Part shown: positions 1 to 64,000 of the stretch, piece after piece
Position numbering within the stretch: the first letter of the stretch is position 1
How the letters are laid out: each line of letters begins with the position of its first letter
Assembly (NCBI RefSeq): GCF_020103725.1
Contig: NZ_JAHXBG010000004.1
Coordinates: 248,001 to 312,000 of the forward strand
Direction: 5' to 3'
Source: Hyalangium gracile
GTDB taxonomy: Bacteria > Myxococcota > Myxococcia > Myxococcales > Myxococcaceae
Length of the DNA stretch: 64,000 bases
Translations under genes and position numbers: made by a program
The notes under the pieces: model-generated
Databases searched by the model: none
Told to the model about the DNA's origin: nothing
What the model saw: the letters and a program-made list of their open reading frames with translations, nothing else

Positions 1-1515
1 CTCCTGACCTGGCAGGGCGACCTGGCCCCGGTGCGCAGCCCCATCTGCGTGAAGACGGACAAGGGGCTCGAGCAGAAGATCATCGGCTCCACTCCGCTGC
101 TCACCTCCAAGGAGTCCCTGGCCGCGCTCGACGCCGCCGTGCGCGCGTATGACCTTGGTCGCGGCGCCTGGCCCACCATGCGCGTGGCCGAGCGCATCGA
201 GCACGTGGAGCGCTTCATCGCGCGCATGCAGGAGCAGCGGCAGCTCGTCGTGAACCTCCTCATGTGGGAGATCGGCAAGACGCAGAAGGATGCGGAGAAG
301 GAGTTCGACCGCACGCGCGACTACATCGTCGAGACGCTCAACGCCCTCAAGGAGCTGGATCGCAACTCCATCCGCTTCGTCCAGGAGCAGGGCATCATGG
401 GGCAGGTGCGCCGTGTGCCGCTCGGCGTGGCCCTGTGCATGGGCCCCTACAATTACCCCCTCAACGAGACGTTCTCCACGCTCTTCCCCGCCCTCCTCAT
501 GGGCAACACCGTCGTCTTCAAGCCGGCCAAGTTCGGCGTGCTCCTCATCCGCCCCCTGCTGGAGGCCTTCCGCGACAGCTTCCCTCCCGGCGTCATCAAC
601 ATCATCTACGGCCGGGGCCGCGAGACGGTGGGAGCCCTCATGGAGAGCGGCAAGGTGGACGTGTTCGCCTTCATCGGCACCAACCAGGGCGCCAGCGAGC
701 TCAAGAAGATGCACCCCAAGCCGCACCGCCTCAAGGCCGTGCTCGGCCTGGACGCGAAGAACCCGGCCGTCCTCCTGGAGGACGCGGACCTCGACAACGC
801 CGTGAGCGAGTGCGTCACCGGCACGCTGTCCTTCAACGGCCAGCGGTGCACCGCGCTGAAGATCCTCCTGGTGCACCGGAAGATCCTCCAGCCCTTCCTC
901 GAGAAGTTCACCGCCGCCGTCGGCAAGCTCAAGCCCGGCATGCCCTGGGAACCCGGTGTGGCCCTCACGCCGCTGCCGGAGCCGGGCAAGCCCGCGTTCC
1001 TCAAGGGGCTCGTCGACGATGCCCTCCAGCACGGAGCCCAGGTGCTCAATCCCCACGGCGGGGAGATCCACGGCTCCTTCTTCTCCCCGGCCATCGTCTC
1101 GCCGGTGAACGAGCGCATGCGCCTGTACCACGAGGAGCAGTTCGGCCCGGTCATCCCCATCCTCCCCTTCGATGACGATGAGGAGGCCATCCGCTACGTG
1201 GTGAACTCGCAGTTCGGCCAGCAGCTGAGCATCTTCGGCAAGGACTCCAAGCGCATCGCGCGCCTCATCGATGCCAGCGCCAACCAGGTCGGTCGCATCA
1301 ACCTCAACACCCAGTGCCAGCGCGGGCCCGACACCTTCCCCTTCAACGGACGCAAGGACTCGGCGGAGGGCACGCTCTCGGTCTCGGACGCGCTGCGCGT
1401 GTTCTCCATCCGCACGCTCGTCGCGACGAAGACGACGGCCGAGAACAAGGCCATCGTCCACAACATCCTCACCCAGCGCGAGTCCTCGTTCCTCTCGACG
1501 GACTACATCTTCTGA
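1..1515 (+). CDS. NADP-dependent glyceraldehyde-3-phosphate dehydrogenase-like aldehyde dehydrogenase (5' end missing)
   Basis: Aldehyde dehydrogenase superfamily, closest to non-phosphorylating GapN, which oxidises glyceraldehyde-3-phosphate to 3-phosphoglycerate with NADP in the cytoplasm. The frame is open from base 1 and residues before the first GTG (position 31) already look like family sequence, so the true start lies upstream of the window. Visible motifs are the cofactor-loop VVFKPAK, the GTNQGA turn and the catalytic cysteine in FNGQRCTALK. The usual ELGGK general-base motif reads LGLDAKN, so the standard glutamate is a glycine and an acidic residue sits two places later. The subfamily call is inferred; aldehyde dehydrogenase is secure. 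Confidence 0.85.
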   Translation, partial: LLTWQGDLAPVRSPICVKTDKGLEQKIIGSTPLLTSKESLAALDAAVRAYDLGRGAWPTMRVAERIEHVERFIARMQEQRQLVVNLLMWEIGKTQKDAEKEFDRTRDYIVETLNALKELDRNSIRFVQEQGIMGQVRRVPLGVALCMGPYNYPLNETFSTLFPALLMGNTVVFKPAKFGVLLIRPLLEAFRDSFPPGVINIIYGRGRETVGALMESGKVDVFAFIGTNQGASELKKMHPKPHRLKAVLGLDAKNPAVLLEDADLDNAVSECVTGTLSFNGQRCTALKILLVHRKILQPFLEKFTAAVGKLKPGMPWEPGVALTPLPEPGKPAFLKGLVDDALQHGAQVLNPHGGEIHGSFFSPAIVSPVNERMRLYHEEQFGPVIPILPFDDDEEAIRYVVNSQFGQQLSIFGKDSKRIARLIDASANQVGRINLNTQCQRGPDTFPFNGRKDSAEGTLSVSDALRVFSIRTLVATKTTAENKAIVHNILTQRESSFLSTDYIF

Positions 1516-1534
1516 GGCACTCGCCGCTCGGCGC

Positions 1535-1813
1535 TCAGTCCCGGTAGCCCGGGTCGAAGCTCATCGCCGGCTGGCCCGGCAGGCACATCGGCCCGGGCCC
1601 GAGCGAGCCGTACCAGGCCGCCGCCATCATCGGCCGTGCACGGTGGCCGGGCCTCTCCGCGGGCTCCAGCTCGCGGGTGGCCGGGTGGGGGGCGAAGAGG
1701 CTCTGCTCCTTCACCCAGGCCCCCAGGCGGCTCAGTGCCAGCAGGAACTGGGACTCACGCCGGGGCAGCGGCGGCGCAAACCCCGGAGAAGTGCTCGTGG
1801 TGACATGACTCAT
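1535..1813 (-). CDS. small hypothetical protein (92 aa)
   Basis: A short protein that I do not recognise, beginning MSHVTTSTSPG and ending FDPGYRD. It has no signal peptide or membrane segment; the middle is proline/arginine rich. Reality is supported by a GAGGA ribosome-binding sequence about eight bases before the ATG and by its fit in the gap between the dehydrogenase stop and the next minus-strand gene. It is convergent with the dehydrogenase. Codon use is GC-rich like its neighbours, so a spurious ORF cannot be excluded. Confidence 0.5.
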   Translation of the reverse strand: MSHVTTSTSPGFAPPLPRRESQFLLALSRLGAWVKEQSLFAPHPATRELEPAERPGHRARPMMAAAWYGSLGPGPMCLPGQPAMSFDPGYRD

Positions 1814-1848
1814 GGGAGGGTTCCTCGAATCTGCCCAGTGGTTCCAAT

Positions 1849-1917
1849 CGCTTAACGCGGTGCGTTAGCGCCTTCAACCCATTATCGGGCGACAGCCACG
1901 TGGGTTTCGTGCTGTCG
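1849..1917. repeat. two small inverted repeats in the intergenic gap
   Basis: Arms 1849-1858/1862-1870 (CGCTTAACGC and GCGTTAGCG, one bulged base) and 1890-1896/1911-1917 (CGACAGC/GCTGTCG). They lie just past the stop of the DUF4390 gene and upstream of the 92-aa gene, so they may be the operon terminator or a regulator site. No T-run follows. Confidence 0.35.
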
Positions 1918-1930
1918 CGGAAGACGGGTT

Positions 1931-2536
1931 TTACTGGATTGGGCTGACATCACACCGGCCGGAGGCCTGGCGGGTGAGGTCCTCGGCCACGGTGCGCAGC
2001 AGGTTGCGAGTGACGGTGGAGCGCTCGTCCTCCGCGGAGGGGCTCTTGGTGAGCCAGGAGGCCACCTTGCCCAGGCTGGACGCCGTCACCACCTGGAGCC
2101 GTACGCTCACCTGCACCACGAAGGCTTCGCCGGGCTCGGGGGGCTCCTCCAGCGTCCAGGCGGTGCGCTCCAGCTCCAGCGTGGTGGTGCTCGCGGGCAG
2201 GGGCCGGCCGTCCAGCAGGTACACGCCCTGCGTGAACGAGAGCACCTGGGTGAGCCGCGCGGTGTCCACCTGCTCGTCGAACCACAGCTTGCGGCGGCGC
2301 AGCAGCGTCAGCTCCACCTCGAGCCGCCCCGCGAGCCCCAGCCGCAGCAGTCGATCCAGCTCCGTGGGCAGGAAGGACTGTGCCTCGGGACGCACCACCA
2401 CGCGCCTGCCGCTGAGCGTGGCGGTGCACTGCGCGCGGGGCTCCTCCGCCCAGGCCTCGGGCGCGAGCAGCCCCAGCGTGGCGAGCAGCGCCGCGCGGAG
2501 TCCTCGTGCCTGTGTCCCGAGCCGTCCCATGCGCAT
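1931..2536 (-). CDS. DUF4390 domain exported protein
   Basis: 201-aa protein with an N-terminal signal peptide (MRMGRLGTQARG, hydrophobic core, AWA cleavage site) followed by a DUF4390-like domain: a beta-rich middle with the WFDEQ region and the LERTAWTLEE segment, ending with a C-terminal cysteine in GRCDV. The function of DUF4390 is unknown. The start is set by a TGATG overlap with the stop of the upstream BamA-like gene, implying translational coupling; the longer open frame upstream runs inside that gene. From general knowledge, DUF4390 genes often sit beside ntrYX-type kinase/regulator pairs, and exactly such a pair lies upstream here, which strengthens the family call. Confidence 0.7.
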   Translation of the reverse strand: MRMGRLGTQARGLRAALLATLGLLAPEAWAEEPRAQCTATLSGRRVVVRPEAQSFLPTELDRLLRLGLAGRLEVELTLLRRRKLWFDEQVDTARLTQVLSFTQGVYLLDGRPLPASTTTLELERTAWTLEEPPEPGEAFVVQVSVRLQVVTASSLGKVASWLTKSPSAEDERSTVTRNLLRTVAEDLTRQASGRCDVSPIQ

Positions 2537-4911
2537 CAGAAGGGCCGTGTGAAGAGCAGCCGGGCCTCGGGGACCCAGTCCGCGCGGTCGTCCAAGCGCC
2601 AGGCCGCGGTCAGCTCCACCTCGTCTCCGAGGTGCAGGCTCGCGCCCAGTCCCAGCTTCGCGTCCGTCCAGCCCTCCTCCTGCCGCACCGAGCCCACGTC
2701 CACGAAGGCGCCCAGCGCCTCCCACCGGTACTCGGCGCTGGCGAGCACCGAGGCGTCTCCGCGCAACTCCTTGAAGCCGTAGCCACGCAGCGCGCTCCAC
2801 CCGCCCAGGCCCTCCAGCTTCTGCAGGGGCAGGTCCTCGCCTCCCGCGGCGCGCAGGCGCAGGCGCAGGGACTCGTCATGTCCGGTGGGCACGTAGAGGA
2901 CGGTGTCGCTCACCAGCTTCCAGAAGCGCGTGCCCTCGTCGCCTCCCAGGGAAGGATTGCCCACCTCCACCGTGGCGAAGCTCCGCAGCGTGGGCCGTCT
3001 GGGCCAGTCGTCCTCATGGGAGAGCAGGGAGAGCTCCGGGCTCCGGAAGAGCGAGCCGAGCTCCTCGCGCTGCGTCCCGTCGCTGGCGTACTCGAGCCGG
3101 GCGATGACGGAGGCGAAGCGGCCCTCGGTCGCCGGGGCGTTGGGGAAGGCCGGAGAGTCCCTGCGGAAGAGGGACAGGGGCGGCGAGAGGCTCACCAGGG
3201 TGGCGTAGGTGTCCCGGCGGTACTCGCCTCCCAGCAGCCAGTGGCTCCCGAGCCGCCACGTCGCGAAGGCCGCGGCGCCCTTGCGGCGGAAGTAGTCCGC
3301 GTCCGGACGGTTGAGCAGCGCCGAGTAGAGGAACGAGTCGATCGCGCCCATCCGCCAGCGATCCAGCGTGTCGGTGAAGTCGTGGAACTGGCCGCCCAGC
3401 TCCGCCAGGCCGAGCGAGGGCACCCGGCCCTTGGCTCCCATCAGCCAGTTGAGCCGGCGCTGGCGGCGCGTCTGCTCGGGATCCTCCGGGATGCGCTGGC
3501 CGCCCAGGCGCCAGGGAAGGAAGAGGGCCGTCTCCAGCGTCAGGTGCGCGCGGTCTCGCGGATCCCATAGCTGGAGCGCTCCCTCGAGCCCCGGCGCCAG
3601 CCCCGTCACCTGCGTGTGCACCGGGAGCAGGTCCAGCTCGAAGTCCGGCCGGCGGGCCCGGACGCCCACCACCACGCGACGGCCTCGCGTGACGAGGCCC
3701 GAGCTCGTGCCGTGCTCTCCCCAGTCGTTCCACCACGCCTCGGCGAGCTCCTCCCAGTTGAACTCGGCATGCTCGCGTCGGCGCTTGCTCCGCGGCTCCT
3801 GGCGCTCCTGGCGGAGGGTGCGGTAGCGGCGCGTGCCGTCCTCGGCCTTCTCCTCGACGAGCTGGACCTCCTCCGAGGGCCGCTCCACGGTGCTCACCCG
3901 GAGGAAGGGCAGCGTCTTCTCCAGGCGCCTCACCGCCTGGGAGGCATCGCTGCGCAGGAAGGTGTCCCCGGGCTGGAGCCCCAGCGCCTCCCGGACGCGC
4001 GGCACCATGTCCGCGTCCACGCCCTCCACGTCCACGCCCTCGATGCGGCCCTCGTCCACCTCCACCTCCAGGCGGCCGTCCGGGTGGAGTGTCGCGGCGA
4101 TGCTGGCCAGCAGGTAGCCGTCGTCGCGCAGCTCATCGAGCGCCCGCTCCAGGGCTGCCTTCAGCCCTCCCGGGATGATGCCGGGCAGCAGCTCGCCTCG
4201 CTCGTCGAGCCGGGCGAGCCACTCCCGCGGCGGACGGGGAGGAGGACACAGGGGAGTGACGGGCGTGACGTTCACCGTCAGGCTCCGGTCGGTGATGCGC
4301 AGCACCACCTCTTCGTCATCCTCATCCGGAAGCCTTCCGGGTGGCGGCCACGTCCACGTGCGGAACATCTCCTCGCGCAGCTCGCGGGGCGTGACGTCCC
4401 GCGGGCCTTGGAAGGAGATGGAGGTGATGAAGGGATGCTCCTCGAGGGCTACCTCCAGCGATGGCGCCGAGCCCTCCGCGAGGCGCAGCGTGGGCGTGAT
4501 GCGCGCGAAGAGCTCCGTGCGCGCGAGGCGGCGAAGACCTCGGGTGGCTTGCTCCACGGTGAGCGGGCCTGTCTCCGGGAGTCCGGTCAGCGTGCGCACC
4601 TGATCGACCGTGAGGCGCTGGAGCCCCTTCCAGTCGAGCCCCGAGAGCGTCTGGATCTGCCCGTCGATGCGGAGCTGGAGCGTGCCGAGCTGCCCCTCCG
4701 GCGTGTCGTCGTCGTCACGGCACACCTCGGCAACCGTCGAAGGCCCGGTGGTCGCGGGAGCCTGAGTGCCGGCAGCGGGCTCACCGCTGGTCGTTGGGGA
4801 GCTGGTAGGCGTGGGGACCGAGGCCGGGCCCGCATCGGGGCGCTCGGTCTGGGCGCCCGCCACGAGCGAGAGGAGACAGGAGAGAAGGAGTGCGATGCGG
4901 TTCATGCCCAC
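2536..4911 (-). CDS. BamA/TamA-like Omp85 outer-membrane protein with POTRA domains
   Basis: 791-aa exported protein (signal peptide MNRIALLLSCLLSLVAGAQ, then a low-complexity Pro/Thr/Ser linker to about residue 75). Residues ~80-330 resemble POTRA repeats: two modules around RIDGQIQTLSGL and EEHPFITSISF, and a third around LHPDGRLEVEVDEGRIEGV. A charged insertion rich in KRRRE precedes the C-terminal barrel, which has the LRGYGF loop motif typical of Omp85 strand-6 loops and ends in phenylalanine (LLFTRPF), as expected of an outer-membrane beta-signal. Omp85 proteins insert or secrete beta-barrel or surface proteins. This copy is divergent from housekeeping BamA and sits in an operon with DUF4390, so a specialised paralogue is likely. 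Translation may begin at the ATG two codons later. Confidence 0.75.
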   Translation of the reverse strand: MGMNRIALLLSCLLSLVAGAQTERPDAGPASVPTPTSSPTTSGEPAAGTQAPATTGPSTVAEVCRDDDDTPEGQLGTLQLRIDGQIQTLSGLDWKGLQRLTVDQVRTLTGLPETGPLTVEQATRGLRRLARTELFARITPTLRLAEGSAPSLEVALEEHPFITSISFQGPRDVTPRELREEMFRTWTWPPPGRLPDEDDEEVVLRITDRSLTVNVTPVTPLCPPPRPPREWLARLDERGELLPGIIPGGLKAALERALDELRDDGYLLASIAATLHPDGRLEVEVDEGRIEGVDVEGVDADMVPRVREALGLQPGDTFLRSDASQAVRRLEKTLPFLRVSTVERPSEEVQLVEEKAEDGTRRYRTLRQERQEPRSKRRREHAEFNWEELAEAWWNDWGEHGTSSGLVTRGRRVVVGVRARRPDFELDLLPVHTQVTGLAPGLEGALQLWDPRDRAHLTLETALFLPWRLGGQRIPEDPEQTRRQRRLNWLMGAKGRVPSLGLAELGGQFHDFTDTLDRWRMGAIDSFLYSALLNRPDADYFRRKGAAAFATWRLGSHWLLGGEYRRDTYATLVSLSPPLSLFRRDSPAFPNAPATEGRFASVIARLEYASDGTQREELGSLFRSPELSLLSHEDDWPRRPTLRSFATVEVGNPSLGGDEGTRFWKLVSDTVLYVPTGHDESLRLRLRAAGGEDLPLQKLEGLGGWSALRGYGFKELRGDASVLASAEYRWEALGAFVDVGSVRQEEGWTDAKLGLGASLHLGDEVELTAAWRLDDRADWVPEARLLFTRPF

Positions 4912-5002
4912 CTGGAGAGCACGCGCCGTTCCAGCCGAGGCCGTGCCGTAAGTGCCCGGAAGGACGAGGAGCGAGTGGCTGGACAGATGTCATTTCCACA
5001 TC

Positions 5003-5036
5003 GCGATGTCACGGCGTGATGTGAGGGTGACATCGC
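5003..5036. terminator. 10-bp perfect inverted repeat just after the regulator stop codon
   Basis: GCGATGTCAC (5003-5012) pairs with GTGACATCGC (5027-5036) across a 14-base loop, starting two bases after the stop of the minus-strand NtrX-like gene. There is no T-run. Related GATGTSA words occur in and beside it (near 4986 and 5018), so it could equally be an operator upstream of the BamA-like gene. Confidence 0.4.
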
Positions 5037-5038
5037 CC

Positions 5039-6394
<1,356 letters not shown>

Positions 6395-6395
6395 G

Positions 6396-6475
6396 TCACG
6401 GCCCTGTCAGGGAGAGGTCCACGCAGGCCAGCGTACCCCCATCGGAGGCGAAAGCCGTGCCATGTGGTGCCCGTC
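6396..6475 (-). pseudogene. remnant of a histidine-kinase C-terminus abutting the regulator start
   Basis: Read on the minus strand this stretch gives ...APHGTAFASDGGTLACVDL followed by a few residues and TGA, one base before the regulator ATG. That resembles the last ~25 residues of a HisKA kinase and parallels the true end of the upstream kinase (GGGTLALVDLPLAPPTP). It has no start or body and is in a different frame from the intact kinase. I infer that this was the original kinase end, displaced by an insertion or rearrangement that brought in the 66-bp repeats. Confidence 0.45.
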
Positions 6476-6531
6476 GGTGGCCGGCCTCGACACCCTTCGG
6501 ACGCGACAGAGGCCTCCGAGGGCCCGGTGGC

Positions 6532-6663
6532 GGCGAGCATCCGCCGAACTGGTATGCCTGTCATACCAGTTGGGCCAGCTTTCGGCCGGCAGGGGGAGGC
6601 GAGCATCCGCCGAACTGGTATGCCTGTCATACCAGTTGGGCCAGCTTTCGGCCGACAGGGGGA
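6532..6663. repeat. two tandem 66-bp repeats, each with a perfect 10-bp palindrome
   Basis: Unit 1 is 6532-6597 and unit 2 is 6598-6663; they differ at one base (ggccggc versus ggccgac). Each contains AACTGGTATG-CCTGT-CATACCAGTT (6547-6571 and 6613-6637), a perfect dyad with a 5-base centre, flanked by weaker hairpins (GGCG...CGCC and GGCC...GGCC). They lie in the 314-bp gap between the kinase and its response regulator. The dyad could be an operator (TGGTAT...ATACCA is reminiscent of GntR-type sites), an mRNA hairpin, or a repetitive element. Confidence 0.8.
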
Positions 6664-6708
6664 GGCGGAGGGGGCCACCCGGTGGCTCGTGAAGCCCGTG
6701 CCCTGGCC

Positions 6709-7911
6709 TCATGGCGTGGGCGGTGCCAGCGGCAGGTCCACGAGCGCCAGCGTTCCGCCTCCGGGGGCGGGCTCGAGGCGCAGGGTGCCGCCATGCTCGT
6801 GGGCGATCTTCTGCGCGATGGGCAGGCCCAGCCCGCTGCCCTCCGGCTTGGTGCTGAAGAGGCCCCGGGTGAGGGCGGCGCCTTCCAGCACGGCGGGGAT
6901 GCCCGTGCCCCCATCCCGGATGGTGACGCGGAGCCTGGACGGCTGGGGCTCCACCGCGATGCGGACCGGAGAGGCTCCCGGAGCCGAGGCCTCCGTCGCG
7001 TTCTTCACCAGGTTGCCGAACAGTCGCCGCAGCCCGTCTGGATCCGCTTGGAGGGTGAACTCCCCACCCGGCGCCAGCTCCACGGGCACGGGCGAGGTGC
7101 CCTGGTACAGCGTGCACACCTCGGCGAGCAGCGGCCTCAGGGCCACGGGCTGGAAGCGGGGCGCGGGCAGGCGGGCGAAGGCGGAGAAGCTCTGCGTCAT
7201 CCGCATGAGCAGCTCCACCTCCTCCTGGAGCAGCGCGACGGCCTCCGAGATGCGCGCCGCGTCGGGAGGTGAAGACCCATCCGAGCGGGACAGTCGGGCC
7301 AGCGAGAGCTTCATGGCCGTGAGCGGGTTCTTCAGCTCGTGGGCCAGCGCCCGGGCGATGTCCTGCCAGGCGGCGATCTGCTCGGCGGCCTTGAGGCGCT
7401 CGCGCTGGGCGAGCAGCTCCTGGCCCATGCGGTTGAAGCCGGCGAAGAGGAACTGGAACTCGTCACGCGGGTGCTCGGGCGCCGGCAGGCGGATGGACAG
7501 GTCTCCCCGCGCATAGGTCGCCATGCCCTGGGTGAGCGTGGTGACGGGACGCGAGAGTGCCCGCCCGAGCAGCGCCGCGGCCAGGGCGAGCACCACCGCC
7601 GAGACCAGCACGAGCGCGGCGATGAACATGGGCACCCGCCGCACGAGCGCCCCTCGCGCCAGCTCCGCCTGCGCCAGGTTGAGGCGTGCCTCGTCCAGCG
7701 GAGCCTGTGAGATGCCCCGGCGCTCCAGCTCGCCCGACACCTCATCGAGGACGCGCTCCACGGGGGCCACGGACACCGACAGGAGCCGCTCCAGTGCGCT
7801 CCGCGCGAGCAGCCCCATCAGCACGAGCGGGACGAGCCCCGCCACCAGCATCACGGCCAGCAGCCGACGACGGAAGCGGTGAGGAGGCGCCGAGAGGGCG
7901 GGAGGAGCCAT
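6709..7911 (-). CDS. NtrY-like membrane sensor histidine kinase
   Basis: About 400 aa. TM1 is at roughly residues 15-35 and TM2 at 95-120, enclosing a ~55-residue periplasmic loop; a HAMP linker (RPVTTLTQGM...) follows, then HisKA with the phospho-accepting His in ALAHELKNPL (near 191) and HATPase with N-box NLVKNATEAS, G1 DGGTGIP and G2 GSGLGLPIAQ. It should autophosphorylate and pass phosphate to the NtrX-like regulator downstream. The start is placed at the ATG at 7911; a GTG three codons upstream is possible and neither has a good ribosome-binding site. The spacing to the regulator is unusually large (314 bp) because of the repeat insertion. Confidence 0.88.
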   Translation of the reverse strand: MAPPALSAPPHRFRRRLLAVMLVAGLVPLVLMGLLARSALERLLSVSVAPVERVLDEVSGELERRGISQAPLDEARLNLAQAELARGALVRRVPMFIAALVLVSAVVLALAAALLGRALSRPVTTLTQGMATYARGDLSIRLPAPEHPRDEFQFLFAGFNRMGQELLAQRERLKAAEQIAAWQDIARALAHELKNPLTAMKLSLARLSRSDGSSPPDAARISEAVALLQEEVELLMRMTQSFSAFARLPAPRFQPVALRPLLAEVCTLYQGTSPVPVELAPGGEFTLQADPDGLRRLFGNLVKNATEASAPGASPVRIAVEPQPSRLRVTIRDGGTGIPAVLEGAALTRGLFSTKPEGSGLGLPIAQKIAHEHGGTLRLEPAPGGGTLALVDLPLAPPTP

Positions 7912-8009
7912 GGAGGACACACGGACCGCGCAGGAGAACGCGGCAGTGCTACCACCAAGTGCCCCGCTTCAGGGCTCGAACGGTGCTCCTCCCGAGAGGG
8001 CCTCGCGGC

Positions 8010-8315
8010 TCAGGCGGCCTTCAGGCCGGGCCGGGTAGAGGCGGTGGTGGCCTTCGTCGTCTCGAGCAGGAAGTCCACCAGGCTGCCCACGGTGTCCTGC
8101 CCGGGGCGCAGGGCTCGGATGAACCACGGGGTGAACGCGCGACCCTCGCCTGTTACCTCGGTCTGGAGCCGAGACATCAGCGAGTCCAGGTGGCTGGGGG
8201 TCAGGTCGAGATCGCCCGTCAGCGAAGCCGCCTCGGTGACGCGGCTCGGGTGGAGGCCCGGGCGGCTGTCCAGGATGATGCGGCGGACGTGATCGAGAGT
8301 CTTCTGCCGGTACAT
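8010..8315 (-). CDS. acyl-carrier-protein-like small protein
   Basis: 101 aa beginning MYRQKTLDHVRRII. The pattern of three helices with DLDLTPSHLDSLMSRLQ and DTVGSLVDFLLE resembles acyl carrier proteins. In the alignment, however, the phosphopantetheine serine of the DSL motif falls on a proline; the nearby serines (TPS and LDS) are displaced by one and five places. It may be a carrier-like adaptor that is not pantetheinylated. The start is chosen because GAGGA lies about five bases upstream; a good vegetative promoter precedes it. No biosynthetic partner lies nearby. Family assignment is tentative. Confidence 0.6.
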   Translation of the reverse strand: MYRQKTLDHVRRIILDSRPGLHPSRVTEAASLTGDLDLTPSHLDSLMSRLQTEVTGEGRAFTPWFIRALRPGQDTVGSLVDFLLETTKATTASTRPGLKAA

Positions 8316-8366
8316 AGATTCCTCAGGTTGTGGTGCAGGGGCCGTCCCCCCGTGCAACCGGGCACA

Positions 8367-8395
8367 TTTCTAAAAATTCCTCGAATTCATGTCAA
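8367..8395 (-). promoter_or_regulatory. sigma-70 type promoter of the carrier-like gene
   Basis: On the minus strand TTGACA (8395-8390), a 17-base spacer, then TAGAAA (8372-8367), about 45 bases before the ATG start. It sits in an AT-rich island (about 8365-8450) that contrasts with the GC-rich surroundings and also forms the 5' region of the divergent membrane-protein gene. Confidence 0.7.
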
Positions 8396-8520
8396 ACCAG
8401 TAATTTGAGGAAAATTAGCCAGACTTGCTCAGTGGATAATTCCAGTAAGACGGGTGGCGCTGCACGCAGGTGGGCTGCCCTCGTGGGGCTGGGACGCGAG
8501 GCCTGATAGCCTCGGAGCGG

Positions 8521-9666
8521 ATGGCTCGCCTTCTCGCTCCGTCCCAGAGTTGGCTGTTCGGCCGCGGAGTGGATCTCACCGTCTTCGCCGGGGTTGCACT
8601 CGTGTCCGTGGCGCTGGTGCTCGCGGCCCCGTGGCTCGGCGCGGTGGGCGATACGCCCCTGTGGGCCTGGGTGCTGCTCGTCGTCTGCGTGGACGTGGCC
8701 CACGTCTGGTCCACGGTGTTCCGCACCTATCTCGATGGCGAGGAGCTGAGCCGACGGCCCGCGCTCTACATCATCGCCCCGCTCGGGGCCTATGTGCTCG
8801 GCGTGCTGGCCCACCTGGTGTCCGCCGGCCTGTTCTGGCGGCTCTTCGCGTACGTGGCCCTGCTCCACTTCGTGCGCCAGCAGTACGGGTGGGTGGCCCT
8901 CTATGATCGGAAGGCCCGCGTCTCGGACTTCGAGCGCCGCCTGGATGCCGCCGCCATCTACGCGGCCACGCTGGGGCCCGTCGTCTGGTGGCACGCCCAC
9001 CTCCCGCGCGCCTTCTGGTGGTTCGTGGAGAACGACTTCATCTCCGGGCTGCCCGCGTGGGTGGGGACGGTGGCGCTGGCCGTCCACGGGCTGGTGCTGG
9101 TGGCCTGGGCCGGCTTCCAGGCGGCTCGGGTGGTGCGCGGCGAGGGGCTCCAGGTCGGCAAGGTGCTGCTCGTGCTGGCCACATGGGTGACGTGGTTCGG
9201 CGGCATCGTCCTGGCCCAGGATGACTTCACCTTCACGGTGATGAACATCCTCCTCCACGGCGTGCCGTACTTCGCGCTCCTGTTCCGCTACGCGCGCGGG
9301 CGGCAGGCCGAGGGCGGGTATGGGCCCTTCTCCCTGCTGGTGCGCGCGGGGCTGCCCGCGTTCCTCCTCTTCCTCGTGGCGCTGGCCTGGGGGGAGGAAC
9401 TGCTCTGGGATCGGCTCATCTGGCACGACCGGCCCGCCCTCTTCGGCGACAGCGGCCTGTCCCTGCCCCCGGACCTGCTGGCGCTCGTGGTGCCGCTGCT
9501 CGCGCTGCCCCAGGCGACGCACTACCTGCTGGATGCCTTCGTCTGGAAGCCGAGCCGGGATCCAGCGCTCCTGGCCCGCCTGGGGTGGGCTCCCGGGGCG
9601 CGAGAAGGTTCGCCACGTGGCACCGTGACACCGTCGCCGGTAGCCATGGCGCGTCCCGCCGAGTAA
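8521..9666 (+). CDS. multi-pass membrane protein with conserved-looking histidines, unknown function
   Basis: 381 aa with roughly eight hydrophobic segments. Histidines occur at helix ends in motif-like settings: DVAHVWSTVFRTYLD, HFVRQQYGW, NILLHGVPYF and ATHYLLDAFVW. This suggests metal or haem binding, somewhat like membrane di-iron or Brp/Blh-type enzymes, but I cannot name a family. The start at 8521 has GGAG in the preceding bases; an upstream ATG (8470) would add 17 non-hydrophobic residues. Its stop is only 14 bases before otsAB, so the two are probably co-transcribed. Confidence 0.7.
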   Translation: MARLLAPSQSWLFGRGVDLTVFAGVALVSVALVLAAPWLGAVGDTPLWAWVLLVVCVDVAHVWSTVFRTYLDGEELSRRPALYIIAPLGAYVLGVLAHLVSAGLFWRLFAYVALLHFVRQQYGWVALYDRKARVSDFERRLDAAAIYAATLGPVVWWHAHLPRAFWWFVENDFISGLPAWVGTVALAVHGLVLVAWAGFQAARVVRGEGLQVGKVLLVLATWVTWFGGIVLAQDDFTFTVMNILLHGVPYFALLFRYARGRQAEGGYGPFSLLVRAGLPAFLLFLVALAWGEELLWDRLIWHDRPALFGDSGLSLPPDLLALVVPLLALPQATHYLLDAFVWKPSRDPALLARLGWAPGAREGSPRGTVTPSPVAMARPAE

Positions 9667-9680
9667 GTCGGAGGTCGCCT

Positions 9681-11849
9681 ATGTCGCGACTCCTACTGGT
9701 CTCCAATCGCCTCCCCGTCACCGTCAAGGCCGAGAAGGACAGTGTGTCCGTGGTGCGCAGCGCCGGCGGCCTGGCCACGGGCCTGAGCCGTCCCCATGAG
9801 CGCTCCGGGGGCCTGTGGATCGGCTGGCCCGGGGACGTCTCGCGGCTGTCCGGTGCGCAACGCGCCAAGGTGGAGTCCCAGCTCGCCGAGCTCCGGTGCG
9901 TGCCGCTGTACCTCAGTGCCAGCGAGGTCAGCCGCTACTACGAGGGGTACTCCAACCGCGTGCTCTGGCCGCTGTGCCACTACATGCCGGACCGCGTGCC
10001 GCGCCAGGACAGGGACTGGGAGGCCTACGCCAAGGTCAACGAGCGCTTCGCGGAGCTGGTGGCCCGGCACTATCAGCCAGGCGACACCATCTGGGTGCAT
10101 GACTACCAGCTCATGCTGGTGCCCGGCCTGCTGCGCCAGCGGCTGCCCGAGGCGCGCATCGGCTACTTCCACCACATTCCGTTCCCGTCGAGTGAGATCT
10201 ACCGCATGCTGCCGCACCGCGAGGAGCTGCTGCGCGGCCTGCTCGGCGCGGACGTGGTGGGCTTCCATACGCCCAGCTACGTGCATCACTTCTCCAGCAC
10301 GCTCTTGCGGCTGCTCGGGCTGGAGACGGACCTCGACCACGTCACCTACGAGGGGCGCGCCGTGCGGCTGGGCGCCTTCCCCATGGGCATCGACGCGGCG
10401 GCCTTCGAGGGGCTGGCCACGCACCCGGCGGTGCTCGAGGAGGTGCGCGTCCTGAAGGAGCGCAGCGCCGGGCAGCGGCTGCTGTTGGGCATCGATCGGC
10501 TGGACTACACCAAGGGCATCCCCCGGCGCCTGCTGGCCGTGCAGCGGCTGCTGGAGCGCGAGCCGTACCTGCGCGGGCGCCTGAGGTTCATCCAGGTGGC
10601 CGTGCCCAGCCGCACCCAGGTGGAGGACTACGCCGCCTACCGCGACAAGGTGGACGAGCTGGTGGGCCGCATCAACGGCCTGTACGGCACCGTCCACAAC
10701 GTCCCCATCCACTACCTCTACCGCTCCTTCAACGAGCGGCAGCTGGTGGGGCTCTACAGCGCGGCGGACGTGATGCTCGTCACGCCCGTCCGGGATGGGA
10801 TGAACCTGGTGGCCAAGGAGTTCTGCGCGTCCCGGCCGGATGAGAATGGGGTGCTCATCCTGAGCGAGTTCGCCGGCGCCGCCACCGAGCTGCGCGACGC
10901 CGTCATGGTCAACCCCTTCGACGTGGAGTCCATGGCGGACGCCATCCTCCAGGCGTTGGAGATGTCGGAGGAGGAGCGCCGCAAGCGGATGCAGTGCCTG
11001 CGCGCCCAGGTGAAGTCCCGCGACGTGCACTGGTGGGTGGGCCACTTCCTGGACACGCTCCAGTCGGTGCCCACGCCCACCGTCCGGTCCACCCCCGGAG
11101 TCGCGGAGGTGAGCGCGCGCCTGAGGCAGGCCCCGCGGCGCGTCCTCCTGCTGGACTATGACGGGACGCTCGTCGGGTACGCGCCCCGGCCGGAGCTGGC
11201 CGCGCCGGATGCGGAGCTGAAGGAGCTGCTGGCTCGGGTGGTCGCCCTGCCGGACACGGCGGTGCACATCGTCAGCGGTCGGTTCCGGGACAAGCTGGAG
11301 GCGTGGATGGGAGACTTGCGGGTCGGGCTCCACGCCGAGCACGGCCTCTGGTCCCGCTCCGGGCCCGGCGCGCCCTGGCGGATGCTGGAAGGCGTCTCCC
11401 CCGAGTGGAAGGAGCAGGCGCGTCCGATGCTGGACCTCTTCTCCTCGCGTGTCCCGGGCTCGTTCGTGGAGGAGAAGACGGCGTCGCTCGCGTGGCACTA
11501 CCGGCAGGTGGATACGGGCTTCGGCGCGTGGCAGGCGCGCGAGCTGCGCCTGAAGCTGGGCGAGGTGCTGGCCGGCGGCCCGCTGGAGGTGCTGCCCGGG
11601 GACAAGGTGGTGGAGGTGCGTCCCCGGGGCGTCAACAAGGGGCGCGTGGTGGCCCAGGCGCTGGAGGGCATGGCGCCCGGGACGGTGGTGGCGGCATTCG
11701 GAGATGACCGCACCGACGAGGACCTGTTCGCCGCGCTGCCCGAGGGCGCCCTCTCCGTGCACGCGGGGGGCAAGCCCTCGCGCGCCACGTACCGGGTGAA
11801 CGGACCCGCCGAGGTGCGCAAGGTGCTCGCCGCGCTGCTGGAGCCGTGA
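9681..11849 (+). CDS. otsAB: fused trehalose-6-phosphate synthase/phosphatase
   Basis: 722-aa cytoplasmic enzyme joining OtsA (residues ~1-470, GT20) and OtsB (~480-722, HAD). It makes trehalose-6-phosphate from UDP-glucose and glucose-6-phosphate and removes the phosphate. OtsA motifs include LLVSNRLPV at the N-terminus, WVHDYQLMLVP, the FHTPSY region, IDRLDYTKG with the UDP-binding Arg/Lys, and GMNLVAKEF. The OtsB part has LLDYDGTL (nucleophile Asp and DxDGT) and GDDRTDEDLF. The ATG at 9681 has GGAGGT five bases upstream; the longer open frame overlaps the preceding gene. Trehalose is a common stress and spore protectant in myxobacteria (inference for role). It is convergent with the regulator at 11856 with only six bases between. 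Confidence 0.95.
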   Translation: MSRLLLVSNRLPVTVKAEKDSVSVVRSAGGLATGLSRPHERSGGLWIGWPGDVSRLSGAQRAKVESQLAELRCVPLYLSASEVSRYYEGYSNRVLWPLCHYMPDRVPRQDRDWEAYAKVNERFAELVARHYQPGDTIWVHDYQLMLVPGLLRQRLPEARIGYFHHIPFPSSEIYRMLPHREELLRGLLGADVVGFHTPSYVHHFSSTLLRLLGLETDLDHVTYEGRAVRLGAFPMGIDAAAFEGLATHPAVLEEVRVLKERSAGQRLLLGIDRLDYTKGIPRRLLAVQRLLEREPYLRGRLRFIQVAVPSRTQVEDYAAYRDKVDELVGRINGLYGTVHNVPIHYLYRSFNERQLVGLYSAADVMLVTPVRDGMNLVAKEFCASRPDENGVLILSEFAGAATELRDAVMVNPFDVESMADAILQALEMSEEERRKRMQCLRAQVKSRDVHWWVGHFLDTLQSVPTPTVRSTPGVAEVSARLRQAPRRVLLLDYDGTLVGYAPRPELAAPDAELKELLARVVALPDTAVHIVSGRFRDKLEAWMGDLRVGLHAEHGLWSRSGPGAPWRMLEGVSPEWKEQARPMLDLFSSRVPGSFVEEKTASLAWHYRQVDTGFGAWQARELRLKLGEVLAGGPLEVLPGDKVVEVRPRGVNKGRVVAQALEGMAPGTVVAAFGDDRTDEDLFAALPEGALSVHAGGKPSRATYRVNGPAEVRKVLAALLEP

Positions 11850-11855
11850 GCGCGC

Positions 11856-13196
<1,341 letters not shown>

Positions 13197-13226
13197 GAGA
13201 ACCACCTCCCGCCCGGCGGCACCCGC

Positions 13227-14558
<1,332 letters not shown>

Positions 14559-14609
14559 GTGGGACATCCTAGCATCCCCCCTGGGCGTCTCTGGAGGAGG
14601 CGGAGCCAT

Positions 14610-14963
14610 TGCGACAGGCGGGCTGCTTCATGGCGGGGCTCCGGAGGGGGACGGCGTCCGATCATCCGAGTCGGGCACCCCACCTCTGGAGCAACCGTCG
14701 TTCCAGCGCTCCGGTAGTCCCGAAGCCAAGTCTTTTCCAGGGTTTTGCCCGGCGAGGGCAGAAGCCTCCCAGGCACGTGCTGCGCAATCCGCAGTCCGGT
14801 GGTGCGGGATTCGCATGCCCCCGGCTCGGCGGCTCCCATGGGGCGAGGGCCGCGCGGGGCACCTCGAAGCAGAGGCTACAACCTGGTGAGTCGTGCTCCA
14901 GGCGGGCTACCGTAGACGTCATCTTTCGTCCCCAGGCAGCGCCAGAGTCGGTAAGGTGGCCCC
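14610..14963. other. 354-bp intergenic region between divergent operons
   Basis: It separates the minus-strand kinase operon from the plus-strand Wadjet operon and should hold both promoters. I see no consensus -35/-10 or -24/-12 pair. Short open frames on both strands have no family signal or ribosome-binding site and are rejected. Confidence 0.5.
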
Positions 14964-16397
14964 GTGTCCACCACCGCCATTCCCGACCTGTTCGGCCGTG
15001 TGCCAGCGGCGCTCTTCGCTCCCCTCTCGGGAGCGCTGGCGCCGCTCTACTGGGCCATTCTCGCTCGGTACTACCAGTATGAGTTCGAGCGTGAGCCGGT
15101 CGCGCTCGTGAAGCCGGCGGCCATCGAGCTCGCGGAACAACTCCTCCAGGCTTCCCCGGCCTGGCAGGGGCGCCACGAGGAGTTGCTCTCGCTCGAGGAA
15201 GCCGGCGCGCCGCCCGAGGCGGAGCACGGGCTCGAGGAAGGTGCCATCACGAGGACCATGGCCCGTCGGCTCGTCTCCCGCCTGGAGGCCACGGGGTGGT
15301 TCCACTTCGAGTACCGCAGCACGCTGGGCCAGGTGCTGAGCTTCCACCCCTGGGCCGCCCGGGTGCTCGACACGCTGGTGCGTGTGGCCCGGGACGAGCA
15401 ACCCATCTTCCAGGGCTACGCGCACTCCATCGCCATCCTGCTCAAGCCCGACACCTTCGCCAGCCGGCCGGGCGTCTCCCTGCGTGAGGCGCATCGCCAC
15501 ACGCTCGAGCTCGTCCGGGAGCTCAAGATCCTGAACCGCAACATCCACGCCTTCACCCAGCGGCTCCTCGAGGAGGTGACCACCGCGTCTGGCGTGCTCG
15601 AAGAGGGCCTCGACCGCTACCGGCAAGCCGTCATGGCCAACTACCACCGGCTCAAGACGGTGGAGAACCTCTATCGCTGGCGCAGCGACATCCTGCTGAG
15701 GCTCGACGCCATCGAGCACGACGCCGGCTCCATCGCCGCCGCGGCGCGCTGGTACGCAGAGCAGCTCGCCCTCGACCTGGCCGCCGCGACGCGGCAGGTG
15801 GAGGAGGATCTGCGGCTGATGCGCATGCGGTTCGAGACGCTCCCGGAGATCACCGACGACATCGACGCACGCAACGCGCGCTTCAGCGGCGTCGCCCTGC
15901 GCAAGCTCATGTACCTGCTGAGGCAGGACCGGCGGACGGAGGGGCAGCTCCAGTATCTCGTCGAGAAGCTCGCGCGGGACGAGGCGCCGGAGCTCGAGTT
16001 CGATGTGTACCGGTGCGAGCTGCTGCGAGATGGCTTTCTCTACACGCCGCCCACGCGCCGCGCGAAGGCCGCGCCGCAAAAGCTCCCCATGCGACGACGG
16101 GCGTTGTCCGAGGCGCAGCGGCGGCAGCTCGCCGAGCGGTTGCGCAGCCCGTACGCCCGAGCGCGGATAGAAGAGTTCGTGAGCGAGCTGCTCGGTGCGC
16201 GGCAGGCCGGGACGATGGAGGAGCTGCCGCTGCGAGACGATGAGGACTTCGTGCGGGCCATCCACCTGGTCGGCTACGGGCTCGACGGCAGGGGCCGCTA
16301 TCGCTTCCGGCCGGCCGAGGCGCCCGCGGCCCACGTGCGCGGCGGGGCTTATGGGGTGCCAGGTGGGAGGTTCGAGCGCTCCGGGAAGAAGGGGTGA
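14964..16397 (+). CDS. jetA: Wadjet anti-plasmid defence protein JetA
   Basis: 477 aa, GTG start with AAGGTGG four bases upstream. JetA is the kleisin-like (MukF-related) subunit of the Wadjet SMC complex. The N-terminus (IPDLFGRVPAALFAPLSG) and the helical middle (LNRNIHAFTQRLLEE...) resemble the JetA/DUF5716 group more than the DUF3375 JetA of type I systems, but I could not test the subtype. The C-terminal ~50 residues (FVRAIHLVGYG) would form the SMC-contacting winged-helix end. First gene of a tight four-gene operon. Confidence 0.85.
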   Translation: MSTTAIPDLFGRVPAALFAPLSGALAPLYWAILARYYQYEFEREPVALVKPAAIELAEQLLQASPAWQGRHEELLSLEEAGAPPEAEHGLEEGAITRTMARRLVSRLEATGWFHFEYRSTLGQVLSFHPWAARVLDTLVRVARDEQPIFQGYAHSIAILLKPDTFASRPGVSLREAHRHTLELVRELKILNRNIHAFTQRLLEEVTTASGVLEEGLDRYRQAVMANYHRLKTVENLYRWRSDILLRLDAIEHDAGSIAAAARWYAEQLALDLAAATRQVEEDLRLMRMRFETLPEITDDIDARNARFSGVALRKLMYLLRQDRRTEGQLQYLVEKLARDEAPELEFDVYRCELLRDGFLYTPPTRRAKAAPQKLPMRRRALSEAQRRQLAERLRSPYARARIEEFVSELLGARQAGTMEELPLRDDEDFVRAIHLVGYGLDGRGRYRFRPAEAPAAHVRGGAYGVPGGRFERSGKKG

Positions 16398-16402
16398 CGT
16401 GC

Positions 16403-17083
16403 ATGGACTTCTTTGTCGAATATCCCAGGCTCGAGCCCGCCCAGCAGGAGCGCTTCCGGCAGGTCATCACCCGGCTGCTCTCCGGGGAGGTGCTCACTCC
16501 GGGCGAGGCGCTCCGGCCGGACGGAGACTGGCGCTTCGCCGAGCGGTACCGCGAGCTGCTGGAGGCCTATCTGCGCATCGGAGGATGGCGGCTCGACATC
16601 GATCTGGGGCTGCGGCTGTGCCGGGCCGTCCACGAGGCGGGCGAGCAGCGGGTGCGGTTCAACAAGCTGGAGAGCCTGGTGCTGTGCATCCTGCGGCTCA
16701 TGTACCACGAGCGGATGCAGCAGGCGACCGAGGAGGTCCGCTGCGAGGTGGTGCTGGGGGAGCTGCGCGAGCGGCTCATCCAGAGTGGGCGGCCCGTGCA
16801 CCAGCTGCCTCGCCGCGCCCTCGTGAATGCGCTGCGGCGGCTGGAGCGGCACTCCCTCGTCTCCCTGGGGCGTGGCGTGACGGGTGAGGACACGGAGCGC
16901 TTCCATGTCCAGCCGCTGATCGAGAAGGTCCTGCCGCCCGATCGCATCGCCGAGCTCTTCGAGCGTGTGCGTGCCTATGTCAACGAGAAGCCACGAGAGG
17001 CCACTCCCGGGGCCGAGGCCACGGAGGGCCGGGGGCCAGAGGCGGAGGGGGAGCTCTCGGCGGAGGAGGGGGACGTCCCATGA
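16403..17083 (+). CDS. jetB: Wadjet anti-plasmid defence protein JetB (DUF4194)
   Basis: 226 aa, the KITE-like (MukE-related) subunit. Recognisable features are the N-terminal DFFVEYPRLEP, the RFNKLESLVLCILRLMYHERMQ helix and the winged-helix region PRRALVNALRRLERHSLVSLG. The last ~35 residues are a glycine/glutamate-rich tail. The ATG at 16403 has GGGGTG in front; a GTG at 16394 that overlaps the jetA stop (GTGA) is also possible. The stop overlaps the jetC start. Confidence 0.85.
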   Translation: MDFFVEYPRLEPAQQERFRQVITRLLSGEVLTPGEALRPDGDWRFAERYRELLEAYLRIGGWRLDIDLGLRLCRAVHEAGEQRVRFNKLESLVLCILRLMYHERMQQATEEVRCEVVLGELRERLIQSGRPVHQLPRRALVNALRRLERHSLVSLGRGVTGEDTERFHVQPLIEKVLPPDRIAELFERVRAYVNEKPREATPGAEATEGRGPEAEGELSAEEGDVP

Positions 17084-20000
17084 TGCGGCTCGAGGCGGTG
17101 CGGCTCATCCACTGGTACCACTTCCAGCACGAGCTCCTTGCGCTGGACGGCAGCTGCCTGCTGTTTGGAGACAATGGCAGCGGCAAGTCCACGGTGCTGG
17201 ATGCCATCCAGCTGGCCCTGGTGGCGGACATGGGGGAGGTCCGGTTCAACAAGGCGGCCAACGAGAACAGCCGGCGCAGCCTCCATGGCTATGTGCGACA
17301 CAAGCTCGGCTCGGAGGATGAGAGCCGGCCGGGCCAGGTCCGGTATGGCCGTGGCGCCTGTACCAGCTATGTGATGCTGCGCTTCCGAGACGACAGCGGC
17401 AGCCGCCCGCCCTTCGTCTGCGGCATGGTGCTCGAGGCGGGCGAGGAGGACACCGCCGTCCAGAAGTGGGGCTTCGTCATCCCTCACCTCGCCCTCGGGG
17501 AGGTGCCGGCCCTCGCGCCGGATGAGGTGGTCCGCACCGCGCGAGACTTCCGTGTCCAGCTGCGCGCCCTGCCGGGGGCGCAGCACTATGCGGATGTGGG
17601 CACGTACCGGGACGAGGTGCGGCACCGCCTGGGGTTCCTGCCGCCCTCCTTCCATCTGCTCCTGGTGAAAGCCCTGGACTTCAAGCCCATCCGGCAGGTG
17701 CGTGAGTTCGTGTTCCACTACCTGCTGGATGAGCGGACCGTGGACACGGTCGCCCTCCAGGCCAACATCGAGCACTACAAGCGGCTGGAGGCCGAGGCCC
17801 AGGAGGCGGAGCGGCGCATCGCGGCGCTCGAGACCATCTGCGTCCAGGGCGAGCGCATCCTCCAGAAGCGGCGCACCGCCGAGGCCCACGAGTTCCTCAC
17901 CCTGCGCGCCCGGCTGGAGCTGGCCGAGGAGCGGGAGCGGCGGGCCGCGGAGAGCATCGCCCACCTCGAGAGCGAGCAGCGCGGCAACGCGGCGCGGATG
18001 GAGGCGCTCACCGCCGACCTGGTGTTCCTGGGACGCGAGCATGAGCGCATCATCGGGCTGCTCCAGGGCCACCCCACGTTCCACCAGCTCCAGGCGCTGG
18101 AGTCCGATCTGGAGCGGACGCGGGAAGAGGTGAAGCGGGCCGAGCAGAGCGCCACGGAGGCCCGGCGGCTGCTCGGGCAGCAGACGGAGGTCCTCGCCCT
18201 GCTCCTCTCGGAGGCGGCGAGGGATCTCCGCAGGAAGCGCCCGGAGCTGTTCCGGGACGATGAGCTGGTGGGCGCCTCCGAGGAGCCCGCCATCATCCAG
18301 CGCCTGCGGGAGACGCTGGCGCGAGAGGGGGCGCTGGCGGGCCGCGACCTGTCGACGTGGAGTGGGCGGCTGGACAAGGCCGCCTCCGTGCTCGGGCTCG
18401 CGCAGGTCACCGTGGAAGAGCTCCTGCGGCGGGCGCGCGAGGAGGGGGCGGGGCTCGAGGCCGAGCGGGAGGAGCTCGAGCAGGGGCGCCTGCGGTACGA
18501 CGAGGGGGTGGAGGCGCTCCTTCACCTGCTGCGCGCCCGCCTGAAGGGCAAGCGCGAGCCGGCCCCGCTCTGCGAGCTGATCGAGGTGCCCAACCCGCGC
18601 TGGCGCGACGCCGTCGAGGGGTACTTGAACACGCGCCGCTTCGATGTGCTGGTGCCCCCCGAGGACTTCTCTCGCGCGCTCGCCCTCTACGAGAAGAACA
18701 AGCGGGGGTATGCGCTGCCTGGCCGCAAGGCGCCCATCTTCATCTCCGGCGTCGGGCTGGTGGATCTCGAGCGCATCCGCGAGCGCGCTCCGTCCGCCCG
18801 CCCGCGCTCCCTCGCCGAGCAGGTGCACGCGGAGGATCCGCTCGCTCGCCTCTACGTGGACTTCGTGCTGGGCGAGGTCATCTGCTGCGAGGACGAGCAG
18901 GAGCTGCGCCGCCATGCGCGCTCCATCACGGACTCGGTGATGGTGTACCAGAACTTCACCGCGCGGCAGACCTCGCCGGCGGTGTACTCCAAGCACTACA
19001 TCGGTCAGGCGGCACGGCTGCGCCGCAAGGACGCCATCGACGCCCGCCTGGGAGCGCTGCACCAGGAATTCGTCACGCTCGCGGAGGAGCTCCACTGGCT
19101 GAAGCTGTCCCTGAAGCGCTGCACCGAGGCCCGGGTTCACGCGGCGCAGCTCGCGCGGTTGATGGAGGACGCGGAGCAGGCACCCACGCTGAGGGCCCAG
19201 GTGGCGCAGCTGGAGCGGCGGCTGTCCCAGCTCGATCGCGGGGAGCTCCAGCAGCTCGAGCAGGATCGCCGGGAGCTGGAGGCCCGGCGCAGGGAGCGGG
19301 AGCAGGAGCGGACGCTGGCGGCCGAGAAGAAGGGGAGCCTGGAGTCCGAGGCCGTGGGGGCCGCGACGGAGCTGCGGCGCGCCGGGGAGGACGGGCAGCG
19401 GGCTCGGGAGGCGCTGGAGGCCACGGCGGTCGCCCAGAGCCCGGAGCGTCGCGCGGAGGCTGAAGCCCGCTACCAGCACGAGCGAGCCGAGAAGGAGGCC
19501 CCGCGCATCGTCAGCGTGTTCGAGCACCAGCGCGGCATCCTCATGGGCGAGGTCACCAACCTGGTGCACAGGATGGTCGAGCTCAAGACGCGGTTCGCCA
19601 ATGACTATGGCTTCGCGGCGGAGACGCTGGGAGAGGGCTTCGCCGAGCACGCGGCGGAGCGGGAGCGCTGGCGGGACAGCCGGCTGCCGGACTATCGCGA
19701 GCGCATCGCCGAGGCGAAGCGTCAGGCCACCCAGCAGCTCGCCGAGGACATCATCTTCAGGCTGCGCGAGAACCTGCTGCTGGTGCAGCGGCAGCTCGAT
19801 GAGCTCAACCGCGCGCTCAAGGACGTGCCCTTCAACGGGGACCGCTACAGCTTCACCCGCGAGATCGCGCCCACCCACCGCCCCTTCTACGAGCTCATCA
19901 TGGCGGCGGGGCAGCTCGGACGGGACTCGCTGTTCGGTGCGCAGACGCTGGCCAGCGAGGAGGCTCGCCGCACCCTGGAGGAGCTCGTGGACAGGCTCCT

Positions 20001-20481
20001 CGAGGGCGAGGCCCGGGAGGTCAAGACGGAGCTGGAGGCGCGGGCCGACTACCGCGAGTACTTCAACTACGACATCCGCATCACTCAGCCGGACGGCACC
20101 TGGTCCTCCTATGACAAGGTGTCGGGAGACAAGTCCGGTGGGGAGACCCAGACGCCCTACTACATCGCCATCCTGGCCTCGATGTACCGGATGTATCGCG
20201 CTGGCGTGTCGGAGGCAGGGCCCGGGTGCGGGCTGGTGCTGCTGGACGAGGCGTTCTCGAAGATGGACGAGCAGCGCATCGCGGCCATGCTCCGCTTCGC
20301 TCGCAACCTGGGGCTGCAGCTGGTGATGGCGACGCCCAAGGAGCGGGTGGCGATGGTGGCTCCCTGGGTGGAGCGCTCGCTGCTCATCTACAAGGACCTC
20401 GAGTCCGGCGAGCCCACTGTGGCGGACTTCACGAAGGAGCTGGCCCGCGATGAAGCCGAGCGAGCCGTCGGCGCGGTGTGA
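17080..20481 (+). CDS. jetC: Wadjet SMC-like ATPase JetC
   Basis: 1133-aa SMC/MukB-like motor. Walker A is FGDNGSGKST near residue 32; two long coiled-coil arms (about 225-480 and 660-900, rich in Leu/Arg/Glu heptads) enclose a hinge-like domain near 490-640 (PNPRWRDAVEGYLNTRRFDVLVPP); the ABC signature is DKSGGETQT and Walker B is LVLLDEAFSKMD. The complex is thought to extrude DNA loops and direct JetD to cut small circular DNA. The start ATG overlaps the jetB stop (ATGATG, so one or the next ATG), and the end overlaps jetD by 32 bases. Confidence 0.93.
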   Translation: MMRLEAVRLIHWYHFQHELLALDGSCLLFGDNGSGKSTVLDAIQLALVADMGEVRFNKAANENSRRSLHGYVRHKLGSEDESRPGQVRYGRGACTSYVMLRFRDDSGSRPPFVCGMVLEAGEEDTAVQKWGFVIPHLALGEVPALAPDEVVRTARDFRVQLRALPGAQHYADVGTYRDEVRHRLGFLPPSFHLLLVKALDFKPIRQVREFVFHYLLDERTVDTVALQANIEHYKRLEAEAQEAERRIAALETICVQGERILQKRRTAEAHEFLTLRARLELAEERERRAAESIAHLESEQRGNAARMEALTADLVFLGREHERIIGLLQGHPTFHQLQALESDLERTREEVKRAEQSATEARRLLGQQTEVLALLLSEAARDLRRKRPELFRDDELVGASEEPAIIQRLRETLAREGALAGRDLSTWSGRLDKAASVLGLAQVTVEELLRRAREEGAGLEAEREELEQGRLRYDEGVEALLHLLRARLKGKREPAPLCELIEVPNPRWRDAVEGYLNTRRFDVLVPPEDFSRALALYEKNKRGYALPGRKAPIFISGVGLVDLERIRERAPSARPRSLAEQVHAEDPLARLYVDFVLGEVICCEDEQELRRHARSITDSVMVYQNFTARQTSPAVYSKHYIGQAARLRRKDAIDARLGALHQEFVTLAEELHWLKLSLKRCTEARVHAAQLARLMEDAEQAPTLRAQVAQLERRLSQLDRGELQQLEQDRRELEARRREREQERTLAAEKKGSLESEAVGAATELRRAGEDGQRAREALEATAVAQSPERRAEAEARYQHERAEKEAPRIVSVFEHQRGILMGEVTNLVHRMVELKTRFANDYGFAAETLGEGFAEHAAERERWRDSRLPDYRERIAEAKRQATQQLAEDIIFRLRENLLLVQRQLDELNRALKDVPFNGDRYSFTREIAPTHRPFYELIMAAGQLGRDSLFGAQTLASEEARRTLEELVDRLLEGEAREVKTELEARADYREYFNYDIRITQPDGTWSSYDKVSGDKSGGETQTPYYIAILASMYRMYRAGVSEAGPGCGLVLLDEAFSKMDEQRIAAMLRFARNLGLQLVMATPKERVAMVAPWVERSLLIYKDLESGEPTVADFTKELARDEAERAVGAV

Positions 20482-21766
20482 GCTCCTGACGCGCCTGCTG
20501 GAGGCCTACGAGCGCGGCGCGATGTACGGCCGCAAGGGCCCCTGGCCACGACACGTGTGCCTTCGCCTGAACGCGGGCACGTTCCCCGAGGCCTTCGCTC
20601 CCGAGGGGCGCGAGTGGCTGGCGGAGCTGCGCGCCGCGGCGGACGCGCTCGAGCGGGCCGGGGCGGTGACGGTGGTGCGAAGCAAGGGGGGGCTCTACGA
20701 GTCGCGGGAGCCCAAGGAGGTTCGGCTGGGGCCCGAGCACGTGGACACCGCCTACGCGCTGGCGCGTGAGTTCGGGTACGAGCCTCTGGCATCCATCCTG
20801 GCGATGCTCGCCGAGCACGTGCGCGACCTGAGCGCGCGGGCGGAGGTGCCCTGGGCTCGTGCCTTCTTGGCGGCGGCCTCCGTCGAGCTTGCCCGCGGCG
20901 AGGGCGGCAGGCTGGGGGCCTCGCGCGAGCGCCTCAAGCGGGACTGGCGGGACTGGCGCGATGCGCTGACCGCGGCGGCGGCGCTGGCGGGGGGCGCGCA
21001 GGGCTGGGAGCGCGTGGTGAGTGAGCGCCTCTTCACCGACTCCAAGCGGCTGGCGGCGATCCGGGGGCAGGTGGCGGGGGTGCTGGTGCGGATGGATCCC
21101 CGCCTCGCCGAGGCCGCACCGGAGGAGCCGCAGGAAGTCCTGGAGGCATATGGACTGCGCCGCCGTCCGGGGCTCGTGCGGTGCGCCGGCTGCGCGGAGC
21201 TGCGCGTGGGAGGCAGGCAGTACCGCCTGGAGGACTTCGCTCCCTCCGCGCATCTGCCGGAGGGTTGGGCCGAGGCGTGGGTGGAGGGGGTCTCCGCGGC
21301 GGCGGTGGACGTCATCACCACGGTCGAGAACGAGTACCCGTTCCTCTCGTACATCGAGGAGGCGGGGGGGCCTTGGGCGCTGGGAGCGCGCCGGGAGCTG
21401 GTGGTGTACACGGGGGGCTTCCCGCCGCCCGTGCTCTCGAGGGCGCTGGGCCTGCTCTCCGCGCGGCGAGCCGACGTGCGCTTTCGCCACTGGGGGGATG
21501 CGGATCTGGGCGGGCTTCGCATCTGGTGGCATCTGCGCCGCTCGCTGGCGCGTCCGCTGGAGCTCTTCCGGACGACGCCCGAGTGGCTGTTGCGGCACCA
21601 TCAGCGAGCGCAGGGGCTGTCCGCGTCCGAGCACTCGGAGCTGGAGCGGCTTCTGCAGGCGCTGCGCGGCTCCGCCGAGGCGGACTGCCCGGATGTGCGC
21701 GAGGCCTGCCGGCTGGTCGAGCTGCTGTTGTCCCTGGGGTTCAAGGTTGAACAGGAGCGGTACTGA
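20450..21766 (+). CDS. jetD: Wadjet nuclease subunit JetD (DUF3322/DUF2220, Toprim-like)
   Basis: 438 aa. The N-terminal DUF3322-like part includes the WPRHVCLRLN segment. The C-terminal DUF2220 part is a topoisomerase VI-A-like Toprim fold: the acidic residue in TTVENEYPFL and the paired aspartates in HWGDADLGGLRIW are in the expected places for metal-dependent cleavage. JetD cuts the closed circular DNA recognised by JetABC. Its start lies inside jetC. All catalytic residues appear intact, so the system is probably functional. Confidence 0.9.
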   Translation: MKPSEPSARCELLTRLLEAYERGAMYGRKGPWPRHVCLRLNAGTFPEAFAPEGREWLAELRAAADALERAGAVTVVRSKGGLYESREPKEVRLGPEHVDTAYALAREFGYEPLASILAMLAEHVRDLSARAEVPWARAFLAAASVELARGEGGRLGASRERLKRDWRDWRDALTAAAALAGGAQGWERVVSERLFTDSKRLAAIRGQVAGVLVRMDPRLAEAAPEEPQEVLEAYGLRRRPGLVRCAGCAELRVGGRQYRLEDFAPSAHLPEGWAEAWVEGVSAAAVDVITTVENEYPFLSYIEEAGGPWALGARRELVVYTGGFPPPVLSRALGLLSARRADVRFRHWGDADLGGLRIWWHLRRSLARPLELFRTTPEWLLRHHQRAQGLSASEHSELERLLQALRGSAEADCPDVREACRLVELLLSLGFKVEQERY

Positions 21767-21828
21767 GCCGCTGGAGTGTGGCGACGACACTACCTATAAA
21801 GTAGAGACGAGGGAGGACAACCCAGGGC

Positions 21829-22971
21829 ATGAGACGGGACGACTGGTTCGAGACACTCGCCTTCGCCCACGAAGGTGCCAGCCAGCGGAGGGACGGAGAG
21901 GCGCGGAAGCGATTCCTCGCGGTGCTCGCGTCCGTGGAGAGGATGTTGGGGGACGCGACAGGCCGGCGGGACTTCGGCCGCATCTCGGGGCTGGGGGGCT
22001 TCCACATGGCGACGCGCCTGTCGGCCAGCGAGCGCAAGCGGGCCGAGCAGCTCTGCGAACGGGTGTGGCAGACGACGGGCGCAGGACGGACATACGCCGA
22101 GGAGGCCCTGCTGGGGCAGGTGGGCGCCCAGGCCAGCCCGGACTCGCTGCCTTTCTTCCGTGCCGCGCTGGAGACGAGCCGGGAGCGAGATTCCTTTCAA
22201 GCCCGGCGAAGGCGCATGGCCGTGGCGTCGGTGGCCTTCATCGCCCATCAGCAGGGAGATGCGGCGGCGAGCGCTCAGCTCGAGGCCTGGTTGACGCACT
22301 CGGATGTCACGGTGCGCACCGAAGCCACTGCGCTCTACGGGCGCCTGCACTTCCGGGAGGAGGGTGGGCTGGACGTGTCGGCTCGTTCGGCGCTCGAGCG
22401 CGTGGCATACAAGGACCGGGCCTTCGCTCCCCGCTTCCTCGCTCGGGGCTGGCTGCATGCCGCGGGCGTCGCGGTTCCTGTCGAGCCACCGGAAGGAGTC
22501 TACGCCTTCCAGGCGTCTCTGGGGCGCGTCTCACGCACCGTGGAGCTGACAGCCTCCCAGGGGCTCGACGAGCTCGTCGACGCCATCCTGGGGGCCTTCG
22601 GGTGGGACCACGACCACTTGTACGAGTTCGCCCTCACCGGGGACCTGCGCGACGGCCGCTTCATTCTCCCGGACAGGGAAGAGGAGGCGCTCGGTTTTGA
22701 CTGGAGCTTCGACACCGATGCCGAACAGGGAGATGCCGAGAGTGACGAGCTCCCTGCTCCTCCAGGGAGACCGAGCCCGATGAGCCTTCCCCTGGGGGCA
22801 TTCGGGTTGCCCAAGGGCCATGAGTTCATCTTCCGTTACGACTTCGGCGATGACCACCGTTTCCGCGTGAAGGTGCGGGACATCCACGCGCACCGCTCCC
22901 CTCGGACGAAATACCCTCGAGTGGTGGACAGCACGGGCAAGGCCCCCGAGCAATATCCTCGCTTCGGTTGA
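21829..22971 (+). CDS. protein with C-terminal plasmid pRiA4b ORF-3-like domain
   Basis: 380 aa. Residues ~1-215 are helical and alanine-rich, like degenerate HEAT/TPR repeats (PFFRAALETSRERD, LEAWLTHSDVTVRTEA). Residues ~225-380 match the plasmid pRiA4b ORF-3 family: YEFALTGDLRDGRF, HEFIFRYDFGDDHRFRVKV and YPRVVDSTGKAPEQYP. The family's biochemical role is unknown. A good GGGAGG lies upstream of the ATG, 62 bases after jetD on the same strand, with TATAAAGT in the gap as a possible separate -10. Whether it belongs to the Wadjet operon is open. Confidence 0.75.
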   Translation: MRRDDWFETLAFAHEGASQRRDGEARKRFLAVLASVERMLGDATGRRDFGRISGLGGFHMATRLSASERKRAEQLCERVWQTTGAGRTYAEEALLGQVGAQASPDSLPFFRAALETSRERDSFQARRRRMAVASVAFIAHQQGDAAASAQLEAWLTHSDVTVRTEATALYGRLHFREEGGLDVSARSALERVAYKDRAFAPRFLARGWLHAAGVAVPVEPPEGVYAFQASLGRVSRTVELTASQGLDELVDAILGAFGWDHDHLYEFALTGDLRDGRFILPDREEEALGFDWSFDTDAEQGDAESDELPAPPGRPSPMSLPLGAFGLPKGHEFIFRYDFGDDHRFRVKVRDIHAHRSPRTKYPRVVDSTGKAPEQYPRFG

Positions 22972-23002
22972 GAAAGGCCGTAGAGCCCGCCGAAAGAGGC
23001 CA

Positions 23003-23371
23003 TTACCTGGCACCCCAGGGCGTGGTGGCCTGGAGCACCGCCTCCTTCAAGGCGCGGGTACGCAGGTGGGTGATCTTCTGGTACTCCGGATCCGCCACCA
23101 TCTCGAGGAAGGCGGTGCGGCTCGGGTAGCGCACCAGCAACACCGCGTCCCAGGACTGGCCGGGTTCGGCCACCAGCGTCGTGGAGCCATCGCCCGCGTA
23201 CACCACCTGGCCTCCGACCTTCTTCAGGAAGGGGCCGATGGCGCGCGCGTACTCGTCATAGGAAGCCCGGCCGCCTTCGGTGAAGCGCAGCAGGTTCAAC
23301 ATCACCACGGGGCCTCCCGGGTCTTCCTGCTTGTAGCGCTTGAGGTCTGCTCCGCGTGGATCGATCGCCAT
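23003..23371 (-). CDS. DUF1330 family protein
   Basis: 122 aa, a small ferredoxin-like alpha+beta (dimeric alpha-beta barrel) protein of the DUF1330/ABM type. Visible hallmarks are PVVMLNLLRF, YARAIGPFLKKVGGQVVYAG, WDAVLLVRYPSRTAFLEMV and DPEYQKITHLR. Family members are small cytoplasmic proteins of unknown substrate. The ATG at 23371 is chosen because GAGAGG precedes it; the longer frame adds eight unsupported residues. It is downstream of the methyltransferase on the same strand, 57 bases away. Confidence 0.85.
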   Translation of the reverse strand: MAIDPRGADLKRYKQEDPGGPVVMLNLLRFTEGGRASYDEYARAIGPFLKKVGGQVVYAGDGSTTLVAEPGQSWDAVLLVRYPSRTAFLEMVADPEYQKITHLRTRALKEAVLQATTPWGAR

Positions 23372-23428
23372 GGTGCCTCTCGTAGGAATGAGCACCCATC
23401 ATGACTGACTCCAGACGGGGGAAGAGCC

Positions 23429-24112
23429 TCAGGCCTTCGCCCAGAACAGCGCGGCGCAGCCCTGCACCGTGACGCGGGACTCGGCGAAGCGCTGGCGCAG
23501 CGCCTGCTTCAGGTCCTCCACGGTGTCCCGCTCGTTGTGGAAGACGCCCTTGCGGTTGTACAGGTCCATCAGCTTCTGGGCCCACACGCTCCGGGGCACG
23601 TCGCCCTGCACGAGGGTGGCGCCGAAGACGCGGCCACCCGGGTTGAGCAGCGGGCGGACATGGTCGAACACCACCGCCTTTTCCGGCAGCGCGCCCGGCA
23701 TGCAGTGCAGCAGGTAGTTCATCCCGATCGTGTCGAACTTCGGCACGTCCAGCTGGAGGGGCTCCAGGACGTTGCGCTGGTAGCGCTCGGGCTGGTAGCG
23801 GGCGGTGCGGCGCGCCGCGTACTCCAGGCTGTTGGGGTTGAGATCCATCAGCGCCAGGCGAGGCCGAGGCGATGGGAAGCGGCAGCGCGCGAGGAAGTAG
23901 CCCGTGCCCACTCCGATATCGAGGTGGTTGCTGGAGACGTACTCGTCGTACATCTCCAGCAGCCGCTTCGTCTGGCACTTCCAGAGGAAGCGGTTGGAGT
24001 AGCCCAGGACGACGGGGTCATACGCGAGGGCCAGGCTCCAGCGGGTATAGATTGCCTGGCCCGCGTGGACCTCCTGGGCGGACGGGGAGCCGTGGGGAGC
24101 TGTCATCGACAT
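23429..24112 (-). CDS. class I SAM-dependent methyltransferase
   Basis: 227 aa with a Rossmann methyltransferase fold: motif I LDIGVGTGYFLA (near 65), acidic residue of strand 2 in LALMDLNP, motif IV-like FDTIGMNYLLHCMPG and post-motif LLNPGGRVFGATLVQG. The N-terminal segment (AIYTRWSLALAYDPVVLGYSNRFLWKC) is typical of a subgroup that methylates small secondary metabolites or lipids, but the substrate is unknown. GAGAGG lies about nine bases before the ATG. Only 42 bases separate it from the upstream DUF3857 gene, so co-transcription is likely. Confidence 0.88.
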   Translation of the reverse strand: MSMTAPHGSPSAQEVHAGQAIYTRWSLALAYDPVVLGYSNRFLWKCQTKRLLEMYDEYVSSNHLDIGVGTGYFLARCRFPSPRPRLALMDLNPNSLEYAARRTARYQPERYQRNVLEPLQLDVPKFDTIGMNYLLHCMPGALPEKAVVFDHVRPLLNPGGRVFGATLVQGDVPRSVWAQKLMDLYNRKGVFHNERDTVEDLKQALRQRFAESRVTVQGCAALFWAKA

Positions 24113-24154
24113 GGGGTCAGCCTCTCTTCGTGGCCGAGGGCGGCCGCCCGGGTG

Positions 24155-27100
24155 TCAGCGCTCGGCCGTCTTCCCCATGGGAGGACCCTTGAGGACCACC
24201 TTGCGCCCGAAGGCCTGATCCACCCGGCCCAGGAAGTTGCGGAACGCCGTGTACTCGTCCGCCTTCACGCGCGCGGAGGTCATCGCCACCTCACCCTCGG
24301 CGATGAGCTGGGTTCCCTCCTGGCGGTAGGCCAGGCGCACCCGGCCCCAGGGGTGCTTCTCCTCCATCGTCGGCGGCAGCTCCGCCACCGTGTAGCCCGG
24401 CGGCAGCGTGTAGCGCAGGGTGAAGGTGTTCATCCACGGGCCCTGCATCACCAGGTCGAACCGGCGCTCCACCAGCGTGGCGTAGGCCTGCTGGTAGGTG
24501 CGGCCCGTGCCGAACGGCAGGAAGCGCAGCGCCCCATTCGGCAGCACCTCCGAGTAGCGAGGGATGGACATGTGGAAGTCCACCTCCACGTCGTTGTCCA
24601 GCACCGTGGTGTCGTTGAGCTTCACCTCGTTCACCGTCAGGCCCGGGAAGCTCTGCGCCCACGCCCGCTCGAAGGTGGACTTGCGCGAGGAGGCCGTGCG
24701 GTAGGCCCGCCGGTACTCCGGCGCCGTCTGCCCCTTCACCGTGCTGGCCCCCTTCACCTCGGCCGAGCCGTCCGGCTTGAGCGTCACCGCCATCGCCAGC
24801 TGCGTGGAGTTGTTCTCCGCCTTCGCCTCGGGCGTCACCAGGAACCTGCTGGTGCCGTCCGGCTCGACGATGAGCACGTTGGCGCGGTGGTCCGCGCTGG
24901 GCAGCTCGCGCGCGTTGTGGAACTCGGCCGTCCCGTCCAGGTACAGCTCGTACTTGGGCACGTAGACGATGGCGTGGTTGAAGGCCGCCAGGCTCGCCAC
25001 GTCCTCCGTCAGGTTGCCCAGGTTGCGCATGCGCAAGAGCACCATGCGGCTGTCCACCCCCGCCAGCTTCAGCATGGCGTGGATGAGGCTCGCCTTGTCC
25101 TTGCAGTCCCCGAAGCGCCGGGCGAGCACCCGGTCCACCCGGTACGGCTTGTACCCGTGGATGCCGAACTCCAGCGCCACGTAGCGCGTGTTCGTCACCA
25201 CGAAGTTGTACACGGCGCGGATGACCGCCTGGTCGTCCTTGCGGTCCACGCCCTTGAGCACCTGCTCCACCGTCTGCCGCAGCTCGTCGTTGGGCGTGAG
25301 CTGATCCCTCACCAGCCCCCACCAGTACTTGCTCACCTGGTTCCACGTCTTGTACGTGGACACGTGCAGCGGCGGGGCGATCTCCGCCCAGCCCGGCATG
25401 CCCGGCTCGGGCACCACCTTGGGCACGCTGTTGGCCACCCACCGGTAGAGCTGACGCCCGCCGTCCAGCTCCTCCTGGGTGCTCTTGAGCCCCGGCAGCT
25501 TCGCGGAGTTCGAGTACAGGGGCCGCTCCTTCGGCATGTCCACCATGTACTGGAAGTGCACCTTCGGATAGACGCCCTGGATGTTCTCCACCATGCCGAA
25601 GTAGTCCGACAGCAGGTTGTCCTTCGCCGTGTCCTCAATCCGGTACTGGAGATCCAGGATGTCCCCCGGCGCCAGCGCGGGGAAGTTCAGCATCTTGGCG
25701 CGGGCGTCGTAGTACATGCCCGTCCACGGCTCGTTGATGTTGCGCTCCGTGTCGCCGTAGCTGTCCACGATGGAGCCGTCCGGCTTGATGACGCGGGCGC
25801 GCATGATGTGCACCTCCTGCCGGTCCGGTGAGTACGCCACCGGCTGGGTGCGGAAGTCCTCCACGCCGCGCTGGTTGAGCACCTTCACCACCAGCTGGTG
25901 CTGCTCGCTGGTGAGCCCGTTCTTCTGGACGCGCACGTAGGTGCTGTCCACCAGGTACACCGCGTCCTCGTTGGGGTAGGCGTCCGCCTCCTTGAAGTAC
26001 TTCGAGGCGTCCACCAGGAAGCGCGTGCCGGAGCTGCCGGACTCGCCCTTCAGGGTGCGCACCGCCTCCTTCAGGGCGGGGTTCTGCGGCCGCAGCGCCA
26101 GCGAGCGCTCCATGGCGGCCATGGCCGCGTCCTGGCGCCCGGCGGCCAGCAGCGCACGCCCTTCGCGCTCGTACACCTCCGGCTCGTCCGGTGCGAGCGC
26201 CCGGGCCTCGGCGAACGTGGCCACCGCCGACTCGAGCTGCCCGTTGGCCGCGCGCAGCTCCGCCAGCCGCACGCGCGACTCGTTGTCGAAGGGGTTCAGG
26301 GTGAGCTGCGTAGAGTACTCGCGGATGGCCGCGTCGATCTGCCCCATGTCCGCCAGCTGCGAGGCCAGCACGCGCCGGCTGGGCGAGTCGTCATAGCGCA
26401 GCGCCAGCGCCACGCGCAGCCGGTCCAGCACCTCCTGGGTGCGCTCCATCTTGCGCGAGGCGGTGGCCGCGGCGCGCACCACGCGGGGCACGCGCGGCAG
26501 CTTGCGGAACGTCTCCTCCACCATCATCTGCGCGCGGACGTTCTCGCCCAGCGCCTCGTACGCGCGCGACAGCGTCAGCCACGCCGAGGCGGACTCGGGC
26601 TGCTTCTTCACCACCGGATCGAGCAGCGAGGGCACCCTCTCCGGGTGGCCGCGATCCAGCTCGTGCTCGGCCAGTGCCAGGCGCGCCTCCACGGACTCGG
26701 GCGCCGCCTTCAGCGCGTTCTCCAGGTACTGGCGTCGCAGGTTCTGGTCGTCCCGCTGGTTGGCCGCGGCCAGCAGCTGCAGGCCCGCGTCGTTGGGGGC
26801 CGCCTTCGCCGCGCGCTCGGCCTCCACCGTGGCGGTGTGCTCGCGCTCGTCATAGGCGCGGAAGAAGCTGAGCACCGTGACGTACTCGCCGCGCAGCGTG
26901 GCGTCGTCCGGCTTCTTCGTCACCAGCTCGCGCATCGCCGAGGTGAGGGTCGGCAGCGCCTGGGGCGAGGGCATCGTGCCGCGCTCGATGGCGGGCGGCG
27001 TCGCCGGGAGCACCACCTTCACCGCGCCGCGGCCGCCCATGGGCTCCTGGCGCAGGTAGAAGCCCAGCGGGCCCGACTCCTGGCACACCTTGAGGAGCAC

Positions 27101-27832
27101 GCGGTTGAGCCCCTTGCGCAGCTTCACCGCCACGCGGGACTGGTCCGGCCGCGGCAGGTTGTAGCGGTCCTCGCGCGTGGCCAGCTGCCCGTTCACCCAC
27201 AGCCGGAAGGCCCCGGAGGTGCCCAGGCTGAGCGCCACCTGCGTCTCCGCGGGCGCCTCCAGCCACGTCAGCGCGTAGGCCACCGCCTCCTTGTTGGGGC
27301 GCACCGCCGCCGCCAGGTCCACGTACCCGTCCGTGGGCGCAACCGCCAGCTTGCGCCAGGACACCTCGCGGCCCTTGGCGCCGGCGAACGTCGCGGACAG
27401 GTCCAGCGTGGCCGCCTCGGGGCCGAAGTCGGTGTCACACCCGCTCTTGCCCTCGTTCTCGAAGCCGCCCACGACGTAGTAGTCGTTGATGAAGCCCAGC
27501 GAGCGATTCACCTCGGCGGCCCGCACCGTGCGGCCGCGGGTGCGCTCCAGGTCCATCAGCAGCATGGTGGCCGTGGCGCGCGTGCCGGGATCAGCGCTGC
27601 GCTTGCTGGCGATCTGCGCGTAGGTGGACACCAGCGGGGTGATGTCCTCCAGCTCCTCCACCAGGCCATGCAGCCGGATGAGGTAGGCCGCGCCGCGGGG
27701 CGAGGAGGCGAGCTCCAGGGCTCGCGTCGAGGAGTGCTGGGCCGCCTCGGCGGCGGGGTCCGTGGGTTTCGCGGAAGCCAGCAGCGGGCTGGTGAGCAGG
27801 AAGACAGCGGCGAGCCATGTGAAACGCGACAT
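24155..27832 (-). CDS. DUF3857/transglutaminase-like TPR protein, exported
   Basis: 1225 aa with a signal peptide (MSRFTWLAAVFLLTSPLLASA). Residues ~30-330 form a beta-rich region with IRLHGLVEELED and a DUF3857-associated carbohydrate-like sandwich; ~330-620 are TPR repeats (for example YEALGENVRAQMMVEE, ARALAPDEPEVYEREG). Then DUF3857 (TYVRVQKNGLTSEQHQLVVKV...) is followed by a transglutaminase-like core with catalytic Cys in RRFGDCKDKASL and a C-terminal DUF2569-like beta domain. Such proteins are periplasmic or envelope-associated, possibly peptidases or cross-linkers. ATG at 27832 has GAGGG nine bases upstream; the open frame upstream is not supported. Confidence 0.85.
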   Translation of the reverse strand: MSRFTWLAAVFLLTSPLLASAKPTDPAAEAAQHSSTRALELASSPRGAAYLIRLHGLVEELEDITPLVSTYAQIASKRSADPGTRATATMLLMDLERTRGRTVRAAEVNRSLGFINDYYVVGGFENEGKSGCDTDFGPEAATLDLSATFAGAKGREVSWRKLAVAPTDGYVDLAAAVRPNKEAVAYALTWLEAPAETQVALSLGTSGAFRLWVNGQLATREDRYNLPRPDQSRVAVKLRKGLNRVLLKVCQESGPLGFYLRQEPMGGRGAVKVVLPATPPAIERGTMPSPQALPTLTSAMRELVTKKPDDATLRGEYVTVLSFFRAYDEREHTATVEAERAAKAAPNDAGLQLLAAANQRDDQNLRRQYLENALKAAPESVEARLALAEHELDRGHPERVPSLLDPVVKKQPESASAWLTLSRAYEALGENVRAQMMVEETFRKLPRVPRVVRAAATASRKMERTQEVLDRLRVALALRYDDSPSRRVLASQLADMGQIDAAIREYSTQLTLNPFDNESRVRLAELRAANGQLESAVATFAEARALAPDEPEVYEREGRALLAAGRQDAAMAAMERSLALRPQNPALKEAVRTLKGESGSSGTRFLVDASKYFKEADAYPNEDAVYLVDSTYVRVQKNGLTSEQHQLVVKVLNQRGVEDFRTQPVAYSPDRQEVHIMRARVIKPDGSIVDSYGDTERNINEPWTGMYYDARAKMLNFPALAPGDILDLQYRIEDTAKDNLLSDYFGMVENIQGVYPKVHFQYMVDMPKERPLYSNSAKLPGLKSTQEELDGGRQLYRWVANSVPKVVPEPGMPGWAEIAPPLHVSTYKTWNQVSKYWWGLVRDQLTPNDELRQTVEQVLKGVDRKDDQAVIRAVYNFVVTNTRYVALEFGIHGYKPYRVDRVLARRFGDCKDKASLIHAMLKLAGVDSRMVLLRMRNLGNLTEDVASLAAFNHAIVYVPKYELYLDGTAEFHNARELPSADHRANVLIVEPDGTSRFLVTPEAKAENNSTQLAMAVTLKPDGSAEVKGASTVKGQTAPEYRRAYRTASSRKSTFERAWAQSFPGLTVNEVKLNDTTVLDNDVEVDFHMSIPRYSEVLPNGALRFLPFGTGRTYQQAYATLVERRFDLVMQGPWMNTFTLRYTLPPGYTVAELPPTMEEKHPWGRVRLAYRQEGTQLIAEGEVAMTSARVKADEYTAFRNFLGRVDQAFGRKVVLKGPPMGKTAER

Positions 27833-27967
27833 CCGTCGTATCCCTCGTCCTTCAGTGGGGTGGGCCATGGGAACCCGGGTGGGAGTGACGCCGATGAACA
27901 GGCGGCACGAGGTGCGCCTTCCCCTGCATGCGGCCTCGGACGGCAGTCAGGCAACCGAAAAGGAGAC

Positions 27968-27991
27968 GGGGCGTGAAAAACACGTCGCCCC
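27968..27991 (-). terminator. hairpin downstream of cheW-like gene
   Basis: On the minus strand GGGGCG-ac-GTG pairs with CACGCCCC around a TTTTT loop, followed 6 bases later by TTTT. It lies about 85 bases past the cheW-like stop and before the DUF3857 gene. The rest of the 242-bp gap (27833-28074) shows nothing else that I can name. Confidence 0.45.
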
Positions 27992-28074
27992 GGGACACTT
28001 CTCCAGGAGGGAGGAGCGTCAGCCGGGGCGTGAGGGCGGGGCAGCCCGCCTGCTTCCAGGGGTGGGGAGCGAGC

Positions 28075-28617
28075 TCAGACCGGGTGGAGCTTCCGGTCGT
28101 TCGGGGCGGCGTCGGGGGCCTCCGCGCAGGCGGCGAACTCATCGGCCGCGAGCAATTCGGACGCGGAGAGGATGCGGTCCACGTCCAGCAGCAGGACGAG
28201 CCCGTCCCCATGGCGGCCCATGCCGGCGATGAAGGAGTCCATCGGGCTGGCGGCGCCGAAGGAGGGCGCGGCCACCACGTCTCGGGAGCTCAGGTGCACT
28301 CGCTGGCCCACCGCGTCGGCCGTGAGGCCCAGGAGCATCGGCTGCCCCTCGCGCTGCACCTCGACGAGGAAGACCACGGTGCGCGCGGCGGTGGAGCGGA
28401 AGGCCTGGCCGAGCCGGGGGCCGAGATCCACCACCGGCACGGGCTTGCCATTCACGTGGATGGCACCGCGCATGAAGCGGGGCGCCGCGGCGACGTGGAC
28501 GACGGCCGCGTCCTGGAGGACCTCGCGCACGCAGCCCTCCGGCACCGCGTAGTGCTCGCCGCCCAGCATGAATGTGGAGTACCGCTCGGCCTGCCCCGGA
28601 ACCAGTGCCAGCGCCAT
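28075..28617 (-). CDS. CheW-like chemotaxis coupling protein
   Basis: 180 aa, CheW fold: RYSTFMLGGEHYAVPEGCVREVLQ at the start, FMRGAIHVNGKPVPVVDLGPRLG in the second subdomain, then AARTVVFLVEV and GLVLLLDVDRILS. It would link receptors to a CheA kinase, or act in a Frz/Che-like motility pathway. No cheA or receptor gene lies nearby. The C-terminus is longer than CheW by ~25 residues (ADEFAACAEAPDAAPNDRK). AGAGGTG lies just upstream of the ATG and a clear sigma-70-type promoter precedes it. Confidence 0.88.
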   Translation of the reverse strand: MALALVPGQAERYSTFMLGGEHYAVPEGCVREVLQDAAVVHVAAAPRFMRGAIHVNGKPVPVVDLGPRLGQAFRSTAARTVVFLVEVQREGQPMLLGLTADAVGQRVHLSSRDVVAAPSFGAASPMDSFIAGMGRHGDGLVLLLDVDRILSASELLAADEFAACAEAPDAAPNDRKLHPV

Positions 28618-28677
28618 GAAGAGTCACCTCTGCGAAAGGCGTGAGGGCCTATCTCACATGCAGTGATGCTGTGAAAA

Positions 28678-28706
28678 TATATACGACCTAAAATCTCAGG
28701 AAACAA
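28678..28706 (-). promoter_or_regulatory. sigma-70 type promoter of cheW-like gene
   Basis: Minus-strand TTGTTT (28706-28701), a 17-base spacer, TATATA (28683-28678), predicted start about 28671, 54 bases before the ATG. A GTGAG/CTCAC inverted repeat (28641-28657) lies in the leader. Confidence 0.6.
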
Positions 28707-28808
28707 GCGAAACCCTTGGGACTCGCCAAGCCCAGGCCATGCCGGAAGACGAGGAGAGTCCGGGGTGGGAGATGTGAGTCCCCTGTGAATTCCATGGGTT
28801 GGGCCTGC

Positions 28809-29522
28809 TCAGGTCGAGAGGCTGAAGGCCCGGGCGATGGTCAGCACCTCGATGCGGACGGCGCCGGCTTCCCGGAGCGCCGCGGCCGCGGCCCGGGTGG
28901 TGGCCCCGGTGGTGAAGACGTCGTCGATCAGGATCAGCGACTGGCCCGCCGCGGCGGACGAGGCGGTGAAGGCCTCGGCCACATTGTGGGTGCGAGCCTC
29001 TTCGGACAGGCCGACCTGGCGCTGCGTCTCGCGGGTGCGGGCGAGCAGCCCCACGGGAGCGCGGCGGCCGGTGGCCTTGGCGAGCGCGCCGGCCAGCAGC
29101 TGCGTCTGATCGTACTTCCGCTCGCGGAAGCGGCGGGTGTGCAGCGGCAGCGCGACGAGCAGCGAGGGGGCCCGGCTGAGGAACGAGTGCGCCTCGAGGG
29201 CGAGCAGCTCGCCCAGCGGCGCCGCCAGCTCGGGGTGGTCCTCGTACTTGAAGCGGTGGATGGCGCGGGCCACGGGCCCCTCGTGGGCGAAGGGCGCCCA
29301 GGCCCGAGCGAAGGGCGGCGGGTGGAGGTGGCACCGGGGACACTCGCCGGAGACGAAGCGGCCCGGCTCGGCGCAGGTGCGGCAGCAGGCGGGCGGGACG
29401 CGCTCCACGGCGGTGTCACACGTCTCGCAGAAGAAGGCGCGCGCCGGCAGCACCTGCGCGCAGGCCAGACACGAGGGCGGGTAGAGCAGCTCCAGGAGTC
29501 CGCCGAAGAAGGATGAGCGCAT
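28809..29522 (-). CDS. comF: ComF family phosphoribosyltransferase-like protein
   Basis: 237 aa. An N-terminal zinc ribbon with four CxxC pairs (CLAC, CETC, CRTC, CPRC) precedes a type I phosphoribosyltransferase domain with the PRPP motif LILIDDVFTTGAT and the FRERKYDQTQLLA region. ComF proteins are needed for uptake of transforming DNA in several bacteria. The ATG at 29522 gives the usual N-terminus (FFGGLLELLYPPSCLAC), but no strong ribosome-binding site is visible. The open frame extends ~370 codons further upstream antisense to the next gene and that extension is rejected. Divergent from the beta-helix gene. Confidence 0.9.
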   Translation of the reverse strand: MRSSFFGGLLELLYPPSCLACAQVLPARAFFCETCDTAVERVPPACCRTCAEPGRFVSGECPRCHLHPPPFARAWAPFAHEGPVARAIHRFKYEDHPELAAPLGELLALEAHSFLSRAPSLLVALPLHTRRFRERKYDQTQLLAGALAKATGRRAPVGLLARTRETQRQVGLSEEARTHNVAEAFTASSAAAGQSLILIDDVFTTGATTRAAAAALREAGAVRIEVLTIARAFSLST

Positions 29523-29796
29523 GCGCCCGCGCGCGAGGAGCACGACGCGCGCCAACCTGTGGTCCCCTGAGAGGACGGGCACTTGCGATGGCGGTGCTCC
29601 CGGTCGCGTCTCCGGACAGGGACGGCGCCGTCCAGCTTCCGGTCCGTACGGTTCAGTGGCGCACCGTCCTGTGACACATGCGCCCACGGGTATGGGAGGG
29701 GGAGTGGGGTGTAGCCCGCGAGTCCACCTTGATGACGGCCTGGCCCATGGCGAACTTGGGCGGCTCGTAAGGTCAGGCGGGAAGGGGGCAAGCGGG

Positions 29797-31413
29797 ATGC
29801 GATGGGCGAACGGTCGGCAAGGCCTCGGCGGCGCATGCGGAGTGCTCACGTGCCTGCTTTTGAACGCCTGTGAGCCGGCGACGCAGACGGAGATGCGCAT
29901 CTCCGATGTGCAGTTCCCCCAGCGGGTGGAGCTCCCGCCGGAGAAGCCGGTGACGCCGCCCGAGCCCACCGGGCAGAGCTGGTACGTGAGCCCGAAGGGC
30001 TCGGATGGCGGCAAGGGAACACTCGAGGCTCCGCTGCGCACCATCAGCCGGGCCGTGGCGCTCGCCAGCCCTGGGGATGTCATCCGGGTGCAGCCCGGCG
30101 TGTACGCGGAGCAGCTCGTGCTGGAGTCGCGGGGCTCCGGGGCCGCTTCCATCACCCTGCGCGGAGAGGGCTCCCCGAGGCCGACCCTCGTACCGGGTGA
30201 CAGGAGCCGCGGCTCCGTCATCCGCGTGCGGGGGCGCTGGCGCGTGGAGAACCTGGAGGTCGACGTCGACGGCGCTCCGATGGTTGCCCTCACCTTCGAG
30301 GCGGGCGCCACCCAGGCCGCGCTCGTCGACAGCGAGCTCCACGGTGGAACCGCTGGCGCGGGCGTGCTCGTGGAGGGGGGGCAGGACATCACCCTCCAGC
30401 ACAACGCCATCCACCACTTCATCAAGTCCGGTGACGACTCGCATGGCGTGGCGGTGGTGGGCCCGTCGCGCAACGTCGTCATCCGGGAGAACGACATCCA
30501 CCACAACTCGGGCGACTCCATCCAGTGCCAGGCGGGCACGGCGCCCGCGGAGACCCTGCTCATCGAGGGCAATACGCTGCACGACGAGGGCGAGAACGGG
30601 GTGGACATCAAGCGGTGCCACCAGGTCACCGTGCGCCGCAACGAGCTCTACGGCTTCCCCAACACCGCGCTGCGCGCGCTCGGCACGTCGGCGGGCGAGG
30701 CGGTGGTCATCCACGGCGGCGCCCGAGGCATCGCCATCCAGGGCAACCTCATCTCCCGCGCGGGGCGCGGCGTCTCGGTGGTGGACAGCGCCGAGACCGA
30801 GCAGGTGTGGGTGGAGGGCAACGTCATCCAGGACATCCGCAACGTCCCGGAGGGCAACGGCCATGGCATCCGCATCGCGAGTGGCAGGAACGTGCGGGTG
30901 GAGGACAACACCATCGAGAGCACGGCCAGCTACGCGCTGATGCTGGCGGCCGATGGGCAGGTGGCCAGCGGGCTCACCGTGCGCAACAACACCGTCCGGG
31001 GAGGCACGCAGCTGCTGCGGCTGGGGCGCGCCTCGTTCCGCCCGGGCTTCGTGCTCCAGGACAACCAGTATGCCCGCGGCGGCGTGCTGAAGGCCGACGG
31101 CGTGCAGGAGCTCCTCACCGGCGCCAACGGGGACTACCGGGACGACTTCTCCGGAGAGCAGCTGTGGCTGTCCTCCCCGGAGAAGCTCGGGGCGTGGCGG
31201 CAGGTGCTCCAGGTGGACCAGGGGTCCGCGCTGCTGGAGTGGGCGCCCGGCCGCCACGGGGGCCTCATCAGAGGAGGCCCTGGCGGTTCATCTCCGGGGG
31301 CTGGGCCAGGCCCATCACCTTGCAGAGCGTGGGGGCGATGTCCGCCAGCACGCCGGGGCGCAGCTTGTGGCCGCGGAAGTCCGGGTGGATCAGATGGAAG
31401 GGCACCGGGTTGA
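29797..31413 (+). CDS. right-handed beta-helix lipoprotein with an antisense-overlapping tail
   Basis: 538 aa. The signal peptide ends in a lipobox-like LLNAC. Residues ~55-470 are a parallel beta-helix (NosD/pectate-lyase-like, DUF1565 start SWYVSPKGSDGGKGTLEAP), with repeating coils such as NVVIRENDIHHNSGDSIQC, LLIEGNTLHDEGENG and VRVEDNTIES. Likely a surface carbohydrate-binding or polysaccharide-lyase-like protein. The last ~49 residues are Gly/Pro/Arg-rich and are encoded antisense to the 3' end of gpmI (146-bp overlap), so the natural stop may have been lost. The start is chosen at the ATG before the signal peptide, with GGGGG upstream. Confidence 0.78.
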   Translation: MRWANGRQGLGGACGVLTCLLLNACEPATQTEMRISDVQFPQRVELPPEKPVTPPEPTGQSWYVSPKGSDGGKGTLEAPLRTISRAVALASPGDVIRVQPGVYAEQLVLESRGSGAASITLRGEGSPRPTLVPGDRSRGSVIRVRGRWRVENLEVDVDGAPMVALTFEAGATQAALVDSELHGGTAGAGVLVEGGQDITLQHNAIHHFIKSGDDSHGVAVVGPSRNVVIRENDIHHNSGDSIQCQAGTAPAETLLIEGNTLHDEGENGVDIKRCHQVTVRRNELYGFPNTALRALGTSAGEAVVIHGGARGIAIQGNLISRAGRGVSVVDSAETEQVWVEGNVIQDIRNVPEGNGHGIRIASGRNVRVEDNTIESTASYALMLAADGQVASGLTVRNNTVRGGTQLLRLGRASFRPGFVLQDNQYARGGVLKADGVQELLTGANGDYRDDFSGEQLWLSSPEKLGAWRQVLQVDQGSALLEWAPGRHGGLIRGGPGGSSPGAGPGPSPCRAWGRCPPARRGAACGRGSPGGSDGRAPG

Positions 31414-32806
31414 GCGTGTGCGCCGTGTGCGGCTCGCCCGTCACCGGATCCTTCATCTGCTCGCAGTTGCCGTGGTCGGCGGAGATGGCCAGGACCCAGC
31501 CGTTGCGCTGGCACGCGGCGCCGAGCTGCCCCAGGCACTCATCCACCACCTTCACCGCCTGGATGGCCGCGTCCAGCCTGCCGCTGTGGCCCACCATGTC
31601 CGGGTTGGCGAAGTTGACCAGCGCGAAGTCGTACTTGCCCGAGTCGATGCGCTTGACGAGCTCCGCCGTCACCTCGCGCGCGGACATCTCCGGCTTCAAG
31701 TCATACGTCTTCACGTCCCGGGGCGAGGGCACCAGGTGCCGCTCCTCGCCGGGGTACACCACCTCGCGGCCGCCGTTGAAGAAGAAGGTGACGTGCGCGT
31801 ACTTCTCCGTCTCCGCGGTGCGGAACTGCTTGAGCCCCGCGCGCGCCAGCAGCTCCGGGAAGATCTCCTGCGGCTGCTCCGGCCCGTAGGCCACGGGCAG
31901 ATCGAACGTCTCGTCGTACTGGGTCATGCAGACGTAGCGCCCCAGCACCAGCCCGCCGCGGTCGAACTCCTTGAAGTCCGGGTAGGCCAGCGCGCGTGTC
32001 ATCTCTCGGGCCCGGTCCGCGCGGAAGTTGAAGAACATGGCCACGTCCCCGTCGCGGATGCGCCCCACGGGCGTGCCGTCGCCCTGGGTGATGACGGTGG
32101 GGTGGACGAACTCGTCGGTGATCTTCTCCGCGTACGAGGCGCGGATGGCGGACAGCGCGTCCGGCGCCTTGGCGCCCTGGCCGTGCACGATGGCGTCATA
32201 GGCCTGCTTGACGCGGTCCCACCGCTTGTCGCGGTCCATGCCGTAGTAGCGCCCGCCCACCGTGGCGATGCGCGCGGCGTGCGTCTCCTTGAGGAAGCGC
32301 TCCAGCTCCTCCACGTAGCCCAGCCCGCTCTGGGGCGGGGTGTCGCGCCCGTCCAGGAAGGCGTGGATGTAGACGTGGGGCAGGCCGCGATCTCGAGCGG
32401 CCTTCAGCAGACAGTAGAGGTGGTCCATCGACGAGTGCACGCCGCCGGGAGACACCAGCCCCAGCAGGTGGAACGCCTTGCCGTCCGCCTTGGCCTTGTC
32501 CATGGCGGCGCGGATGATGGGGTTGTTGCCCAGCTCGCCGTTCTCGCAGGCCCGGTTGATGCGCACCAGGTCCTGGTAGACGATGCGGCCGGCGCCGATG
32601 TTCGTGTGGCCGACCTCCGAGTTGCCCATCTGCCCTTCGGGCAGGCCCACGGCCAGGCCGGACGTCTGCAGCTCGGTGAAGGGAAAGCCGTTGGAGATGC
32701 GGTCGAGGTTCGGGGTTCCAGCGATGAGGATCGCGTTGTCCTCGCGCTCCTTGCGGATGCCCCAACCATCCAGGATGCAGAGCAGGACCTTGTGCGCAGG
32801 TTTCAT
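31268..32806 (-). CDS. gpmI: 2,3-bisphosphoglycerate-independent phosphoglycerate mutase
   Basis: 512 aa, the normal length. It interconverts 3- and 2-phosphoglycerate in glycolysis using two manganese ions and a phosphoserine. The metal-binding start ILDGWG, catalytic serine in MGNSEVGHTNIGAGR, substrate-loop FLDGRDTPP, FFNFRADR and late metal ligands in ISADHGNCEQM are all present. The ATG at 32806 gives the standard N-terminus MKPAHKVLLCILDGWG; the extra upstream residues lack family similarity. Its 3' end overlaps the convergent beta-helix gene. Confidence 0.97.
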   Translation of the reverse strand: MKPAHKVLLCILDGWGIRKEREDNAILIAGTPNLDRISNGFPFTELQTSGLAVGLPEGQMGNSEVGHTNIGAGRIVYQDLVRINRACENGELGNNPIIRAAMDKAKADGKAFHLLGLVSPGGVHSSMDHLYCLLKAARDRGLPHVYIHAFLDGRDTPPQSGLGYVEELERFLKETHAARIATVGGRYYGMDRDKRWDRVKQAYDAIVHGQGAKAPDALSAIRASYAEKITDEFVHPTVITQGDGTPVGRIRDGDVAMFFNFRADRAREMTRALAYPDFKEFDRGGLVLGRYVCMTQYDETFDLPVAYGPEQPQEIFPELLARAGLKQFRTAETEKYAHVTFFFNGGREVVYPGEERHLVPSPRDVKTYDLKPEMSAREVTAELVKRIDSGKYDFALVNFANPDMVGHSGRLDAAIQAVKVVDECLGQLGAACQRNGWVLAISADHGNCEQMKDPVTGEPHTAHTLNPVPFHLIHPDFRGHKLRPGVLADIAPTLCKVMGLAQPPEMNRQGLL

Positions 32807-32923
32807 GGGCACAAAGCTATCCACCTGGACGCCGGGAGGGAGGGAAAAGTGCGGGGCCTCGGTCGGGCCGTCGCCCGCCGGACGGCGGAGCACCCCCTAC
32901 CACCGGAGGCAAGAGGTGGGGCG

Positions 32924-33562
32924 CTACGCCACCGACTCCGCCGCCGGGGCCTCCTCGTAGAGGGACAGGCCCAGTCGGGTGGGTACCGGCTCCACGCGGA
33001 ACCAGGCGGACTGCCAGCTCAGCATCTGGCGCACGGCCGTCTCGGCCTGCGAGGAGCCGCAGACGGCGTGGGTGATGTGGCCCGAGCTCAGCTGGAAGTA
33101 GCCGGAGCGCAGGCCAGCCTTCACCCGCAGGATGCAGCTCGACCGCTCGTGGGCGAGGATGCGGAGCAGATCGTGGAGCACCACGGGCCGGTAGTCCCCG
33201 CGCTCGACATCCCTCAGGCCATCCTTCACCCGGCACATCAGCGCGTGCGGCTGGATGGGCCGGGCCACGTGTCCCCTCCAGCAGAGCACGTCTCCCATGC
33301 TCGGCGTCTGCCTGGCGTGGCTCAGCGTCAGGACGGGCACCTTGGAGCGGTAGTTGGCCATGTAGGTCAGCAGATCGAAGCTCTGGTGCTCGGGCATTCC
33401 CATCTGGATGAGGACCAGATCCATCTCCTGCTCGCACAGGGCCCAGAGCGCCTCCAGGTAGCTGGAGGCCATCATGAGTTGGAACCCCGTGTGTGGCGCG
33501 AAGGCACTGCGCATCACGGCTCGGGTGAAGCGGTCATGGTCCACGATGAGGATGTTTTTCAT
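32924..33562 (-). CDS. pseudo-receiver + DUF4388 protein (first sigma-54 unit)
   Basis: 212 aa. Residues 1-120 are a receiver fold starting MKNILIVDHDRFTR, but the phospho-accepting Asp is replaced by Gln (LVLIQMGMPEH) and the conserved Lys by Arg (VARPIQP), so it should not be phosphorylated. Residues ~125-195 are a DUF4388 (PATAN-like) domain: VVLHDLLRILAHERSSCILRV, GYFQLSSGHITHAVCG. DUF4388 proteins are common in myxobacteria and often act in protein-protein signalling. The predicted sigma-54 transcript starts about two bases before the ATG, so it may be leaderless. A similar architecture appears at 41558-42443. Confidence 0.82.
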   Translation of the reverse strand: MKNILIVDHDRFTRAVMRSAFAPHTGFQLMMASSYLEALWALCEQEMDLVLIQMGMPEHQSFDLLTYMANYRSKVPVLTLSHARQTPSMGDVLCWRGHVARPIQPHALMCRVKDGLRDVERGDYRPVVLHDLLRILAHERSSCILRVKAGLRSGYFQLSSGHITHAVCGSSQAETAVRQMLSWQSAWFRVEPVPTRLGLSLYEEAPAAESVA

Positions 33563-33575
33563 ACCGGTGAGAGGA

Positions 33576-33590
33576 GCAACACCGGTGCCA
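33576..33590 (-). promoter_or_regulatory. sigma-54 promoter of the pseudo-receiver gene
   Basis: Minus-strand TGGCACCGGTGTTGC, a near-perfect -24/-12 element (GG-N10-GC). Predicted start about 33564, two bases from the ATG. Confidence 0.8.
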
Positions 33591-33672
33591 CGCTTCTGCC
33601 GCTGGCAACCTCTCGGAATCCCAGCGCCTGGGAAGTTCGTGTGGCGGCCTGCCCCGCGCCGGGTTTGTGCAC

Positions 33673-33689
33673 CGAGGCGTCCTGCCACA
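33673..33689 (-). promoter_or_regulatory. enhancer-type dyad (UAS) of the pseudo-receiver gene
   Basis: Minus-strand TGTGGCAGGACGCCTCG, centred about -117 from the predicted start. It matches the shared motif TGTSGCARRAYGCCNCA. A weaker second copy, CGAGGCAAAATCCCCCA (33769-33753), is centred near -197 within the loop of a hairpin. Confidence 0.7.
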
Positions 33690-33735
33690 GTGTCGCGAGG
33701 GGAAGCAAAAACCTTCTGCTTTCCGCAAGGTAGCG

Positions 33736-33780
33736 GGCCGGGCAGGGGGCAGTGGGGGATTTTGCCTCGCCTGCCCGGCC
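33736..33780 (-). terminator. perfect 10-bp inverted repeat after the large fusion gene
   Basis: GGCCGGGCAG (33736-33745) and CTGCCCGGCC (33771-33780) with a 25-base loop, starting about 20 bases past the stop of the minus-strand fusion gene. No T-run follows; the loop contains the weaker UAS copy noted above. Confidence 0.5.
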
Positions 33781-33799
33781 AGCTTCGTCGGGTACAGCG

Positions 33800-36700
33800 C
33801 TACGGCAGCTCGTCCGCGGAGCGGGTCATGAACTCCACCCGGCGGTTGGCGGCGCGGCCCTCGGGCGTGGCGTTGCTCTGCACCGGGCGACTCTCGCCGA
33901 AGCCGCGAGCCTCCAGCCGCTCGCGCGCCACGCCCTTCGAGGCCAGGTATTCGCGCACCGCCTCCGCGCGCCGCTGGGACAGGTTCAGGTTGTAGGCGTC
34001 CGGGCCCTTGTCATCCGTGTGGCCCTCGATGCTCACCGAGGTGAGGTTGGGGTGCTCCTGGAGGACGCGGGCCACCTGGTCCAGCAGCGGGTACGAGCGG
34101 GGCTGGATGACGGCCTTGTTGAACTCGAAGTGGATCGCCTCCTTGATGGAGATGTGGTCGTGCCGCAGGCCCACGAGCTGCTTCTCCGTCTCCGGGCAGC
34201 CCTCGTTGTCCTGGGGACCGGGCTGGCAGGGGCAGTTGTCCAGGTCGTCCGGCAGCGCGTCGCCATCCGTGTCCTTGGGGGGGCAGCCGTTCAGCTCGGG
34301 CAGGCCCGTCACGGTGGGGCAGGCGTCCTGCTCGTCCAGCAGGCCATCCTCGTCCGAGTCCTTGGGCGGGCAGCCCAGGTGGTCCGCGGGGCCGGGCTCG
34401 TTCGGGCACCGGTCGATCGTGTCCTGCAGGCCGTCGAGGTCCTGGTCCGGGCAGCCCTGGAACCTCGCCAGGCCCGGCTCGAGCGGGCACAGGTCCACCC
34501 GGTCCTCGAGGCCATCGCTGTCGGAGTCCTCCGGCGGGCAGCCCTTCTCGTCCACCCGGCCGCCCTGCCGGGGACAGGCGTCGTCTCCGTTGCTCACCCC
34601 ATCCTCGTCGTCGTCCAGGTGCGGGCACTCCTCCAGCGTGTGGCGGCCTCCCGCAATGCAGACGGGGGGTGTGCGGACATAGGCCATGCCGAGCAGGAGG
34701 CGGAAGTCCGGCGTCCCGGGCGCGGTGCCGTAGCCCAGCCCCGCCAGGCCATAGGCCTCGAGCGAGGCGCTCAGCGGGACTCGCAGCCCAGCCAGGGCCT
34801 CGAGGGAGGAGCCCTCGCGCCGCAAGGGCAAGGCGGCGATGACGGCCGTCTCCGCGCGCAGGCCCTCTCCGGTGGTGGCGAGCACGCCGCCCAGCCGCAG
34901 GGCATAGCCGAGCTCGTCCTGGACATTCGCGTCCGGGGTGAGGATGGTGCGAGGCCGCAGCAGCACGCCCGCATCCAGCGCGGCCCGCAGCAAGCCCTGG
35001 CGCCGGCCCACCATGATGCTGGGGATGGCGCGCAGCTCCCGGGCGAGCGCCTCGGCGCGGCCCAGCTCCGGGCCCGCCTGCACTCCCACCGAGAGGTCCA
35101 CGGGATCCTCATGGCGCTCGGAGAGCAGCTTCCAGCGCAGCGTTAGCATCGGCGTGCCCATGGCCGGGCCCCCCTCGGGGCTGATGAGCCCTCGCGCCGA
35201 CAGATCGTCCCCGCGCTGGCGGAGCAGCAGGGGCACCTGCACGCCGAACTCCAGCTTGTCCTGCACGCCATAGGCCGCGGAGACGTGCGCCGTGGCGCGG
35301 TAGCGGACCACCGCCCCCAGGTGCTGGCCGTCCTGGACGAGCACGAGCGGGTTGTTCTCGTAGTGGCCGGTGAGGGCGAGGCGGTAGGCGCCGTCCGGCA
35401 GCAGCTCGCCCGTGCCGAGCAGCAGGGAGCCCGTGGCGCTGGGGTTGAGGCTCAGCCGCTCCATCTCGAAGGCGGGGAGCCGCTGGGGCTGCGCGGAGGT
35501 GGTGGCGCCGAGCAGCGGCACGGCCAGCCCGAGCAGGCGCATCCGCGTGCGGGGGCTCCGGCGGGGGAGCCGACGGCTGCGGCCGAGCAGCGCCAGGACC
35601 AGGCCCAGCAGGCCTGTCACCAGCGGGTTGCCGCCCGCCGACGCGCAGCCGTGCCCGCCTCCCAGGACGGCGCGGTCCCAGTCGATGGGCAGCGGCACGA
35701 CCGTCCACGTGCCGCTGGCGGGAGTCGGGTCCACGTTGCCCAGGCTGTCGCGGGCGCGCACGAGGAGCTGGTGGGGACCCTCGGAGAGCCCGTGGAAGGC
35801 GGTGCTCTGCGAGCACTCCTCGAAGTCGCTGCCCTCCAGGCTGCACTCGAACGTCACCTGGGGCTTGGAGGCGGCGAACTCGAACCGGGCGTGGGTGTCC
35901 TTCGTCTCCTCGGGCGGGCCCGAGACGATGTACGTATCCGGCAGCAGGATGAGCAGCACCGTGATGGTGGACGTGCAGCTCGCCGTGTTCCCCGAGCCGT
36001 CCGTCGCCGTGTACGTCAGGACCGTGGTCCCCAGCGGGAAGCGCGTCTGCGAGGGATGGGACACCGGCACCGCCACGTCACACGTGTCCGTGGCGTGGGC
36101 CGCTCCCGGCGTGACGGTGGCCTCGCTCGCCTCGAGGACCTCCGTGACGATGGGGGCGGGGCAGGAGATGTGAGGCGCCTGCGTGTCGACCACCGTCACC
36201 GCCCGGTCCAGCTCCGCCGTCAGGCCCGAGGGATCCGACACGGAGTAGTGGACCGCGTAGCTTCCCGGCGCCGAGGTGTCGACCGAGCCGGAGCGCACGA
36301 TGTGGAACGTCAGGTCTCCCGCGCAGGCGTCGATGGCCGTGGCGCCGGGGTCGCTGTAGGGCGAGCCGCACTCCAGCGTCAGGTGGGCCGGGCCGTTGAT
36401 GGAGAGGGCTGGCGCGAGGGTGTCCGTCACCGTCACGGTGCGCCCGGTCGCCGCGGTCGCCAGGTTCCCGGAGGGATCCGTGACGCTGTAGCTCAGCGTG
36501 TAGGTGCCCTCCGTGCCGGGGTTCACCGCGCCCGTGACGAGGATTCGGGCGCTCACGTCGCCAGCGCAGGCATCCATCGCCTCGGCGCCCGGGTCCACAT
36601 AGTTGGAGCCACACTCGAAGCTCAGCGCCAGCGGCCCCTTGAGCGCGATGGACGGCGCCAGCGTGTCGCGGATGTCCACCACGCGGTGGACCGAGCTGCC

Positions 36701-39700
36701 ATGCCCGCTGGGGTCCGCCACGCTGTAGCCCAGCGTGTAGCTGCCAGGCACCCGGGGGTCCACCGCGCCGGTCCGGACGATGGAGCCCGTCAGGTCACCC
36801 GCGCACACGTCCTGGGCCGTGGCGCCGGGGTCATCATAAGGAGTGCCGCACTCGAGCTGCTGGAAGGCGGGGCCCTGGAGGACCAGGCTCGGAGGCAGCG
36901 TGTCCGTCACCGTCACGGTGCGAAGGGTGTCGGAGGTGCCCGTGTTCCCCGACGGATCCGTGGCGCTGTAGGGGATGCTGTAGCTGCCGGGCACGTCCGG
37001 GTTGGCCACCGCGCCAGGCACCGCCGGCAGTGCCCCCGCGCAGGCATCGCTCGCCGTGGCGCCCGGGTCCGTGTACGCGTCGTCGCCGCACTCCAGCCGC
37101 ACGTCCCGCGGGCCGGTGAGGGTGACGAGCGGAGGCCGCGTGTCGCGCACCGTGACGGTGCGCAGCAGGGAGAGCGAGTGGCCCGCACCGTCCGCCACGC
37201 TGTAGGTGAGCGGGTAGGCGCCCGGCGTCTGGATGTCGACCGAGCCGCTCGTCACGATGGAGTCCGCCAGGTCTCCCGCGCACATGTCCTGGGCCGTGGC
37301 GCCGGGATCGCTGTAGTGCGTGCCGCACTCGAGCTGCTGGAGGGCGGGGCCCAGGAGCACCAGGCTCGGAGGCAGCGTGTCGCTCACCGTCACGGTGCGC
37401 AGCAGGGAGATTTCGTGGCCCGCACCGTCCGCCACGCTGTAGGTGAGCGGGTAGGTGCCCGGCGTCTGGATGTCGACCGAGCCGCTCGTCATGATGGAGT
37501 CCGTCAGGTCTCCCGCGCACGTGTCCTGGGCCGTTGCGCCGGGGTCGCTATAAGGAGTGCCGCACTCGAGCTGCTGGAGGGCGGGGCCCAGGAGCACCAG
37601 GCTCGGAGACAGCGTGTCGGTCACCGTCACGGTGCGCAGCAGGGAGAGCGAGTGGCCCGCACCGTCCGCCACGCTGTAGGTGAGCGGGTAGGCGCCCGGC
37701 GTCTGGATGTCGACCGAGCCGCTCGTCATGATGGAGTCCGTCAGGTCTCCCGCGCACATGTCCTGGGCCGTGGCGCCGGGGTCGCTATAAGGAGTGCCGC
37801 ACTCGACACCCTCGGTGGCGGAGCCCAGGAGCACCAGGCTCGGGGGCAGCGTGTCGCTCACCGTCACGGTGCGCTCCTCGGCCGAGATGGCGGTGTTGCC
37901 CGATGGGTCCGTGGCGCTGTAGCGGAGGGTGTAGCTGCCCGGCACGTTCGGGTTGGCCCTGGAGCCCGGCACCGCGGGCAGCACGCCGGCGCACACGTCC
38001 AGCGCGGTGGCGCCCGGGTCCTCATACCCCGGCGCGCCACACTCCACCTGCAGGTGCAGCGGCCCGTTGAGGGTGATGGACGGCGGCAGCGTGTCCGCCA
38101 CCGTGACGAGGCGGTTCACCGGCTCGGCGTTGTGGCCCGCGGCATCCCTCACGGTGTAGCGGAGCGGGTAGCTGCCTGGCGCCAGGGGGTTCACCGTGCC
38201 GCTGCGGAGGAGCGCCTGTGTCAGGTCCCCGGAGCACAGATCCATCGCCGTGGCACCCGGATCGGTGTAGTGCGTGCCGCACTCCAGCGCGACCTGGGAC
38301 AGGCCGTTGAGGTTGATGCGCGGCGGCAACGTGTCGGACACGTCGACCGTCCGATGCTTGGGAGCAGGGCTGTTGCCGGCCGCGTCCGTCACCTTGTAGT
38401 GCAGCGGGTAGCGGGCAGGCACGCCCGCCCTCACCGAGCCGGTCCGCTCCACCTCGAGCGGGCCGTCGCAGAGATCGTTCGCGCTCGCACCTGGGTCGAA
38501 GTAGGCGCCGCCCTGGGTGCACTCCAGCGAGGGGGCCGTCGAGCCGTGGAGCACGAGCGTCGGCACCACGCGGTCCAGCACCCTCACCTCTCCCGTGCAC
38601 GAGCTGCTCAGCCCCTGCTGGTCCACGCACGTCAGGGTCACCGTGGACGTGCCAATCGGGTACGGGCTCGCGGGCGTCTGCGTGCAGCCCACCAGCAGTC
38701 CATCCGGGTCATAGGAGCCGTCGTCGATGCTGGCGGAGACGCCGCAGGTGGTCTCCGCGAACGTCGTCACGTCCTTGCAGAGCGCATGCGGCGGCTGGGG
38801 CGGAGGCGGCCGGTAGGGGAGCCTGCAGAACGAGGTGCACGCGCCAATCTCTCCGCGCGCATCGCCCGTCCGGCCGTTGTTGATGCCCAGGTCACACTCC
38901 TCGCCCTGGCTCGCGTCCACGAAGCCGTCGCCGCACCAGTGGAGGTGGCACGAGAAGGAGCAGGTGCTCCCCGGCTGCTGGCCCCGCACCGCCGGCATGC
39001 CGTTGAGGGCATCGCCCAGATCGCACGTCTCGTCCGGCGACGTCTCCGGGAGTCCACAGCCGGCGCTCTGCGGCTCGGCGCCTCGCACGAGCAGGTACGG
39101 CGTGCCCACGAAGGGCGTCTCCTGCTCCGGCTCGTAGAGGAAGTCCACGTAGGTCCGCTGCCCGGGGATGGGCGTCGCGGTGCTGCTCATCGCGATCGCC
39201 GCGAACGAGAAGTCGTGGTCCGGGTACCGGGTGAACACCGAGCGCGCCGCGCACCCGTTGCCCGTGAGCAGCCCGTCCCACAGGTCGCGAGAGATGAGGT
39301 CGTTCCACATCCCAAACATGTGGCCGCTGTCGGCGCAGCCCGGCACGCCCTGCACCTCGAAGGTGCCGAAGGGCTCCAGCAGCGTCACGGGCGTGGGCGT
39401 CGGCGCGTGCTGGTAGGCGCAGCCCAGCGCGATGTACATGCCGGTCCGCTTCTGCACGGAGTTGAGCACGTACCGGATGCCGTTCTCCACCAGCTCGGGC
39501 GTCTCGTTGTTCGTCGGGTCCGTGGCGAAGAGGGCGACGTCCCCGTCGACGATGATGCCCCACTGCTTGCGGCTCTCGACCGCGGCCTGGAAGGCGGCCG
39601 GGCCGCTCTGGCACGCGGCGTCGCCGATGATGAGGGCGCGGTACTCCATGAACTGCTGGGCAGTCATGTCCTTCCACTGCTCCGGCGTCACCACGTCGAT

Positions 39701-39967
39701 CTGGGTGGAGGGGCTCGCGGAGGCCACCGCCTGGGCCTCGCGGCTGGCGAGCCCGCCGGCCACGCTGCTGCCCAGGATGAGCACCTTGTTGGTGCTGTTG
39801 GCGTTATCGAGGGCGCTGCTCACGGTCTCGAGAGCCGGAGCGGGAGCGGACGCCCCCTGCTCCTGATTACAGGCGCTGGTCGCCAGGGTGACGACCACGA
39901 GTGAGGCTCCCCAGACACCATGGCTGACCCAGCGGCGGTGATTGTCGGTGAGAGGCGCTGTCTTCAT
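33800..39967 (-). CDS. giant fusion: Ig-like repeat lipoprotein with internal MYXO-CTERM tail joined to an OmpA-family protein
   Basis: 2055 aa. The N-terminus has a lipoprotein signal peptide (VVTLATSAC), a flavodoxin-like domain (~45-330) and a Cys-rich section with CGDGFVDASQGEECD. A HYR-like module and ten Ig-like DUF5011-type repeats of ~79 residues (each with LECGxxYxDPGATAxD) run to a final HYR module. Near residue 1450 comes GGHGCASAGG, a hydrophobic stretch and arginines, which is exactly a MYXO-CTERM sorting tail. Thirteen residues later is MRLLGLAVPLLGATTSAQP, a signal peptide (ATG at 35542). Then come a beta-barrel-like region, thrombospondin type 3 Ca-binding repeats and a C-terminal OmpA peptidoglycan-binding domain (FEFNKAVIQP, EGHTDDKG, NLSQRRAEAVR). 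No stop separates the parts. The start has AGAGGAGG directly upstream of the ATG. Two products or one are both possible. Confidence 0.8.
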   Translation of the reverse strand: MKTAPLTDNHRRWVSHGVWGASLVVVTLATSACNQEQGASAPAPALETVSSALDNANSTNKVLILGSSVAGGLASREAQAVASASPSTQIDVVTPEQWKDMTAQQFMEYRALIIGDAACQSGPAAFQAAVESRKQWGIIVDGDVALFATDPTNNETPELVENGIRYVLNSVQKRTGMYIALGCAYQHAPTPTPVTLLEPFGTFEVQGVPGCADSGHMFGMWNDLISRDLWDGLLTGNGCAARSVFTRYPDHDFSFAAIAMSSTATPIPGQRTYVDFLYEPEQETPFVGTPYLLVRGAEPQSAGCGLPETSPDETCDLGDALNGMPAVRGQQPGSTCSFSCHLHWCGDGFVDASQGEECDLGINNGRTGDARGEIGACTSFCRLPYRPPPPQPPHALCKDVTTFAETTCGVSASIDDGSYDPDGLLVGCTQTPASPYPIGTSTVTLTCVDQQGLSSSCTGEVRVLDRVVPTLVLHGSTAPSLECTQGGAYFDPGASANDLCDGPLEVERTGSVRAGVPARYPLHYKVTDAAGNSPAPKHRTVDVSDTLPPRINLNGLSQVALECGTHYTDPGATAMDLCSGDLTQALLRSGTVNPLAPGSYPLRYTVRDAAGHNAEPVNRLVTVADTLPPSITLNGPLHLQVECGAPGYEDPGATALDVCAGVLPAVPGSRANPNVPGSYTLRYSATDPSGNTAISAEERTVTVSDTLPPSLVLLGSATEGVECGTPYSDPGATAQDMCAGDLTDSIMTSGSVDIQTPGAYPLTYSVADGAGHSLSLLRTVTVTDTLSPSLVLLGPALQQLECGTPYSDPGATAQDTCAGDLTDSIMTSGSVDIQTPGTYPLTYSVADGAGHEISLLRTVTVSDTLPPSLVLLGPALQQLECGTHYSDPGATAQDMCAGDLADSIVTSGSVDIQTPGAYPLTYSVADGAGHSLSLLRTVTVRDTRPPLVTLTGPRDVRLECGDDAYTDPGATASDACAGALPAVPGAVANPDVPGSYSIPYSATDPSGNTGTSDTLRTVTVTDTLPPSLVLQGPAFQQLECGTPYDDPGATAQDVCAGDLTGSIVRTGAVDPRVPGSYTLGYSVADPSGHGSSVHRVVDIRDTLAPSIALKGPLALSFECGSNYVDPGAEAMDACAGDVSARILVTGAVNPGTEGTYTLSYSVTDPSGNLATAATGRTVTVTDTLAPALSINGPAHLTLECGSPYSDPGATAIDACAGDLTFHIVRSGSVDTSAPGSYAVHYSVSDPSGLTAELDRAVTVVDTQAPHISCPAPIVTEVLEASEATVTPGAAHATDTCDVAVPVSHPSQTRFPLGTTVLTYTATDGSGNTASCTSTITVLLILLPDTYIVSGPPEETKDTHARFEFAASKPQVTFECSLEGSDFEECSQSTAFHGLSEGPHQLLVRARDSLGNVDPTPASGTWTVVPLPIDWDRAVLGGGHGCASAGGNPLVTGLLGLVLALLGRSRRLPRRSPRTRMRLLGLAVPLLGATTSAQPQRLPAFEMERLSLNPSATGSLLLGTGELLPDGAYRLALTGHYENNPLVLVQDGQHLGAVVRYRATAHVSAAYGVQDKLEFGVQVPLLLRQRGDDLSARGLISPEGGPAMGTPMLTLRWKLLSERHEDPVDLSVGVQAGPELGRAEALARELRAIPSIMVGRRQGLLRAALDAGVLLRPRTILTPDANVQDELGYALRLGGVLATTGEGLRAETAVIAALPLRREGSSLEALAGLRVPLSASLEAYGLAGLGYGTAPGTPDFRLLLGMAYVRTPPVCIAGGRHTLEECPHLDDDEDGVSNGDDACPRQGGRVDEKGCPPEDSDSDGLEDRVDLCPLEPGLARFQGCPDQDLDGLQDTIDRCPNEPGPADHLGCPPKDSDEDGLLDEQDACPTVTGLPELNGCPPKDTDGDALPDDLDNCPCQPGPQDNEGCPETEKQLVGLRHDHISIKEAIHFEFNKAVIQPRSYPLLDQVARVLQEHPNLTSVSIEGHTDDKGPDAYNLNLSQRRAEAVREYLASKGVARERLEARGFGESRPVQSNATPEGRAANRRVEFMTRSADELP
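34170..34640 (-). repeat. thrombospondin type 3 repeat region (coding)
   Basis: A run of DxDxDGxxDxxDxCP-type repeats (for example DSDSDGLEDRVDLCP, DQDLDGLQDTIDRCP, DSDEDGLLDEQDACP) linking the barrel-like region to the OmpA domain. Such repeats bind calcium and act as stiff spacers. Confidence 0.85.
37140..37850 (-). repeat. three nearly identical 237-bp tandem repeats within the Ig-like region
   Basis: Ig-like repeats 4, 5 and 6 are almost identical at DNA level with a 237-bp (79-codon) period; for instance tgtaggtgagcggg recurs at 37201, 37438 and 37675. The other repeats are much more diverged, so these three expanded recently and copy number may vary between strains. Confidence 0.85.
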
Positions 39968-39981
39968 GCCTCCTCTTAAGA

Positions 39982-39996
39982 GCAACACCGGTGCCG
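39982..39996 (-). promoter_or_regulatory. sigma-54 promoter of the giant fusion gene
   Basis: Minus-strand GGCACCGGTGTTGC (39995-39982), GG-N10-GC. Predicted start about 39970, three bases before the ATG. The spacing to the start codon is nearly the same as at the pseudo-receiver gene. Confidence 0.78.
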
Positions 39997-40078
39997 AGCC
40001 CTGGCACCCGGCCACCCCCCGGAATCCCGTCACTTACGTGCGAGGGGGGCGGCATTCCGCAGCGGGGAGCGCGTGCGC

Positions 40079-40095
40079 TGCGGCGTCCTGCCACA
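40079..40095 (-). promoter_or_regulatory. enhancer-type dyad (UAS) of the giant fusion gene
   Basis: Minus-strand TGTGGCAGGACGCCGCA, centred about -117. It lies eight bases past the end of the upstream EBP gene; no second copy is seen at -196. Confidence 0.72.
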
Positions 40096-40102
40096 GCCCG
40101 CC

Positions 40103-41554
<1,452 letters not shown>

Positions 41555-41557
41555 GCC

Positions 41558-42443
41558 TCACCGTGCCGGACTCTCAGCGCCGGCTTCTCCTCTGCCACTG
41601 GATACCACGTCGAACAATCCGGGGTCCCGCCTCATCCGCGGAGAAAAGACAGACAGGGAGTGGGCGTGAAGCAAATCCGCCAGCCACGAGCGCATCCAGC
41701 CAGACAGCCAGGAGCGGCCCTGATCCGTGGTGGACGGTGAGCGAGGGGCCTCGGGCACGAGCGAGGGGTCGCTGGAGAGGCTCTGCAAGGTTTCCGCCTG
41801 CCGCAGGAGCGGCTCCATGGCTTCGGTGATGGAATTGCGCGTGCCTGGCAGCTTGGGGAGGATTCTCAGACACGGCTCCTTCCAGCCCATCATCTCCAGG
41901 AGCACGGGCAGTCCCTCTCGTCCCTCACCGCAGGCATGGGTGAGCTGGCCGAAGGTGAGGTGGAGCTCCGCGGTGTGCTCGCCGGCGCTCACCTCCAGCA
42001 CGTGGGTCTGCCGCTGCTCGAAGCAGTAGCGGAGGAACTCGACCAGCGTCACGCCGTGCCGCATGGCGTTGCTCGAGGCTCGCGACGCGTGGAGCTCCTG
42101 GCAACCCCGGGACGGGCGGCTCGAGGACAGCGGGCATGCAATCCCTCGCCCAGGCGCGAGGACATAGTGCAGGGGCTGCTGCGCGCCAGGGGCGCTGGCC
42201 AGGACGATGGGCAGCTCGAAGCCGTGGTCCATCAGGTAGGACAGGAAGTGGAAGCCATCCATCACCGGCATTCGCAGCTCGGAGAGCATCCGCTCCGCCT
42301 GCCCCCCCCCACGCCTTCCGCGCCGCCCTGCTTCCACGGTCGGTCATCTTCAGCGAGAGCTCGTCCTGGTGCAGATCGAAGCCACCTCGCATCCCGGCAT
42401 TCACCTGCACGTCGTCGGTCTCGGACAGCTGGAGGCAGTTCAT
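41558..42443 (-). CDS. DUF4388 protein with degenerate receiver, apparently frameshifted at a G9 tract
   Basis: From the ATG at 42443 (GAGGAG upstream, in the sigma-54 leader) the frame reads MNCLQLSETDDVQV... to a run of nine G (minus strand; 42310-42302). There it departs from the frame that continues as QAERMLSELRMPVMDGFHFLSYL, a receiver-like segment with Glu at the phospho-Asp position, then a DUF4388 domain (TLVEFLRYCFEQRQTHVLEV, LTFGQLTHACGEG) and a C-terminal helical part. Deleting one G would join them into one ~295-residue protein. The only start in the downstream frame is a GTG at 42337 without a ribosome-binding site. The first half of the receiver is not recognisable even after joining. 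Sequencing error, phase variation and true decay are all possible. Confidence 0.6.
42302..42310. repeat. homopolymer tract C9 (G9 on coding strand)
   Basis: Nine consecutive C on the plus strand at the point where the DUF4388 reading frame breaks. A one-base contraction would restore the frame. Confidence 0.9.
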
Positions 42444-42481
42444 CGTGGCGGCTCCTCGCGGTGTGTGCCCCTCTCCGTAGA

Positions 42482-42495
42482 GCAACTCCGGTGCC
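42482..42495 (-). promoter_or_regulatory. sigma-54 promoter of the DUF4388-EBP unit
   Basis: Minus-strand GGCACCGGAGTTGC, GG-N10-GC. Predicted start about 42470, giving a 27-base leader with the GAGGAG ribosome-binding site. Confidence 0.78.
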
Positions 42496-42581
42496 GCCGA
42501 CTGCTTGATGGCCAACCCCTTGGATCCTGGGCCTCTGGCCCGATCTCCCGGGTCCGAGGCGTCTTCCCCGGGTGGCATGGC

Positions 42582-42598
42582 TGCTGTTTTTTGCCACC
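42582..42598 (-). promoter_or_regulatory. enhancer-type dyad (UAS) of the DUF4388-EBP unit, weak
   Basis: Minus-strand GGTGGCAAAAAACAGCA, centred about -120. It is the weakest match of the set; position agrees with the others. Confidence 0.5.
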
Positions 42599-42660
42599 GC
42601 TGTTCCGGACAGCCAGGGGTATTCCGCTACGGACGCTCCGGGGCCGAGGCTCCGCGCCCC

Positions 42661-44652
42661 TCAGGCGATCTCGATGCGGTTGCGGCCGTTGGCCTTGGCT
42701 CGGTAGAGCCGCTCGTCGGCGCGCTTGACGAGCTCCTCCAGCTGGACGCCGTCGTCGGGGACCACGGCCAGGCCCGCGCTGAACGTCACCTGGAAGCGCT
42801 CGCCCTTGTCGCCCTCGAAGGTGTGCCGGGAGAGCTCGGCGGCGGTGCGTGCCAGGATGTCCCGGGCGTTCTGCGCGGACTCTCCCATGAGCGCGAGCAC
42901 GAACTCCTCGCCTCCCCAGCGACCTCGCACGTCCTCCTTGCGGAAGCGCGTGAGCAGCAGCCGTCCCAGCGTCGCCAGGACGCGGTCGCCGGCCAGGTGC
43001 CCGAACCGGTCGTTCACCTTCTTGAAGTGGTCCACGTCCAGCAGGCACAGCGCCAGCGGCTTGCGCCAGCGCTGGGTCTCGCCCAGCCGGGTGTGGAGCT
43101 GCTCCAGGAAGGGGCGGCGCATCAGCAGGCCGGTGAGCGCGTCCCGCTCCGCGCGCTCGCGCGCCAGGCGCCCGCGCTCCAGCCGCGCCTGGACCCGGGC
43201 CAGCAGCTCCTCGCGCATCACGGGCTTGGAGAGGTAGTCGTCCGCGCCCGCCCGGAAGGCCGCGACGCGGAACTCGTCCGCCACCAGTCCGGTATGCAGG
43301 AGGATGGGCAGCTCCTGCCAGGCGGGCATGGAGCGTACGATGCGGCACAGGTCCAACCCGCTCAGCCCCGGCATCTCCACGTCCATCAGCAGCAGGTCCG
43401 GGCGGTGCTCGGTGAGCGCCTCGAGCAGGCGGTAGGGGTCCGACAGGCTCACCACCTCGATGTGCTCGCTGGCCAGGGTGCGGGTGAGGGCGCGCAGCGC
43501 CAGCGGGTCGTCATCCAGCGCCAGCACGCGCGAGCGCTCGGGCCGCCGGGCCGCCACCATCCGCTCGACGGCGCCCATGAACTCCAGCGGGCTGAACGGC
43601 TGTGACAGGTACAGCGAGGCGCCCGCGTGGGCCGCCGCCACGCGGTGCTCCAGCGCGCCGTCCGAGGAGAAGAAGGTGAGGGGCAGGCCATTGTGGGCCC
43701 CGCTCTCGCCGCGCAGCTGCGCCGCCAGCTCGAAGCCGCCCTGGGGTGCCCCGGCATGCACGTGCAGCAGCACGCCATCCACCCAGTGCTGCTGCGCGAT
43801 GGTCATGGCGTCTTCCGCGCTGCGGGCGGGCAGCACGCGGACCAGGCGCTCACGGCCCATCCGCTCCACCTCCGCCAGCCAGCGCGGATCGTCATCCACC
43901 ACCAGCACCGTGCCGAGGACGCTGTGAGACGTCTCGTCCGGAGGCGAGGACAGCGTCGCGGCGGCCAGCAATTCCTGGAGCGCGGAGTGCACCGCGCCCC
44001 AGCTGCCGTCCCCGTCCCGGAGCTGGAGCAGCTGCTTCTCCACCTGTCCGGCCGCCAGGCTCACCTGGGCGAAGCCGTAGGAGCCCGCCGTGCCGTGGAG
44101 CTTGTGGGCCAGCTTGAGGCTCTCCTCCATCGCCTCGGGGACACCCAGCTGGGCCCGCTCCACCGCGTCCGCCAGCTCCTGGTGCTTCTCGCGCAGGCGC
44201 GCGCCGTACTCGGCGCTCAGCGCGGCGATGGCGGCGGCGAGGTCATCGTCCGCCACCGCCTCCGGCGTCTTCTGGTCCTTGGCGGCCAGCACCTGCTCCA
44301 CCCAGACGAGCAGCTCGTGCGGCGTGTAGGGCTTGTGGAGGATGCGGGCCACCCCCAGCTGCTTGGTGAGCAGCTCGTGGCTCTTGAGATCCCTCCAGAA
44401 GGCGGAGGCGAAGAGGATGGGCAGCTGGGGCAGGGTCTGCCGGACCTCCTGGATGTAGCTGGCGCCCGTCATGCCCGGCAGCTGTCCGTCCACGATGGCC
44501 GCGTCCACCGGCGTGTCGGCCAGGATGGAGCGGGCCTCGTGGGCACTGCGGGCGGACTTCACTTCGTAGCCCCGCTCGTGCAGGTACGTGGAGACGAGCG
44601 ACTGCAGATCCTCGTCGTCCTCGAGGAAGAGCAGGGTCCTCTTGCCAGTCAT
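42661..44652 (-). CDS. multi-receiver HPt GGDEF protein (diguanylate cyclase)
   Basis: 663 aa: REC1 (LLFLEDDEDLQS, phospho-Asp in AAIVDGQLPGMTG, Lys in LHKPY), HPt (LAHKLHGTAGSYGF), REC2 lacking its Asp (LLHVHAG), REC3 intact (LDDDPLALR, LLLMDVEMPGLSG, LSKPV) and a C-terminal GGDEF domain with DALTGLLMRRPF, LLDVDHFKKVNDRFGH and active-site RWGGEEFV. It should make c-di-GMP under phosphorelay control, with HPt and receivers in one chain. The ATG at 44652 begins MTGKRTLLFLEDDED; GGAAAGG lies upstream. It follows the CheY-like gene by 62 bases in the same sigma-54 unit. Confidence 0.9.
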   Translation of the reverse strand: MTGKRTLLFLEDDEDLQSLVSTYLHERGYEVKSARSAHEARSILADTPVDAAIVDGQLPGMTGASYIQEVRQTLPQLPILFASAFWRDLKSHELLTKQLGVARILHKPYTPHELLVWVEQVLAAKDQKTPEAVADDDLAAAIAALSAEYGARLREKHQELADAVERAQLGVPEAMEESLKLAHKLHGTAGSYGFAQVSLAAGQVEKQLLQLRDGDGSWGAVHSALQELLAAATLSSPPDETSHSVLGTVLVVDDDPRWLAEVERMGRERLVRVLPARSAEDAMTIAQQHWVDGVLLHVHAGAPQGGFELAAQLRGESGAHNGLPLTFFSSDGALEHRVAAAHAGASLYLSQPFSPLEFMGAVERMVAARRPERSRVLALDDDPLALRALTRTLASEHIEVVSLSDPYRLLEALTEHRPDLLLMDVEMPGLSGLDLCRIVRSMPAWQELPILLHTGLVADEFRVAAFRAGADDYLSKPVMREELLARVQARLERGRLARERAERDALTGLLMRRPFLEQLHTRLGETQRWRKPLALCLLDVDHFKKVNDRFGHLAGDRVLATLGRLLLTRFRKEDVRGRWGGEEFVLALMGESAQNARDILARTAAELSRHTFEGDKGERFQVTFSAGLAVVPDDGVQLEELVKRADERLYRAKANGRNRIEIA

Positions 44653-44714
44653 GAGGTGACCTTTCCTGAAGCCATCCCTGAAGCCATCCATGTCGCCATC
44701 GCCGGAGCCGCGGC

Positions 44715-45092
44715 TCAATCCGAGGGTAGCAGCCGCTTGATCTCCGAGGGCAGCGTCAGGGGATCGAATGGCTTGCCAATCACGCCAATCGCTCCCAGCT
44801 CCAGGTAGCGCGCCACCTCCTGCTTCTGGATCTTCGCCGTCATGAAGATGATGGGCAGGTTCGCGGTGGCTTCCTGGGCGCGCAGCTTGCCGAAGGTGGT
44901 CGGACCATCCAGCCCGGGCATCTGCACATCCAGCAGGATGAGGTCTGGCTGCTCGCTGGCGGCCTTCGTCACGGCCTCGGTCCCCGACGCGGCCAGTACC
45001 GTCTGCCAGCCCCCCACACGGCTGAGGCTGAGCTGCCCGATGGTGCGAATGTCATCCTCGTCATCCACCAGCAGCACCTTGCGAATCAACAT
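44715..45092 (-). CDS. CheY-like single-domain response regulator
   Basis: 125 aa, receiver only: VLLVDDEDDIR, phospho-Asp in LILLDVQMPGLDG, Thr in FMTAKI and Lys in IGKPFDP. There is no output domain, so it probably works as a phosphate shuttle or by binding a partner, plausibly the multi-receiver cyclase encoded next. The ATG at 45092 has GGAGG nine bases upstream; the longer frame runs through the leader. First gene of the sigma-54 unit. Confidence 0.92.
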   Translation of the reverse strand: MLIRKVLLVDDEDDIRTIGQLSLSRVGGWQTVLAASGTEAVTKAASEQPDLILLDVQMPGLDGPTTFGKLRAQEATANLPIIFMTAKIQKQEVARYLELGAIGVIGKPFDPLTLPSEIKRLLPSD

Positions 45093-45192
45093 GGCCCGTT
45101 TCCTCCACGTCGCGAGTGGGACTCCCCGAGGGAGCCTCGAGGGTGCTTCCACACCGCTGCAACTTTCCACTGGGCGACATTAGAGCTCCTAG

Positions 45193-45206
45193 GCAAGTTG
45201 GATGCC
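45193..45206 (-). promoter_or_regulatory. sigma-54 promoter of the CheY-like/GGDEF unit
   Basis: Minus-strand GGCATCCAACTTGC, GG-N10-GC. Predicted start about 45181, leader of ~89 bases. Confidence 0.72.
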
Positions 45207-45291
45207 GAGCCCCTCAAACCTGTCAAACCCTGGAAATGACTGGATGTCTGGGTGCGTCAAGGAGGGCGCCCGGGCAGTCAAGGGTGTGCAC

Positions 45292-45308
45292 TGGGGCAAT
45301 TTGCGACA
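45292..45308 (-). promoter_or_regulatory. enhancer-type dyad (UAS), proximal copy, CheY-like/GGDEF unit
   Basis: Minus-strand TGTCGCAAATTGCCCCA, centred about -119 from the predicted start. Confidence 0.72.
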
Positions 45309-45368
45309 TGGAGCGGAGGGAGGGGAATGCCTGTGATTTCAGGCGCATGGTCTCCCGGAGGTGGGGAG

Positions 45369-45385
45369 TGTGGCGTCTTGCCTCA
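45369..45385 (-). promoter_or_regulatory. enhancer-type dyad (UAS), distal copy, CheY-like/GGDEF unit
   Basis: Minus-strand TGAGGCAAGACGCCACA, centred about -196, exactly 77 bp from the proximal copy. The same 77-bp spacing is found upstream of the kinase-EBP operon at 58 kb. Confidence 0.72.
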
Positions 45386-45417
45386 GCAGGGGGGCAGGCA
45401 GGTGTGGCGCGGCGGGG

Positions 45418-46038
45418 CTACTCCCAGGATATTTCGAAGCGGCAGTCCAGGGGGCCCAGGGGCGTGCTCTGGACGGAGACGGCCTGCGGGTGGAGCAGCT
45501 CCATCGCCGTCCGGATGGCGCCCTCGTGGTACGTGGTCGGCATGAAGTCTCGCTTCATGTCGAGCAGGCAGCTCCGTGGCCCCGTCCACTGCACGGAGCG
45601 CTCGCCGTAGCTCACCGCCGTGCGGAAGAGGACGGGCAGGTTGGTCAGCAGCCGCCGCTCGTCCGTGCCCGAGAAGCTCAGGAATGTCCTGCCGGCCATG
45701 GAGGCCAGGAAGTCCTTCATCCCGCGCTGCCCCAGCTGGAAGAGCGCATCATCGAAGTCTTGCCGGCGGTAGCTGAGAGCTTGCGCGGCCGTGAAGGTGA
45801 GCCGGAGGAAGTCGAAGACGGAGTAGCTGAAGAAGTCGAAGAAGCGGGCCTGGCTGATCGTCGAGCGGCAGCGCCGCGCCGCCTCCTCGCCCGTGACGGT
45901 GCGCACCAGATCCAGCACGCCATTGAAGAACAGTCCGCGCACCGTGTCCGCCGCCGTCGCCCGGTCCAGCCGCTCCTTGAGGCTCAGCCTCGCCAGCGCT
46001 GGCATTGCCCTCTCCGCATTCAACCCAGACGTCATCAT
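45418..46038 (-). CDS. TIGR02265/DUF2378 family protein
   Basis: 206 aa beginning MMTSGLNAER. The pattern DTVRGLFFNGVLDLVRTVTG, FFDFFSYSVFDFLRLTFTAAQ, GQRGMKDFLASMAGRTFLSFSG and the closing PLDCRFEISWE identify the myxobacterial paralogous family TIGR02265 (DUF2378), about 180-200 residues, function unknown, possibly a small-molecule or haem-pocket-like fold. GGGAGG lies six bases before the first of two adjacent ATGs. It has its own sigma-54 promoter and is the last unit before the divergent hybrid kinase. Confidence 0.85.
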   Translation of the reverse strand: MMTSGLNAERAMPALARLSLKERLDRATAADTVRGLFFNGVLDLVRTVTGEEAARRCRSTISQARFFDFFSYSVFDFLRLTFTAAQALSYRRQDFDDALFQLGQRGMKDFLASMAGRTFLSFSGTDERRLLTNLPVLFRTAVSYGERSVQWTGPRSCLLDMKRDFMPTTYHEGAIRTAMELLHPQAVSVQSTPLGPLDCRFEISWE

Positions 46039-46078
46039 GATGGTCCTCCCAGCCACGCAAGCCATACGCCCTCCGAGA

Positions 46079-46093
46079 GCAACCGGGATGCCA
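46079..46093 (-). promoter_or_regulatory. sigma-54 promoter of the DUF2378 gene
   Basis: Minus-strand TGGCATCCCGGTTGC, GG-N10-GC, predicted start about 46067, 29-base leader. Confidence 0.82.
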
Positions 46094-46156
46094 CGGCGGG
46101 CGAGCGTCCATGCGGTTGGGATGTCGAGGCCTTGCCCGGTCCACGCCGCTCGCGGC

Positions 46157-46173
46157 TGTGGTGCCCTGCGACG
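46157..46173 (-). promoter_or_regulatory. enhancer-type dyad (UAS) of the DUF2378 gene
   Basis: Minus-strand CGTCGCAGGGCACCACA, centred about -98. It lies between divergent genes, but I see no -24/-12 element facing the plus-strand kinase. Confidence 0.62.
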
Positions 46174-46323
46174 GAGAGGAGCGGAACGCGTCAGACCCTG
46201 GCTGAAAGGGAAGCGCGCTCGACTTGTCCTCACCTCGCTGTTTCCATTATCACTTGCGGCATGAGGGGCGGCGTGCGCCCCGCTCCGACGCTTCTGTGTC
46301 TGCCTCAGGGGGCGAAGTTGAGG

Positions 46324-49300
46324 ATGACCGCTTTGCCTCGCAAGCAGGACGCCCTCGCGCGGCCCTCCCTGGGCTGGGGGTGGGCGGCGGCCCTGGCGGC
46401 GGCCCTGGGCGTGCTGCTCGCCACGCTGCCGGTCGCCCTCGCGCTTCAGGAGGAGCGCCGGAAGCACTTCGAGAATGAGCTGAACATCGAGCTGCGGCGC
46501 GCGAAGGAGAAGGTGGAGGCGCAGATCGAGGATCGCATCCTCGCGCTGGTGCGCATGGCGCGCCGCTGGGAGCGCAGCCCCGCCTCCAAGGAGGAATGGG
46601 AGGCCGACGCCACGTTCTACTACCAGCACTTCAAGAGCTTCCAGGCCATCGAGTGGGCCGATCCCAGCCAGCACATCCGGTGGGTCATCCCGCTGGAAGG
46701 AAACGGGGCGGTGTTGGGGCTGGACCTGGGCGCCGAGGCGCGGCGGCGTGAGTCGATACGCCAGGCCGAGGAGCGCGGGGAGGTGGTGGTCTCCCGGACC
46801 GTGGAGCTGGCGCAGCGAGGAAGAGGCTTCCTCGTCCTCGTGCCCATCGCGCGGCAGGGGCCCTCCCAGGGCACGCTCATCGGTGTCTTTCGCATCCAGG
46901 ACACGCTGGAGACCATCCTGGGCCAGGACTTCCAGTCGCGCTTCGCGATGACTGTCTTTGATGGCGACGAGCGCATCTACCACCGGGAGTTGCCAGGAGA
47001 GCCCGAGCGCGGTGAGTGGGCCCAGGAGGGCACCTTCCAGGTCCGCAACGTGGAGTGGCGTGTGAGGCTTCAGCCCGCGCCCTCCCGGATGGATCCCCTC
47101 TGGTCGATGCTGCCCGGAGCGGTGCTCGCCGCGGGCGGGCTGGTGAGCGTGCTGGTCTTCATCGCCGTCTCCCTGGCCTTCAAGGACCGGTGGCGGGCGC
47201 GGCAGTTCGAGGCGCTCACCCGCTTCCAGAGCGCCATCCTGGATGGGACGAACTACGCCATCGTCTCCACCCACTCCAGTGGCATCATCCGCGTCTTCAA
47301 CAAGGGCGCCGAGCGCCTGACCGGCTACCGCGCGGAGGAGGTGATTGGCCGGGTCACGCCCCTGATCTTCCACGATCCCCAGGAGCTGGAGGCGCGGGCG
47401 CGGCAGCTCTCCCAGGAGCTCGGCCAGGAGGTGCCGCCCGACCAGGTCTTCCTCGCCGCGCAGCGGCTGGCGGGACGCGGGGCGGACGGCGAGTGGACCT
47501 ACATCCGCAAGGATGGGAGCCGGGTGTTGATCCAGCTCTCGCTCTCGGCGATCCGCGACGCCCAGGGACACATCAGCCAGTTCGCGGGCATTGCCTTCGA
47601 CGTGTCGCTGCGCAAGCAGGCGGAGCTGGCGCTGGTGCAGGCCAAGGAGGCCGCGGAGGAGGCGGCTCGGGTCAAGTCCGACTTCCTGGCGCGGATGAGC
47701 CATGAGATTCGCACCCCGCTCAATGGCGTCATCGGGATGGTGGACCTCACGCTCGGCACGCCGCTGAGCCATCAGCAGCGGGACTTCCTGGAGACGGCCC
47801 AGCACTCCGCGCACGCGCTGCTGAGGCTCATCGATGATCTGCTGCACTTCTCGAAGCTCGAGGCGAGGAAGCTCCGGCTGGAGACGCTCCCCTTCCGCCT
47901 CCGGGATCTGCTGGGAGAGACGCTCAAGCCGCTCGCGCTGCGGGCCCACGCCAAGGGGCTCGAGCTGCTGATGGCCGTGCCCGAGGACGTGCCGGATGCG
48001 CTGGTGGGGGACCCTCACCGCCTGCGCCAGGTGCTGCTCAACCTGCTGGAGAACGCGCTCAAGTTCACCGAGCGGGGAGAGGTCATCGTCTCCGTCGAGC
48101 GGGAGGGGCACCTCTCGGGCCAGGTCCGGCTGCGCTTCTCCGTGACGGACACGGGCATCGGCATCCCGGAGGACAAGCTCGCCCACGTGTTCGAGGCGTT
48201 CACGCAGGCGGATGAGGCCACCACCCGCAAGTATGGGGGCACCGGCCTGGGGCTCTCCATCTGCTCGCAGCTCGTCTCCTTGATGGGGGGCCGGCTCCAG
48301 GCGGAGAGCAAGGTCGGCCGCGGCAGTCGCTTCCACTTCGCCCTGGCGCTCCCGCTGGACGGCGAGCCCCCCGCGAGAGGCCTGATGGCCAATGGGGAGC
48401 GCCTGAGCGGCCTCTCGGTGCTCGTCATGGTGGAGAACGCGAGCCATCGGCGCATCCTGGCGGAGCTGCTGCGTGGCTGGAGGATGGTGCCCCACGAAGT
48501 CTCGGAGCCTGCCGCCGCGCTCGCCGCGCTCGAGGCCCGGCACGCGGCGGGCTCTCCCATCCAGCTGGCCATCCTGGAGGTGAAGCTGAACGAGCGCGGC
48601 GGGTGGGACACGGCCCGTGCCATGCGCGCCGATCCTCGCGGAGCGTCGGTCCCCATCATCCTGCTCCTGTCGACGAACGAGAGCCAGGTGGCCGGCGTGC
48701 CGGAGCTCGAGCCCTGCGCGTGGCTGCTCAAGCCGGTGAGCCCCTCCGTGCTGCTGGAGACGGTGCAGTCCCTGCTGAGCGGCGGGCCCCGACGCCTCGT
48801 CTCCGCCTCCCAGCCCGGCGCGGGCGCGCCGACCCGCAAGCCTCGGGAGGTCCTCGTGGTGGAGGACAACGCCGTCAACCAGCGCATCGTCACCGTCCTG
48901 CTGGAGCGGGCCGGACACCACGTGTTCTCGGTGGGCACGGGGCTCGCCGCCATCGAGGCGCTCCGGACGCGGCACTATGACGTCGTGCTCATGGATGTGC
49001 AGATGCCCGGGATGGATGGGCTCGAGGCCACGCGCATCATCCGCTCCGAGGAGGCGCTCCGGGGAGGCCACGTCCCCATCATCGCGCTGACGGCGCAGGA
49101 CATGAAAGGCGACGCGCAGCGGTGCCTCGACGCGGGGATGGATGGCTACATCGCCAAGCCGCTGAAGCTGGCCACGCTCCTGAGCGCCCTCGAGGAGCTC
49201 TCCGTCCCTGGCGAGGCCCGGCCGCCACCGCGGCCCTCCAGCGGAGAGCCGATGGACCGCGAGCGCCTGCTCGGTCATGTCGGCGGGGACGTCCAGCTGA

Positions 49301-49584
49301 TGAAGGAGGTGGTGGAGCTCTTCCTCGCCGAGCGCCCGCGGCTCTGGGCGGCCCTCGACGAGGCCATGGCCCGGGGTGATGCGCGGGAAGCGGCTCGAGC
49401 CGCACACAAAGTGAAAGGCGCCCTCCTCAACCTCACCGCCGAGCCCGCCGCCGCCGCCGCGCGCAGGCTGGAAGAGGCCGCGCACCAGGGACACATGGAG
49501 GAAGCCCGGGAGGCGCTGGAGCGACTGAGGCTGGAGCTGGTGAGACTTCAGGGGGCCCTGGAAGAGTTGAGCTCCGAGGCCTGA
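46324..49584 (+). CDS. BarA-like hybrid histidine kinase (TM-PAS-HisKA-HATPase-REC-REC-HPt)
   Basis: 1086 aa. TM1 (~15-37), a CHASE-like extracytoplasmic domain to ~255, TM2 (~258-280), PAS (~295-430, QSAILDGTNYAIVSTH), HisKA (FLARMSHEIRTPLNGVIG), HATPase (LLENALKFTE, DTGIGIPE, GTGLGLSI), a first receiver with Glu at the Asp site (LAILEVKLNERGG), an intact second receiver (VVEDNAVNQRI, VLMDVQMPGMDG, IAKPLK) and a C-terminal HPt (AAHKVKGALLNL). A full intramolecular phosphorelay. It is divergent from the DUF2378 gene and followed 74 bases later by another kinase. The ATG at 46324 (GAGG adjacent) is chosen; an in-frame ATG at 46261 is possible. Confidence 0.9.
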   Translation: MTALPRKQDALARPSLGWGWAAALAAALGVLLATLPVALALQEERRKHFENELNIELRRAKEKVEAQIEDRILALVRMARRWERSPASKEEWEADATFYYQHFKSFQAIEWADPSQHIRWVIPLEGNGAVLGLDLGAEARRRESIRQAEERGEVVVSRTVELAQRGRGFLVLVPIARQGPSQGTLIGVFRIQDTLETILGQDFQSRFAMTVFDGDERIYHRELPGEPERGEWAQEGTFQVRNVEWRVRLQPAPSRMDPLWSMLPGAVLAAGGLVSVLVFIAVSLAFKDRWRARQFEALTRFQSAILDGTNYAIVSTHSSGIIRVFNKGAERLTGYRAEEVIGRVTPLIFHDPQELEARARQLSQELGQEVPPDQVFLAAQRLAGRGADGEWTYIRKDGSRVLIQLSLSAIRDAQGHISQFAGIAFDVSLRKQAELALVQAKEAAEEAARVKSDFLARMSHEIRTPLNGVIGMVDLTLGTPLSHQQRDFLETAQHSAHALLRLIDDLLHFSKLEARKLRLETLPFRLRDLLGETLKPLALRAHAKGLELLMAVPEDVPDALVGDPHRLRQVLLNLLENALKFTERGEVIVSVEREGHLSGQVRLRFSVTDTGIGIPEDKLAHVFEAFTQADEATTRKYGGTGLGLSICSQLVSLMGGRLQAESKVGRGSRFHFALALPLDGEPPARGLMANGERLSGLSVLVMVENASHRRILAELLRGWRMVPHEVSEPAAALAALEARHAAGSPIQLAILEVKLNERGGWDTARAMRADPRGASVPIILLLSTNESQVAGVPELEPCAWLLKPVSPSVLLETVQSLLSGGPRRLVSASQPGAGAPTRKPREVLVVEDNAVNQRIVTVLLERAGHHVFSVGTGLAAIEALRTRHYDVVLMDVQMPGMDGLEATRIIRSEEALRGGHVPIIALTAQDMKGDAQRCLDAGMDGYIAKPLKLATLLSALEELSVPGEARPPPRPSSGEPMDRERLLGHVGGDVQLMKEVVELFLAERPRLWAALDEAMARGDAREAARAAHKVKGALLNLTAEPAAAAARRLEEAAHQGHMEEAREALERLRLELVRLQGALEELSSEA

Positions 49585-49658
49585 GCGGAGAACCGGGGTG
49601 AGCTTGACTCGCGTACCGGTTGTAGGAAAGCTGCCCAGCCCTTCCACACGAGAGGTTC

Positions 49659-51647
49659 ATGAAGACGACGGTGCTCATCGCCGACGATGAAGCAACCTCC
49701 CGGAGGATGCTCGAGGCGACGCTTCAGCGGTATGGCTATTCGACGCTGGCCGTGAGCGACGGTGAGCAGGCGTGGCGGGTGCTCCAGGGCCAGGAGTCCC
49801 CGACGATCGCGGTGCTCGACTGGAACATGCCGGGGCTGGACGGGCCGGAGATCTGCAAGCGCGTCCGGCAGCTCCAGGGGCGGCCCTATGTCTTCCTCAT
49901 CCTGATCACCTCCAGGACGGATGGCGAGGCCACGGTCGCCGGACGCGAGGCCGGCGCCGACGACTTCATCCTCAAACCCTTTCATCCCCCGGATCTGCTG
50001 GCCCGCATCCACGTGGGAGAGCGCATCATCGCCGCGGAGCGGCGGCTGGCCTCCCAGCTTCAGCGCCAGAGCGTCCTCCATGCCGTGGCGCAGGCCATGG
50101 CGGAGTCCCGCGGCCTGGAAGAGGCCATCCGCTACATCCTTCAGCTGCTGTGCGAGGAGTTCCGCTGGGAGTACGGGGCGCTCTGGAAGCTGGGGGGGGA
50201 GCCAGGCGCCCTGCGCGTGGTGGAGACGTACACGTCTCCCGCCTCCGGGCTCGGGGAGTTCGAGTCCCTGTCCAAGGCCGGGGTGCTCCAACAGGGGCAG
50301 GCCCTGCCGGGCCACGTCTGGGCCACGGGGCGGCCCGAGTGGCTCACCGCGCTCTCCCATGAGGACGAGGGCAGCGTGCCCCGGGGGAGCGCGGCGCGCC
50401 AGGCCGGGCTGAGCTCCGGCTGCGCGGTTCCCCTCGTGGCCGAGCGCGAGCTGCTGGGCGTGCTGGAGCTGTTCGGGCGGGCACCGCGGCCGGTGGACGA
50501 GGATCTGCTCCAGCTGCTCGCGCAGATTGGCCGGGAGCTGGCCCACTTCATCCTGCGCAACCAGGTCCAGGAGGCGCTGCGCGTCAGCGAGGCGCGCACC
50601 CGGGCCGTCATCGAGCACATGCCCACCGGGCTCGTCATCATCAGCGAGCTGGGGCGCATCGAGACGATGAACGGCGCGGCCGAGCGCATCTTCGGCTACC
50701 TGCGGGACGAGTGCATCGGGCAGCCCTTCTCCCTGCTGGCCGCCGAGGCCACGGGCGATCGCGGCAGGCTGCTCGAGCAGGACAAGCGGCTGGAGCCGGG
50801 GCGCATCTGGGAGTGGGAGGGGCGCCGGAAGAATGGCGAGGTGTTCCCCTTCGAGCTCGCCCTCTACGAGCTGCCGGTGACGCAGGGGTACTGGTTCGCC
50901 GCGAAGATCCGCGACATCTCGGAGCGGCGCGAGGTGGAGCGGCTGAAGAACGAGTTCGTCTCCACCGTGAGCCACGAGCTGCGCACCCCGCTCACCGCCA
51001 TCCTGGGCTCGCTCTCCCTGCTGCAGGGCGGCGTCGTGGGCAGCATCGATCCCCAGGCGCGAGGGCTGATCCAGATCGCCCACGCCAACGTCGAGCGGCT
51101 CATCCGGCTGGTGAACGACATCCTCGACATCGAGAAGATCGAGGCGGGGGGGCTCGAGCTGAGGCTGGGAGAGGTGGATCCGATCCAGGTCGTCTCCACG
51201 ACGGTGGACGGCATCCGCGGGATGGCGCAGATGGCCGGCGTGCAGCTGGTCTCGGAGGTGGACGCGTCGCTGCGGGCCTGGGGCGACTTCGACCGCGTCG
51301 TCCAGGTGCTCACCAACCTGGTCTCCAACGCCATCAAGTTCTCGCCGCCGCAGGGCACGGTCCTCATCCGCCTGGCGGCGGATGGGGAACAGTGGGTGCG
51401 CTTCTCCGTGGTGGATCAGGGGCGGGGAATCGCGCCGGAGCAGCGGCACAAGCTCTTCGGCAAGTTCCAGCAGCTGGACGGCTCGGACCAGCGGCAGAAG
51501 GGCGGGACGGGGCTGGGGCTCGCCATCTCGAAGGCCATCGTGGAGCTGCACCGGGGGAGGATTGGCGTGGAGAGCCAGCCCGGGAAGGGGTCCACCTTCT
51601 GGTTCGAGCTGCCCGGCGTGGATGCGTCGGGGCTGCCGGCCTCATGA
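49659..51647 (+). CDS. REC-GAF-PAS histidine kinase
   Basis: 662 aa, soluble: N-terminal receiver (LIADDEATSRR, AVLDWNMPGLDG, ILKPFHP), GAF (~140-300, ILQLLCEEFRWEYGALWKL), PAS (~305-425), HisKA ([18 protein letters not shown]) and HATPase ([30 protein letters not shown]). The N-terminal receiver suggests it is controlled by an upstream kinase, possibly the BarA-like protein encoded just before it. AGAGG lies five bases before the ATG. It ends at TCATGA, which also contains the stop of the convergent hybrid kinase. Confidence 0.92.
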   Translation: MKTTVLIADDEATSRRMLEATLQRYGYSTLAVSDGEQAWRVLQGQESPTIAVLDWNMPGLDGPEICKRVRQLQGRPYVFLILITSRTDGEATVAGREAGADDFILKPFHPPDLLARIHVGERIIAAERRLASQLQRQSVLHAVAQAMAESRGLEEAIRYILQLLCEEFRWEYGALWKLGGEPGALRVVETYTSPASGLGEFESLSKAGVLQQGQALPGHVWATGRPEWLTALSHEDEGSVPRGSAARQAGLSSGCAVPLVAERELLGVLELFGRAPRPVDEDLLQLLAQIGRELAHFILRNQVQEALRVSEARTRAVIEHMPTGLVIISELGRIETMNGAAERIFGYLRDECIGQPFSLLAAEATGDRGRLLEQDKRLEPGRIWEWEGRRKNGEVFPFELALYELPVTQGYWFAAKIRDISERREVERLKNEFVSTVSHELRTPLTAILGSLSLLQGGVVGSIDPQARGLIQIAHANVERLIRLVNDILDIEKIEAGGLELRLGEVDPIQVVSTTVDGIRGMAQMAGVQLVSEVDASLRAWGDFDRVVQVLTNLVSNAIKFSPPQGTVLIRLAADGEQWVRFSVVDQGRGIAPEQRHKLFGKFQQLDGSDQRQKGGTGLGLAISKAIVELHRGRIGVESQPGKGSTFWFELPGVDASGLPAS

Positions 51648-53819
51648 GGCCGAGGGCGGACGCTCCAGCAGGGGGCCGAGCAGCTCTCGCGCCGCGCGGG
51701 TGAGCTCCTCCTCGGCCGAGGGGCGCTTGAGGATGTAGCGGGTGTTGCCGAGCGTGTGCTGGCGCAGCTCGTCCTGGGACAGCTCGCGCACGGTGAAGAC
51801 GATGAGCGGGGTGCTGCGCCCCTTGCCCTGGCGGAGCAGGTCCACCACCTCGAAGCCATCCAGCAGGGGCAGCAGGACGTCCAGGACGATGAGGTCCGGC
51901 GGCGTCTCCCGGGCGAGCGCCACCGCGCGCTCTCCATCCTCGGCCTCGTAGCAGGCCGCTCCCAGCCGCTCCAGGCACGAGCGCAGCAGCCGCCGCGCGT
52001 CCACGTCGTCATCCACCAGCAGCACGCGGGCCTGGCCCGGCTGGCGGAGCACCTCGCGCAGCGCGGGCAGGAAGCGCTCCTGCTGGAGGGGACGGGCCAC
52101 CCAGGCCACCCGCTGCATGCGCAGCTCCTCGGTGGAGAGAGGCTCGGCCAGCAGGACGATGGGCAGCTCCCGCGTGCGCGCCTCCGAGCGCAGCCGCCGC
52201 GCCAGCATCAGCCCCTCGCCGTCCGGCAGCAGGGGCTCGAGGACGAGCACGTCCGGCGCCCCCGCCTCGAGCAGCCGCGAGGCCTCCTCCAGCGTGCCGG
52301 CGCGCAGCACGCGGTAGCCCTCCTCCGTCAGCAGGCCCCGCAGCTGCGTGGAGAGCTCCGTGTCCGCGGTGACGACGAGGACGTTGTAGCGCGACTCATC
52401 CCTCACCACGGGGGTGGCGCCTACTTCCACCCGCACCGCCGTGAGCGAGAACGTGAAGGTGGCGCCCTGGCCCGCCTCGCTGTGCACCTCGATGTGGCCG
52501 CCGTGCTGCTCGATGATGGCCTGGGAGATGGCCAGCCCCAGCCCCGTGCCGCCCTTGGAGCGGGTGTCCGAGCTGTCCAGCTGCTGGAACTTGCCGAACA
52601 GCTTCGCGTGCTTGTCCGGAGGGATGCCCGGCCCCTGGTCCTTCACGGCGATGCGCACCAGGCCTTGCATGTCTCGCGCCGCCTGGATCTCCACCACGCT
52701 GTGGGCCGGGGAGAACTTGATGGCGTTGGAGACCAGGTTGGTGAGCACCTGGATGAGCCGATCCCGGTCCGCTCGCACCTGGCCGGCGCCATGCACACTG
52801 GAGCTCAGCTTCACCTTCGCCGCGTCCGCCATGCCCTGCAGGCCGCTGAAGGTGGCCTCCACCAGCTCCTCCACCTCCACGGACTGCAGCCGCAGCTCCA
52901 GCTTGCCGGACTCGATCTTCTCCAGGTCCAGGATGTCATTGATGAGGCGGATGAGGCGCTCGGTGTTGGTGCGGGCGATGCGCACCATCTCCTGCACGGG
53001 CTCGGGGAGCTCTCCCAGCACCCCTCCTTCCATCAGCCCCAGGGAGCCGCGGATGGAGGTGAGCGGGGTGCGCAGCTCGTGGCTGACGGTGGAGACGAAC
53101 TCGCTCTTCATCCGCTCCACCTCCCGGCGCTCGGAGATGTCGCGCACGTAGGCGGTGAAGCGTGGCGGGCTCTCGGCGGTGACGCGGATGATGGTGATCT
53201 CCGCGGGGAAGACGGAGCCGTCGGCGCGCAGCCCGGACAGCTCCAGGCGCGTGGCGCGGCCGGGCTCGACGTCCGCCTGGAGCGCGCGCACCACCGTGTG
53301 TCGCTGCTCGGGCGTGGCGGAGGCCGCCAGCCCCAGGGCCAGGAAGTCGCGTCGGAGCGCCTGCGCTCGCGGTACCCGGAAGATGCGCTCGGCGGCGGGG
53401 TTGAACTCCAAAATGCGGCTGTCCGCGTCCAGGGTGATGATGGCGTCCAGCGAGCCCTCGAAGAGGGCGGCCTTGCGCGCCTCGCTGTCGCGGAGATCCT
53501 CGTGCGTGGCCGCCAGCGCCGCGGCGTACTCCTCCAGGCGGCGCTCCAGCTCCTGGCGGGAGGTGATCCGCGCACACGTGGTGGTCATGTACGTCCACCG
53601 CGCCAGGGCGACCACCGCGTACGCGCTCAACAGCGCCATGCCTCCCAGCACGAAGATGCGCACGGGAGAGATGGAGACGCTCTCGGCGTATGCCCTGGGA
53701 GGGGGTGGCGGCAGTGGCTCGGGGTCCATTCCGAGGACGCCACACAGCGAAGCCAGCACCACCATCGCAAGGCCCATGGAGCGCTTCGAGAGGTGGGTCG
53801 TCTTGGGAGAGGTCATCAT
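51642..53819 (-). CDS. hybrid histidine kinase (TM-PAS-HisKA-HATPase-REC-REC)
   Basis: 725 aa. Two hydrophobic segments (~15-32 and ~50-72) around a proline-rich linker (EPLPPPPPRAY), a coiled coil, PAS ([27 protein letters not shown]), HisKA ([18 protein letters not shown]) and HATPase ([29 protein letters not shown]). A first receiver has Glu for Asp (LVLEPLLPDGEG), and the second is intact (VDDDVDARR, IVLDVLLPLLDG). It is a close paralogue of the kinase at 55483-58050, except in the sensor. Two adjacent ATGs (53819, 53816) can serve as start. It has its own sigma-54 promoter although it lies 222 bases after the EBP gene. Confidence 0.9.
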   Translation of the reverse strand: MMTSPKTTHLSKRSMGLAMVVLASLCGVLGMDPEPLPPPPPRAYAESVSISPVRIFVLGGMALLSAYAVVALARWTYMTTTCARITSRQELERRLEEYAAALAATHEDLRDSEARKAALFEGSLDAIITLDADSRILEFNPAAERIFRVPRAQALRRDFLALGLAASATPEQRHTVVRALQADVEPGRATRLELSGLRADGSVFPAEITIIRVTAESPPRFTAYVRDISERREVERMKSEFVSTVSHELRTPLTSIRGSLGLMEGGVLGELPEPVQEMVRIARTNTERLIRLINDILDLEKIESGKLELRLQSVEVEELVEATFSGLQGMADAAKVKLSSSVHGAGQVRADRDRLIQVLTNLVSNAIKFSPAHSVVEIQAARDMQGLVRIAVKDQGPGIPPDKHAKLFGKFQQLDSSDTRSKGGTGLGLAISQAIIEQHGGHIEVHSEAGQGATFTFSLTAVRVEVGATPVVRDESRYNVLVVTADTELSTQLRGLLTEEGYRVLRAGTLEEASRLLEAGAPDVLVLEPLLPDGEGLMLARRLRSEARTRELPIVLLAEPLSTEELRMQRVAWVARPLQQERFLPALREVLRQPGQARVLLVDDDVDARRLLRSCLERLGAACYEAEDGERAVALARETPPDLIVLDVLLPLLDGFEVVDLLRQGKGRSTPLIVFTVRELSQDELRQHTLGNTRYILKRPSAEEELTRAARELLGPLLERPPSAS

Positions 53820-53870
53820 GGCGGACGGTCGGGCTCCCTGAGGGCCGCGGCTCCCCTCCCACGAGAAGGT

Positions 53871-53886
53871 TGCCAGGACCATGCCA
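53871..53886 (-). promoter_or_regulatory. sigma-54 promoter of the hybrid kinase gene
   Basis: Minus-strand TGGCATGGTCCTGGCA, GG-N10-GC. Predicted start about 53860, 41-base leader. The -12 half (TGGC) is less typical than in the other promoters. Confidence 0.62.
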
Positions 53887-53926
53887 TGAGTGGACTTGAA
53901 GCAATTCGCGGGCGCCCCGAGGGGGC

Positions 53927-53943
53927 TGTTGTGTTTTACGACA
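53927..53943 (-). promoter_or_regulatory. enhancer-type dyad (UAS) of the hybrid kinase gene
   Basis: Minus-strand TGTCGTAAAACACAACA, centred about -75. A second match, ATTTGCAAAACGCCACA in plus orientation (53958-53974, about -106), overlaps the tail of the upstream terminator hairpin and is less certain. Confidence 0.58.
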
Positions 53944-53970
53944 GGGTGGTTGTGGGGATTTGCAAAACGC

Positions 53971-54002
53971 CACACCCTCCCCGGAACAAGGAGGAGGGTG
54001 TG
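53971..54002 (-). terminator. rho-independent-like terminator of the EBP gene
   Basis: CACACCCTCC (53971-53980) pairs with GGAGGGTGTG (53993-54002), a 12-base loop; on the minus strand it is followed by GGCGTTTTGC. It lies 39 bases past the EBP stop. Confidence 0.65.
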
Positions 54003-54040
54003 AGGAGCGGCCGCGTGTCGCGAGAGGAGCCGGGACGGAC

Positions 54041-55411
<1,371 letters not shown>

Positions 55412-55482
55412 CGCGAGACCGTCCTTTCTCAGGGGCGGCCGTGCCGGAGGCCCCCCTTCCAACTCTTGCGAACTCGAGGGGA

Positions 55483-58050
55483 TCATGAGGCCACCTTTCC
55501 TGGCACTGCCGCCCAGCCGTCATGGCGCGGCAGCAGGCCATTGAGAAACTCCTTCACGATGCGCGCCATCTCCTCCTCGGAGGAGCGGCTCTTGTGGAGG
55601 TGACAGGTGGTGCCCAGCGTGAGCTGGCGCTGATCCTCCAGGGTGAGCTCCCGTCCGGTGAAGACGATGAGCGGCGTGGTGCGGCTCTTGCCCTGGCGCA
55701 GCAGGTCCACCACCTCGAAGCCGTCCATGCGTGGCAGGTTCACGTCGAGGATGATGAGGTCGGGTGGCTTCTCGCGAGCGAGGGCCACGGCTTTGTCCCC
55801 ATCGGAGGCCTCGAGGCATTGCACGCCCATGCGCTCCAGGACGGTGCATAGGATGTGCCGCAGGGACGGATCATCGTCCACCACCAGGACCCGGGCCTTG
55901 CCGGGCTCGCGCAGGGCGAACCGGAGCGTGTTGAGGAAGCGCGTCTCGTCGAAGGGCTTGACCAGCCAGTTGACGCCCAGGGGCGCCAGCAGCCCCTCGC
56001 TCTCCGGCAGGTGGGGAGACACCACGAGGATGGGGAGCTGGTGGGTGCTCGGCTCTTCGCGGAGGTGCTGGACCAGCTCCAGGACGTTGCCGTCCGGCAC
56101 CTGGTTGTCGAGCACCAGGGCATCCGGTGCCCCGGCCTCGATCATCCGGCGCGCTTCCTGGAGGCACGCGGTGCGCAGGACGCGATAGCCCTCGGACTTG
56201 AGCAGGCCGCGCAGCAGGCCGTGGAGGGGCTCGTCCGCGGTGACCATGAGGACGCTGTGGCGGGACTCGTCGCGCACCGTGGGCACCGAGGAGGAGTCCA
56301 TGCTGACGGCCGGGATGGCGAAGGTGAAGATGGAGCCCTGCCCCGGATCGCTGTGGACCTCGATGCGGCCGCCGTGCTGCTCGACGATGGACTGGGAGAT
56401 GGCCAGCCCCAGCCCCGTGCCGCCCTTGGAGCGGGTGTCCGAGCCATCCAGCTGCTGGAACTTGCCGAACAGCCGCCCGCGCTGCTCGGCGGAGATGCCC
56501 TGGCCGCGGTCGATGACGGAGAAGCGCACGGCGCCCCGCGCGTCCCGCGTGGCGCTGACCTTGACCACGCCCCTGGCGGGGGAGAACTTGATGGCGTTGG
56601 AGACCAGGTTGGTGAGCACCTGGATGAGCCGGTCGCGATCGCCGCGCACCGGTCCAGCGCCCGCGGTGGAGGAGCGCAGCGTCACCTGCGCCGCGTCGGC
56701 CATGGCGCGCAGCCCGGCGAACGTGGCATCGATGAGGTCAGAGACGTCCAGGGCCTGGAGCTTGAGCTCCAGCTTGCCGGACTCGATCTTCTCCAGGTCG
56801 AGGATGTCGTTGATGAGGCGGATGAGGCGCTCGGTGTTGGTGCGGGCGATGCGCACCATGTCCTGGGCCTGCGGGGGCAGGGTGCCCATGATGCCGTTCT
56901 CCATCAGCCCCAGGGAGCCACGGATGGAGGTGAGCGGGGTGCGCAGCTCGTGGCTGACGGTGGAGATGAACTCGTTCTTCATGCGCTCCACCTCCTTGCG
57001 CTCGGAGATGTCACGCAGGTAGATGCTGAAGAGGATGGGGCCATCGCCCCGCACCCGGAAGACGGTGAGCTCGGCGGGGAAGAGGCTCCCGTCAACGCGC
57101 ATGAGGCTCAGCTCCAGGCGTCGAGCCCGGCCGGGCTCGGCATCCGGCCGCAGCGCCCGAGCCAGGGCCTCGCGCGCTTCATTCGGCAGGGTGGCGGGGA
57201 GCGCCAGGCGCCGGAAGTCCCGTCCCACGGCCGCGGCGCCGGGCAGGCGGAAGGTGAGCTCGGCGGCGGGGTTGAACTCGAGGATGCACCCGGCCTCATC
57301 CAGGGTGATGATGCAGTCCAGCGAGCCCTCCAGGATGGCGGCCTTGCGCGCGGCGTTGTCGCGCAGCTCCGCGTTCACGGCGGAGAGGGCCGAGGTCCGC
57401 TCCGCCACCCGGCGCTCCAGCTCGCGGTTGAGCGTGTCGAGCATGCGCCCGGTCTTCCCCAGCCGTACCAGCACCGCCATGACGAAGCCGCCGAGCACCA
57501 GGGCCAGGAGGAAGAGCAGGGTGTGGGCGCGCTGGGCACGCTCCACCGCCTCGTCGTAGAGCTGGAAGTAGCCGATGACGAGCCATCGCGCCTGGGCGTT
57601 GAGGGCGTGCTTTCGCAGCGTCCGGAGCGCGTCAACCGCCTCGCGCCGGTCAGCCCCGCGTGCGTCCAGCTCCGCGAGCTTCGCCAGCTGCGCCTGGGTG
57701 ATCTCCAGCGCCTGCTGGTAGTCCCCCAGCCGCTTGTCCATCCGCGCTCGATCCTGCTGTCGGAGGAAGCTCGGATAGGCCTTCAGCGCCTCGGCCTTCG
57801 CGCGCAGCGCGGCGAACTGCGCGGACCAGGAGCCGGGGGGGCTGGCCAGTCCCAGGCGGGCGTCGAGGATGCTGTCGTTGAGCGAGATGCTGTCCACCCA
57901 GAGCGCGCGCAGCTGGGAGCGGTAGCGTAGGTGCTCGGCCGGGGAGCCCTGCCGGCCGAGGATGAAGAGGACGGACAGCAGCACCAGTGCCCCCATCGCG
58001 AGCACCACGGAGCGTCTCGAGGGACGAGGGATGCGAGCCGGTGTCTCCAT
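55483..58050 (-). CDS. hybrid histidine kinase (sensor-PAS-HisKA-HATPase-REC-REC)
   Basis: 855 aa. TM1 (~18-36), a ~150-residue helical periplasmic sensor (DAQA-like, with [16 protein letters not shown]), TM2 (~190-212), coiled coil, PAS ([26 protein letters not shown]), HisKA ([18 protein letters not shown]), HATPase ([29 protein letters not shown]) and two receivers, both keeping Asp ([10 protein letters not shown] and [12 protein letters not shown]). In the last receiver the usual KP is KS. The start [14 protein letters not shown] at 58050 comes 29 bases after the predicted sigma-54 start site; no good ribosome-binding site. First gene of the kinase-EBP operon. Confidence 0.92.
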
Positions 58051-58090
58051 CACTTTGTCGGGCTGCGTCAGAGGGCAGCAGCAACCATGA

Positions 58091-58105
58091 GCAAGTGGGA
58101 TGCCA
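58091..58105 (-). promoter_or_regulatory. sigma-54 promoter of the kinase-EBP operon
   Basis: Minus-strand TGGCATCCCACTTGC, GG-N10-GC, predicted start about 58079. Confidence 0.85.
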
Positions 58106-58188
58106 GCTTCCACGGAGCGGTCAACCACGGGAAACCACAGGGCTCCTGCGACTCCAACGGCTCCCCCCTGGATTCCGGGCCTGTGCAC

Positions 58189-58205
58189 CGTGGCGTTTTG
58201 CGACA
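58189..58205 (-). promoter_or_regulatory. enhancer-type dyad (UAS), proximal copy, kinase-EBP operon
   Basis: Minus-strand TGTCGCAAAACGCCACG, centred about -118. One of the best matches to the shared motif. Confidence 0.78.
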
Positions 58206-58265
58206 CGGCCCGGAGGTTGGAGAAAGCGTCTGCTTTCAGGGAGATAGGCGGCGTGCCCGAAGGCG

Positions 58266-58282
58266 TGTGGCATCCTGCCACA
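58266..58282 (-). promoter_or_regulatory. enhancer-type dyad (UAS), distal copy, kinase-EBP operon
   Basis: Minus-strand TGTGGCAGGATGCCACA, a perfect inverted repeat TGTGGCA-N3-TGCCACA, centred about -195 and exactly 77 bp from the proximal copy. It reveals the dyad symmetry of the motif. Confidence 0.8.
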
Positions 58283-58313
58283 GCCAGGAGCGCTACACGC
58301 CGCGGCCCGGGTT

Positions 58314-60035
58314 CTAGCGGGGCTGGGCTGGCACCACGAAGAGCGTGACGCTGGCGGCCGGCACGGAGGTGAAGAGGGACGTGCCCGACAGGGGCACATC
58401 CGCCTTGCGCGTGAGGGTATTGGCAGAGGTGAGCTGCCAGACCTGAGCCGGCCTACCCGGCTGGAAGCCCGCGAGGTTGACGGCGAGGTTGGCTCCGCTC
58501 GTGAGGTGCTTGGTCACCACCATGAGGGTGAGCGCTCCGTCCGAGGAGCGCCGCGCCGCGAAGGCGGACACCGTGTCGGGGTCTGGCACCGTGGTGGATA
58601 CGCTCACGTCTCCGAAGGTGGAGCGCTGGCCGTCATAGTTCCGGTAGAGCTTGATGGCCTTGTAGGTGGGCGTGCTGGCGGCGGGCGTGCCCCAGCGCAC
58701 GGCCATGTCCAGGCCCTCGCGGCCGAAGATGCCCAGCAGGTCCGCCTGGGCGGTGGCGCCGTTGATGTGCCCCTCGGCTCCCCAGTTGTACTCGGTGATG
58801 GCGGTGCGCGTGCCGGGGTAGTGTGCATTCACCCAGCCGCGCAGCCGGGGGATGAGCTGCACCCTGTCGGCGATCCAGGACGCGTCCACGTAGTTCGGAT
58901 CCCACAGTGAGCGGGTGGAGCGATTGCGCAGCAGCTGCATGGCCTGGGTGGTGTTGTTGCTGAACTCACCGCCCTGCGGGTAGTAGTGGACGCTCAAGAC
59001 ATCGAGCGCGCGCCGGCCGGTGCCGATGGAGGCGCGGCGGAGCTGATCCAGCAGCCAGGGCAGATAGTCCCACCCACCGTGCGCGGCGCGGTCGGGCAGC
59101 GCGGCGGGCGGCGGGTAGTTGTTGCGCTGGGCGTACTGCTGGTCGTACCCGCTGTAGAGGTAGCCGCTCCAGCCCCACTCCTCCGGGCCGACGAGGAGCG
59201 CGCCCGGGTCCACGGCCTTCACGGCGGCGCCGTAGTCGAGCATCCGGTCTCGCACCTGCTCCATGGTGGCGCCGGTGGGGTGCACGTCCCGGTGCGTTGC
59301 ATGCCAGAGGCTGGGTTCGTTATCGAGGATGTAGTAGCGCAGCCCGCCCGCGGCCGAGACGCCCCAGCGGTTGACCAGGTGCTGCACCCAGCCGCGCTGA
59401 AAGGCAGGCGTGGAGGGTACGCTGGCATCCGTGGGATTGTTTCCTGTCACAAGCTGACCATTGGTGCGGATGCCATTGCCCGCGTCCGGGAACCACTGCC
59501 AGTCCCGGTCGGACTGGGCGCCGTATCGTGAGATGGAGAAGCTGGCGAGCTTGCCGCGGCTCGCGCCGAGCTTCGCCACCCAGCCCACCATGGGCACGGT
59601 GAGCATGGGCTGGGCCCCGGCGGCGCGGCTTCCCGTGATGAAGGTGTCGCCGGCCTCGCCAGGGGTGGCGCTGGGCTCGGGCACGCTCTGGAAATACCAG
59701 TCACTGCCACGGTTGAAGGCATTGAGCTGCCAGTTGTAGCGGCTGGTGTGGTTTCCACCGCTGCGGTGGAGCGGGATGTTGAGGTCCGCCAGCTGCGCCG
59801 GGGTGGCGTTCGCCATGCCGTAGATCTCCGGAGAGATGGGGCGCTGGCCCGCCGCCACATTGACGTTGATGCTCACCGAGAGGCGCGGTGGGGACTGGGA
59901 GGTGTCCGGGTCCGAGGCGTCGCTCGGAGCGAGCTGGGCCGCCTCCTCGAGCAGCTCGGAGCCCATCTCCTGTCCGCAGCCTTGAACCGTCAACACAGCC
60001 ACCAGGCTCGTCTTCATCCATGACAGTGCGAACAT
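58314..60035 (-). CDS. GH44 family glycoside hydrolase lipoprotein
   Basis: 573 aa. A lipoprotein-type signal (LVAVLTVQGC) and a Ser/Asp/Pro linker precede a GH44 domain (endoglucanase/xyloglucanase family). It starts at SVSINVNVAAGQRPISPEIYG and includes HRSGGNHTSRYNWQ, the acid/base Glu in YYILDNEPSLW, SVHYYPQGG and the nucleophile Glu in TAITEYNWG, ending with a small beta-sandwich. It should cleave beta-1,4-glucan-type chains outside the cell or on the outer membrane. ATG at 60035 has AAGGAG nine bases upstream. It has its own sigma-54 promoter and UAS, which places a secreted enzyme in the signalling regulon. Confidence 0.9.
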   Translation of the reverse strand: MFALSWMKTSLVAVLTVQGCGQEMGSELLEEAAQLAPSDASDPDTSQSPPRLSVSINVNVAAGQRPISPEIYGMANATPAQLADLNIPLHRSGGNHTSRYNWQLNAFNRGSDWYFQSVPEPSATPGEAGDTFITGSRAAGAQPMLTVPMVGWVAKLGASRGKLASFSISRYGAQSDRDWQWFPDAGNGIRTNGQLVTGNNPTDASVPSTPAFQRGWVQHLVNRWGVSAAGGLRYYILDNEPSLWHATHRDVHPTGATMEQVRDRMLDYGAAVKAVDPGALLVGPEEWGWSGYLYSGYDQQYAQRNNYPPPAALPDRAAHGGWDYLPWLLDQLRRASIGTGRRALDVLSVHYYPQGGEFSNNTTQAMQLLRNRSTRSLWDPNYVDASWIADRVQLIPRLRGWVNAHYPGTRTAITEYNWGAEGHINGATAQADLLGIFGREGLDMAVRWGTPAASTPTYKAIKLYRNYDGQRSTFGDVSVSTTVPDPDTVSAFAARRSSDGALTLMVVTKHLTSGANLAVNLAGFQPGRPAQVWQLTSANTLTRKADVPLSGTSLFTSVPAASVTLFVVPAQPR

Positions 60036-60059
60036 TGGTGATACTCCTTCCCTCGCATG

Positions 60060-60115
60060 GACGTGAGACACACATGGAGCGCTGTTGTTGTCCCACGTGT
60101 GTTGCATGTTTCACG
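60060..60115. repeat. CACGTGTG direct repeats in the GH44 leader
   Basis: CACGTGTG occurs twice 18 bases apart (about 60094 and 60112), and GACGTGAGACACACATG lies nearby. They are within the predicted 80-base leader downstream of the sigma-54 start and could be a repressor site. Confidence 0.4.
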
Positions 60116-60126
60116 TGTGACAATGA

Positions 60127-60141
60127 GCAATGAGAATGCCA
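60127..60141 (-). promoter_or_regulatory. sigma-54 promoter of the GH44 gene
   Basis: Minus-strand TGGCATTCTCATTGC, GG-N10-GC with the preferred TTGCT end. Predicted start about 60115. Confidence 0.82.
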
Positions 60142-60205
60142 GCGGGACCGAGCCGCCAGAGGGTTGATATCACCGGGTATTGTTTCAAACCTGCTCGTCA
60201 GGCCA

Positions 60206-60222
60206 TGTGGCGCGTCACGACA
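60206..60222 (-). promoter_or_regulatory. enhancer-type dyad (UAS) of the GH44 gene
   Basis: Minus-strand TGTCGTGACGCGCCACA, centred about -99, the same position as at the DUF2378 gene. Outer arms TGTCG and GCCACA match well, the centre less. Confidence 0.6.
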
Positions 60223-60765
60223 AGGAGGGGCAGAACGCGCCACTGGCACGGAGGGGATGGCTGCACCAGGGCACCGATCAGTTTGAGACGTAGCGCCGGC
60301 GGTAGATGGGGCTGGCAACGGGCGGGAGGGAGCGAGGCGTTCCAGGGGAGAGCCAGAGGGTCGCTGGCACCCGGGGGGAAGCACGGACACACGCTCCAGG
60401 GTCCACAGGTCGCGGGTCCCTCGTCACGGTGCGGGTCCCCCCGGCGGCTGCCGGGTCCGCCCGCACCGGCCGTCCCGCTCGCCCAAGGCCCACCGCTCTT
60501 GTGGAGCCCTCTTGAGGAACGGGCGGGCCCGGTGGTCGGAGCCCAGGGGGCCCGGGTGCCGCCGGTCCGCGGGCGCACCTGGGGCACCTGGTGGCGTTGC
60601 CCCCACTGCGCCACCCGCGCCCCCGGGGTGAGCCCCTGATCCGTGAGGGGTGGGAGAGCGGGACGCCGGGGCGGGCGGACCCGTCCAAACGGGGGGACCC
60701 GCCCCGCAGCGAGGGGCCCGCGACCTGTGGCTCCCAGCTCCGTGGATCCGTGCCTGCGGCCCTCG
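60223..60765. other. non-coding region with a ~100-bp imperfect inverted repeat
   Basis: No credible gene. Arms at about 60376-60480 and 60655-60754 are inverted copies of each other, about three-quarters identical, sharing blocks such as GAGCGGGACG, GCGGGCGGACCCG, GGGGGACCCGC and CCCGCGACCTGTGG. The centre (60481-60654) is GC-rich with several runs of C and G. Short ORFs on both strands read through it but lack ribosome-binding sites or family signals. It may be a repetitive element or a structured RNA. Confidence 0.65.
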
Positions 60766-60795
60766 GGCTGAGCCTCCAGTCACAACCTCGAGGGC

Positions 60796-60801
<6 letters not shown>
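60766..60801 (-). terminator. hairpin overlapping the stop of the duplicate EBP
   Basis: GGCTGAGCCTC (60766-60776) pairs with GAGGGCTCAGCC (60790-60801, one bulge). It includes the TGA stop codon at 60796-60798 and has no T-run. Confidence 0.5.
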
Positions 60802-62202
<1,401 letters not shown>

Positions 62203-62272
62203 CGAGAAACCTTCTCTCCTCAAGGGCCTGCCGCGCAAGGGGCCGTTCCGCCCCCCGGTCGGCTCCAGGGCA

Positions 62273-64000
62273 TTAATCGTCCCCTGACTGTGAGACGCAA
62301 GGCACTACATCCAGCTCGATCAACTTCCCTTCCGTCGCGGGGATCTCCAGCCTGGCGCGGCACACCCCGCCCGCGTAGGTGATGCGCGCCTCGTGGGTTC
62401 CGGTCGGGACTCCCTCCAGCTCGAACTCACCCTTGCTGCCGATGGGCGAGCGGAGGACCTCGCTGCCCACCTCGAGGGTGAGATCGCCGTAGGCGAGGAC
62501 GGAGGCGTCCGTGCCATGGAGGGCGACGATGCCACGGATGGGACGGATGCGACGGGTGGGGAACACGACGGCGGCGCCGCGTCGGGAGTAGGGCGCGACG
62601 AGCATCTCCAGGTTCGGGACGCCAAAGTCCTCCGGGACATCCTGATCGGAGATCGACAGTCGGTTGCCGTGGTACGGGAGCAGGTTCGGGATGAGCGCGT
62701 TGCCCTGCTGGTCGGTCTGGGCGACCTCGCGGTTGTTGAGGAAGACCCGCGCTCCGGACAGGCCGGGCACACGCACCAGCGCGAAGCCTTGGTCGATGGG
62801 ACGCGCCAGCATGAGCTGACCGCCGACGGCCACGACGCTGCCTGCGAGCTCCGCCGTGGGCGTGAGCGCTCCTTGAATCCACTCGAGCCCCGCCGAGTAT
62901 CTGCCCATGGTGCCCTGATAGCTCGCCATCGCCTCTCCCCAGGGATGCGCCGCGGCCTCGGCACGCACGCGGTAGCCGAAGCCGGTCTCGTTGGGGATGG
63001 TGCTGCTGACCTCCACTCCGGCGCTCGGGCTGGCGGCATCCTTCCGGCCCGAGACGCTGCCCGTGGTGTGGGCGCCCAGCATGAAGTGGACCGTGAGCAG
63101 GCTGGTGAACTCCGTGCCGGACACCTTCCGGTGGAGGGCGCCTCCAGACAGGGTGAGCGTGCTCGTGTCGCTCAGCCGCAGCGTGCCGATCAGGGCGGCG
63201 CGCGACTGCGCGCCTACGTCCCGGTAGACCGCCGTGGAGAACTCGCCGCCGAGCCGGAAGCTCTGGTTGAGCGACACGCTCACGTGCGTGCTGGCGTTCA
63301 GGAGCGGGCGGTCATACGCCGACGCCAGGGACAGCGTGGCGTAGGAGCGGCTCATGCCTCGGAGGAAGGCCTGCAGCCCCAGCCTCCCGGTGACGTACCC
63401 ATAGGACACGGAGCCCGCCACGCCGGGGCGGTTCTCCTCGATGCTGCCGGCCACCGCCAGCTCCAGCTCGCCAATGGGCAGTCCGAACGAGGCCGTGGCC
63501 CCACCGCTGGCGAGCCCTCGCGCCAGCTCCAGGCGCAGGCCCCCCGTGAGCCGCGGGCTCAGGCCTCTGCGGTACCTCCCCAGGAAGGCCGGCCCGCCGT
63601 AGTGGAAGCTCTCCGTGGCCAGCTCCCTGCGTCGCAGCCCGAGCGAGAGGTTGAAGGCCGAGACGCCCGGGGCCAGGAGCCCGGCCGACACGTACTCGAG
63701 GCTCTCCACCAGGCGCTCCCGACCGAAGGCATCGCGCAGCACGTACCGCGTGCCCACCTGGCCTCGGGTGAGCGGCAGGTTGGCCAGCTCGAAGGGGCCG
63801 GGGGGGAGCTCCGCGTGGCGGATGCGGTTGCCATTGACGAAGACGTCCACCGTGGAGGGCGTGGCCACGCTCCCCGAGAAGTGGGCCGAGGGCGTCTGCA
63901 GGAAGTAGGGATCGAGCTCGAAGTTGCGCGAGAGGTGGAGTCCTCCGATGACGGCTCCACCGCCCAGCAGCCCGCTGCCCACCTGGTCATCTCCCACCAC
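62273..64000 (-). CDS. fimbrial outer-membrane usher protein, C-terminal part
   Basis: The visible 575 residues are open to the window edge, so the N-terminus is missing. The sequence has the usher signature FFL-like FELDPYFLQTPSAHFSGS, STVDVFVNGNRI, a long run of beta-barrel strands with alternating small/aromatic residues (LSLASAYDRPLLNASTHVSVSLNQSFRLGGEF) and a C-terminal domain: ARVFLNNREVAQTDQQGNALI, FPTRRI, GEFELEGVPTGTHEARI with two cysteines. Ushers (FimD/PapC) assemble chaperone-delivered pilins; in myxobacteria such systems build spore coat. The missing part, chaperone and pilin genes should lie beyond 64000. Confidence 0.88.
   Translation of the reverse strand: MVGDDQVGSGLLGGGAVIGGLHLSRNFELDPYFLQTPSAHFSGSVATPSTVDVFVNGNRIRHAELPPGPFELANLPLTRGQVGTRYVLRDAFGRERLVESLEYVSAGLLAPGVSAFNLSLGLRRRELATESFHYGGPAFLGRYRRGLSPRLTGGLRLELARGLASGGATASFGLPIGELELAVAGSIEENRPGVAGSVSYGYVTGRLGLQAFLRGMSRSYATLSLASAYDRPLLNASTHVSVSLNQSFRLGGEFSTAVYRDVGAQSRAALIGTLRLSDTSTLTLSGGALHRKVSGTEFTSLLTVHFMLGAHTTGSVSGRKDAASPSAGVEVSSTIPNETGFGYRVRAEAAAHPWGEAMASYQGTMGRYSAGLEWIQGALTPTAELAGSVVAVGGQLMLARPIDQGFALVRVPGLSGARVFLNNREVAQTDQQGNALIPNLLPYHGNRLSISDQDVPEDFGVPNLEMLVAPYSRRGAAVVFPTRRIRPIRGIVALHGTDASVLAYGDLTLEVGSEVLRSPIGSKGEFELEGVPTGTHEARITYAGGVCRARLEIPATEGKLIELDVVPCVSQSGDD

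Follow-up and report, generated by a model that had tools for sequence, protein, structure and literature searches.

The stretch of Hyalangium gracile DNA analysed here (the window; 64,000 nucleotides) carries on its reverse strand a single stop-free reading frame (33800-39967) in which a lipoprotein-like protein with a MYXO-CTERM-like tail runs directly into a TraB-like outer membrane protein with a signal peptide of its own. This fused architecture is a widespread and recurrent variant of something previously reported for one gene. We posit that the product is probably a polyprotein with an inner membrane hairpin, which a myxosortase and signal peptidase I would cut into a TraA-like/TraB-like pair in a 1:1 ratio. 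The initial annotation, which recognized two proteins in one reading frame, a lipoprotein-like MYXO-CTERM protein and a porin-like OmpA protein, was borne out in this respect, and its coordinates and description of the junction (Gly-Cys, a hydrophobic stretch, arginines and, 13 residues on, a signal peptide at ATG 35542) are correct.

The frame is open from 33800 to 40033 and comprises 2,055 codons from ATG 39967; GTG 40033 is also a possible start and would give 2,077 codons. GC3 is 0.87-0.99 along the fused frame in steps of 100 codons and 0.98 over 150 nt at the junction. Reading the translation by eye, we assign a putative N-terminal signal peptide with a lipobox-like end, ATSA|C (39872-39967; Cys33 from the ATG), followed by a domain of unknown fold with a Cys-rich stretch (38651-39871), which has 15 matches within the same genome, and a stalk of Ig-like repeats (PF16403, 10 stretches) and an HYR repeat (35957-38600, limits approximate). 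The internal MYXO-CTERM-like tail (35543-35650) consists of a Gly-Cys motif (35650-35645, the Cys codon at 35645-35647), a hydrophobic stretch (35582-35626) and a basic loop of 13 residues, R...R (35543-35581). The second, internal signal peptide, MRLLGLAVPLLGATTSA|Q (35492-35542), also read by eye, has 17 residues if it starts at ATG 35542. The predicted mature TraB-like protein of 563 amino acids (33803-35491) contains a predicted 12-stranded β-barrel (34673-35386, AlphaFold strands between model residues 99 and 336), thrombospondin type 3 repeats (PF02412, 5 stretches; 34181-34618, limits approximate) and an OmpA peptidoglycan-binding domain (33842-34129), whose PF00691 score of 89-91 bits exceeds the gathering score of 27.2. 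All of these features lie on the reverse strand.

The second half, with barrel, thrombospondin type 3 repeats and OmpA domain after the internal signal peptide, is a TraB-like outer membrane protein. The order of its parts, with the signal peptide identified by eye, is that of TraB (NF033763), and this family is also its best match in NCBIfam at 249-268 bits (268 bits on the C-terminal 580 amino acids) against a cut-off of 700 bits. We reject an identification of the window gene as TraB itself on the basis of this score, given that the true TraB of the same genome (at G000:C10), which has a MYXO-CTERM tail ahead of it in a different frame, scores 932 bits. An AlphaFold model of the C-terminal part has a mean pLDDT of 80.5 and contains a 12-strand barrel and an OmpA domain; in Foldseek searches, the OmpA domain matches solved OmpA domains (5wtp, 5u1h), and the barrel matches FapF and a COG4313 channel at 11-15% identity.

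The N-terminal part gave no TraA-type match (PA14-like domain, TraA-type Cys repeats) in domain and profile searches, and its match to PF12242 is under the cut-off. The AlphaFold model of the N-terminal domain has a mean pLDDT of 49, reaches moderate confidence only at about residues 21-178, and has no PDB match at E <= 0.001 (best Foldseek E, 0.12). Among nine paralogue frames of this domain in the same genome, six share an ending that has no MYXO tail, L202 ends in a variant of it, and two run off contig ends; the MYXO tail is thus not common to the family in this genome. Two relatives in genome G020 (L207 and L065) do carry a MYXO-CTERM tail. One of them, L207, which lies outside the locus counts given below, is an adhesin of the same N-domain family that ends with the tail and a TAG codon; with the TraB-like gene that follows, it makes up one more split pair.

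Inspection by eye of the internal tail identifies the MYXO-CTERM layout of Cys motif, transmembrane helix and Arg-rich end; it is not located at the C-terminus of the open reading frame, as 580 codons lie beyond the basic loop. The window tail is under the curated MYXO-CTERM cut-offs (TIGR03901, 11.9 of 20 bits; TIGR03382, 13.9 of 15.85). With a longer segment and E <= 1, six of seven fused members match TIGR03901, the window being the single miss, and one fused gene (L056) reaches the curated cut-off (20 of 20). An alignment of 18 diverse fused proteins contains 17 invariant columns, including the tail Cys, one Arg of the loop and the +1 Gln after the second site. This second site, [A/G]|Q, is found past the second hydrophobic stretch in 64/64 fused genes by a pattern search limited to the roughly 36 residues ahead of the barrel (the site of L076 was set by hand). 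The window genome encodes MrtX (443 bits), and MrtX matches are present in 28/30 genomes searched, over the cut-off in 24.

The relatives were collected by two profile searches over 195 genomes of the phylum, with the best of the matches listed taken as loci. Besides that of the window, 13 of the loci fetched have a MYXO-CTERM-like tail joined in frame to a signal peptide and barrel, and some of these are from other genera. The orthologue in a genus mate (G006) is fused within a 2180-codon frame (78% identity over the 580-amino-acid part), as is a paralogue (L050) within the window genome. We examined the junctions of 130 loci in two pattern passes that were reconciled by eye; one of these loci (L042) has two barrels, neither with a tail. 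Loci of the window type comprise 20 fused genes, 25 gene pairs separated by an in-frame TGA, 15 pairs whose genes lie in different frames and 24 loci without an upstream tail; those of a second type comprise 44 fused genes, one split pair (L149, the true TraAB of the window genome) and one locus without a tail (L061), so that 64 fused genes were examined in all. These proportions of fused and split loci are not population frequencies, because fused genes served to build the profiles and the loci are best matches. Among the second-type matches listed that reach the tail, none has a stop at the junction. One second-type fused frame, of 2699 codons (L177, genome G153), is located between FtsZ and FtsA. 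The initial annotation would have been contradicted if all orthologues were separate genes, and it proposed a search for a stop codon at the junction in related genomes: the G006 orthologue and the 20 fused window-type loci have none, whereas the 25 loci with an in-frame TGA and the 15 in other frames keep separate genes. Given that these make up 40 of the 60 tail-bearing window-type loci, fusion is not required.

A phylogenetic tree built from only the barrel part (105 rows, including 20 of the 44 second-type genes) places the second type in a single clade (support 99/94) and the window barrel in another clade. The fused label of the window type changes 10 times on this tree, with 8 changes forced by well supported branches. 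One clade of 50 rows has six fused branches: G028, G118, G133, g12 (three genomes), g8 (three) and g23 (four). Alignment of their DNA with that of split sisters implies deletions of 57, 60, 50, 26 (44 in G128), 74 and 53-59 nt, each of which takes out the stop and leaves an open frame, with lengths that match the offset between the reading frames in the sisters. Spacer sequence common to the split genes suggests deletion rather than insertion as the direction of change; in the small clade of the window gene itself, where a split row from G020 is placed without support, the change may have gone in either direction. The joining thus arose several times, which makes it look like a genuine strategy instead of an error. 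Although many relatives have a stop or a frame change at the junction, it is highly improbable that a sequencing or assembly error took a stop codon away from the window: the fusion is also present in the orthologue from G006, the paralogue of the same genome and further loci in other genomes, several of them by implied in-frame deletions of tens of nucleotides, and GC3 is intact. We reject an artefact on these grounds.

The junction loop of the fused relatives has a coding pattern. Changes between fused loops fall at codon positions 1/2/3 in numbers of 73/34/172 (651 codons, overlapping pairs) and of only 17/16/31 when one pair is taken per set, whereas the spacers of split genes have 61/45/55 changes by triplet position (592 triplets) and no third-position excess. 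Ribosomes could, however, also start at ATG 35542, in which case the fused frame would be incidental and one mRNA would give two proteins. The split relatives have to start their second gene at that place, and the window, which keeps this ATG at -17, is among 14/64 fused genes with an internal ATG, GTG or TTG at -17 or earlier followed by K/R (13 found by script and L076 by eye), so that an internal start is possible at the window copy. Against this, 50/64 fused genes are without such a start, and in 11/64 the loop and n-region are wholly without ATG, GTG or TTG. The ATG of the window is missing from its closest orthologue, in G006, and is preceded by just a weak GGAG 13 nt upstream (by eye). 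In addition, the presumed ancestral downstream start is lost in five of the six fused branches described above and is kept in two of the three g12 genomes. We consider internal initiation an unlikely explanation of the fused frame.

In the polyprotein that we favor instead, the first signal peptide would route the N-terminal lipoprotein or adhesin through Sec, and the MYXO-CTERM helix would halt transfer with the basic loop remaining cytoplasmic. The next hydrophobic stretch would restart transfer as an internal signal peptide, so that the two helices would form a hairpin in the inner membrane and both cleavage sites would face the periplasm. AlphaFold places a hairpin at the junction with low confidence (10-residue block means of 26-55 over model residues 1-60). 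In the MYXO-CTERM model described in passages of PMC11980579 the Arg-rich end is cytoplasmic, which is what the n-region of an internal signal peptide needs, and both signals could thus share one loop. The myxosortase MrtX, which in the same passages cleaves TraA, would cut at the Cys to release the adhesin to the cell surface, while signal peptidase I would cut at the small-residue/Gln site, sending the TraB-like barrel to the outer membrane and peptidoglycan. The outcome would be a TraA-like/TraB-like pair in a 1:1 ratio. Given that TraA and TraB complexes are 1:1 according to parts of PMC12045341, a polyprotein would fix that ratio. We infer the topology, both cleavages, lipidation and the interaction of the two products.

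The initial annotation had offered two outcomes, a single chain in which an outer membrane/peptidoglycan anchor replaces the normal sorting, or cleavage into two surface proteins. Conservation of the Cys, the basic loop and the small-residue/Gln site favors the latter, and the single re-sorted chain is the less favored of the two. If only signal peptidase cut, the adhesin would keep its tail, and if neither enzyme did, the whole chain would be anchored to the cell wall by its OmpA domain. Such partial or absent cutting is consistent with the subthreshold NCBIfam scores of the window tail, and the fused state by itself is no proof of cleavage; we nonetheless regard it as improbable in light of the conservation of the Cys and the second site over the fused genes, the presence of MrtX, and the statement in PMC11980579 that sorting tags are functional in mid-protein. 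An uncut hairpin would, moreover, presumably leave the barrel attached to the inner membrane.

One such fused gene, MXAN_5598, is already in print; the relation of the window gene to TraA/TraB and the wide spread of the architecture were absent from the initial annotation. Passages of Guo et al. 2025 (PMC11980579) describe MXAN_5598 as having an internal MYXO-CTERM, as maybe a fusion of two genes and as resembling TraA plus TraB, hold that its N-terminal part is probably processed, and call internal MYXO-CTERM motifs rare; an excerpt of PMC4158809 lists it among the vesicle proteins of M. xanthus. The window gene has all parts of this type (long adhesin, internal MYXO-CTERM, barrel and OmpA in one open reading frame) but its barrel belongs to a different clade and its locus is different. 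The second type includes the MXAN_5598-like gene, as L177 sits where those passages of Guo et al. (PMC11980579) place MXAN_5598. In the titles, abstract beginnings and passages of the literature on MYXO-CTERM, MXAN_5598 and fused TraA/TraB, we found no mention of a second signal peptide or of repeated fusion. The TraA/TraB pair likewise consists of an adhesin that carries a MYXO-CTERM and, after it, a barrel-TSP3-OmpA protein, but it is encoded by two genes, unlike the single frame of the window with its low TraB score and an N-terminal part without a TraA-type match. The ATGA or GTGA overlaps in several out-of-frame split sisters of the window type resemble the overlap of four bases between the traA and traB open reading frames given in an excerpt of PMC3325183.

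The NCBIfam family NF033207 (midcut-by-XrtH) by its name describes a mid-protein sorting signal like that of the window, but it belongs to an exosortase system; one of seven fused members matched it, at E=0.5, and the word "midcut" was not found in the literature among the matches listed. A literature search found no paper that treats a bacterial polyprotein, an internal signal peptide and signal peptidase together in connection with the outer membrane. The FbcH cytochrome b/c1 precursor of Bradyrhizobium is a single bacterial precursor that signal peptidase cuts at an internal signal sequence; unlike our proposal for the window, it involves no sortase-type second cut and yields an inner membrane complex. 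To our knowledge, hardly any bacterial polyproteins have been described in which cleavage by two membrane proteases yields products sorted to two different sites of the envelope.

We lean, with some reserve, towards a more general view in which overlapping genes for a receptor and its partner became dual-protease polyproteins on several occasions in myxobacteria. In these a stop-transfer tag and a re-start signal peptide would share one basic loop, giving two differently sorted surface proteins in a 1:1 ratio, and they would form a class of TraAB-like pairs, one member of which lies between ftsA and ftsZ. The available genomes offer a natural series for testing, from overlapping genes and genes with an in-frame stop to fused genes with and without an internal start. 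Our analyses also suggest that MYXO-CTERM substrates with an internal tag can escape surveys aimed at C-terminal tags, and that the number of TraAB-like pairs goes beyond the one pair that acts in kin recognition. That deletions appear to have fused the genes at this junction again and again points to selection, either for receptor and partner in equal amounts or for their delivery together.

The second type of fused gene, the clade that includes the MXAN_5598-type gene, is represented among the matches listed in all 27 genomes of group g23 by frames of 1654-3517 codons, as counted by hand. In the one genome in which its position relative to ftsA and ftsZ was examined (G153, another member of the phylum), the fused adhesin/TraB-like gene, of 2699 codons, lies on the minus strand between FtsZ and FtsA (L177:8400-16496). 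Also among the matches listed is a subgroup of second-type giant frames of about 5100-5200 codons (L064, L167, L168, and L169). In the split pairs L143, L164, L165, L166, and L162, where the two parts are encoded by separate genes, the two reading frames share a four-base ATGA or GTGA. This is also how the true traAB genes are arranged, but these split pairs are not themselves traAB.

In a fold search, the TraB-like barrel of the window protein (34673-35386) resembles the amyloid exporter FapF and a COG4313 channel, and it may do more than serve as an anchor. The N-terminal domain (38651-39871) belongs to a large paralogue family (loci L199-L206), with 15 matches in H. gracile and 14 in its genus mate. 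Six of the nine H. gracile paralogue frames examined share a non-MYXO ending and one carries a variant of it; these paralogues may use another anchor.
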